Positions 1 to 37,320 of a DNA stretch of 37,320 bases are shown in pieces (position 1 is the stretch's first letter; each line of letters starts with the position of its first letter). A model generated the notes under the pieces. That model did no database searches. It saw only the letters and a list, made by a program, of their open reading frames with translations, and was not told the origin of the DNA. The stretch spans positions 1 to 37,320 of the forward strand of contig CANCQX010000012.1 in the NCBI GenBank assembly GCA_947380375.1. The letters run 5' to 3'. This DNA comes from Flavobacteriales bacterium. Its GTDB lineage: Bacteria > Bacteroidota > Bacteroidia > Flavobacteriales_D > Crocinitomicaceae. The position numbers and the translations under genes are program-made.

Positions 1-71
1 CCTAAAAATGGTTGAATTCAAACTTTTATCATATTGAATATTAAATTATCATTTCATTTTTTAACATATAC

Positions 72-101
72 TTGCATATTAATTTTAATTACATAAATTT
101 G
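72..101 (+). promoter_or_regulatory. Bacteroidota-type promoter of the small lipoprotein gene
   Basis: TTG at 72-74 and TAAATTTG at 94-101 are separated by exactly 19 nt. This fits the TTG(-33)/TAnnTTTG(-7) consensus known from Bacteroides and Flavobacterium. The -7 box lies 36 nt before the ATG at 138. Confidence 0.7.
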
Positions 102-137
102 CGTCGTTAAAAAACGTAAATAACTAAAACTTAAAAA

Positions 138-362
138 ATGAAAAAAGTATTATTAGCAGCTGTTGCTGGGATGATTGTATTAGCATCATGTAAAAAAGAT
201 AGAACTTGTGAATGTACAACTGATGGTAAAGTTGACATTAGTTCAAAAAATACTTACGTTAAAGTAACTAAAAAATTCATGCAAAACAATGCTGAATGTG
301 TTTCTTATAATCATACTGCAATAGACGGAACTGTCACAAAACATGTGTGTGAAATTAAATAA
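138..362 (+). CDS. Small cysteine-rich lipoprotein
   Basis: This 74-aa protein has a short lipoprotein signal: Lys2-Lys3, a hydrophobic stretch, then lipobox LASC with the lipidated Cys at residue 18, followed by KKD. The mature part is only about 56 residues and holds four more cysteines (24, 26, 54, 71), enough for two disulphides, and ends in VCEIK. It should sit on the outer face of the inner membrane or in the outer membrane. A clear promoter lies upstream and a hairpin terminator follows at 388-413, so it is a single-gene unit. The next gene encodes a thioredoxin-like membrane protein that might act on its cysteines (inference only). I do not recognise the family and no function can be assigned. 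Confidence 0.85.
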   Translation: MKKVLLAAVAGMIVLASCKKDRTCECTTDGKVDISSKNTYVKVTKKFMQNNAECVSYNHTAIDGTVTKHVCEIK

Positions 363-387
363 TATTTAATAATATTTAATAGAAAAA

Positions 388-413
388 GGGAAGCTTCGGC
401 TTCCTTTTTTTTT
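388..413 (+). terminator. Rho-independent terminator after the small lipoprotein
   Basis: The stem GGAAGC / GCTTCC carries a TTCG tetraloop and is followed by about nine T residues. It stands 25 nt after the stop at 362 and before the next start at 431. Confidence 0.85.
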
Positions 414-430
414 AATTTAATTTTAACAAA

Positions 431-1081
431 ATGCGAAACAAACTTATTGTACTTATTGTATCTACGTTACTTTTTATTATTATTTTTAAAAGAATAGAAT
501 TAATATCTTTAAACCTTTGTTTATCTTGGACATTTTCTAAAATTTTACCCTATTTTATTCTATGTCTTTGTGGGATATTACTTTTTATACAATTTATTAA
601 AATTAATTTTAATAAATTGTATAAATTAATTATTGGTTTTATAATTCTAATTCTACCATTCATAATTGGTTTTGTATTAAATCCAATATATGAAGGTGAT
701 TTTTCTAAACAAGGAACCTCTATAAAGTCTAATTTTTCTCCTACAGATTTTAAGAATGATGGATTAACTGTAGTAACAATTCCAGATTGTCAGTTTTGTT
801 TTGGAGCAATCGAAAAATTAAAAATTATAAAAAAAAGAAATCCTAAATTAAAAATTGACTTTGTTGTATGTTCAACAAAGAAGCAGTACATCAAAAATTA
901 CATTAAAGAAATAAATGGCGCATTTTCTATTCGATTAGCAAATAATCCAGAGGAGTTAGCAAAAACATCTGGATTCAAATTTCCTACATTTTTTAAAGTT
1001 ATAAATAAAAAACCAACTTATATGTGGTCAAATGATCAATTTGGCGTTAGAGCAATCGATGATTTTGAATCAAATCTTTAA
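431..1081 (+). CDS. Membrane-anchored thioredoxin-like protein
   Basis: This 216-aa protein has three hydrophobic segments at about residues 5-20, 38-56 and 64-84, followed by a soluble domain of about 130 residues. The domain has a CxxC motif (Cys120-Gln-Phe-Cys123) after a beta strand (LTVVTIPD) and a FPTFF segment with Pro185 where thioredoxin folds carry their cis-proline. If the N-terminus is inside, the redox domain faces the periplasm. The likely role is a thiol-disulphide oxidoreductase; direction and substrate are unknown. The ATG is 17 nt after the T-run of the preceding terminator. An imperfect box TAATTTTA at 418-425 ends 5 nt before the ATG, so it may have its own start. Fold and motif are clear; the exact family is not recognised. 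Confidence 0.8.
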   Translation: MRNKLIVLIVSTLLFIIIFKRIELISLNLCLSWTFSKILPYFILCLCGILLFIQFIKINFNKLYKLIIGFIILILPFIIGFVLNPIYEGDFSKQGTSIKSNFSPTDFKNDGLTVVTIPDCQFCFGAIEKLKIIKKRNPKLKIDFVVCSTKKQYIKNYIKEINGAFSIRLANNPEELAKTSGFKFPTFFKVINKKPTYMWSNDQFGVRAIDDFESNL

Positions 1082-1118
1082 GTTATAAAACTCTTTATAA
1101 AAAAATATAAATCCACAA

Positions 1119-1147
1119 AAAAAGCGCAGACTATGTCTGCGCTTTTT
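1119..1147. terminator. Bidirectional terminator between the thioredoxin-like gene and pckA
   Basis: The stem AGCGCAGAC / GTCTGCGCT has a TAT loop, with A4 on the left and T4 on the right. It lies between two convergent stop codons and can work in both directions. Confidence 0.85.
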
Positions 1148-1168
1148 AAATTTATAAGATTAACTTAT

Positions 1169-2785
1169 CTAGTTTTTCGCTAATACCTTTGGAGCAGCAG
1201 CTAAAATATCTTCGCTAGTTTCAGAAGCATATTGCTCGAAGTTTTTTACAAATTGTCCAGCTAAATTATTTGCTGTTTCATCGTAAGCTGTTTTATCAGC
1301 CCATGTACCACGAGGATTTAATATTTCAGAAGGAACTGCTTCACATTCAGTCGGGAAAGCTAATTCGAAAACGGGTAAAGTTTCAAATTTAACATTATCT
1401 AATTTACCAGTTAAAGCAGCAGTAATCATTGCTCTAGTGTAAGATAATTTCATTCTACTTCCAACTCCATAAGAACCACCAGACCAACCTGTATTAATCA
1501 ACCAAACTTTGATATCAGTACCGTCTAATTTCTCTCCTAATAATTTAGCATATTTTGCTGGGTGCAATGGTAAAAAAGCTTTTCCAAAACAAGCTGAGAA
1601 AGTTGTAGTTGGCTCAGTTATTCCCATTTCAGTTCCAGCAACTTTAGCAGTATAACCAGACATAAAGTGGTACATTGCTTGCTCTTTTGTTAATCTTGAG
1701 ATTGGAGGCAATACACCAAAAGCATCTGCAGTTAAAAAGAAAATATTTTTTGGAGCAGTTCCAATTGAAGGAACAACGATGTTATCAATAAAATCAATAG
1801 GGTAAGAAACACGTGTGTTTTCTGTAATTGAATTATCCTCATAATCAGGTGTAGAAGTACCTTCTTCAAAAACAATATTTTCTAAGATCGCACCAAATTT
1901 AATTGCATCAAATATTTGCGGCTCTTTTTCTCTTGATAAATCAATCGTTTTAGCGTAACATCCACCCTCAAAATTGAAAACTGTTTTATCAGACCAACCG
2001 TGCTCATCGTCACCAATCAAACGACGATTTTCATCTGAAGATAAAGTTGTTTTACCTGTTCCTGATAAACCAAAGAAAACAGCAGTATCACCATCTTTTC
2101 CAATATTTGCAGAACAGTGCATTGAAAGTACATTTTTTTCATGAGGTAAAATATAATTCAATACAGAGAAAATTCCTTTTTTGATTTCACCTGTGTAACC
2201 TGTACCACCGATGATAATCATTTTTTTAGTAAAGTTTAATATTGCGAAATTATGCTGACGTGTTCCATCTTCAGCGGCAACAGCCATAAAATCTGGTGCA
2301 CATACGATATGCCAATCAGGATTAAAATCCTCTAATTCAGCTTCAGTTGGACGTAAAAACATGTTATAAGCAAACATATTTGACCATGGAGTTTCAGTAA
2401 TAACTCGAATATTTAAACGGTAATCTTCGTCAGCACAAGCATAAGCATCACGTACATAAATATCTTTACCTTTTAAATATGCCTTCATTTTTCCATAAAG
2501 TGCATCAAATTTTTCTGGTGTAAATTTAATATTCACATCTCCCCACCAAACAGAATTTTCTGTTTTTTCATCGCAAACAACAAAACGATCTTTTGGAGAA
2601 CGTCCTGTAAATTCACCTGTTTCAATAGCTAATGCTCCATTATCCGTAAGCATCCCTTGACCATTTAAAATAGTATCTTCTACTAATTCAGCTGGTGATA
2701 GATTCCAAAATTCATTTTCTAACCCTTCCAAACCTATTGATTTGTTCAAATCAGCATTTTTACCTTGTTTTCCAAAAATGTTCAT
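1169..2785 (-). CDS. pckA: Phosphoenolpyruvate carboxykinase (ATP)
   Basis: This 538-aa protein has the usual length of ATP-dependent PEP carboxykinase, which turns oxaloacetate and ATP into PEP, CO2 and ADP in the cytosol as the committed step of gluconeogenesis. Visible hallmarks are TGRSPKDRF (about 60-68, substrate binding), the P-loop GLSGTGKT (239-246), the kinase-2 stretch IGDDEHGW (257-264) and IGGTGYTGEIKKG (192-204). Nothing is truncated. The gene is monocistronic: a bidirectional terminator follows at 1119-1147, and on the minus strand TACCTTTG (2831-2824) lies 38 nt before the ATG as a probable -7 box. The neighbour elbB lies upstream on the same strand, 186 nt away, so co-transcription is possible but not needed. 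Confidence 0.97.
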   Translation of the reverse strand: MNIFGKQGKNADLNKSIGLEGLENEFWNLSPAELVEDTILNGQGMLTDNGALAIETGEFTGRSPKDRFVVCDEKTENSVWWGDVNIKFTPEKFDALYGKMKAYLKGKDIYVRDAYACADEDYRLNIRVITETPWSNMFAYNMFLRPTEAELEDFNPDWHIVCAPDFMAVAAEDGTRQHNFAILNFTKKMIIIGGTGYTGEIKKGIFSVLNYILPHEKNVLSMHCSANIGKDGDTAVFFGLSGTGKTTLSSDENRRLIGDDEHGWSDKTVFNFEGGCYAKTIDLSREKEPQIFDAIKFGAILENIVFEEGTSTPDYEDNSITENTRVSYPIDFIDNIVVPSIGTAPKNIFFLTADAFGVLPPISRLTKEQAMYHFMSGYTAKVAGTEMGITEPTTTFSACFGKAFLPLHPAKYAKLLGEKLDGTDIKVWLINTGWSGGSYGVGSRMKLSYTRAMITAALTGKLDNVKFETLPVFELAFPTECEAVPSEILNPRGTWADKTAYDETANNLAGQFVKNFEQYASETSEDILAAAPKVLAKN

Positions 2786-2823
2786 ACTTTTTTATTTTGA
2801 GCTTTCGCTTTGATTTTAAGCTT

Positions 2824-2831
2824 CAAAGGTA
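2824..2831 (-). promoter_or_regulatory. Putative -7 box for pckA
   Basis: The minus strand reads TACCTTTG, matching TAnnTTTG, 38 nt upstream of the pckA ATG. No TTG stands at the expected -33 spacing, so support is moderate. Confidence 0.45.
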
Positions 2832-2971
2832 CACTTTTTGATATTTTATATCTAAATTTTTAACATTATTTTACCCACAATTCACTCAAAAAATTGTTAA
2901 TATGATTTTAATCAATGAAATTAAAACAATTAATCATTTGATAATAAAGATTTTAAATAAATATCAAAAAC

Positions 2972-3652
2972 TTATATAAAAGTTTTAATTGCTTGAATTG
3001 CTTGTTGTATATTCTGTCTAACTTCTAAAATTGTAGCATCCATCATATAACATGGAGCGGTAATTATTCTATTTTCAACATCAATTTCAATTTCTCGTAC
3101 TGATTTTAAGACTGGTTCAACACCTATTTTGGACAACCCTTCGTTAAATGAATCAATATCATAAGGTGAGCTTTCTTTTGAAGTACCCATTGTCAATTTA
3201 GCATGAATTTTTGAACCTTCTAATGCCTTAGCCAATACAATTGGGCTTACACAAAGGGCAACAATTGGTCTACCAATATTAACAAGATTAACTAATAAAA
3301 GCTTAACTTCAGGTAAAATAATACCATTTGGACCATCGAAAGCCCATTTTGTTAAATTTTTCGCACTACCAAATCCACCAGGAATTACAAGCGCATCAAT
3401 ATCAATTGGTTGAACGGTTCGAATATCAATAATTTTACCTCGAGAAATTCTAGCAGCTTCTATCATCATATTTCTCTCACCTTCCATTTCTTGACCATTC
3501 AAGTGATTAATAATATGATTTTGTTTCGCATCAATTCCAATACAAATATATTCCGCGCCTATTTCTTCTATAGCCAACATGGTTAGCACAACTTCTTGTA
3601 TTTCAGAACCATCATAAACACCACAACCAGAAAGTAATATCCCTATCTTCAT
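2972..3652 (-). CDS. elbB: ElbB/ES1-type DJ-1 superfamily glyoxalase
   Basis: This 226-aa protein belongs to the ElbB/ES1 branch of the DJ-1/PfpI superfamily. The E. coli member was linked to isoprenoid synthesis and shows glyoxalase activity in vitro; the physiological substrate is uncertain. It starts MKIGILLSGCGVYDG, typical of the family, and has LVIPGGFGSAKNL (88-100) and the nucleophile elbow ALCVSP with Cys134. Length is normal for the family. The protein is cytosolic with no signal peptide. It is divergent from the lipoprotein gene at 3807 across a 154-nt A+T-rich gap and lies upstream of pckA on the same strand. Confidence 0.9.
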   Translation of the reverse strand: MKIGILLSGCGVYDGSEIQEVVLTMLAIEEIGAEYICIGIDAKQNHIINHLNGQEMEGERNMMIEAARISRGKIIDIRTVQPIDIDALVIPGGFGSAKNLTKWAFDGPNGIILPEVKLLLVNLVNIGRPIVALCVSPIVLAKALEGSKIHAKLTMGTSKESSPYDIDSFNEGLSKIGVEPVLKSVREIEIDVENRIITAPCYMMDATILEVRQNIQQAIQAIKTFI

Positions 3653-3806
3653 ACTATTTTTTTTTAAAAAATTTTTAAATTAATCATTTTAATTAAATTG
3701 CAATTAAAAATAAAAAGTGATCTTTAATTTTAAAAATATTTTTTGAATCACACTAAACTTTGTGAATAAAATTAATTAATTTCGTTATTCAATCTTTATA
3801 AATACT

Positions 3807-4430
3807 ATGAAAAAAAAATTCTTCCTTTTATTTAGCTTATTTATAATTACATTATGTTTATCATCATGTAAAAAAGGTGATAACGACCCCTTTCTTTCTC
3901 TTCAATCTAGAAAAGCTAGATTAATTGGTGAATGGAAAGTTACAAATGAAGTTATTACAGCAAGTGAAACTTATATAGATTCTAATTTGTCTATAAATTC
4001 TATTTATGATGGTTCAAAAAAAATGAACTATATAATAACACAAACTTCAAGTAATAATAAATCATCAAAAGATAGCACATACTATTCTCAAACTCTATCT
4101 TTAAAAAAAGATGGTACATACGAACAAAGTATAATATATTTGAATGGTGTAAATTTAAAAATTACTGAAGGTGCTTGGGAATTTTTAGGCAAAAGTGAAA
4201 TTAACAAATTGAAGAATAAGGAAGCAATATATTTAACAACAACTAAAACTACGATTTACAACGGTATTGAGACTAATATTAATGATTACAGTAATTTAGA
4301 TGGTAGAACAATCATGATTGATCAACTAAAAAACAAGAAATTAATCTTGAAAGTTGATAATAGTTTTAGAAATGAAAACACAATGATTTCTGGAAAAAGT
4401 ATTACAACAACTACTTATAGTCCAAAATAA
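3807..4430 (+). CDS. Lipocalin-like lipoprotein
   Basis: This 207-aa protein has a signal with lipobox LSSC and lipidated Cys21, followed by KKGDND. The mature part contains RKARLIGEWKVTNE (about 36-49) and a second W-containing strand GAWEF, a pattern seen in Bacteroidota lipocalin-like lipoproteins in which a (R/K)LxGxWK motif opens a beta barrel. The rest is Ser/Thr/Asn-rich, as is usual for exported beta proteins. Ligand and role are unknown. No close TAnnTTTG box is present; TAAACTTTG at about 3751 has one base too many in the spacer. It is convergent with the lipoprotein gene at 4487. Confidence 0.7.
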   Translation: MKKKFFLLFSLFIITLCLSSCKKGDNDPFLSLQSRKARLIGEWKVTNEVITASETYIDSNLSINSIYDGSKKMNYIITQTSSNNKSSKDSTYYSQTLSLKKDGTYEQSIIYLNGVNLKITEGAWEFLGKSEINKLKNKEAIYLTTTKTTIYNGIETNINDYSNLDGRTIMIDQLKNKKLILKVDNSFRNENTMISGKSITTTTYSPK

Positions 4431-4486
4431 AATTTAAATCAGTTGAACAAATAAAATTTATTATTTTAACTTTTCAACTAAGTTAA

Positions 4487-4924
4487 TTATTCAAAAACAT
4501 ATTCTAATCTTTTTTCGCAACCAATTAGTGTAAAGTAAATTTTACTTCCTTTTTCTTTTTTGTAAGCTAATTCTGAAATATCAACTTTTAACTTTTTTAC
4601 AATCTCTTTTTCACAATTTTCTTTATTAGCTAAATGAACTAATTGAACAACTCGAATTGGAGGTATTGATTTTGAAATAGTTGAACTTCCTACGAAGTTA
4701 AAATCATGTTCCTTACAACCTCCTTTATAAATAATTTCTAATAACAAATAATTTCCATTGATCTCAACTGAATTAAAAACAAAAGTATCTGAATATTGAT
4801 TTACCCTTCCTATTTTCGCTTTAATAATCTCATCGCTATTAGTTGAAAAGTTATCTTCCGTGTGTGTTTTTATACCACATCCAATTAAAAATATTGAAAG
4901 AAATAAAAATTTAATCTTCCACAT
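4487..4924 (-). CDS. Conserved lipoprotein with GGCKEHDF motif
   Basis: This 145-aa protein has a lipoprotein signal with LIGC and lipidated Cys16. The mature domain has a central GGCKEHDF motif, a PPIRVVQLVHLA strand, a second Cys in ENCEKEI and a third in LIGCEKRLEY, suggesting a small disulphide-stabilised beta domain. The layout (GGC-x-x-H, then LVH, then CE, then LK-DIS-LA) recurs in lipoproteins of Flavobacteriia as far as I recall, but I know no function. The minus strand carries TATATTTG (4955-4948) 23 nt before the ATG. It is divergent from rimO across 57 nt. Confidence 0.75.
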   Translation of the reverse strand: MWKIKFLFLSIFLIGCGIKTHTEDNFSTNSDEIIKAKIGRVNQYSDTFVFNSVEINGNYLLLEIIYKGGCKEHDFNFVGSSTISKSIPPIRVVQLVHLANKENCEKEIVKKLKVDISELAYKKEKGSKIYFTLIGCEKRLEYVFE

Positions 4925-4947
4925 AGCTATAGTTTTAGTTTTTTCTT

Positions 4948-4955
4948 CAAATATA
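4948..4955 (-). promoter_or_regulatory. Putative -7 box for the GGCKEHDF lipoprotein gene
   Basis: The minus strand reads TATATTTG, 23 nt upstream of the ATG at 4924. The box lies only 14 nt from the rimO -7 box on the other strand, so the two promoters overlap and may interfere. Confidence 0.45.
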
Positions 4956-4969
4956 ATACCAATTTTACC

Positions 4970-4977
4970 TAATTTTG
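4970..4977 (+). promoter_or_regulatory. -7 box directly in front of rimO (possible leaderless start)
   Basis: TAATTTTG matches TAnnTTTG. Only the four bases TGCT separate it from the rimO ATG at 4982. With the usual distance of about 4-5 nt from the box to the first transcribed base, transcription would begin at or next to the start codon. Confidence 0.5.
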
Positions 4978-4981
4978 TGCT

Positions 4982-6295
4982 ATGAAGACAAAGACACTAA
5001 AAAAGAATAAGGTAAATGTAGTAACGTTAGGTTGTTCCAAAAACACCTTCGATTCTGAGGTTTTAATGGCGCAATTAAAAGCAAATAAATTTGATGTTGA
5101 ACATGAATCAACATCTGATGATGCTGAAATTGTTATTATTAACACATGTGGATTTATCGATAATGCAAAACAAGAATCTATAGATACAATTATTCAATAT
5201 GTCGATGCTAAAACAGAAGGTTTAGTTGATAAAGTATTTGTAACTGGATGTCTTTCAGAAAGATATAGAGAAGACCTAGAAGGAGAATTTCCTGAAGTTG
5301 ATGCCTTTTTTGGAACTAGAGAATTACCTCGTCTTTTAAAAACATTAAAAGCAGACTATAAACATGAATTAGTTGGAGAACGTTTGCTGACTACTCCTTC
5401 TCATTATGCTTATTTTAAAATAGCTGAAGGTTGTGATAGACCTTGTTCTTTTTGTGCAATTCCAATCATGAGAGGGAAACATATTTCTACTCCAATTGAA
5501 GATTTAATTACCAGTGCGAAAAGTCTAGCTGCTAAAGGGGTTAAAGAATTAATGCTAATCGCTCAAGACCTAACCTATTATGGTTTAGATATTTACAAAA
5601 AAAGAAATTTAGCTGAATTAGTTGAAAAACTTTCTGAAGTGGAAGGAATTGAATGGATTAGGTTACATTATGCTTTTCCTGCTGGTTTTCCGATGGATGT
5701 ATTAGAAGTAATGAAAACTAAACCAAATGTTTGTAATTATTTAGATATTCCCCTTCAACATGGTTCGACTAAAATTTTAGAAGCTATGAGAAGAGGTATA
5801 ACTCGTGAAAAAACAGAGGAATTAGTTACTAAAATTAGATCTGTAGTTCCTGGTATAACTATTAGAACTACTCTTATTGCAGGTTACCCTGGGGAAACGG
5901 AAGAAGATTTTCAAGAAATGTATGATTTCGTTGAAAGAAGTCGTTTTGACCGTTTAGGTATCTTCACATACTCGCATGAAGAAAATACGCATGCTCATAA
6001 TTTTGAAGATGATGTTCCTGCGAATGTTAAACAAGAAAGAGCCGACAAAATTATGGAGCTTCAATCTGGAATTAGTTATGAATTGAATCAATTGAAGGTT
6101 GGAAAAACATACAAAGTACTTTTTGATAGAGCTGAAGGAGAATATTTTATTGGTAGAACAGAATTTGATTCTCCTGATGTAGATAACGAAGTTTTAGTAA
6201 AAAAATCTGATGGTTATATTAGAATTGGTGATTTTGCAAATGTTGAAATAACAAGTGCAGATCATTATGATTTATATGGAAAAATAGTCTTATAG
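4982..6295 (+). CDS. rimO: Ribosomal protein S12 methylthiotransferase
   Basis: RimO is a radical-SAM enzyme with two Fe-S clusters that adds a methylthio group to the conserved Asp near residue 88 of ribosomal protein S12. The 437-aa protein shows the UPF0004 domain with Cys18, Cys56 and Cys90 (VTLGCSKN, INTCGFI, VTGCLSER), the radical-SAM CDRPCSFC motif (Cys151, 155, 158), GYPGETEEDF, and a C-terminal TRAM domain. The phrase NVVTLGCSKN separates it from MiaB. The start at 4982 matches the family N-terminus, yet a -7 box ends 4 nt before it. It is convergent with xerD across an unusual palindrome-rich intergenic region. Confidence 0.96.
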   Translation: MKTKTLKKNKVNVVTLGCSKNTFDSEVLMAQLKANKFDVEHESTSDDAEIVIINTCGFIDNAKQESIDTIIQYVDAKTEGLVDKVFVTGCLSERYREDLEGEFPEVDAFFGTRELPRLLKTLKADYKHELVGERLLTTPSHYAYFKIAEGCDRPCSFCAIPIMRGKHISTPIEDLITSAKSLAAKGVKELMLIAQDLTYYGLDIYKKRNLAELVEKLSEVEGIEWIRLHYAFPAGFPMDVLEVMKTKPNVCNYLDIPLQHGSTKILEAMRRGITREKTEELVTKIRSVVPGITIRTTLIAGYPGETEEDFQEMYDFVERSRFDRLGIFTYSHEENTHAHNFEDDVPANVKQERADKIMELQSGISYELNQLKVGKTYKVLFDRAEGEYFIGRTEFDSPDVDNEVLVKKSDGYIRIGDFANVEITSADHYDLYGKIVL

Positions 6296-6432
6296 ACTCA
6301 AGAACGCTTCGCTTAAAGACATTAGACCGTTCCGATTCCGATAGCTATCGGAATCGGAACTCAAAGACTGATAACCTATTTAATATTAGATTATCAGTCT
6401 TAAGTCTTTTAGTCTTGAATCTTAAAGTCTTT
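6294..6432. repeat. Inverted array of AGACT words around a perfect 32-bp palindrome
   Basis: The gap between rimO and xerD holds a perfect 32-bp palindrome at 6329-6360 (core CCGATAGCTATCGG, arms ending GTTCC/GGAAC). A second inverted repeat pairs 6364-6374 (AAGACTGATAA) with 6391-6401. The left flank carries AGACT-type words (near 6294, 6317, 6366) and the right flank the complementary AGTCT words (6397, 6404, 6412, 6427), spaced 7-8 nt apart. The whole can fold into a long nested hairpin. It may end both convergent transcripts, but neither palindrome is followed by a classic T-run. It resembles dispersed intergenic repeats of Bacteroidota, which is a recollection and untested here. Confidence 0.8.
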
Positions 6433-6439
6433 GAAAAAA

Positions 6440-7342
6440 TTACTTCATATTTCGAGGATGATAAGATATAATTGCTTCTCTTAAAAAGCGTTGATCCAAA
6501 TGTGTGTAAATTTCAGTTGTCGTAATTGACTCATGTCCTAACATTTCTTGTATTGCCCTTAAATTTGCTCCGCCCTCAATCATGTGAGTAGCAAAAGAAT
6601 GCCTAAAAGTATGAGGTGAAATCGTTTTATTTAAACCAATTGATTTTGCTAAATCTTTAATTATGGTAAAAATCATTACTCTCGTTAATTTAGCTCCTCT
6701 CCTATTTAAAAAAACAATATTTTCATTGCCTTTTTGAACAATTTGATGTCGTCGTACGTGATCATTATATATACCAATTTCATGCTCTACGCTTTCACTT
6801 ACAGGAACTAATCTCTCTTTATTTCCTTTTCCAATAACCCTTACAAAACCTTCTTCAAAATATAATTGAGAAAATTTTAAATCAACTAATTCGCTTACCC
6901 GAAGTCCACAACTATAAAGCGTTTCAAGAATAGCTTTATTTCTATGACTTTCCGCCTTACTCATATCAATTGCATTGATTAATTGATCAATTTCTTCTAT
7001 TGATAAAATTTCAGGTAATTTCCTTCCAATTCTTGGCATTTCTAACATCTCACTTGGATCAATTTTAATCTCTTCCTCCAAAATTAAAAAACCAAAAAAT
7101 TGCTTTATACCACTTATAATTCTAGCTTGACTTCTTGCACTTAACCCCAAATCGTATAATTCGGAAATGAACTCTTGTAAATTTTCGTAGGTCAAAAATT
7201 TTGGTTCAATATTTTTGGAGATTGAAAAATCTGATAATTTAATCACATCGTTTTGGTATGCAAAAATTGAATTTTCAGCTAATCCTCTTTCAATTTTTAA
7301 ATACGAAACAAAATGCTTAATATAGCGTTCCCAAGAAGACAT
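6440..7342 (-). CDS. xerD: Tyrosine recombinase XerD
   Basis: This 300-aa site-specific recombinase has the length and layout of chromosomal XerD: an N-terminal SAM-like DNA-binding domain (about 5-90) and a catalytic domain with the full set of active residues, Arg148 (CGLRVSE), Lys172 (GKGNKER), His244 and Arg247 (HTFRHSF), His270 (LGHES) and the nucleophile Tyr279 (TEIYTH). XerD with a partner resolves chromosome dimers at dif. The gene stands alone with no integron, phage or dif-like site recognised nearby, so it reads as housekeeping. Its start codon is only 5 bp from that of the divergent aroQ, so its promoter must lie inside aroQ or at the junction. Confidence 0.93.
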   Translation of the reverse strand: MSSWERYIKHFVSYLKIERGLAENSIFAYQNDVIKLSDFSISKNIEPKFLTYENLQEFISELYDLGLSARSQARIISGIKQFFGFLILEEEIKIDPSEMLEMPRIGRKLPEILSIEEIDQLINAIDMSKAESHRNKAILETLYSCGLRVSELVDLKFSQLYFEEGFVRVIGKGNKERLVPVSESVEHEIGIYNDHVRRHQIVQKGNENIVFLNRRGAKLTRVMIFTIIKDLAKSIGLNKTISPHTFRHSFATHMIEGGANLRAIQEMLGHESITTTEIYTHLDQRFLREAIISYHPRNMK

Positions 7343-7347
7343 AATTT

Positions 7348-7758
7348 ATGAAAATATTAATTATTAATGGTCCCAATTTAAACTTGCTAGGCAAGAGAGA
7401 ACCACAAATATATGGTAATCAATCATTCGAAATATACTTGGAGGAATTAAAAAGTAAAACTACTATTGATTTAGATTATTTTCAATCAAATATTGAAGGC
7501 GAAATAATCAATTCTTTACAAACCTCTAATCATGATGGAATTATAATAAATGCAGGCGGTTATACGCATACAAGTGTTGCAATTAGAGATTGTATAAGTG
7601 GAATTAATTTACCTGTAGTAGAAGTCCATATTTCCAATATAACTTCAAGAGAGGAATTTCGACATACTTCTTTAATCTCACCTGTTGCAATTGGATGTGT
7701 TTTTGGATTTGGATTAAAAGGTTATGAATTGGCTTTGCGATATTTTATAGCAGAATAG
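7348..7758 (+). CDS. aroQ: Type II 3-dehydroquinate dehydratase
   Basis: This enzyme removes water from 3-dehydroquinate in the shikimate pathway. The 136-aa protein is slightly shorter than the usual 140-150 but keeps every signature: INGPNLNLLGKREPQIYG with Asn10, Arg17 and the catalytic Tyr22, then NAGGYTHTS, EVHISN with the acid-base His94, Arg105 in FRHTS, and GFGLKGYELAL near the end. It forms a dodecamer in known homologues. It is divergent from xerD with 5 bp between start codons and convergent with the glycosyltransferase with 6 bp between stop codons, so it has almost no non-coding DNA of its own. No promoter box was recognised. Confidence 0.95.
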   Translation: MKILIINGPNLNLLGKREPQIYGNQSFEIYLEELKSKTTIDLDYFQSNIEGEIINSLQTSNHDGIIINAGGYTHTSVAIRDCISGINLPVVEVHISNITSREEFRHTSLISPVAIGCVFGFGLKGYELALRYFIAE

Positions 7759-7764
7759 AAAAAA

Positions 7765-8787
7765 TCAGTCAAAAAAACGTTGGTTCAAATCTTTAAATCG
7801 GGTAACACCTTTAAAATACCGAGCCCAAAGTATACTTCCCTTATAAAGGCCTTTTGAATTAAAAATTGTAGTTGACTTTTTAATTTCTTTGCGTTGTTGC
7901 AATAAAATTCGTAAGCGGTAATACATTGCCATATGGGCATCAAATACACTCTTAAAATTCTTAAACTCACCTCTTACTAAAAACCGAATTGCTGCTATTC
8001 CATCCAAAGTCATTCTATACATCAATTTAAAAAATAAAATCCCTTCGTGATTTTTAACAATCATAAACAAACTATTTCTAAAATTGAGATATAATTTTTT
8101 TGGTGAATTATAAGCTAAAGTTCCACCTCCAACATGATAAATAGTTGACGAAGGAATGGCCATAAAACGAAATCCTTGTTTTTTTAGACGCCAACACAAA
8201 TCTATTTCCTCCATATGAGCAAAAAAATATTCATCAAAACCGCCTACCTTATGAAATAACTCTGAACGAATCATTAAAGCAGCTCCTGTAGCCCAAAAAA
8301 TTTCGGTTTCACCATCATATTGTCCTTCATCTTTTTCAAATTGCTCTAGAATACGTCCTCTACAAAAAGGAAAATAGTTTTTATCTAAATAACCTCCAGA
8401 AGCTCCTGCGTGTTCAAATAAGTTTCTATCATAATAAGAAAGCACTTTAGGTTGACATCCAGCAACTAATGGATTTTGCATTGTTTCATAAAGTGGCAGA
8501 ACCCAATCAGGAGTAACTTCGATATCACTATTTAATAAAATGTAAAATTCAGAGTTAATAAATTTCAAAGCATCGTTGTATCCCTTCGAAAACCCTCCGT
8601 TTTCATCATTCATTACAATTTCAACCTGAGGAAAATTTTCTAAAACAAATTCTATAGAATCATCAGTGGATGCATTATCAGCTAAAATTATTCGGCAATC
8701 ACCTGAATAATCAACAACTTTACTTAAAAATTGCTTGAGGTAATTAACTCCATTCCAGTTTAATATGACAATTGCGACGTTATTCAA
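7765..8787 (-). CDS. Family 2 glycosyltransferase
   Basis: This 340-aa GT-A fold enzyme of family GT2, rhamnosyltransferase-like subgroup, probably adds a sugar to a cell-surface glycan. Visible motifs are AIVILNWNG (5-13), DNASTDDS (37-44, nucleotide binding), GGFSKGYNDAL (64-74), the metal-binding NSDIEV (86-91, in place of DxD) and EEIDLCWRLKKQGF further on, which matches the ED catalytic region. Donor and acceptor are unknown. The start is TTG at 8787, chosen because family members begin directly with this strand and no in-frame ATG lies nearby. It is not within a glycan cluster. The first 60 residues and the catalytic region are intact. Confidence 0.87.
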   Translation of the reverse strand: MNNVAIVILNWNGVNYLKQFLSKVVDYSGDCRIILADNASTDDSIEFVLENFPQVEIVMNDENGGFSKGYNDALKFINSEFYILLNSDIEVTPDWVLPLYETMQNPLVAGCQPKVLSYYDRNLFEHAGASGGYLDKNYFPFCRGRILEQFEKDEGQYDGETEIFWATGAALMIRSELFHKVGGFDEYFFAHMEEIDLCWRLKKQGFRFMAIPSSTIYHVGGGTLAYNSPKKLYLNFRNSLFMIVKNHEGILFFKLMYRMTLDGIAAIRFLVRGEFKNFKSVFDAHMAMYYRLRILLQQRKEIKKSTTIFNSKGLYKGSILWARYFKGVTRFKDLNQRFFD

Positions 8788-8882
8788 ATCTTACTAATTA
8801 CTTTTTAGAAAGCTAAAAATAGATAAAACTAATCGGTATTACTAGCACCTACAAAATCTAATAACCAAAAACTAACAACTAT

Positions 8883-10322
8883 TTAATATTGTCTAAAATT
8901 GGCATTACTATTTCCACCATAATTCTGTTCGACATTTTGATTTGGATTATCAACGGTTCCGTTGGTTGTATTTCTTTTATTTAAGACTAATTGCCAAGAA
9001 GCATTTTTAAGTTCGCCAATCATATCAGAATGCAATAATCGATAAGCATTATTAACTAAATCAGGATTATAAAATATAAAACGTTTGTTACTAAACTTAC
9101 CTATTTTATTGTATTGCCAAATTTCATACGGGTATTCAGTAGAAGAAACTTCTTTTTGCAAAACTGTTGTTGGTGAACCATACTGAAGGTATACTCTCCC
9201 CCTATCCGTCTCATAACCAGCTTGAAAATTATTACCATATAATCTCTCAACCACTTGAACTTGAGCTTTGTATTTCATCCAAGCTTCGTACGAATTCATA
9301 CTTGCAGTCACATTCCAAAATCCTTGAATATGTTTTCTTGCAGATTCTTTATTTTTAGATTTTAAAATTGTGAGTATGCTTTTTACTTCACTTGATCTAG
9401 ACATCGGTATCAAACTTGCTAAATAATAATCTACACTGTCTTCAGAAATAGATGCTTGAAAAGCTGGATCAATTAATAGAACGTCGGGATTAAATGTTTT
9501 TTCTATATCATTACTTCTTTCAAATTCAAACGATTTAACCATAACCTCTTTTAAACTTCTATTAAGTAGTGAGAAATTTAAAGTGTATTTTCCGGTTTGT
9601 AAATTAGAAATATCAATCGGGCGTAAAATCGGAATAATTTCACTTGATTTATGCCTTGTTAATAGTGTGAAATCCTCCATTATTTTATCAGTAAGAACAT
9701 CTGTTATCGTTTGTTTCAAACCAAAAACACTATCACCTATTAAGTTTGAATTATATATTTCAAAATAGACTGGTAATTTTGAAATTTCGGAAGGATAAAA
9801 AGTAGACAAATTAGGAATCATATTATAACCCGACTTAAAAAAAACGGAAGAATTATCTCCTTTAGTAATCACTTCTGAAATTTGAATATCCGAAATGGAC
9901 AAAGCATTTTTCATTTCATCTATTGTAAATGGCTTTGAAGCTTTTACACTTTCACCTTCGGCATTTAAATCTTGTAATTCAACTTCCAAAACATAATTTC
10001 CTGGAGCTAAAGCAAATCTTCTAATATCATAAAAATCATCAATAATACTATCCTTCATTAGCGGGGTTTGTAAACGATAAGCATCTTTAGAAACAATAGA
10101 ATCATTTGATTTAATATCTAAACGTACAGCCAATTCTCCCTTAAGTCCTCCTTCAACATTCTTATATTTGAAAGAATAGCCTACAAACTGTAATTGAATT
10201 TCAATATAATTACCAATTTCAGGCGCACAAAACTGTTTTTCATCTAAATAAGCACGAACTTTTTGAGTTTGACTGAAGGAAAAACTAAAACAAATTAAAA
10301 ATAAAGGAATTAAAAATTTCAT
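8883..10322 (-). CDS. Exported GWxTD-domain protein
   Basis: This 479-aa protein has a Sec signal peptide (about 1-18, ending SFSFSQ) and a C-terminal GWxTD domain, a family found mainly in Bacteroidota and relatives with no settled function. The domain motif reads GYETDRGRVYLQYGSP (369-384), so the usual Trp is Tyr. It is preceded by FWNVTASMN and followed by YPYEIWQYNK and FIFYNPD, all typical of the family. The first 270 residues look like beta-sandwich repeats (for example APGNYVLEVELQD and GKYTLNFSLLN). It is transcribed leftward from the gap in front of tRNA-Ser; only an imperfect promoter box (one extra spacer base) was seen. Confidence 0.88.
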   Translation of the reverse strand: MKFLIPLFLICFSFSFSQTQKVRAYLDEKQFCAPEIGNYIEIQLQFVGYSFKYKNVEGGLKGELAVRLDIKSNDSIVSKDAYRLQTPLMKDSIIDDFYDIRRFALAPGNYVLEVELQDLNAEGESVKASKPFTIDEMKNALSISDIQISEVITKGDNSSVFFKSGYNMIPNLSTFYPSEISKLPVYFEIYNSNLIGDSVFGLKQTITDVLTDKIMEDFTLLTRHKSSEIIPILRPIDISNLQTGKYTLNFSLLNRSLKEVMVKSFEFERSNDIEKTFNPDVLLIDPAFQASISEDSVDYYLASLIPMSRSSEVKSILTILKSKNKESARKHIQGFWNVTASMNSYEAWMKYKAQVQVVERLYGNNFQAGYETDRGRVYLQYGSPTTVLQKEVSSTEYPYEIWQYNKIGKFSNKRFIFYNPDLVNNAYRLLHSDMIGELKNASWQLVLNKRNTTNGTVDNPNQNVEQNYGGNSNANFRQY

Positions 10323-10494
10323 AGAATTCTAAAATATTTGAAATGTAAAGTTACAAAACGTATTTACTGAAAAAACAATTTGTTTATAAATTGCACAGTT
10401 AAATTAAATTAAAGAAAACTAACTGATTATCAATAAACAAATAACGACAAAACGAATAACTTAAAATAAATTTAACATTTTTAGGATAAAAGAC

Positions 10495-10524
10495 TTGTTT
10501 TTAAAGAAACTATTACTAATTTTG
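10495..10524 (+). promoter_or_regulatory. Promoter of tRNA-Ser
   Basis: TTG at 10495-10497 and TAATTTTG at 10517-10524 are spaced by exactly 19 nt, 8 nt before the mature 5' end of the tRNA. This is one of the best promoter matches in the window. Confidence 0.75.
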
Positions 10525-10532
10525 ACTCGTCC

Positions 10533-10620
10533 GGAGAGATGGCAGAGCGGTTGAATGCACCGGTCTTGAAAACCGGCGTACCGTGAGGTATCGGGGGTTC
10601 GAATCCCTCTCTCTCCGCCA
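10533..10620 (+). tRNA. tRNA-Ser (anticodon UGA)
   Basis: The 88-nt cloverleaf has acceptor stem GGAGAGA / TCTCTCC, discriminator G and an encoded CCA at 10618-10620. The anticodon stem CCGGT / ACCGG (10560-10564 / 10572-10576) holds the loop CTTGAAA with anticodon TGA at 10567-10569, which reads UCA and related serine codons. A long variable arm and the GGTTCGAATCC T arm are present, as required for a class II serine tRNA. It has its own promoter and terminator and is not part of a tRNA cluster. Confidence 0.97.
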
Positions 10621-10626
10621 AATTAA

Positions 10627-10657
10627 AGCTCGAAAATTTTTCGAGCTTTTTTTTTTT
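10627..10657 (+). terminator. Terminator of tRNA-Ser
   Basis: The stem AGCTCGAAAA (10627-10636) / TTTTCGAGCT (10638-10647) is followed by ten T residues. It ends the tRNA transcript just after the CCA. Confidence 0.85.
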
Positions 10658-10665
10658 GCTCTTAA

Positions 10666-10695
10666 AATAAAAAAGACCGAATCGCTTCGGTCTTT
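10666..10695 (-). terminator. Terminator of glyA
   Basis: The stem AAAGACCGAA / TTCGGTCTTT has a 4-nt loop (10672-10695). Read on the minus strand it is followed by a T-rich run. It lies 26 nt past the glyA stop and back to back with the tRNA terminator. Confidence 0.85.
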
Positions 10696-10721
10696 AAAAA
10701 TTATAATTTCAATCTAAAATC

Positions 10722-12023
10722 TTACCATTTAAACAAAGGTCGTCCAGCTACTAAAGCATTAACTTCTTTGCGAACTGTTTCTATTACAAATTCATTTGTA
10801 ACATCAGACAAAACTCTATCAATCAAATCAACGATCATCCAAATTTCGTTTTCGTTTACACCTCTTGAAGTAATTGCTGGAGTTCCAATACGTATACCTG
10901 AAGTTACAAAAGGAGATTCTGTATCAAAAGGTACCATGTTTTTATTTACTGTTATATCAGCTTTAACCAAAGCATTTTCAGCATCTTTACCTGTAACATT
11001 TTTAGATCGTAAATCAATCAACATTGAATGATTTTCTGTTCCTCCTGAAATCACTTTATATCCTCTTTTTACAAATTCATCTGCCATTACTGAAGCATTT
11101 AATTTAACTTGCTTCATATACGTTTTATAATTCTCTGTTAATGCTTCTCCAAAAGCAACTGCTTTAGCAGCGATAACATGCTCTAATGGTCCACCTTGCA
11201 TTCCTGGAAAAACAGCAGCGTCTAATAAAGAACCTAAAGATCTTAAATTACCATTGTTCCATCTTATTCCAAAAGGATTGTCAATGTTATGACGCATCAT
11301 AATTACACCACCTCTAGGACCTCTTAATGTTTTGTGCGTTGTAGTAGTTATAATATGACAATGATCCAATGGATCAGCCAACAAACCTGCAGCAATCAAA
11401 CCAGCCGGATGAGAAATATCAGCCAAAACCAAAGCTCCAATTTTATCAGCAACTTTTCGAATACGAGCATAATCCCAATCACGACTATAAGCAGATGCAC
11501 CACAAATAATCAATTTAGGATTTTCACGCAATGCAACTTCTTCTAATTGTTCATAATCAACAGTTTCAGTCTCTTTGTTAACACCATAAAAGAATGGCTT
11601 ATAAACTTTCCCTGAAAAATTTACAGGAGAACCATGGGATAAATGTCCACCATGAGATAGATCGAATCCTAAAATTTTATCTCCTGGCTGTAAACATGCT
11701 AAAAAAACTGCAGCATTTGCTTGTGCTCCAGAATGAGGCTGTACATTCGCCCAAGTAGCTCCAAACAATTTACATAAACGATCAATTGCTAATTGCTCAA
11801 CTTTATCTACAACTTCACAACCACCGTAATATCTTTTACCAGGTAAACCTTCCGCATATTTATTTGTCAAAACACTTCCCATTGCTTCCATCACTTCGTC
11901 ACTAACAAAGTTTTCAGAAGCAATTAATTCAATACCATGTAATTGACGATCATTTTCTTGCGAAATTAAATCAAATATTTCTTGGTCTCTTTTCATAACG
12001 TTGATATTAATTGTATTTCCCAT
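10722..12023 (-). CDS. glyA: Serine hydroxymethyltransferase
   Basis: This PLP enzyme interconverts serine and glycine while making 5,10-methylene-tetrahydrofolate, the main one-carbon source. The 433-aa protein shows [25 protein letters not shown] (54-68), [23 protein letters not shown] and the PLP lysine in [14 protein letters not shown] (Lys231). Length is near the usual 420-425. An in-frame ATG at residue 10 (position 11996, [11 protein letters not shown]) matches the common family start, so the true start may be nine codons later. A promoter with both boxes lies at 12046-12076 and a terminator at 10666-10695, so glyA is monocistronic. Confidence 0.96.
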
Positions 12024-12045
12024 CGATTAATTATGTTTTGAGTTA

Positions 12046-12076
12046 CAAATGTAATCTCTTATTAGTTCTTATGCAA
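12046..12076 (-). promoter_or_regulatory. Promoter of glyA
   Basis: On the minus strand TTG (12076-12074) and TACATTTG (12053-12046) are separated by 20 nt. The -7 box ends 22 nt before the upstream ATG at 12023. Confidence 0.65.
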
Positions 12077-12151
12077 TGATTAGATTATAGATTTTTAGTC
12101 CGAAGTGTCAAAATAAAAAAGCAATAAATAAAGTTAAATTGAAATTTTATC

Positions 12152-12904
12152 TTAAAATCTTTTAATACAATTCAAATAATGAGTCATTTCATTTGTTTCA
12201 CTATTCAAAATTCCTTCACCTGTTATTTGATCAATTCTTACGCATCCACTTGCATGAATAATAGAATTCAAGCCATCTAAAATACCAACATGAATAATTC
12301 TACCTTCCTTATTTTGAAAAAAAGCAACATCACCTAACTCAATATCACAAAAATCAACTTCAATTCCGCACTCTACTTGTTGAGAAGCATCTCTAGGTAA
12401 ATTAATTCCAAAAAAACGAAAAACGACTTGGGTAAACCCTGAACAATCTATTCCAAAAGGTGTTTTTCCTCCCCATAAATAAGGAGAATTAAGATATTCT
12501 TTAGCTACCTCAAAAATAGAATTTGCTTTTTCTTCAGTTGGAAAATCTATAAATTCAAATTGATCGACACCAATATTAAAAGTTGTATTTTCATGAAATG
12601 GGACAAAAGAACCTTTTACTATCCTCTGAATTCCCCAAGGTGTTGATATTATTCTAACGATTAAATTCTCATAACCTAAACCATCCAACCATCGATTACT
12701 TTCTTTTTCTGTAAGTGGTTTGAAATGTTTTACATCAATCCAACCTGAATAATTATCTACGTATGTGATTATCTTACACCAATTCCCTTCAATTGTAATA
12801 ATATGAATAATTTCTCCAAATAATAATTGAGAAACAATTTCTGATTGATCTTTATTTTCGGAACGAACTGGTGAAATACTTACCTTGCAATAACCTAATT
12901 TCAC
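12152..12904 (-). CDS. NlpC/P60 peptidase with SH3-like region, no signal peptide
   Basis: This 250-aa protein has an N-terminal SH3-like part (about 1-65, with GEIIHIITIEGNWCKI and YSGWI) and a C-terminal NlpC/P60 cysteine peptidase domain with the full triad: Cys154 (GIDCSGF), His205 (IIHVGIL) and His217 (IIHASG). Such enzymes cleave gamma-D-Glu to diamino-acid bonds in cell-wall peptides. The layout recalls the YkfC / dipeptidyl-peptidase VI group, which recycles muropeptides. It lacks a signal peptide, so a cytosolic recycling role is likely (inference). The start is GTG at 12904. It is 5 nt downstream of the DinB-like gene and so in the same operon, whose promoter lies at 13514-13544. 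Confidence 0.88.
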   Translation of the reverse strand: MKLGYCKVSISPVRSENKDQSEIVSQLLFGEIIHIITIEGNWCKIITYVDNYSGWIDVKHFKPLTEKESNRWLDGLGYENLIVRIISTPWGIQRIVKGSFVPFHENTTFNIGVDQFEFIDFPTEEKANSIFEVAKEYLNSPYLWGGKTPFGIDCSGFTQVVFRFFGINLPRDASQQVECGIEVDFCDIELGDVAFFQNKEGRIIHVGILDGLNSIIHASGCVRIDQITGEGILNSETNEMTHYLNCIKRF

Positions 12905-12909
12905 AGTTT

Positions 12910-13488
12910 TTACTTTTTAGGAAATTTGGGATGTTCCATTACATTTATAACTTGTTGAATATGTCTTTCGTTATGAAAAATAACAAACATCAAAGCGTCT
13001 CCTAATCTAAATCGAATTAATTTTGAGATTGATATTGGAACTTTCACTTTTCTTAAATTTACGGTTGTAGCTTTATCAATAATCGATAATAACTCAACTT
13101 GCCCTTTTTCAAAATCAGAAACTTCATTTCCCGTTAAAAGACTTATATCTATACTTGGATTATTTGCTCTAGGTGATTTAAACTTTCGTTTTACATTTTT
13201 TGCATTCCCCAACTTCATAGACTTCCATGCAGATCTTCCTAAAGGAGATGACATAAAAATTGAATTTGGTTCTCTAAATCTAGTTTTTTCAATACGCTCT
13301 AAAAACGTAGAATGATAAAATTTTGCATAATCATTCATGTGAGCAAAAATCTCATTTATACTCCAAGAAGACTGGTTAATTTTCCATGACTTTTGATCTT
13401 CATTTAAAAATGAAATCTTTTTACGAATTAATTCCAAATTATTCATTGTAATTAATCGAACATCTTCAATAAGCTGTTTTGTTGTCAT
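12910..13488 (-). CDS. DinB-superfamily protein
   Basis: This 192-aa protein of the DinB-like four-helix fold carries the three histidines that usually bind a divalent metal: His50 (EIFAHMNDY), His172 and His176 (IFHNERHIQQV), plus the SWSINEIFAHMNDY helix and a closing VMEHPKFP typical of the group. Members include thiol-dependent transferases that use bacillithiol or similar; the reaction here cannot be named. The first gene of a two-gene operon with the NlpC/P60 gene, it has the best-spaced minus-strand promoter in the window. Despite the family name there is no sign of a DNA-damage role. Confidence 0.85.
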   Translation of the reverse strand: MTTKQLIEDVRLITMNNLELIRKKISFLNEDQKSWKINQSSWSINEIFAHMNDYAKFYHSTFLERIEKTRFREPNSIFMSSPLGRSAWKSMKLGNAKNVKRKFKSPRANNPSIDISLLTGNEVSDFEKGQVELLSIIDKATTVNLRKVKVPISISKLIRFRLGDALMFVIFHNERHIQQVINVMEHPKFPKK

Positions 13489-13513
13489 GAATTGTAATTA
13501 ATTTATATCCTTT

Positions 13514-13544
13514 CAAAATTAGAATGAATTTCATTAAAAACAAA
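13514..13544 (-). promoter_or_regulatory. Promoter of the DinB-NlpC/P60 operon
   Basis: On the minus strand TTTG (13544-13541) and TAATTTTG (13521-13514) are separated by exactly 19 nt. The -7 box ends 25 nt before the ATG at 13488. Confidence 0.75.
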
Positions 13545-13670
13545 CTGTTTTAGTACTTTTATTAAATTAACCTTCAAAATTATTTTTACTTCTTATAGGA
13601 AAATAATCTTTTCTTTTTTTAACCAAATATCACTACTTTCGCTTTAATTTACTGTCAAACATACACAAAT

Positions 13671-13958
13671 ATGAACTTAAGAAATTGGTCAAAATATCAT
13701 ACTTTAGGAATACTTATAGGAATAACGACAACAATCATATTTACAATTTTAATAAAACTTACGTATTCAGCCTTTAATAATCCTCAACTTTGGTTTCTCC
13801 ATGAAACAAAAAGTAAATTAATTTCACTTGCAAGTATAGCCAATCTTGGTTGGTTTCATTGGTTTATAAAAAACAAAAAAACAGATTTAGCAATGGGAGT
13901 GATTTTAGCAACTTTTGTAAATTTAATTGTAATTCTTTATTTAAAAACTCTCGTATAA
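13671..13958 (+). CDS. Small three-helix membrane protein upstream of lpxB
   Basis: This 95-aa protein has three hydrophobic segments, about residues 11-32, 46-64 and 72-92, joined by short polar loops (FLHETKSK and IKNKKTD). No motif or family is recognised. Its stop codon touches the lpxB ATG (TAA then ATG with no gap), so the two are surely co-transcribed and probably translationally coupled, which hints at a link with lipid A assembly at the inner membrane (inference). An imperfect -7 box TACTTTCG at 13634-13641 lies upstream. Confidence 0.75.
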   Translation: MNLRNWSKYHTLGILIGITTTIIFTILIKLTYSAFNNPQLWFLHETKSKLISLASIANLGWFHWFIKNKKTDLAMGVILATFVNLIVILYLKTLV

Positions 13959-15113
13959 ATGTCTGTTAATAACAAAATATACATCATTTCTGGCGAAGCT
14001 TCTGGAGATTTACACGGTAGTAACTTACTAAAGGAGTTGATTTCTCAAAATGATGCTATAACAAATAATCCTACTCTCGAATTTCGTTTTTGGGGCGGTG
14101 ATAAAATGGCTGAAATTATTGGTAAACCTCCTGTTAAACACATTAGAGAATTAGCCTTTATGGGGTTTATTGAAGTTCTAGCAAATATTAGAACAATCTA
14201 TAAAAATATTAAGTTTTGCAAAAAAGATATTGAAGAATTTCAGCCAAATGCTCTTTTATTAATTGATTATCCAGGGTTTAATCTACGAATTGCTGAATGG
14301 GCGAAAAAGAAGGGAATTAAAATTTACTACTATATTTCTCCAACAGTTTGGGCCTGGAAAGAATCTAGAGTATATAAAATAAAAAAAGTAGTGGATTACA
14401 TGTATGTAATTCTACCTTTTGAAAAGCCTTTTTATGATAAATTCAACTATGAGGTAGAATATGTAGGACATCCATTATTAGACGCAATCAAACAATACCG
14501 AGAAATCGAATTAGATCCTCAAACTTTTAGATTAGAAAACAATTTAAGTAACAAACCTATTATAGCAATTTTACCAGGTAGCAGAAAACAAGAAATAAGA
14601 TTAAAATTACCTGTAATGTTAGAAGCTGTTAAAGAATATTCTAATTACCAAATAATTATTGCTGGAGCTCCAAGCTTAGAACCGGATTATTACAATGAAT
14701 TTATAAATTCCCCTTCTATTCATATTGTTCACGGGAAAACGTACGATTTATTAACTGCCTCCGAAGCTGCCATAGTAACATCAGGAACAGCAACTCTTGA
14801 AACAGCATTACTAGGTGTACCAGAAGTTGTATGCTATAAAACTTCCAAAATATCTTACTCAATTGCTAAACGTTTAATAAAAATTAAATACATTTCTTTA
14901 GTTAATTTAATAATGGATCGAGAAGTAGTCACAGAATTAATTCAAGATAATTGCACTCCTAAAACGATAAAAAAGGAATTATCCTTGATTTTAAAAGATG
15001 GGATAAAACGTGAATCCATACTAAGATCTTACGAAGAAATGAAAATAATTTTAGGTGAAGGTGAGGCAAGTAAAAAAATTGCACAATTAATGTTGAAAAC
15101 TATTCTTGATTAA
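13959..15113 (+). CDS. lpxB: Lipid-A-disaccharide synthase
   Basis: LpxB (family GT19) joins UDP-2,3-diacylglucosamine and lipid X to give the lipid A disaccharide, working at the inner face of the cytoplasmic membrane. The 384-aa protein has the expected length and motifs: SGEASGDLHG (11-20), the FWGGDKM region, KIYYYISPTVWAWKESR, VGHPLLD, LPGSRKQEI and TSGTATLETAL, followed by PEVVCYK. It follows the small membrane protein with no gap and is 36 nt upstream of the SpoIID-like gene, which has its own box. Confidence 0.95.
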   Translation: MSVNNKIYIISGEASGDLHGSNLLKELISQNDAITNNPTLEFRFWGGDKMAEIIGKPPVKHIRELAFMGFIEVLANIRTIYKNIKFCKKDIEEFQPNALLLIDYPGFNLRIAEWAKKKGIKIYYYISPTVWAWKESRVYKIKKVVDYMYVILPFEKPFYDKFNYEVEYVGHPLLDAIKQYREIELDPQTFRLENNLSNKPIIAILPGSRKQEIRLKLPVMLEAVKEYSNYQIIIAGAPSLEPDYYNEFINSPSIHIVHGKTYDLLTASEAAIVTSGTATLETALLGVPEVVCYKTSKISYSIAKRLIKIKYISLVNLIMDREVVTELIQDNCTPKTIKKELSLILKDGIKRESILRSYEEMKIILGEGEASKKIAQLMLKTILD

Positions 15114-15137
15114 CGAAAAAACGATTTTTTCTTCTAT

Positions 15138-15145
15138 TAATTTTG
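15138..15145 (+). promoter_or_regulatory. -7 box directly in front of the SpoIID-domain gene
   Basis: TAATTTTG ends 4 nt before the GTG start at 15150, the same box and spacing as in front of rimO. No TTG stands at the -33 distance. The box suggests a leaderless internal start after lpxB. Confidence 0.45.
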
Positions 15146-15149
15146 ATTC

Positions 15150-16328
15150 GTGAAAATTTTCATACTTTTATTTTTCATGGTTTTATCAATAAACACTTTT
15201 GCACAGCAAATGCATATAGGTGTTTTTCGCGATTATAAAACTCAACGACTCGTATTTGCTTATAACAATGGAAGTTATTCAGTATTTGGCGACACACTTA
15301 ATTTTGGGTCAATACTTCCAAATGAATTTATTGAAGTTTCTTATACACCTGAAGGAAAAGTAATTCTTAAAAAAGGGATTTCAGAATTAGGAACTTTTAC
15401 AAAAATATTCGTCACTCAAAATTACCCTAACACATCTATAATATTAAATTCAAAATCTCCAATAGTAAAAGAACGAAAATACAAAGACGACTTTGAAATA
15501 ACAGCCGGAAATGGTGGACTAAACATTATAAACCTAGTTGATTTAAATAATTACCTAGCAGGGGTTGTTGAATCTGAAGGAGGTCCAGGAAGAGAATTGG
15601 AATACTACAAGGTTCAAGCTTTAATGAGTCGGACATATGCTCTAAAATACCAATCTAGGCACCAAAAAGAAGGGTTTGATTTATGCGACAAAGTTCATTG
15701 CCAAGCATATCATCACATGTTAAAATATACTCCAATAATTGATTCAGCTGTTCAACAAACCAATGGAATTGTAATGACAGATAGTAATGGCCAATTACTC
15801 GATGCTTATTTCCATGCTAATTGTGGTGGACAAACATCAGAAGCGGATATAGTTTGGAACAAAGCTGTTCCGTATCTAAATTCTTTCAAGGACACTTTTT
15901 GCATCTATACCAAACAAGCGACTTGGGAAAAAAGAATAAGTCAATACAATTGGCAAAAGTTTTTAATATCTAAATACAACTACCCTTTTACCGATAGTCT
16001 GTATGGGGGGTTAATTTTCACATTTAATCAACCGCAACGATTAGCTTTTTATCAAAGTCCAACACTTGGAATACCTTTAAGAGATATACGTGAAGAATTT
16101 AGTTTAAAATCGACCTATTTTAGCTGTTACCCAGACGGGAATGATGTGGTCATAAGAGGTCGTGGATTTGGACATGGAGTAGGTCTTTGCCAAGAAGGAG
16201 CTATGAAAATGGCGAGATATGGATACAACTATCTACAAATAGCCCAATATTATTTCCCCAATGTCTACTTAAAAAATAGCAACAACGAATCATTTTTCAA
16301 TCAAAAAAAGGAAGGTTTTGGTTACTAA
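15150..16328 (+). CDS. Exported SpoIID/LytB-domain protein
   Basis: This 392-aa protein has a Sec signal peptide (1-19, ending NTFAQQ) and a SpoIID/LytB amidase-enhancer domain: NYLAGVVESEGG, VQALMSRTYALKY (conserved AxAxRTYA-type helix), YFHANCGGQTSEADIVW, and the C-terminal GRGFGHGVGLCQEGA (337-351). Known SpoIID proteins are lytic transglycosylases acting on stem-free glycan; LytB enhances an amidase. It therefore probably remodels peptidoglycan in the periplasm; it says nothing about sporulation, since relatives occur in non-spore-formers. The start is GTG, chosen because the next ATG (residue 10) would cut the signal peptide. It ends at a strong bidirectional terminator shared with dnaA. 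Confidence 0.9.
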   Translation: MKIFILLFFMVLSINTFAQQMHIGVFRDYKTQRLVFAYNNGSYSVFGDTLNFGSILPNEFIEVSYTPEGKVILKKGISELGTFTKIFVTQNYPNTSIILNSKSPIVKERKYKDDFEITAGNGGLNIINLVDLNNYLAGVVESEGGPGRELEYYKVQALMSRTYALKYQSRHQKEGFDLCDKVHCQAYHHMLKYTPIIDSAVQQTNGIVMTDSNGQLLDAYFHANCGGQTSEADIVWNKAVPYLNSFKDTFCIYTKQATWEKRISQYNWQKFLISKYNYPFTDSLYGGLIFTFNQPQRLAFYQSPTLGIPLRDIREEFSLKSTYFSCYPDGNDVVIRGRGFGHGVGLCQEGAMKMARYGYNYLQIAQYYFPNVYLKNSNNESFFNQKKEGFGY

Positions 16329-16335
16329 TTCTATT

Positions 16336-16374
16336 CCATAAAAAAAGGTCATTTAAAATGACCTTTTTTTATGG
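16336..16374. terminator. Bidirectional terminator between the SpoIID-like gene and dnaA
   Basis: A perfect long inverted repeat has inner stem AGGTCATT / AATGACCT, flanked by A7 and T7 and closed by CCAT / ATGG. It sits between convergent stops. Confidence 0.9.
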
Positions 16375-16388
16375 AAGAAAAATATTAT

Positions 16389-17819
16389 TTATTGAATTGT
16401 TAACTTTTTTTCTAGATCTGCTAAATAAACTTTGAACTGCTTATCTGTTTCAGCAAGATTACTAACTGTTCTACAAGCATGAAGCACAGTAGCATGATCT
16501 TTACCTCCACAATGTGCACCTATATTAGCCAACGAAGATTTAGTCATTCTTTTTGAGAAATACATTGCTATTTGTCTAGCTTGAACAACTTCACGTTTAC
16601 GTGTTTTAGATTTTAAAATTTCAAGTGCTAAATCGAAATAATCACATACCACTTTTTGAATATATTCAATTGAAACCTCACGAGCTGTATTCTTAACAAA
16701 TTTATCAACCATTTGTTTAGCAAGTTCTATAGTAATCGCTTTTTTATTCAAAGATGCTTGAGCAAGAAGTGTATTTAAAGCACCTTCCATTTCTCGTACA
16801 TTTGTATTAATACTATACGCTAAATACTCAACAACATCTTTTGGTAATTCAATACCATTACCATACATTTTCTTTTCTAAAATTGCGATTCTAGTTTCCA
16901 ATTCAGGAGCACTTAAATCAGCAGATAAACCCCATTTAAAACGAGATAACAATCTTTGCTCCATACCCTGCATTTCCACAGGTGGCTTATCAGAGGTTAA
17001 GATAATTTGCTTACCATTTTGATGTAAGTGATTAAAAATATGGAAGAATACATCTTGTGTTTTTTCCTTACCAGAGAAGAACTGAACATCATCAATAATT
17101 AAAACATCAATCATTTGATAAAAATGAATAAAATCATTTGTTGATTGATTTTTAATTGCATCTATAAATTGATGTGCAAACTTTTCAGAAGCAACATAAA
17201 GCACTGTTTTATTTGGGAATTGGTTCTTAATTGAAATCCCAATAGCTTGAGCTAAATGAGTTTTCCCAAGTCCAACAGCACCATAAATCAACAATGGATT
17301 GAAAGCAGTACCACCAGGTTTATTAGCAACAGCAAAGCCAGAAGCTCTTGCTAGACGATTACAATCTCCTTCTACGAAGTTATCGAAAGAATATGAAGGA
17401 TTTAAATTAGATTCAACATTTACCTTTTTCAATCCTGGTATTATAAAAGGATTACGAATTTGATTTTCATTCAAATTCAAAGGCATATTTACTGGTGAAT
17501 TCTTAAGCTCTTTCCTGTTTAAAGCGGGAAGTCTAACTGTGTAAGGAGTAGAATTTGTAGTATTATTTTCCATCACAATACTATATTCCAAACGACCTTC
17601 AGCACCCAATTCTTTTTGAATAACTTTCTTTAACAATGTAATGTAATTCTCTTCCAACCATTCATAAAAAAAATGAGATGGAACCTGTATTGTTAATACA
17701 TTATCTTCTAACCTAATTGGAATAATAGGTTCAAACCAAGTCTTAAAAGCTTGTAAAGAGATGTTATCTTTTATAACTTTTAAACATGCGTTCCACGCAG
17801 TATCATGATTGCTACTCAT
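16389..17819 (-). CDS. dnaA: Chromosomal replication initiator DnaA
   Basis: DnaA binds origin DNA and melts it in an ATP-dependent way. The 476-aa protein has domain I (1-85, TAWNACLKVIKD, FKTWFEPI), a linker, the AAA+ domain with P-loop GAVGLGKT (180-187) and Walker B VLIIDDVQFF, the sensor-2 region REMEGALNTL, and the domain IV signature GGKDHATVLHACRTV used for DnaA-box binding. All parts are intact. It faces left from a 376-nt intergenic region with an 18-bp palindrome about 60 nt before its start. There is no dnaN or recF next to it, so this locus need not be the origin. Confidence 0.97.
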   Translation of the reverse strand: MSSNHDTAWNACLKVIKDNISLQAFKTWFEPIIPIRLEDNVLTIQVPSHFFYEWLEENYITLLKKVIQKELGAEGRLEYSIVMENNTTNSTPYTVRLPALNRKELKNSPVNMPLNLNENQIRNPFIIPGLKKVNVESNLNPSYSFDNFVEGDCNRLARASGFAVANKPGGTAFNPLLIYGAVGLGKTHLAQAIGISIKNQFPNKTVLYVASEKFAHQFIDAIKNQSTNDFIHFYQMIDVLIIDDVQFFSGKEKTQDVFFHIFNHLHQNGKQIILTSDKPPVEMQGMEQRLLSRFKWGLSADLSAPELETRIAILEKKMYGNGIELPKDVVEYLAYSINTNVREMEGALNTLLAQASLNKKAITIELAKQMVDKFVKNTAREVSIEYIQKVVCDYFDLALEILKSKTRKREVVQARQIAMYFSKRMTKSSLANIGAHCGGKDHATVLHACRTVSNLAETDKQFKVYLADLEKKLTIQ

Positions 17820-17880
17820 TTGAATTAATCTTTTTTTGTAAATAGTTATTACTCTTATATGTTAAAAACTTTATATCCTG

Positions 17881-17898
17881 TAAAACATGCATGTTTTA
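17881..17898. promoter_or_regulatory. 18-bp perfect palindrome upstream of dnaA
   Basis: The sequence TAAAACATGCATGTTTTA equals its own reverse complement. It ends 61 nt before the dnaA start codon and could be an operator for a dimeric regulator, possibly near the dnaA promoter. No hairpin loop or T-run is present, so it is not a terminator. Confidence 0.45.
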
Positions 17899-18165
17899 AA
17901 TAGATTAAGTTCTTTTTATTTCAGAATACAAATATTTACATAAAAAAGTTTAAAAAAAAACTAAAACACTATTGATTTATAACAAACTTTTACAGTTAAA
18001 AAACAATAATTTGGATACATTGAATTAATCAACTGAAAATAAAAGAAGTAGTCCAAATCAAAAAAAAATAAAAAAAATAATGCTAAAACATGAATTGTTC
18101 AAAACCTTCTAGAGTTCAAAAAATACAACATCAAAAAATCTACACTATTAAACAGTAGTAATGAT

Positions 18166-18173
18166 TATATTTG
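18166..18173 (+). promoter_or_regulatory. Putative -7 box of the thioesterase/arginase-like/patatin operon
   Basis: TATATTTG lies 22 nt before the ATG at 18196. No clear TTG stands at the -33 distance. Confidence 0.5.
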
Positions 18174-18195
18174 AACATTACAATTACAAAAAAAG

Positions 18196-18612
18196 ATGCA
18201 ATTAAATTTTTCAAACACAACCAAACTACGGGTTCGTTATGGCGAAACAGATCAAATGGGATACTGTTATTATGGTAATTATGCTCAATACTTTGAAGTG
18301 GGTCGAGTTGAGGTATTAAGAGAAATCGGGATGAGCTATAGAAACATGGAGGAAAGCGGCATAATGCTTCCAGTATCTGATTTTGAGGTGAAATATTTCA
18401 AACCAGCACTATACGATGATGAGATTAAAATCATTACCAAACTAGTAAAAGTTGAAGGCTGTCGCTTATTTTTTGAATATGAGATTGAAAATGAAAAAGG
18501 TAATATTATATCAACAGCAAAGACAACACTTGTATTTGTACTAAAAAAAACAATGAAACCAACTTCTCCGCCTGAAACTTTTTTAAATCTTTTGGAAAGC
18601 TATGAAAAATAA
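18196..18612 (+). CDS. YbgC-like hotdog acyl-CoA thioesterase
   Basis: This 138-aa protein is a single hotdog (4HBT) domain of the YbgC type. It carries VRYGETDQMGYCYYGNYAQY with the catalytic Asp19 and the following helix YFEVGRVEVLREIG. Such enzymes hydrolyse acyl-CoA or acyl carrier thioesters in the cytosol; the chain length preferred here is unknown. It is the first gene of a likely three-gene operon. Its last 11 bases overlap the start of the arginase-family gene (ATG at 18602), which suggests translational coupling. It is not next to tol-pal genes, where ybgC sits in proteobacteria. Confidence 0.9.
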   Translation: MQLNFSNTTKLRVRYGETDQMGYCYYGNYAQYFEVGRVEVLREIGMSYRNMEESGIMLPVSDFEVKYFKPALYDDEIKIITKLVKVEGCRLFFEYEIENEKGNIISTAKTTLVFVLKKTMKPTSPPETFLNLLESYEK

Positions 18613-19597
18613 AAGTATTCATTTTGAATTTAATAAATTTACAAAAAAAAAGATTCAAAGTATAACTTCCATAAGAGAAGGTGAAACAAAAATAGGAGAA
18701 AAACTTTGCTACAAGATAGAAGATAGTAAATATGTAATAATTGGAATTTCGGAAGATATTGGGCCACAAGCAAATATGGGAATAAAAGGCTCCTTAAATG
18801 CATTTAAATCTTTTTTAAGTCGTTTTTTAAACACACAATCGAATCGCTTTTTAAATGGGGAAGAAATATTTATCGCTGGGGAAATTAAACAAATCGAAGC
18901 ATTCCAAAACATAATAGAAGCTAAAAAAAGAATCGAAATACTTGATGATTTTGTAAAATCAATTGCTGAACCTATAATTAAATCAGGAAAAACATTAATA
19001 GTAATTGGTGGTGGACATAATAATGCATACCCATTAATTAAAGCCTCATTTCATAAGTCAAATAAAGCTATTGACGTAATTAATCTCGATCCCCATGCAG
19101 ACTGTCGTGCATTAGAAGGAAGACACAGTGGAAACCCTTTTTCTTATGCTAAAAAGAATGGTTTTTTAAATCAGTATACTGTATTTGGTCTTCATCAACA
19201 ATATAATAGTGAAAGCATTTATAATTATTTAGATGAAAAGAAATTTAATTACACTTTTTTCGAAGATTATTTAGACCAAAAAAGAAATTTAAAACAGGAT
19301 ATATTAAACTTTGTAACTTCAAAAAAAACAGAAATAGCTTTAGGTATTGAATTAGATCTTGACAGTATCGAAATGATGCCTTCATCTGCTTTTACACCAA
19401 ATGGGTTCTCAATTTCTGAAGCACGAATATATTTACGAGAATTAGCTAAACAAAAAGATATTTTGTATATTCATCTTCCTGAAGGTTCTCCTCAGTCAGA
19501 AATTGAAAATAAAATTGTAGGAAAAACACTCACTTATTTAGTAATTGACTTTATAAAAGAGAACTTAAAATTTGATAATCAATCTATTAACGTTTAA
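18602..19597 (+). CDS. Arginase/formimidoylglutamase-family hydrolase
   Basis: This 331-aa ureohydrolase has every ligand of the binuclear Mn centre: His139 (GGGHNN), Asp163, His165 and Asp167 (NLDPHADCR), Asp252 and Asp254 (ELDLDSIE). The GGGHNNAYPL form and RALEGRHSGNPFSYA fit the formimidoylglutamase side of the family, which turns N-formimino-glutamate into glutamate and formamide in histidine breakdown. No hutH, hutU or hutI is present here, so agmatinase- or arginase-like use cannot be excluded. It overlaps the upstream thioesterase by 11 bp and is 32 nt upstream of the patatin-like gene. Confidence 0.83.
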   Translation: MKNKSIHFEFNKFTKKKIQSITSIREGETKIGEKLCYKIEDSKYVIIGISEDIGPQANMGIKGSLNAFKSFLSRFLNTQSNRFLNGEEIFIAGEIKQIEAFQNIIEAKKRIEILDDFVKSIAEPIIKSGKTLIVIGGGHNNAYPLIKASFHKSNKAIDVINLDPHADCRALEGRHSGNPFSYAKKNGFLNQYTVFGLHQQYNSESIYNYLDEKKFNYTFFEDYLDQKRNLKQDILNFVTSKKTEIALGIELDLDSIEMMPSSAFTPNGFSISEARIYLRELAKQKDILYIHLPEGSPQSEIENKIVGKTLTYLVIDFIKENLKFDNQSINV

Positions 19598-19629
19598 AAA
19601 TAAAACTTTTTAATTCATCAAATAAAAAA

Positions 19630-21897
19630 ATGGAAGGTAAAGGGAAAAATATTTCAATTCTTCAATTCTTTAGATCATTTTTCCCTGTCCAGATTTTGGT
19701 CGGTCATGTTAAGTACAACCTATTAGCACTTTTTTATTGGTTTATTTTATTCTTAATAATAACAGACAATTTAGGCTCTCCATTTGGAATACCATATTTA
19801 TTTTTCTCTCCTGAATACCTTGGAGAAGTAAGTAGTTTTGCTTTTTTTTTAATAGGGTTCTCTATTGGTGGATTCACAATGGGTTTCAATACATATAGTT
19901 ATATAAAAATCGGCCCACAATACCCATTCCTATTAGTTGTTAGAAAACCATTTTTAAAATTTTGTCTAAACAACTCAATTTTACCTATCGTTTTTAGCGC
20001 TTTATTTATTTATAGATTTTCCCGTTTTCAATACCAAGAAGAGTTTGCATCTATACTTGATATTGTATTTTACATTACATCTTATTTGTTAGGAGTCGCG
20101 ACTTTCATGCTACTCTCATTATTGTATTTTTTCCCTAAAAAGCACATTAATTTATCAGACTCAAATAATTTAGAAGAAAATTTTTCTCATAAAAGCTATT
20201 CTTTTCTAAATAAAAAGGAAAACTGGTATGACTTTTTTCAAAACAAAACTGAAAAACAGTACATATATGTTGGTAAAAACTTAAAATTATACAATAGTAG
20301 AAGCGTAAAACATTTAGATGAAGAGTTAAAAGAAAAAGTATTTAATTCAAACAGGGTAAACACATCCGTTTTTGAAATAATAACTATCATAACATTTATA
20401 ACAGTAGGATTATTTAGAAATCAAGTAATTTTTGAAATTCCTGCAGGAATGAGTATAGTCTTATTACTAACGGTAATATTAATGCTTTTTAGTGCGATGC
20501 TATCTTGGCTTCACAGATGGACCTACCCTATTGTTTTTATTTTACTATTCTTAATGGATTATCTAAGTACTTCTACAAATCTTTTTACTTTCAAAAATTA
20601 CGCATATGGTTTATCTTATAAAAATGAATCGAAAAATATTTATTCTCTTGACGAAATCAGAAAAACAAATATTTCAGAAGAGGTAGAATCAAAACAAAAA
20701 TACATTCAAATCCTTAACAATTGGAAAGAACAAACAGGAGAAGATAAACCAAAACTAATAATTACAAATTCATCTGGAGGTGGCTCTAGAAGTGCACTTT
20801 GGACATTTACCGTTCTTCAAAAATCTGACGAACTGCTAAACGGTGAATTAAATAAACACATACACCTAATGACTGGTGCTTCTGGCGGAATGGTTGGTGC
20901 AGCATATTTTAGAGAAATTTTATTAAGACACAAAAAAGGAGAGTATAGTAATATGTATTCTGGAAATTTCAGAGAAAATATTGCAAAAGATTTATTAAAT
21001 AAATTATGTTTTTCACTTTCAACAAATGATCTTTTTTTTCGGTACCAAAATGTTAAAATAAACGGTAATAGCTACACAAAAGATAGAGGATACGCCTTTG
21101 AACAACAATTACATGAAAACACTGAAAACAGTTTAAATCACTCGCTTGAATATTACAAATCTTATGAAGAAAATGCGATTATACCTGTAATGTTATTTAG
21201 TCCTACAATAGTAAATGATGGAAGAAGATTGTTAATGTCTTCACAGTCTTTTCGTTTTTTAACTAGCCCTAGAAGCCATCCTACTTCTGCTATTAATTCT
21301 TTTGAAAACATAGATTATCAAAGTTTTTTCAAATCAAACAACCCAAATAGCATACGTTTTTCTACTGTAATTCGATCGCAAGCAACATTTCCATTCGTTC
21401 TGCCAATGGTAACAATGCCCACTAGTCCAGGTGTGCAATTAATGGATGCAGGAATCCGAGACAATTACGGAAGTAAATCCATGATGGAATTTTTAAATGA
21501 AACAAAAAGTTGGATTGAAAAAAACACATCTGGAATAATAATTCTTCAAATTAGAGATACGAAAAAAATGTTGAACAAAGAAACATACCACCAAATATCA
21601 ATGCTTGATAAGGTAACTCTACCATTTGGGAATATGTATCAAAATTTTGCCAGAACTCAAGATTTTGATCAAGAACAACTTTTAAAAGTTGGAGTAAGTG
21701 GCTATAACTTTCCGATTGAAATAGTAACATTCAATCTACGTGAAAATAAATCAGACCGAATATCACTTTCTTGGCATTTAACAAAAAATGAAAAACAAAA
21801 AATCGAAAGAGCTTTTAGAAGCGCTAAAAATAAAATTTCTCTTCAAAGACTAAAAAAAATATTAAATCAATCTGACAAACAAAAAATAGATCTATAA
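19630..21897 (+). CDS. Multi-pass membrane patatin-like phospholipase
   Basis: The first 310 residues of this 755-aa protein hold about six or seven hydrophobic helices (roughly 29-46, 66-86, 112-130, 143-168, 248-264, 275-293, 298-310) with a polar stretch of about 80 residues in the middle. The C-terminal half (about 375-700) is a patatin-like hydrolase: oxyanion loop SSGGGSR (381-387), nucleophile elbow GASGG with Ser418, and the catalytic Asp606 in MDAGIRDNYG. The Ser-Asp dyad is complete, so lipid acyl hydrolase activity is expected, held at the inner membrane. It is the last gene of the operon with the thioesterase and the arginase-family enzyme. Substrate and topology are unknown. Confidence 0.85.
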   Translation: MEGKGKNISILQFFRSFFPVQILVGHVKYNLLALFYWFILFLIITDNLGSPFGIPYLFFSPEYLGEVSSFAFFLIGFSIGGFTMGFNTYSYIKIGPQYPFLLVVRKPFLKFCLNNSILPIVFSALFIYRFSRFQYQEEFASILDIVFYITSYLLGVATFMLLSLLYFFPKKHINLSDSNNLEENFSHKSYSFLNKKENWYDFFQNKTEKQYIYVGKNLKLYNSRSVKHLDEELKEKVFNSNRVNTSVFEIITIITFITVGLFRNQVIFEIPAGMSIVLLLTVILMLFSAMLSWLHRWTYPIVFILLFLMDYLSTSTNLFTFKNYAYGLSYKNESKNIYSLDEIRKTNISEEVESKQKYIQILNNWKEQTGEDKPKLIITNSSGGGSRSALWTFTVLQKSDELLNGELNKHIHLMTGASGGMVGAAYFREILLRHKKGEYSNMYSGNFRENIAKDLLNKLCFSLSTNDLFFRYQNVKINGNSYTKDRGYAFEQQLHENTENSLNHSLEYYKSYEENAIIPVMLFSPTIVNDGRRLLMSSQSFRFLTSPRSHPTSAINSFENIDYQSFFKSNNPNSIRFSTVIRSQATFPFVLPMVTMPTSPGVQLMDAGIRDNYGSKSMMEFLNETKSWIEKNTSGIIILQIRDTKKMLNKETYHQISMLDKVTLPFGNMYQNFARTQDFDQEQLLKVGVSGYNFPIEIVTFNLRENKSDRISLSWHLTKNEKQKIERAFRSAKNKISLQRLKKILNQSDKQKIDL

Positions 21898-21990
21898 GCT
21901 ATTACTTTTAATTGTGTTTGATTACTTTCACTATCGAAAAAAATATTTTGAATTATCAATTCATTTTTACGAACTGAAAATTCATTTAAA

Positions 21991-22548
21991 ATGAAAAAAA
22001 TGAAAATATATACTAAAAAAGGAGATTCAGGAACAACACAATTAATTGGTGGAACAAGAGTTTCAAAAGGATCAATTCGTATTGAATCTTATGGCACCAT
22101 TGATGAATTAAATTCTTACATAGGATTAATAAGAGATCAAGATATCAATGAAAAGTACAAACTGCAATTAATTGAAATTCAAGATAGATTATTCACAATT
22201 GGCTCAAGCTTAGCTTCAGACCCTGAAAAATCAAGTATGAAAATACCTGATCTCCATGAAGAAGATATTCAATTTCTTGAAGACAATATGGATGAAATGG
22301 ATTTAGAACTTCCTGAAATGAAATTTTTTGTTCTTCCAGGAGGACACACAACCGTATCTTATTGCCATATAGCACGCTGTGTATGCAGACGAGCTGAACG
22401 TATAATTGTTACGCTTCAAGAACACGATTTTGTAGCCGAATTAGTTTTCAAATATGTGAATAGATTAAGTGATTATCTTTTTGTACTATCAAGAAAACTT
22501 TCACAAGATCTAAATGCCATAGAACAACCTTGGAAACCTAGAATGTAA
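21991..22548 (+). CDS. PduO-type cob(I)alamin adenosyltransferase
   Basis: This 185-aa enzyme attaches the adenosyl group of ATP to cob(I)alamin to make adenosylcobalamin. Visible are the N-terminal ATP motif YTKKGDSGTTQLIGG (7-21), SYGTIDELNSYIG, and VLPGGHTTVSYCHIARCVCRRAER, the PduO/MMAB signature with conserved RRAER. Two closely spaced ATGs (residues 1 and 4) are both possible starts. It stands alone here: no mutase or cobalamin synthesis gene lies in the window, so it probably serves salvage for a mutase elsewhere. No exact promoter box was found; ATATTTTG near 21946 lacks one spacer base. Confidence 0.93.
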   Translation: MKKMKIYTKKGDSGTTQLIGGTRVSKGSIRIESYGTIDELNSYIGLIRDQDINEKYKLQLIEIQDRLFTIGSSLASDPEKSSMKIPDLHEEDIQFLEDNMDEMDLELPEMKFFVLPGGHTTVSYCHIARCVCRRAERIIVTLQEHDFVAELVFKYVNRLSDYLFVLSRKLSQDLNAIEQPWKPRM

Positions 22549-22660
22549 ACTAAAAAGCACTATATACTAATTATCAATAATTTACACTATCACTAACTTA
22601 ACAAGCTAATTTAAAAATATTTTTTATTTTAATTAAAATATAAAGTTTTCAACTAATTCC

Positions 22661-22690
22661 TTGTATGTTTCAAAATAAAAGTTACTTTTG
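22661..22690 (+). promoter_or_regulatory. Promoter of the DUF2795 gene
   Basis: TTG at 22661-22663 and TACTTTTG at 22683-22690 are spaced by exactly 19 nt. The -7 box ends 26 nt before the ATG at 22717. Confidence 0.75.
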
Positions 22691-22716
22691 CGCCAAATTA
22701 ATTAAACTGAAACGAA

Positions 22717-22938
22717 ATGTATTGGACTTTAGAATTAGCATCATACCTAGAAGACGCACCTTGGCCCGCTACCAAAGATGAGTTAATCGATTTCGCTATT
22801 AGAGCAGGTTCTCCATTAGAAGTTGTAGAAAACTTGCAAGCTTTAGAAGATGAAGGTGATATATACGAAAGCATTGAAGATATTTGGCCTGATTATCCTT
22901 CAAGGGAAGATTTTCTCTTTAATGAAGATGAATATTAA
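22717..22938 (+). CDS. Small acidic DUF2795 protein
   Basis: This 73-aa acidic protein is recognised as DUF2795-like from YWTLELASYLEDAPWPATKDELIDFA, followed by GSPLEVVENLQALEDEGDIYESIEDIWPDYP. It is predicted mostly helical, cytosolic, with no signal or membrane segment, and rich in Glu and Asp at the C-terminus. The family has no established function; its members are short and common in Bacteroidota. An ideal promoter and a strong terminator frame the gene, which suggests a free-standing, well-expressed transcript. Confidence 0.87.
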   Translation: MYWTLELASYLEDAPWPATKDELIDFAIRAGSPLEVVENLQALEDEGDIYESIEDIWPDYPSREDFLFNEDEY

Positions 22939-22941
22939 AAC

Positions 22942-22975
22942 AAAAAAAACTCGATTTATAATCGAGTTTTTTTTT
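22942..22975. terminator. Bidirectional terminator between the DUF2795 gene and hldD
   Basis: The stem ACTCGATT / AATCGAGT has a TAT loop (22949-22967), preceded by A8 and followed by T8. The two genes converge on it. Confidence 0.85.
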
Positions 22976-23020
22976 AATATTAAATATAGGATTTTGACTT
23001 TTGAATATTCATAAGTCAAA

Positions 23021-23986
23021 CTAATAATACTTTTCTCCTATCAAATAATTCTGTACATAATCTTTAACTCCATCTTCTAATGAATGAAAACCACTTTCAT
23101 ATCCTGCATTTATTAATTTAGTCATGTTTGCTTCAGTGAAATATTGGTATTTATCTCTAATATCAATCGGAGTATCAATGAAAGAAATATTTTCCTCTAA
23201 ATTCAAACTTTTAAAAGTGTTTTTTGCTAAATCAAGAAATGACCTAGCGATACCTGTTCCTAAATTATAAATACCACTTTCAGGTCTCTTTTCTTTCAAG
23301 AAATAGCAAACTTCAACCACATCTTTCACATAAATAAAATCCCTCAGTTGACCCCCATCAGAATATTTTGGATTATGAGAACGAAACAATTTCATTCCTC
23401 CATTTTCATTTATTTGTCGAAAAGCATGAAAAATAACACTCGCCATCCTTCCTTTATGGTATTCATTTGGACCATAAACATTAAAAAATTTCAATCCTGC
23501 CCAAAAAGGTGGAGTCTTTTCTTGCTTTAAAACCCATTTATCAAAATCATTTTTTGAATCACCATAAGGATTTAATGGAACTAAACTTGGAATAATTGAA
23601 TGATCATCATTATACCCAAATTCACCCAACCCATAAGTTGCAGCTGAACTAGCATAAACTAATGGTATATTATATTCAACACAAAGATTCCAAACTTCTT
23701 TTGAATAATTAACGTTTAATTGGTCAAAAATTGACTTATCAAATTCAGTTGTATCAGTTCTTGCTCCGATGTGATAAATGAAATCAACCTCTCCTCCAAA
23801 ATCTTTCAACCAAGATATAAAATCCTTTCTTCCAACTTTTGAAACTAACGTTTTTCCTTCTAAATTTTTGGCTTTGTCTGTCTTTGAAAAATCATCAACA
23901 ACAACGATATCGTTTATTCCAGACTTATTTAATCTACTTACTAAACAACTTCCAATAAAACCAGCGGCACCAGTAACTACTATCAT
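23021..23986 (-). CDS. hldD: ADP-L-glycero-D-manno-heptose 6-epimerase
   Basis: HldD inverts C6 of ADP-heptose to give the heptose used in the lipopolysaccharide core. The 321-aa short-chain dehydrogenase-like protein has the NAD(P) motif GAAGFIG (6-12), YASSAATYG, the catalytic Tyr141-x-x-x-Lys145 (NPYGDSK), and the HldD-specific KGRMASVIF, DGGQLRDFIYVKDV and IDIRDKYQYFTEA stretches, which tell it apart from GalE-like enzymes. No heptosyltransferase or other hld gene is close by. The minus strand carries TAGGTTTG (24050-24043), 56 nt upstream. It lies downstream of the kinase gene on the same strand. Confidence 0.92.
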   Translation of the reverse strand: MIVVTGAAGFIGSCLVSRLNKSGINDIVVVDDFSKTDKAKNLEGKTLVSKVGRKDFISWLKDFGGEVDFIYHIGARTDTTEFDKSIFDQLNVNYSKEVWNLCVEYNIPLVYASSAATYGLGEFGYNDDHSIIPSLVPLNPYGDSKNDFDKWVLKQEKTPPFWAGLKFFNVYGPNEYHKGRMASVIFHAFRQINENGGMKLFRSHNPKYSDGGQLRDFIYVKDVVEVCYFLKEKRPESGIYNLGTGIARSFLDLAKNTFKSLNLEENISFIDTPIDIRDKYQYFTEANMTKLINAGYESGFHSLEDGVKDYVQNYLIGEKYY

Positions 23987-24042
23987 ATAATTTTAGATTG
24001 AGAGTAATATTAAGGTTTATATTTTGTTTAAGAAGATATTCT

Positions 24043-24050
24043 CAAACCTA
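24043..24050 (-). promoter_or_regulatory. Putative -7 box for hldD
   Basis: The minus strand reads TAGGTTTG between the kinase stop and hldD, 56 nt before the hldD ATG. No -33 TTG at a good distance was seen. Confidence 0.4.
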
Positions 24051-24068
24051 ACCTTGATATAAATTAAT

Positions 24069-24683
24069 TTAAAATAATCCATTAATTTCAGCATCAATCG
24101 AATTAATGATTTTACCCAAATCCTCTTGACTTTCAGGAAAACGATTATTATCAATATCAATAATCAACAACTTTCCTTTATCATAAGTTGAAATCCATGC
24201 CTCGTAACGCTCATTTAACCTTTTCAAGTAATCTAAACGAATACTTTCTTCATATTCGCGACCTCTTTGCTGAATTTGATTGACCAAAGTTGGAACACTA
24301 GCTCTTAAATAAATCAATAAATCTGGTGCTGAAACAAAAGAATCCATCAAATTAAATAATGAAAAATAATTTTCGAAATCACGAGTAGTCATCAACCCCA
24401 TTGAATGGAGATTTGGAGCAAAAATAAAAGCATCTTCGTAAATTGTACGATCTTGAATAACACTTTTTTCAGTTTGCTTAATTTCTTGAATCTGAGTAAA
24501 TCGACTGTTTAAATAATAAATCTGAAGATTGAAAGACCATCTTTGCATTTCTTCATAAAAATCATTCAAATATGGATTTTGTTCTACATCTTCAAGATGA
24601 GTGTCCCAACCGTAATGCTTTGCTAATAAATTTGTTAGCGTAGTTTTACCTGAACCAATATTTCCTGCTACTGCGATATGCAT
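24069..24683 (-). CDS. Deoxynucleoside kinase
   Basis: This 204-aa kinase phosphorylates deoxynucleosides for nucleotide salvage in the cytosol. It has the P-loop GNIGSGKTT (7-15), the ED of HLEDVEQNPYLNDFY, WSFNLQIYYLNSRF (substrate pocket), the DRTIYEDAFIF motif (equivalent to DRS) and the LID arginines in QRGREYE. This pattern fits the dCK/dGK/dNK family rather than thymidine kinase. Base specificity cannot be read. It is followed by hldD after 82 nt and preceded by the GH3-linked gene by 75 nt, all on the minus strand. Confidence 0.9.
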   Translation of the reverse strand: MHIAVAGNIGSGKTTLTNLLAKHYGWDTHLEDVEQNPYLNDFYEEMQRWSFNLQIYYLNSRFTQIQEIKQTEKSVIQDRTIYEDAFIFAPNLHSMGLMTTRDFENYFSLFNLMDSFVSAPDLLIYLRASVPTLVNQIQQRGREYEESIRLDYLKRLNERYEAWISTYDKGKLLIIDIDNNRFPESQEDLGKIINSIDAEINGLF

Positions 24684-24758
24684 ATCTTATAAATTTCTAT
24701 CTGAATGCATCTTGCAAACAGGGTTACTAAATTACAAATTTTGAATAACTATACAAGT

Positions 24759-25604
24759 TTATTTATTTAAAAGAAGGTGGTATTTTTTAATTTCTTTACC
24801 TGTTCTAAAATAATAATTATTTCCAATTTTTTTAAATTCAATAATTTTTTGAATTGGAGCATCAATATTTATTTCTTCATTGGAATCAACATCAATCAAA
24901 ACGATCTTATTTTTTTCTAGGATATAAAAATTTTCTGAGTCAACTTGAAAGCTTTTTATAGTTGGACGTTTTATAAAATTGACAAGGGAAGCATACCTAT
25001 CAAGAATATATATTCCTTGATTGTAATCAACTAAATACAAAAAATTATTTTGTTCAAACATGAATGAAATCTGAATAGAATTCAAGACTCCTTTTATATT
25101 CTCTACATCCTGATTTTGAAATAATTGCCTAGAAGAGATTAAATGTAATCGTGAATTTAATTGGTCATAAATCCAAAATTTATCTGGCTGTGATGAAACA
25201 GCAAATTTTGTAGCATTTCCAATATTCTCATCGTCAAAATTTACGCATGATTCATATGGTGTCAAAGTATTATCTAAAAAACATAATTGTTGTTGTTCTT
25301 CAGAAAAGACAATAAGTTTCATCGAGTTTAGAACCTGAATAGAAGATAATCTTCCGAATGATTTTTGACTTTGAGAAAATTTAAAATTTCCAATTGAATC
25401 AAATTTTTGAATTAGTTCCTTTTTAGAAATATAAACATTACCCAAAACATCTACAGTCCAAATATCATTTGAATCAATTTTATAGTTAGATTTTTCAATC
25501 CATTCATATTTCGACTGAGAAACAGATGAAAAACAAAGATGAATAAATAATAAATTTAATACTAATTTCAATTTATTTTGATTTAATTTCATAATATTAT
25601 TCAT
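24759..25604 (-). CDS. Exported protein paired with GH3, possibly propeller-like
   Basis: This 281-aa protein has an N-terminal signal (hydrophobic LVLNLLFIHLCFSSVSQ, cleavage near residue 30). The body repeats short strand patterns such as IWTVDVLGNVYIS, FWIYDQLNSRLHLIS, FLYLVDYNQGIYILDRY and NFYILEKNKIVLIDVD, spaced 40-60 residues apart, which suggests a beta-propeller (inference from pattern). The called start overlaps the GH3 stop by 8 bp. An in-frame ATG at residue 5 (25592) would avoid the overlap. The pair is probably one transcript. No family name is recognised. Confidence 0.75.
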   Translation of the reverse strand: MNNIMKLNQNKLKLVLNLLFIHLCFSSVSQSKYEWIEKSNYKIDSNDIWTVDVLGNVYISKKELIQKFDSIGNFKFSQSQKSFGRLSSIQVLNSMKLIVFSEEQQQLCFLDNTLTPYESCVNFDDENIGNATKFAVSSQPDKFWIYDQLNSRLHLISSRQLFQNQDVENIKGVLNSIQISFMFEQNNFLYLVDYNQGIYILDRYASLVNFIKRPTIKSFQVDSENFYILEKNKIVLIDVDSNEEINIDAPIQKIIEFKKIGNNYYFRTGKEIKKYHLLLNK

Positions 25605-27111
25605 TCGAAAAACTTAAAATTTGCTCTAAATATCCCCTATTATTAGATAATCTCGGAACTTTGTTTTGACCTCCTAGCTTACCTTTCGACTTCAACCACT
25701 TATCAAAAACACCATTCTCTAAAACGGTAATTTTTAATAAATCTAAAACCATATTTTTAGTTCTTTTAGCATCATAGTCAGAATTAATTCTTCGTAATGA
25801 ATCATCGAGTAGACTTGCGAATAATTCGATATCATCAGGAGGAGTTATAAATTCAATCAACCATTCGTGTCTTCCTCTTGAATTTTTATCCATATAAATT
25901 GGACAAGCGGTATAATCTCTTATTTGAGAATGTGTTAATTTACAAACTTCAGTAACTGCTTTTTCGGTATTATCAACAATAATTTCTTCACCAAACGCAT
26001 TAATAAAACTTTTTGTACGTCCCGTTATACTAATTCTAAATGGTTTTAAGGAAGTGAATTTGACAGTGTCACCAATAATATATCTCCACAAACCAGCATT
26101 TGTAGAAATTACGATAGCATAATTTTCATTTAGTACTACCTCTGATAAATTATAAATTAGAGTTGAATTTTTACCCGAGAATGAAGACATTGGAATAAAT
26201 TCATAAAAAATACCATAATCTAACATTAATAATAAATCATTTGATTCTTTATTATCTTGTATCGCAAAAAATCCTTCTGATGCATTATAAGATTCGAAAT
26301 AATTCATTGAAGAACAAGGTATTAATTTCCTAAACTCATCACGATAAGGATCAAAATTAACCCCTCCATGCATGTATAACTCTAAATTTGGCCAAACTTC
26401 TTTTAAATTTTCTTTTCCTGTAATTTGAAGAATTTTATTGGCTAGTACTAAAGTCCAACTTGGCACACCAACTAAAATACGAACATCTTCTTTTATTGTA
26501 TTAAGAGCTATTTTTTCAATTTTTTCTTCCCACTCATCCATTAAAGCTATTTCTTTGGATGGAATTCTTTTTATTTCAGCCCACCAAGGCAAAGTTTTCA
26601 TTATAATTGCAGACAAATCTCCTAAATAGGATTTTTTTGACAAACTGTTTAATTCCGCGCTGCCTCCTATTACTAGATGCTTTCCGCTATATAATTTTCC
26701 ATTTGGATAATTTTGGTAATAAAGTGCTAAAAGATCTTTACCTCCTTTTTGATGACAATCTTCCAATGCTTCTTTGGTGACAGGTATTAACTTACTTCTT
26801 TCAGAGGTAGTCCCAGAAGATTTTGCGAAAAATTTTGTTTCAGTAGGCCATAATAAATTTTGTTCTCCTTTAATCAATCTATCAACCCATGGCTTAATAT
26901 CATCATATTCTTGCAAAGGAACCATCATCCTAAAATCTTGATACTCTTTAATATCAATAAAATGATTTTTCTTTCCCCAAACTGTTTGTGATGCTTTTTT
27001 AATTAACTTATTTAATGTCTCATTTTGAACTTCCAACGGATATTCTCGAAAAGAATCTATCTGAAGAATTCGTTTCTTTATTAACCAAGAAAAAATGGTA
27101 TTAAAAGGCAT
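25597..27111 (-). CDS. GH3-family acyl-acid-amido synthetase-like enzyme
   Basis: This 504-aa protein resembles plant GH3 proteins, ATP-dependent ligases of the ANL type that join carboxylic acids to amino acids through an acyl-adenylate. It has the ATP motif AKSSGTTSERSK (96-107), YMHGGVNFDPYR, the second adenylate motif YFESYNASEG (271-280), and WRYIIGDTVKF in place of the Y-R-x-GD motif. The C-terminal domain has RGRHEWLIEF. Bacterial members are common in Bacteroidota, but their substrates are mostly unknown. It shares an overlap with the downstream exported protein. No promoter box was recognised upstream. Confidence 0.88.
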   Translation of the reverse strand: MPFNTIFSWLIKKRILQIDSFREYPLEVQNETLNKLIKKASQTVWGKKNHFIDIKEYQDFRMMVPLQEYDDIKPWVDRLIKGEQNLLWPTETKFFAKSSGTTSERSKLIPVTKEALEDCHQKGGKDLLALYYQNYPNGKLYSGKHLVIGGSAELNSLSKKSYLGDLSAIIMKTLPWWAEIKRIPSKEIALMDEWEEKIEKIALNTIKEDVRILVGVPSWTLVLANKILQITGKENLKEVWPNLELYMHGGVNFDPYRDEFRKLIPCSSMNYFESYNASEGFFAIQDNKESNDLLLMLDYGIFYEFIPMSSFSGKNSTLIYNLSEVVLNENYAIVISTNAGLWRYIIGDTVKFTSLKPFRISITGRTKSFINAFGEEIIVDNTEKAVTEVCKLTHSQIRDYTACPIYMDKNSRGRHEWLIEFITPPDDIELFASLLDDSLRRINSDYDAKRTKNMVLDLLKITVLENGVFDKWLKSKGKLGGQNKVPRLSNNRGYLEQILSFSNE

Positions 27112-27172
27112 ATTTCTGAATAAAAATTATTTTATTAAAAGTCATTAAAAAAATCGACATAATCGCCTAAAA

Positions 27173-27205
27173 CAAAAAAGTCCTATCCAAATTTGGACAG
27201 GACTT
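27173..27205 (-). terminator. Terminator of the 32-codon membrane peptide gene
   Basis: Fourteen base pairs with one mismatch form between AAGTCCTATCCAAA (27178-27191) and TTTGGACAGGACTT (27192-27205). On the minus strand it is followed by a T-rich run (complement of 27173-27178 and beyond). It lies 26 nt past the stop of the small gene. Confidence 0.75.
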
Positions 27206-27231
27206 ACTAAATTTAAATTTTCAAATAGATT

Positions 27232-27330
27232 TTAACCCCAAATTAAAAGAGAAGCTAAAATACCCAAAACAATTACCGTATAAATAGTAGCAACTGCTGC
27301 TGTTGAACCTTCGAAGAAATTATCTGACAT
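27232..27330 (-). CDS. 32-codon single-pass membrane peptide
   Basis: An unlisted short frame reads ATG at 27330 to TAA at 27232 on the minus strand. The peptide begins MSDNFFEGSTAAVATIY and then has a clean hydrophobic helix (TVIVLGILASLLIWG) to the end, about 20 residues long. It has no basic signal start, so it looks like a small bitopic membrane protein rather than a leader. A TAAATTTG box (27352-27345) ends 14 nt before the ATG and a strong terminator follows 26 nt after the stop, so it has its own transcription unit between the MORN and GH3 genes. No family is recognised; an oxidase accessory subunit or a regulatory peptide are guesses. Confidence 0.7.
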   Translation of the reverse strand: MSDNFFEGSTAAVATIYTVIVLGILASLLIWG

Positions 27331-27344
27331 ATCGTTTTTTTTAT

Positions 27345-27352
27345 CAAATTTA
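27345..27352 (-). promoter_or_regulatory. Putative -7 box of the small membrane peptide gene
   Basis: The minus strand reads TAAATTTG, 14 nt before the ATG at 27330. A TTG is present 23 nt further upstream, at the outer limit of accepted spacing. Confidence 0.5.
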
Positions 27353-27389
27353 AAAATAAAATTGTATCGATGAAACAAGTCTTGAAAAA

Positions 27390-28418
27390 TTATTTGTTTT
27401 TTTTCTTTTTCTTCTTTTTTCCTGACATTACATCATCGTCTTCTTTATCAGAATCCTTTCCTTCTGGGGCACCAAAAGAATATGTTTCTCTTTCATGCTC
27501 ATCATATTTATATTCTTCAACAATAATTCCCTTTTTAAAAATAGTTTTATGCTTTAATTTTTTATCAGCATAAAACTCTTCAGCTACACCTTCTTTTTTA
27601 CCTTTTTTATAGGTTTCATGATCTTGAATAAAACCTCCGTAATAAAATGTTTTAAATTCTCCTTCTTTTACATCTAATTTCCAATGCTCAGTTCTTAACA
27701 ATGTTCCATCATCGTAAAAATATTTAAATTCTCCATCTTTTTTACCCATTTTATAAAACATATCTTGTATTACAATACCTTTCTCGTTGAAAGCTTTATA
27801 AGTACCATCCAAAAATCCATTTGAATAATTTACCTCCTTCTGAATTTTTGATTTTAAATAGGGGTGATATGTTTTTTGTAATCCATGAAGCAATCCATTA
27901 TTATAATTCTCCCAAAGTGTTGTATCTCCTTTTTTTGTAAAAAAAATACTTTTACCATGCTGAACGCCAACAAAATAATTCATTTCCCATGCCATTTGAG
28001 CTGTAGTATCATAATAGTAGATCCATTGTCCACTTCTTACACCTTGAATATGCGCTCTAATAACTTGAATACAGCCTGTTTGATATGTTGTTGTATCAAC
28101 ACCATCTTCTTTTCCATTTACAAATGAAACGGTCCTTTCAAGTAATCCATTGTTATGACATGTTTCACATTTACCATTAAAAGGACTTCCATCAATCCCT
28201 GCAAGAAATGTATTATTATCCTGATTATAAGATAGTTTCTCATTACAATCTACTGTTCCAGCTCTTTTTCCACATTCCCATTCAGCATACTTTACATTCT
28301 TTTTGCGAAGAGATGATTTTTCAGTACAATCTTTCTTCTTAATAGCTCCTATTTGCCCAAAAATGGAAGGACTAAAAACAATTAAACAGAAAAAAAATAT
28401 TACTTTAAATTTTAACAT
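27390..28418 (-). CDS. Exported MORN/YwqK-repeat protein with poly-lysine tail
   Basis: This 342-aa protein has a signal peptide (1-21, ending SPSIFGQ) and a chain of MORN-like repeats from about residue 75: for example NGKEDGVDTTTYQTG, GVQHGKSIFFTKKGD, NGFLDGTYKAFNEKG, GKKDGEFKYFYDDG and GKKEGVAEEFYADKK. Such YwqK-type proteins are usually outer-membrane-associated or secreted and of unknown role; the common label antitoxin is not supported here. The N-terminal part has six cysteines between 11 and 87, including a CETCH string at 84-88. The last 16 residues are an acidic then strongly basic tail (DDDV, then K7 NK), encoded by a poly-T/poly-C stretch that could be slippage-prone. Confidence 0.82.
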   Translation of the reverse strand: MLKFKVIFFFCLIVFSPSIFGQIGAIKKKDCTEKSSLRKKNVKYAEWECGKRAGTVDCNEKLSYNQDNNTFLAGIDGSPFNGKCETCHNNGLLERTVSFVNGKEDGVDTTTYQTGCIQVIRAHIQGVRSGQWIYYYDTTAQMAWEMNYFVGVQHGKSIFFTKKGDTTLWENYNNGLLHGLQKTYHPYLKSKIQKEVNYSNGFLDGTYKAFNEKGIVIQDMFYKMGKKDGEFKYFYDDGTLLRTEHWKLDVKEGEFKTFYYGGFIQDHETYKKGKKEGVAEEFYADKKLKHKTIFKKGIIVEEYKYDEHERETYSFGAPEGKDSDKEDDDVMSGKKKKKKKNK

Positions 28419-28452
28419 TATTAGATTTTTTATTTAAAAAACAACTATTAAA

Positions 28453-28857
28453 TTAATTATCATTTCTTTTTAAACCTTCTAAAACTTGTCGCATTTTATC
28501 AGGAACATTTATTGAAGTTTTATTTATCGAATCGTAGCAAACTAAAACCGAGGACCCAGTAGTAAAAAGCTTTTCATTGACATACAAATCATATTCCAAA
28601 ACAAAACTTTTGTTTCCAATATTTTTTGTGTAAATACTAATTTCAGGTTCTTGATGCAATAAAACTGGTGAAAAATATTCGATTTCATTTTTTCTCAATA
28701 CAACTCCATTTTTTTGCCAATTCCAATCTGTACCCATTAAAGGAGAAAATAAAGCAACACGAGCCATTTCAAAATAGCTCAAATAAACTGAATTATTTAC
28801 ATGTCCCATAACATCTAAATCAGAAAATCGAACTTGAATTTTAATTGGATTTATCAT
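28453..28857 (-). CDS. Hotdog acyl-CoA thioesterase
   Basis: This 134-aa single-domain 4HBT protein has QVRFSDLDVMGHVNNSVYLSYFE (9-31) with catalytic Asp15 and the family GHVNN motif, then ARVALFSPL. It hydrolyses acyl-CoA thioesters; substrate unknown. It is a second, distinct thioesterase from the YbgC-like gene at 18196. The start ATG shares ATGA with the stop of the dehydratase gene upstream, so it is translated by coupling and has no promoter of its own. There is no obvious metabolic link between the two. Confidence 0.88.
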   Translation of the reverse strand: MINPIKIQVRFSDLDVMGHVNNSVYLSYFEMARVALFSPLMGTDWNWQKNGVVLRKNEIEYFSPVLLHQEPEISIYTKNIGNKSFVLEYDLYVNEKLFTTGSSVLVCYDSINKTSINVPDKMRQVLEGLKRNDN

Positions 28858-30734
28858 TTTTTGTCTAATAATTCAAATACCGAATTGTTACTTTTATATT
28901 CTGGAACTATCTCCTTCATTTTAGATACAATATTCTCATTTTGTTGACGTTCAAACAAGCCAATCAAATCATCAATTGATTCAATAGTAGCTTCATCTTC
29001 CATTCTAATTTTGGCTTTTAAAATCTGAGGATGATGGGTAGGTAAAGTATTTTCTTCTTCAGCTAAGAGTTCTTCATATAGTTTTTCACCAGGTCTTAAT
29101 CCAGTGATTTTGATCTCTATATCTTTGTCTATTTCTAAGCCACTTAATTGAATCATTTTCTTAGCTAAATCTATGATTTTGACGGATTCTCCCATATCAA
29201 AAACAAAAATTTCACCACCTTCTCCCATAGAACCTGCCTCTAAAACGAGTTGACACGCTTCAGGTATTGTCATAAAAAAACGTGTTATACGCTCATCGGT
29301 TAATGTAATAGGTCCACCTTGCTCTATTTGTCTCTGAAAAAGAGGTATTACTGAACCATTTGAACCCAAAACATTTCCAAACCTTGTAGTTACAAATTTT
29401 GTTTTAGAAGAATTATTTGCAGCTTGAGCATATATTTCTGCAATACGTTTTGATGCCCCCATAACATTAGTAGGATTAACGGCTTTATCTGTAGAAATCA
29501 TTACAAATTTCTCTACATTGTATTTAGTCGCTAAATCTACTAGGTTTTTAGTCCCCTTAACATTAGTAAAAATTGCTTCAGATGGATTATTCTCCATTAA
29601 TGGAACATGCTTATATGCAGCTGCATGAAAAACATACTGAGGATTAAAATGATCAAAAACTCTAGTCATTCTTTCTCTGTTTCTAATATCACCAACAACT
29701 ATTTCAAAATTAAAATTTGGAAAATGATAAAGCAATTCATTTTGTAAATCGTACAAAGGAGATTCTGCTTGATCTAGTAAAATCACTAATTTAGGCTCGT
29801 ATTTAGCAATTTGTAAAACCATTCCACTTCCAATGGAACCTGCAGCTCCCGTTACTAGAATAATTTTACCTTTCAACTCACTTGAAATCTTTTCCTCATC
29901 TAAAATAATTGGTTTACGACCAAGTAAATCTTCTATTTTAATTTTAGAAATTTGTTTTGTACTGAACTCGCCATTTATCCAACTTTTCGGATTGGGAACT
30001 TTATTAACAGAGACATTATTAGATAGACAAATATCAACTATATTTTTACTATTTTCTTCGTTTGGATGCTGAATTGCTAATATCAACTGAGTCACTCCTT
30101 CACTTTTTATAATAAATTCTAATTTTGAAGAATGAAAGATGGTTAAACCTTGTAATCTAGAACCTTCCATCTTTTTATTATCATCAATAAAACCAATTAA
30201 TTGGTAGGATAAACGAGCATCTTTTTCAATGGTTCTTTTTGTAATTAAACCTGAAACACCTGCCCCGTAAATCAAAATTCTTTCGGTTTGATCTTTAGGT
30301 TTAATAGATTCCATGTAAATTAATTTAATTCCAAATCTAAGACCAGTTATAAAGATAAAAGAAGATAAAAACTCCATTAACAAAACAGACATGGGAAATA
30401 AATAAAATCCATCAAAATATAAGTTCCTTATTATTCCTAAAACAACAAAAAATAAAGATGATATAATTGAAGCGAAAAATATCCTTCTCAAATCTTCAGT
30501 TGAGGTATGTCTAACTAAACCTTTATGAATTTTTAAAAAATAAAAAACGAAAAATTTAACTAATAAAAAAATTAATAAGGATTTTGATAAAATAGACCAC
30601 TCTTTTTTAATCAACTCAAAATCAGCTTTTAAATCAAACCTGATCAAATAAGCAAAAAACAATCCAGATAATGATAAGAATAAATCTATTACTATTATTA
30701 TCCAACGAGGAGTATTATTTTTAGGTAAAAACAT
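28854..30734 (-). CDS. WbpM/PglF/FlaA1-type nucleotide-sugar dehydratase
   Basis: This 626-aa inner-membrane enzyme of the long CapD family has four N-terminal helices (about 12-30, 51-68, 86-103, 112-132), a first Rossmann fold with YGAGVSG (156-162) and a catalytic dehydratase domain with GAAGSIG (296-302), Thr/Asp/Lys of STDKAVNP and MGASK with Met425 and Lys429. The Ser-Met-Lys set in place of Ser-Tyr-Lys is the normal feature of WbpM, PglF and FlaA1, which make UDP-4-keto-6-deoxy-GlcNAc, the first step to rare amino sugars for capsules, O-antigen or glycoproteins. LRPGEKLYEELL near the end is also typical. A box TATATTTG lies 43 nt upstream. Confidence 0.92.
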   Translation of the reverse strand: MFLPKNNTPRWIIIVIDLFLSLSGLFFAYLIRFDLKADFELIKKEWSILSKSLLIFLLVKFFVFYFLKIHKGLVRHTSTEDLRRIFFASIISSLFFVVLGIIRNLYFDGFYLFPMSVLLMEFLSSFIFITGLRFGIKLIYMESIKPKDQTERILIYGAGVSGLITKRTIEKDARLSYQLIGFIDDNKKMEGSRLQGLTIFHSSKLEFIIKSEGVTQLILAIQHPNEENSKNIVDICLSNNVSVNKVPNPKSWINGEFSTKQISKIKIEDLLGRKPIILDEEKISSELKGKIILVTGAAGSIGSGMVLQIAKYEPKLVILLDQAESPLYDLQNELLYHFPNFNFEIVVGDIRNRERMTRVFDHFNPQYVFHAAAYKHVPLMENNPSEAIFTNVKGTKNLVDLATKYNVEKFVMISTDKAVNPTNVMGASKRIAEIYAQAANNSSKTKFVTTRFGNVLGSNGSVIPLFQRQIEQGGPITLTDERITRFFMTIPEACQLVLEAGSMGEGGEIFVFDMGESVKIIDLAKKMIQLSGLEIDKDIEIKITGLRPGEKLYEELLAEEENTLPTHHPQILKAKIRMEDEATIESIDDLIGLFERQQNENIVSKMKEIVPEYKSNNSVFELLDKK

Positions 30735-30777
30735 GTGTAAAATTAAGAATATATCCTATGATATTTTTAAAGCTTGT

Positions 30778-30785
30778 CAAATATA
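30778..30785 (-). promoter_or_regulatory. Putative -7 box for the dehydratase-thioesterase unit
   Basis: The minus strand reads TATATTTG, 43 nt before the ATG at 30734. No -33 box at normal spacing was found. Confidence 0.45.
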
Positions 30786-30815
30786 AATATATCTATTTAA
30801 AAACTAAAGATATTG

Positions 30816-31802
30816 CTACGATAATTCTTTGAATGAACGAAAATTATGGGCTAAATAACTCTTTTCAACAAACGTTTCTAAAACATCAATAGAATATAGT
30901 GTTAGACTTTTAGGGTGCCCTATAACAACCATGTCTGAATAAGATTCTCTAATCATTTTACAAAGCACTACTTTTAATTTTGAAGCATAATATCCATCTG
31001 AGCTAACATGATTCCAAGTATAACTTGTAAGTACTGACTTCTTACGTCCAGGTTGTGATAAAAAGATACCATCACCAATCATTTTATGCCTACTTGGAAA
31101 AAGTCTTCCTAAAATATACAAACGCCAATAAAATAATGGCGAATAACGCAAAGATGAAATTGGATATTCGATAAAACTACCTGTTTCAACTTCAACACAA
31201 ACATCCTCTTCAAAACGATAATTTGATTTTTTCGGTGCACTTCTGAAATCAAAAGCATAATGTTTTGATTCGAAGTTTCCTCCAAAAAAAACACTTGTGT
31301 CGTATTTAATTCCTATTTCTTTAAAAATATCTTTCAAACGATTAAAAGGCTGAATACACCAACCTCCAGCTCTAAATGTATGTACTTTCTTTCTGGAAAT
31401 TTCTTCTAAATAGCTTTTGTAAAAAGTCACTATATGATATAATTCATCATCATCAAAATCGGCTAGTTTGTAACAATTATCGACTTCAATTACCCATTTT
31501 TCTCCATTAAAATAAGACCGCTCCCAATGAGGATGAATATGCAATTGAACATCACAACCGCACTCTAACATTTCGGTAATTTGATTTTTAACTTTCGCTA
31601 AATCTGATTTTAAAACTGAATGTTTTGCACTTTCCGTTTCTAAACGAATTAAATAACCAACGTCTATAAAAAAAGTCATTGGCACCGAATATTTCTTTGA
31701 GATTTTTAGCAACTCATTGGTTGGGTTTATCATACATTTTTCAACAGTTCCGGTTTTTTCACCAAAAAACAATTCATAATCAAACGTTAGAAAAATATTC
31801 AT
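30816..31802 (-). CDS. NodB-like polysaccharide deacetylase-related protein
   Basis: This 328-aa protein has a deacetylase-like barrel. The first strand reads FLTFDYELFFG with Asp8 and Glu10, where classical NodB enzymes have two adjacent Asp. The metal-binding His cluster is LHIHPHW (His88, 90, 92), followed by FRAGGWCIQP with Arg144 and RYSP. There is no signal peptide. Members of this D-x-E group act in or near glycan clusters but few have been tested, so substrate is unknown. On the minus strand the -7 box TACATTTG (31814-31807) ends only 4 nt before the ATG. It is divergent from the CYTH gene. Confidence 0.82.
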   Translation of the reverse strand: MNIFLTFDYELFFGEKTGTVEKCMINPTNELLKISKKYSVPMTFFIDVGYLIRLETESAKHSVLKSDLAKVKNQITEMLECGCDVQLHIHPHWERSYFNGEKWVIEVDNCYKLADFDDDELYHIVTFYKSYLEEISRKKVHTFRAGGWCIQPFNRLKDIFKEIGIKYDTSVFFGGNFESKHYAFDFRSAPKKSNYRFEEDVCVEVETGSFIEYPISSLRYSPLFYWRLYILGRLFPSRHKMIGDGIFLSQPGRKKSVLTSYTWNHVSSDGYYASKLKVVLCKMIRESYSDMVVIGHPKSLTLYSIDVLETFVEKSYLAHNFRSFKELS

Positions 31803-31806
31803 TCTA

Positions 31807-31814
31807 CAAATGTA
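31807..31814 (-). promoter_or_regulatory. -7 box directly in front of the NodB-like gene
   Basis: The minus strand reads TACATTTG, then TAGA, then the ATG at 31802. The 4-nt distance equals that of rimO and the SpoIID-domain gene, which suggests a leaderless message. Confidence 0.5.
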
Positions 31815-31851
31815 AGAAACTGTCTATATTTAACACTAAAAAGAATTTAAG

Positions 31852-32304
31852 ATGCAAGAAATTGAACGAAAATTTACCGTTGATCTTCAAAAATGGGAAT
31901 CTATTGAAAAACCTTTACCTCAACAAATTGTTCAAAGTTATTTATCTACAAATGCAGATTGCACTGTTCGTGTTCGAATAAAAGGGTCAAAAGGTTTCTT
32001 AACGATTAAAGGAAAAACAATTGGAATAAGTCGATCTGAATTTGAGTATGAAATTCCTTTAAATGATGCTAAACAAATGATTGCTTCATTTGCAGAAAAA
32101 ACACTTTCCAAATTACGATATGAAATAAAAGTCGGAAAGCATATTTGGGAAATCGATGTATTTCAAGGGAAAATTGAAGGGTTAATTATTGCCGAAATAG
32201 AACTAAAATCTGAAAATGAAACCTTTACAAAACCAAATTGGGTAATTGAAGATGTTTCAGACAATATAGAATATTACAATTCTCGGTTAATTGAGAAATG
32301 TTGA
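31852..32304 (+). CDS. CYTH-domain triphosphate tunnel metalloenzyme
   Basis: This 150-aa single-domain protein of the CYTH superfamily shows the opening EIERKF (3-8), the basic strand VRVRIKGSKGFLTIKGK, EFEYEIP, YEIKVGKHIWEIDVF and the acidic AEIELKSE, which together line the tunnel that binds triphosphate with divalent metal. Stand-alone members hydrolyse inorganic triphosphate in several bacteria; that is the best guess here. The start gives the canonical N-terminus. It is divergent from the NodB-like gene with 49 nt between starts; an imperfect box TATATTTA lies at about 31825. Its stop codon is the left edge of a perfect hairpin. Confidence 0.9.
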   Translation: MQEIERKFTVDLQKWESIEKPLPQQIVQSYLSTNADCTVRVRIKGSKGFLTIKGKTIGISRSEFEYEIPLNDAKQMIASFAEKTLSKLRYEIKVGKHIWEIDVFQGKIEGLIIAEIELKSENETFTKPNWVIEDVSDNIEYYNSRLIEKC

Positions 32305-32354
32305 CTTCGATAAACCGTTGACTTCGAGCGCCTCAGTCAACGGTTTATCGAAGT
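32304..32354. repeat. Perfect 20-bp hairpin spanning a convergent gap stop to stop
   Basis: The left arm 32304-32323 (ACTTCGATAAACCGTTGACT) is the exact reverse complement of the right arm 32335-32354, with an 11-nt loop. The last base of the CYTH TGA is the first base of the left arm, and the first base of the opposite gene's TTA (TAA on its strand) is the last base of the right arm, so the hairpin occupies the whole gap. The string GTTGACTTCGA occurs twice (32300 and 32319). It may serve as a terminator or RNA stabiliser for both genes and resembles dispersed repeats seen in Bacteroidota (recollection, untested). Confidence 0.85.
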
Positions 32355-32686
32355 TAAATCTTTTCACCAACAATATTACTTTTTTCAAGATCAAAAACCA
32401 TTGAACCCAAATTAATATCAAACCATTCTAAAAAAACATCTATATTTCTTTCAGAAGGCCACAATTCTTCATCTTCAGTAATCGCCATTAATTCATTTTT
32501 GAAAATTTTCTTAAAATGTTGCTCTATAAGAGGTTCAATATCAAAAAAATCTTCTGTAATTAAGTAAACCGTTGGTTCGATCTCATCTTCGATACTAAAT
32601 TGTATTTCTGAATCAATTGTATTTGACCAATCGAAAAAAGGTTTTTTAGGAGTTACGGTAATGAAACCTCTATTTAATACGTTCAT
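32354..32686 (-). CDS. Conserved hypothetical protein (110 aa)
   Basis: This 110-aa soluble, acidic protein begins NVLNRGFITVTPKKPFFDWSN, continues with EPTVYLITEDFFD, then LWPSERNIDVFLEWFDINLGSMVFDLE. I recall this layout (TV-x-PKxPFxDW, YLI, LWPxxR, WFxxxxxSxVxDL) from short bacterial proteins without a known function. It overlaps the upstream lipoprotein gene by ATGA (32683-32686), so translation is coupled. The stop codon abuts the hairpin at 32304-32354. Confidence 0.75.
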   Translation of the reverse strand: MNVLNRGFITVTPKKPFFDWSNTIDSEIQFSIEDEIEPTVYLITEDFFDIEPLIEQHFKKIFKNELMAITEDEELWPSERNIDVFLEWFDINLGSMVFDLEKSNIVGEKI

Positions 32687-33330
32687 AATTGTTTATTTAT
32701 TTCTGTAAATACTTCATTTTTATAATTCATCCAAACTGCTTTTCCTTTTTTAGGTTGAAAAACAATAAATTTCCAATTTTCTCCGAAAAGTTGATTTTTC
32801 AAAACCGAAACCCAATTTAAATAATCTATTTTTTTATCGGAATCTATAACAATTAGATGTTTCTCATTTACTAAAACTAATATTCCTCGCTTATAAATTT
32901 TTATTTTTTCGCCAATTTTTATTGACCTACAATTTTCTCCAAAACAATCAATCCAATTGTAAAATGCATTTTCTGTTTTTAGAGAGTCGGTAAATTCCCA
33001 ATCAATAAAATTAATAGAATCAGTTTTTTCCTTCCAATAAAATTTAGTTATTGATTTTGCTCCAAAACGATCTGGAAAAGAAATAATATCTAATTTTTGA
33101 ACTTTTAAATTACTACTATTTAAAGAATCTAAAATTCCTTTAAAACGAATATCAAGCGTATCTGTAAAACTAATTTCTTTCTTTTTTTTCTTTTCAACCT
33201 CTATAGCACCTTCTTTATAACGTTCTGAACTTGAAGTAATTTCACTTAAATCTACTACTTCATCTTTCTTGTTACTTGAACAAGAGTAAAAAAGTACTAG
33301 TATTACTAAAAACTTAAAAAAGATTCTCAT
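32683..33330 (-). CDS. Lipoprotein of unknown function
   Basis: This 215-aa protein has a lipoprotein signal with FYSC and lipidated Cys17, followed by SSNKKDEVVDLSEI, a short charged linker with KKKKK at about 47-52, and a globular domain with strands such as ITKFYWKEKTDSINFIDWEF, LVLVNEKHLIVIDSDKK and WKFIVFQPKKGKAVW. A Cys pair (FGENCRS and the lipid Cys) is present. The minus strand carries TAACTTTG (33354-33347) 16 nt before the ATG. It is the first gene of a two-gene unit with the 110-aa protein. No family is recognised. Confidence 0.78.
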   Translation of the reverse strand: MRIFFKFLVILVLFYSCSSNKKDEVVDLSEITSSSERYKEGAIEVEKKKKKEISFTDTLDIRFKGILDSLNSSNLKVQKLDIISFPDRFGAKSITKFYWKEKTDSINFIDWEFTDSLKTENAFYNWIDCFGENCRSIKIGEKIKIYKRGILVLVNEKHLIVIDSDKKIDYLNWVSVLKNQLFGENWKFIVFQPKKGKAVWMNYKNEVFTEINKQL

Positions 33331-33346
33331 TTTGAAATTATTATAC

Positions 33347-33354
33347 CAAAGTTA
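33347..33354 (-). promoter_or_regulatory. Putative -7 box of the lipoprotein/hypothetical unit
   Basis: The minus strand reads TAACTTTG, 16 nt before the ATG at 33330. Confidence 0.45.
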
Positions 33355-33380
33355 ACTGAAAGTATCGAATTGAAAAATAA

Positions 33381-34895
33381 TTATAATTTATAAATACTTA
33401 AATCTCTATTTTTAAAAAGTTTTCGACCTAAATCATCCAATATTTTCTGACTTTTGGAATCATTAACCAAAATAAAATAATCGGCTCCTTGTGATTTAAA
33501 AAAATTTATCTTCTCTTTCGTAATTTCATCAGCATTGTTAATTGGCCATCCTTTTCTCTTGATAAAATACAACCCACCATTCACACTTAAATCTGGTCCT
33601 ATCAATACTTTTGAATCTTTTGGAATTTTAACATCATCTATAAATTGCTTATTTTTCAAAATTTGAAAACCAATTTTTGAATTTAAATCATTCCCTTTGT
33701 AATACCTTTCTTCTAACTTTATTCTTGAATAATTTAAACCTGACGCAATAATTACTAAAAAAACAAATTTCAAGATGTTTTGACCCAAATTATTTGGAAA
33801 TAATTGTTTCCAAATTTGAAAAAATGAAAGTAAAATAAAAATTATAAAAGGGAAGAATAACAAATAATAATAATCATGAAATCTAAATTGCTGAAAGAAT
33901 AAAAGAAAATAAGATATAGTACCAAAGGCCGAAAACAAAAGTGCTAATTTCAAATTTATCGGTATTTTTTTAAAAAAAATACCGATAAAAATCAAACCTA
34001 GTAATAAAGCATGAAAAGAAGTTTCAGCCAAGTATTTTTTATACCATTCACTTAAAATATCATTCCAATATATTGAACGTTCTTGTATCGTCAAATCCCA
34101 AATAGGTAAAATTGATGTTGTGAAATAAGTTGATTGATTTTTTATATTGTAGAAAAACACAAATACATTCCATACCATTACAACTAAAAAAGAAATTCCA
34201 AAATAATAGAATTGCTTTAAAATAATTTTTCTACTGTTTGTATCTTGCTTTTTGACTAATAAAAATTCAATTAAAGACATACCTAAAAAAGCGAATGGAT
34301 TTATTAAATAGGTTACTTTTAAAAGTGAACTTATTAAGAAAAAAAATATTGAAAAAATTAAAGGTCTAGTTACTTTATTTTCTTTGAATTTAAAACCAAA
34401 GTACCAACCCGACAATGCAAAACCTAGAGCAGCAATATCGGGTAAAAAATTGAAAGAATAATAAACCAAAGAAGTTGACGCCAAAATAAAAAAAGGCACT
34501 AAATAAGAATACATATAATCTTTTAGAACTAAATAAGAAAGTTTGTAAACATGAAACAATCCTATAAAAAATATTAACAAATGAATCAGTTTTAATATAA
34601 ATTCTTTTTCTCCAAAAATTATATATAAGACTGATGCTAGGTAATATAAAATAGGAAATTCACAGACTCCATTACCATTAATACTTGCTAAATTATATAG
34701 TGAGGGTGTGAAAAAATGAAAACCATTGTTGTAATAATTACTTACAAAGGATAAACTGTCAGTTTGTCTAATAAAATGAACTCCTTGAGGGTGTAAAAAA
34801 AAATAATTTTGAAAATTAAAAAAATAAAACAAAGCTATTAGCAAGCAAATAAAACCAACATCATATGATTTACTTTTAGATAACAATCCTTTCAT
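33381..34895 (-). CDS. GT39/ArnT-like multi-pass membrane glycosyltransferase
   Basis: This 504-aa polytopic membrane protein (about 11-12 hydrophobic segments from residue 14 to 390) has a C-terminal periplasmic-looking domain of about 100 residues (LEERYYKGNDLNSKIG onward, ending LFKNRDLSIYKL). The N-terminal loop with FIRQTDSLSFVSNYY and the SLVYYSFNFLPDIAALGFALSGWYFG segment match the dolichyl-phosphate-mannose-mannosyltransferase (PMT/GT39) or ArnT fold, which uses lipid-linked sugars. In most such enzymes an acidic residue in the first loop is catalytic (here Asp46 of RQTDS is a candidate). Sugar and acceptor unknown. A box TAATTTTG lies 24 nt upstream. Confidence 0.8.
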   Translation of the reverse strand: MKGLLSKSKSYDVGFICLLIALFYFFNFQNYFFLHPQGVHFIRQTDSLSFVSNYYNNGFHFFTPSLYNLASINGNGVCEFPILYYLASVLYIIFGEKEFILKLIHLLIFFIGLFHVYKLSYLVLKDYMYSYLVPFFILASTSLVYYSFNFLPDIAALGFALSGWYFGFKFKENKVTRPLIFSIFFFLISSLLKVTYLINPFAFLGMSLIEFLLVKKQDTNSRKIILKQFYYFGISFLVVMVWNVFVFFYNIKNQSTYFTTSILPIWDLTIQERSIYWNDILSEWYKKYLAETSFHALLLGLIFIGIFFKKIPINLKLALLFSAFGTISYFLLFFQQFRFHDYYYLLFFPFIIFILLSFFQIWKQLFPNNLGQNILKFVFLVIIASGLNYSRIKLEERYYKGNDLNSKIGFQILKNKQFIDDVKIPKDSKVLIGPDLSVNGGLYFIKRKGWPINNADEITKEKINFFKSQGADYFILVNDSKSQKILDDLGRKLFKNRDLSIYKL

Positions 34896-34919
34896 TTTTC
34901 TTTTAAATCAATTCTTTAA

Positions 34920-34927
34920 CAAAATTA
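34920..34927 (-). promoter_or_regulatory. Putative -7 box of the GT39-like gene
   Basis: The minus strand reads TAATTTTG, 24 nt before the ATG at 34895. The -33 distance to the nearest TTG is too short, so support is moderate. Confidence 0.4.
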
Positions 34928-34965
34928 AAATATTAATCGAACAAAGGTTATTAAATCAGTATTTG

Positions 34966-34973
34966 TACTTTTG
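34966..34973 (+). promoter_or_regulatory. Putative -7 box of ispH
   Basis: TACTTTTG lies 32 nt before the ATG at 35006. No TTG stands at the correct -33 spacing. Confidence 0.45.
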
Positions 34974-35005
34974 TATTAAGAGTAAATTTTTAATTCCATC
35001 AAGCA

Positions 35006-36214
35006 ATGAAACAATTTGAAATTCCCGAATTTTATCGATCTCCAATCATTAGTAAAGTAAAAGCAAAACGTAAATTGGAAGACCCTAGAAAAAAGGATTT
35101 CTCTCCTACTCTTTTGGATTTCGGGAAAATTAGATTCTTAATAGCTCGTCATTTTGGATTTTGTTATGGTGTTGAAAATGCAATTGAAATTTCATACAAA
35201 GCAATTCAAGAAAACCCTGATAAAAGGATTTTTTTATTAAGTCAAATGATACATAATCCAGATGTAAATTCCGATCTATTAAGTTACGGAATCCAATTTA
35301 TTCAAGACACTAGCGGAAAACAATTAATTCCTTGGGAAGAAATAAAATCGGATGATGTTGTAATTATTCCTGCTTTTGGAACAACGATTGAAATTGAAAA
35401 AATACTTTCAGAAATTGGAGTAAATGTTGCTAAATACAATACAACTTGTCCTTTTGTTGAAAAAGTATGGAACCGTTCTGAAACTTTAGGCACAAAAGAT
35501 CACACAATTATCATTCACGGAAAACATAGTCACGAAGAAACGAGAGCTACATTTTCTCACAGCGTTAAAAATGCTCCTACTTTGGTTATTAAAGATTTAA
35601 AAGAAGCTACTTTACTTGCTGATGTTATCACCGGAAAATTATCCTCTGATGATTTTTATACAATTTTCGACGGAAAATATTCCCCGAATTTTAATCCTGA
35701 AATAGATTTAATTAAGATTGGAGTTATCAATCAAACAACTATGTTAGCAACTGAAACGCAAGAAATTACTGATTTTTTACGTCAAACGATGCTTGATAAA
35801 TACGGTGAAGAAACAATCAAAGAACACATCGCCGACACAAGAGATACATTGTGTTATGCAACAAATGATAATCAATCTGCAACCTTAGGTTTATTAAAAG
35901 AAGAAGCTGATATTGCAATTGTCATAGGTGGGAATAATAGCTCAAATACAACCCATTTAGTGGAATTATTAGAACCGAAATTCAAAACATTTTTTATTCA
36001 ATCAGCTGATAGTATTCATTCAAAAAACTCAATTTCATCTTTTGATATTCACGAAAAAAAAATCATTGAATTTGATTCTTTTTTAGATGATTCAGACAAT
36101 CCTAAAACAATTATAATCACTTCTGGAGCTTCTTGTCCGGATTCAATTGTGGAAGGAGTTATTCTTAAAATATTAGCGTTTGAAGGTATTGAAAAAGAAA
36201 TGAATATAAATTAA
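35006..36214 (+). CDS. ispH: 4-hydroxy-3-methylbut-2-enyl diphosphate reductase
   Basis: This is the last enzyme of the MEP isoprenoid route, a 4Fe-4S reductase that gives IPP and DMAPP. The three cluster cysteines are visible: Cys53 (GFCYGV), Cys148 (NTTCPFV) and Cys283 (DTLCYAT). Substrate residues are His83 (MIHNP), His174 or His176 (GKHSHEE), and NQTTM, GGNNSSN and SGASCPDS. At 402 aa it is about 90 residues longer than E. coli IspH because of an N-terminal extension of about 40 residues and inserted loops, as is usual in Bacteroidota. Its stop is followed by the palindromic array at 36223-36285. Confidence 0.95.
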   Translation: MKQFEIPEFYRSPIISKVKAKRKLEDPRKKDFSPTLLDFGKIRFLIARHFGFCYGVENAIEISYKAIQENPDKRIFLLSQMIHNPDVNSDLLSYGIQFIQDTSGKQLIPWEEIKSDDVVIIPAFGTTIEIEKILSEIGVNVAKYNTTCPFVEKVWNRSETLGTKDHTIIIHGKHSHEETRATFSHSVKNAPTLVIKDLKEATLLADVITGKLSSDDFYTIFDGKYSPNFNPEIDLIKIGVINQTTMLATETQEITDFLRQTMLDKYGEETIKEHIADTRDTLCYATNDNQSATLGLLKEEADIAIVIGGNNSSNTTHLVELLEPKFKTFFIQSADSIHSKNSISSFDIHEKKIIEFDSFLDDSDNPKTIIITSGASCPDSIVEGVILKILAFEGIEKEMNIN

Positions 36215-36222
36215 AAAATTAC

Positions 36223-36285
36223 AAATTACAAATTACAAATTACAGATTACATAATTTTCAATCTGTAATTTGTAATTTGTAATTT
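36223..36285. repeat. Perfect 26-bp inverted repeat built from 7-nt ACAAATT units
   Basis: Arms at 36223-36248 and 36260-36285 are exact reverse complements with an 11-nt loop. Each arm is made of tandem 7-nt units (AAATTAC on the left, GTAATTT on the right). It can fold as a long A+T-only hairpin ending the ispH transcript, but there is no pure T-run. Its right arm supplies the TTG used as the -33 element of the pyrR promoter. Confidence 0.85.
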
Positions 36286-36298
36286 CCTATTATCTTTG
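36270..36298 (+). promoter_or_regulatory. Promoter of pyrR-pyrB, almost leaderless
   Basis: TTG at 36270-36272 and TATCTTTG at 36291-36298 are separated by 18 nt. The -7 box ends 5 nt before the ATG at 36304. The TTG is inside the right arm of the inverted repeat. There is no room for an RNA attenuator between promoter and pyrR. Confidence 0.65.
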
Positions 36299-36303
36299 TC
36301 TCG

Positions 36304-36852
36304 ATGGAAAAGCAAATCATTCTTAATACAAGACATTTTGAACTGACCCTAAATCGTCTTTGCTATGAACTCATCGAATCTCACAACGATTTTTCTAATA
36401 CTGTTTTAATTGGACTTCAACCTCGAGGAATCAATGTTGTTGCTCGTTTAAAATCACAATTAGAATCAATTCTTCAAAAAGAAATAGTTTGTGGAAATCT
36501 AGACATTACATTTTACAGAGACGATTTTAGAAGAAGAGAAAAACCAATTATTCCTAGTGCTACAAATATTGATTTTGTAATTGAAAACAAAAAAGTAGTC
36601 TTAGTGGACGACGTTTTATATACAGGTCGTACAATCCGTTCTGGATTAGACGCACTTTTAGCTTATGGAAGGCCTCAAAAAGTTGAACTTCTAACACTTA
36701 TAGATAGAAGATTTAGAAGAGATTTACCTATTCAAGCTGATTATATAGGAAAAGCAGTTGACACTTTAATTTCAGAGCGTGTTTCTGTTGAATGGAAAGA
36801 AATCGAAGGAGAGGATAAAATAGTATTGTATACACCGGAAAATAATGGATAA
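36304..36852 (+). CDS. pyrR: PyrR phosphoribosyltransferase (pyrimidine regulator/UPRTase)
   Basis: This 182-aa type I phosphoribosyltransferase has the PRPP loop VLVDDVLYTGRT (99-110), an N-terminal LIGLQPRGINVVARL, and ITFYRDDFRRRE (68-79), which is the PyrR signature. PyrR has uracil phosphoribosyltransferase activity and, in Firmicutes, binds pyr mRNA to cause attenuation. Here no leader of useful length exists before pyrR, so an RNA-binding role, if any, must act elsewhere. Its last 8 bases overlap the pyrB start, so the two are coupled. Confidence 0.93.
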   Translation: MEKQIILNTRHFELTLNRLCYELIESHNDFSNTVLIGLQPRGINVVARLKSQLESILQKEIVCGNLDITFYRDDFRRREKPIIPSATNIDFVIENKKVVLVDDVLYTGRTIRSGLDALLAYGRPQKVELLTLIDRRFRRDLPIQADYIGKAVDTLISERVSVEWKEIEGEDKIVLYTPENNG

Positions 36853-37320
36853 TTTAAGCGTAGAACATCTTACCGGCATTAAAGACTTAACACGTCAAGA
36901 TATTGAATTAATTTTCAAAACGGCAGATAGTTTCAAAGAAGTAATCAATAGACCAATCAAGAAAGTTCCTTCTTTGAGAGATATTACGATTGCCAATCTA
37001 TTTTTCGAAAATTCTACGAGAACGCGTTTATCTTTTGAACTAGCAGAAAAAAGACTTTCAGCTGACGTGATAAACTTCAGTGCATCAAGCAGTTCTGTCA
37101 AAAAAGGAGAAACATTAATCGACACTGTCAATAATATTTTAGCAATGAAAGTGGATATGGTTGTTATGAGACATCCAAATCCAGGAGCTGCTAAATTTTT
37201 ATCCGAACGAATTGGGGCTAAAGTTGTTAATGCTGGTGACGGAACACACGAACATCCTACACAAGCACTTTTAGATGCTTATTCTATTCGAGAACGACTT
37301 GGCTCTGTAGAAGGAAAAAA
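36845..37320 (+). CDS. pyrB: Aspartate carbamoyltransferase catalytic chain (5' part)
   Basis: The frame opens at ATG 36845, overlapping the pyrR stop by 8 bp, and stays open to the window edge (158 codons). It carries FFENSTRTRLSFE (carbamoyl-phosphate site, STRT at residues 57-60), SSSSVKKGETL, MRHPNPGAAKF and NAGDGTHEHPTQALLDAYS, all typical of PyrB, which makes carbamoyl aspartate in pyrimidine synthesis. The C-terminal half lies beyond the window. A pyrR-pyrB order with overlap points to shared expression. Confidence 0.95.
   Translation, partial: MDNLSVEHLTGIKDLTRQDIELIFKTADSFKEVINRPIKKVPSLRDITIANLFFENSTRTRLSFELAEKRLSADVINFSASSSSVKKGETLIDTVNNILAMKVDMVVMRHPNPGAAKFLSERIGAKVVNAGDGTHEHPTQALLDAYSIRERLGSVEGK

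Follow-up and report, generated by a model that had tools for sequence, protein, structure and literature searches.

Does a 32-codon reading frame in a member of the order Flavobacteriales encode a working protein, and if so, what would such a small protein do? The question is raised by the minus strand of a 37,320-nucleotide stretch of DNA, analysed as a whole and referred to here as the window. The initial annotation had placed the frame at 27330-27232, and on re-reading the sequence these coordinates hold—the frame starts with an ATG at 27330 and has 32 codons before a TAA stop at 27234-27232. The encoded peptide, MSDNFFEGSTAAVATIYTVIVLGILASLLIWG, opens with about ten polar residues (MSDNFFEGST) and is hydrophobic from there to its last residue; the polar head described earlier is thus present, but it makes up nearer one third of the 32 residues than the half first proposed. 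A single hydrophobic helix running to the C-terminus had also been suggested, and in an AlphaFold2 model (which carries no partner information) the peptide forms one helix over residues 2-31, with a pLDDT of 91.7. A longer frame with a TTG start (27378, 48 aa) was considered and set aside; it would have to read across the promoter box, and the relatives do not conserve it. The features discussed in the text are collected in Table 1.

Table 1. Features of the window at and around the short frame, with the basis on which each is placed.
Feature	Coordinates	Strand	Basis
Single-helix (one-pass) membrane microprotein gene, 32 codons	27232..27330 (including stop codon)	minus	Frame, homologues, codon-level tests
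Predicted -7 promoter element TAAATTTG, fitting TAHHTTTG	27345..27352	minus	Sequence and consensus
Short A-rich stretch ataaaaaaaacgat, mostly predicted leader	27331..27344	minus	Lies between box and ATG
Predicted intrinsic terminator (hairpin, 27205-27178; T run, 27179-27174)	27174..27205	minus	Inverted repeat, folding
GH3-type acyl-acid-amido synthetase gene, downstream neighbour past the terminator	25597..27111	minus	Pfam PF03321/PF23571/PF23572
MORN-repeat-like protein gene, upstream neighbour	27390..28418	minus	PF07661, 29.5 bits (cut-off 29.6)

That the frame is a chance ORF is ruled out by conservation within the genus, purifying selection, and broken alternative frames. The peptide is found in 11/11 other genomes of the same genus, with a best E of 4.3e-10 or better in each. 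Between the window and its nearest relative all 32 residues are identical (dN 0), while dS is 0.99, a value at which synonymous sites are near saturation. More broadly, the median omega is 0.18 over the 1016 computable of 1375 pairs (the other 359 being undefined or saturated), differences fall on the three codon positions in the ratio 11903 : 7322 : 23711, and the +1 and +2 forward frames are each interrupted by stops in 52/53 sequences, the window included. The check named in the initial annotation—a conserved peptide with synonymous-biased change—is therefore strongly borne out, and from these comparisons it is nearly certain that the 27330-27232 frame is a genuine protein-coding small gene under strong purifying selection.

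The wider family was described from 138 distinct loci, 137 of which gave the peptide (L227 gave none, and L057, which duplicated L026, was left out). Peptides are 31-49 residues long, with 32 residues in 94/137, and the variable part is the polar head, which is His-rich in some loci; an in-frame ATG is found in 137/137, partly by construction, as the start was chosen as a Met near the profile start. An acidic segment, [FY]F[ED]xST, precedes a single stretch without charges, which is as long as a helix and has Gly as its C-terminal residue. Among 123 aligned distinct sequences F6 occurs in 123/123, position 10 is T in 116 and position 32 is G in 118, and the C-terminus reads [WF]G in 128/137 loci. 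In 125 distinct peptides the 20 C-terminal positions are free of D, E, K, and R (0/2500), as expected of an uncharged helix of membrane length; the mean net peptide charge is -1.9. When the conservation of helix positions was tested for periodicity on one face, the result was not significant (p 0.18) and thus does not demonstrate a packing face. A few points concern how the alignments were made: some rows of alignment A1 begin with the first aligned residue instead of the Met, for profile A3 any peptide of more than 34 aa was trimmed to its last 34, and A4 includes one row (G433) with a weak search score of its own (E 0.03).

How widely the peptide is distributed depends on the search that is used. 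With the single peptide, matches are found in 36/59 relatives at E<=10 and in 148/299 genomes of the order at E<=1; the window genome is counted in both, and in each the weakest matches are due to chance. Profile A3, at E<=0.01, matches 155/299 genomes of the order. By family—tallies for f1, f3, f13, and f11 were compiled by hand from the profile-search listings—these include 114/117 genomes of the window's own family, f1 (inferred to be Crocinitomicaceae), window included and with G196, G259, and G277 as the absences, as well as 32/39 in f3, 6/6 in f13, and 1/1 in f11; the rest of the order adds two weak matches (G044, E 0.007; G178, E 0.002). Nearly every matching genome has one match, G027 having a second, partial one at a contig end, and the record for Crocinitomix algicola also carries the peptide. 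Against 395 phylum-wide genomes the same profile gave 3 matches; only the window and G032, both from the window's own family, are convincing, and the match in G958, a stretch inside a 241-aa frame, is taken as chance. On sequence, this is a normally single-copy gene for a conserved one-pass microprotein, near-universal in its family.

Small proteins of this kind are known, but the present one is not covered by the family libraries. The window peptide has 0 family matches in Pfam, NCBIfam, and PHROGs. Its relatives give scattered weak matches in Pfam (45 members, best E 0.056), a best E of 0.0052 in NCBIfam (in 1/123 members), and a best E of 0.015 in PHROG (9/45 members), to a PHROG family without function. 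No convincing relative was found in the PDB by phmmer or profile, where three single matches (E 9.7, 0.58, and 2.9) are helix-only; those to SdhC (E 9.7) and PsaM (E 2.9) were rejected as helix-only similarity, and that at E 0.58 is a weak, 15-residue profile match of the peptide family to yeast Sbh1, a likeness to Sec61-beta. Sec61-beta is tail-anchored, with a single helix near the C-terminus. Membership in its family (PF03911) was nonetheless rejected: in the window genome there is no match at the peptide locus, and the sole match lies elsewhere and is weak (15.1 bits against a cut-off of 27).

A further comparison is with CydX and KdpF, small single-pass subunits of respiratory and transport complexes that pack by their helix on a larger membrane complex, stabilising or tuning it. 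Like these and CcoQ, the peptide is conserved, about 30-50 residues long, and has one transmembrane helix; it may likewise act as an accessory part. Unlike them, it is without a consistent Pfam or NCBIfam model, and no oxidase or transporter gene is recognised alongside it, though in 63/137 loci the upstream gene was assigned to none of the five families sought. CydX, KdpF, and CcoQ are named as small membrane subunits in PMC10903887, and GMSC is presented as a small-protein catalogue with clusters in PMC11364881. A literature search of partial coverage on small proteins in Crocinitomicaceae, or on small open reading frames in Fluviicola, found none. On sequence grounds, then, the peptide is a new family of a known kind of protein, as judged against the Pfam and NCBIfam models.

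The gene comes with predicted signals of its own. The box noted earlier spans 27352-27345 and is separated from the ATG by 14 nt. In Flavobacterium johnsoniae the refined -7 element is TAHHTTTG, and promoters in which it lies 4-5 nt from the transcription start are deemed probable (PMC6847099). Given the position of the box and a spacing of 4-5 nt, the transcript is predicted to start at about 27339-27340, with a leader of about ten A-rich bases. The box is a feature of the family as a whole: TAnnTTTG occurs within 60 nt upstream in 112/137 loci, compared with a Markov-shuffle mean of 6.8 and maximum of 15 (200 runs), and it ends 13-19 nt before the ATG in 103 of the 112. Many loci lacking the exact motif show a near-match, such as TATTTTTA, as judged by eye, and A is found at -10 to -13 in 81-96% of the 137 loci. 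A TTG at the spacing searched for the -33 element is found in only 31/106 unique promoters, so no conserved -33 box is claimed.

Downstream, the terminator hairpin begins 26 nt after the stop, as first described. The inverted repeat, AAGTCCTGTCCAAATTTGGATAGGACTT, has 14-nt arms with one G.T; folded as RNA it gives 12 pairs, a 4-nt loop, and -17.8 kcal/mol, and it runs into Ts. Under a loose hairpin-plus-T rule, a terminator-like structure lies 3' of the peptide gene in 12/12 loci of the window's genus and in 64/137 loci overall, a count that may include chance structures or ones within the GH3 gene. The description of the gene as free-standing holds in the window's genus. Elsewhere the peptide often lies 16-42 nt upstream of a GH3 gene; this gap is seen in 21/55 loci (a subset), and 0/21 of these have a terminator by the loose rule. 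This distribution of terminators makes the unit look independent in the window's genus and perhaps co-transcribed with the next gene in others.

The gene downstream is the most constant element of the neighbourhood. In 122 of the 137 loci, spread over four families of the order, it is a GH3-type gene; in 14 it is DUF4290 (PF14123), followed in L280 by an EPSP-synthase-family, MurA-like gene, and in 1 it is lost at a contig end. This order raises the possibility that the peptide recruits or regulates the adjacent GH3-type acyl-acid-amido synthetase at the membrane, the expected site of its fatty-acyl substrate and N-acyl amino-acid product. The short gaps described above fit such a partnership, and GH3 is present in every genome where the peptide was matched (155/155); within family f3, 32/32 genomes with GH3 carry the peptide, against 0/7 of those without. 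Also in favour is OlsH, a GH3-like enzyme that makes lyso-ornithine lipid in a planctomycete (PMC12493201). The neighbouring GH3 protein scores 399.5 bits to the OlsH equivalog NF052613, below the cut-off of 620, and is an enzyme related to the OlsH lyso-ornithine-lipid synthetase, possibly differing from it in specificity.

The converse linkage is far from constant, as GH3 is present in 289/299 genomes of the order and 134 of those have no peptide match; upstream of GH3 in 20 loci from genomes without a convincing peptide match, nothing similar to the peptide was found. Where the peptide precedes DUF4290, the GH3 locus is without it in 9/9 cases (one GH3 locus per genome, in 9 of the 14 genomes). 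The co-absence of GH3 and peptide in f3 is confounded, because physically linked genes can be lost together from fragmented or incomplete assemblies; a deoxynucleoside kinase search in nine f3 genomes found, in genus g53, close relatives of the kinase with no GH3 within ~1.5 kb.

The gene order around GH3 is also older than its association with the peptide. In the window, GH3 heads a block with a 281-aa protein (no Pfam match) and a deoxynucleoside kinase (24069-27111, minus strand), and this block is conserved well beyond Crocinitomicaceae: in 80 named GH3 loci the kinase lies downstream of GH3 in 33/80 and the 281-aa protein in 23/80. The named loci (L078-L157) were counted apart from the set of 137, and the kinase and 281-aa counts are lower bounds, some loci ending early. 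The peptide is immediately upstream of GH3 in 16/80; among these the kinase is found in at least 11/16 and the 281-aa protein in at least 14/16, and the block also exists without the peptide (kinase in at least 22/64, 281-aa protein in at least 9/64). Since GH3 - 281-aa - kinase is an old block, adjacency to GH3 is partly inherited gene order; together with the peptides kept away from GH3, this makes the conserved adjacency weak evidence for a partnership, and we regard a GH3 partner as unlikely.

As an aside on these records, metagenome-assembled genomes titled Candidatus Planktophila lacus (L097), Bifidobacterium breve (L104), and Chryseobacterium gleum (L081) carry Bacteroidota-type GH3 loci; a Crocinitomicaceae-type peptide is present in L097 and L081, and the titles of all three look mislabelled.

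The short gaps to GH3 without a terminator, found at many loci, could also be read in another way, with translation of the short frame controlling the GH3 operon in cis and the peptide itself being discarded. A leader of this sort would hardly account for amino-acid constraint over the whole frame, the helix end included, for the placement of the gene upstream of DUF4290 in 14 loci, or for the terminator that separates peptide from GH3 in the window's genus; we consider it highly improbable.

Upstream neighbours are more varied. A relative of the MORN-like gene lies upstream in 12 loci of the window's genus, and in 63/137 loci the upstream gene matches none of five sought families within 260 nt. 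Elsewhere a Bax1-I/BI-1 gene (PF01027) lies upstream on the same strand, at most 1.2 kb away, in 66/137 loci (e.g., L018, L031, L025), from two families of the order, and Zn_peptidase_2 (PF04298) lies within the same distance in 11/137, in 8 of them together with BI-1; the order BI-1 - peptide - GH3 is seen in families f1 and f13. YccA is linked to FtsH, and these neighbours have led us to consider that the peptide regulates membrane-protein quality control with an upstream BI-1/YccA-type protein and the Zn_peptidase_2 membrane protease. The association fails in several places, however—the window genome has its BI-1 gene on a different contig, and BI-1 is upstream in 0/11 f3 loci and 0/14 loci of the DUF4290 context (some of these stretches being short)—and a role in quality control appears improbable.

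A short hydrophobic peptide with its own predicted promoter and terminator also resembles a toxin-like or secreted signalling peptide, such as a type I toxin, a bacteriocin, or a pheromone precursor. Several observations speak against such an identity: the gene is near-universal in its family, with one copy in nearly every genome, the peptide is constrained to its last residue, and the identified neighbours are ordinary chromosomal genes. Searches of reference families agree, in that at gathering scores the window has a single Rfam match, a tRNA at 10533, and none near the peptide gene, and the PHROG matches are the weak ones given above. A toxin or signal is accordingly a very improbable identity for the peptide.

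Beyond the order, following up a weak match at class level brought to light another conserved microprotein, of about 39 residues, in family f17. It is found in 7/60 genomes around and including G545 (E 8e-8 or better) and is of tail-anchored type, with a YEDGGAV motif and an ending that is mostly LIFG (L296-L302); its pattern can be written as M..DD..PEAPYEDGGAVNFSVVYIIAV..FIASILIFG. It shares layout and length class with the window peptide but differs in its head motif (YEDGGAV versus FFExSTAA in the window's family) and in its neighbours—the end of the f17 gene faces the end of an opposite-strand frame of about 315 aa, at 28 nt in L296 and 13 nt in L301. Aligned by hhalign, the f17 profile and A3 give a probability of 96.5% over the full length with a score of 39.6, where 60 column shuffles reached at most 21.5, a hint that the two types belong to a hidden superfamily of look-alikes in the class Bacteroidia.

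Further candidates came from profile A5, a combination of the two types with rows from G320 and G433 already in it. Run against 178 class genomes, it matched 82 at E<=1; the bulk of the matches fall in long frames or are short stretches, and these were put down to chance. Previously unseen short frames with the same layout stand out in G395 (f56, E 2e-7) and G342 (f41, 8e-7), and also in G400 and G364 (f17, 3e-4 and 0.005) and G337 (f36, 0.016). At loci L308, L309, L310, L311, L315, and L317 (from f19, f56, f41, f17, and f36) short frames encode a helix ending in FG, WG, LG, or CG behind an acidic or His-rich head (L310 being without a His-rich head), in several gene contexts; other loci (L059, L060, L064, L238, L312, L316, L320, and L328) looked like chance matches. 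The proposed superfamily signature would combine an acidic or His-rich head with an [FY][ED]xxx / DGGA motif and a helix that has FG or WG at its end. The match between the two profiles is short and transmembrane-biased, convergence is possible in short transmembrane sequences, and the candidates were picked by inspection among weak matches of the class search, so class-wide relatives are a lead rather than a result. It is possible, if doubtful, that the peptide is a branch of an undescribed class-wide tail-anchored superfamily and, as such, a conserved but overlooked subunit of some core machine in the inner membrane of Bacteroidia.

What role, then, would best suit the peptide? The initial annotation held that a role could not be chosen from sequence, and the comparative context does not fix the partner either. 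By analogy with known small subunits, we put at roughly one half the probability that it crosses the membrane once and serves, in trans, as an accessory subunit of a larger inner-membrane complex. The microprotein would be expressed constitutively from its own predicted promoter. As the helix is complete only when translation ends at the last codon, insertion would have to be largely post-translational, and after release the peptide would enter the inner membrane as a C-tail-anchored one-pass protein. We infer that the peptide is anchored by its tail and that its head lies in the cytoplasm; the positive-inside rule does not settle the matter, as positive charges are so few. The helix would then pack against a larger inner-membrane complex and stabilise or tune it, as CydX or KdpF do, and, with action in trans, the partner's gene need not adjoin that of the peptide.

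The loci at which the peptide precedes DUF4290, in genomes whose examined GH3 loci are without it, count for action in trans. An accessory subunit would also be consistent with the varied upstream neighbours and with the other contexts in which its probable distant relatives in Bacteroidia sit. Set against it are the non-significant periodicity along the helix, the lack of a convincing relative in the PDB searches, the lack of an oxidase or transporter gene among the neighbours identified, and the frequent adjacency to GH3 (122/137 loci), which could mean a functional link to that enzyme instead.

A gene that is kept in 114/117 genomes of its family, without a Pfam or NCBIfam model, probably has an important job that the family libraries have overlooked. 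The peptide lends itself readily to testing in relatives that can be cultured. Should the class-wide link hold, it could point to a component of a core Bacteroidia membrane machine that has gone unrecognised.
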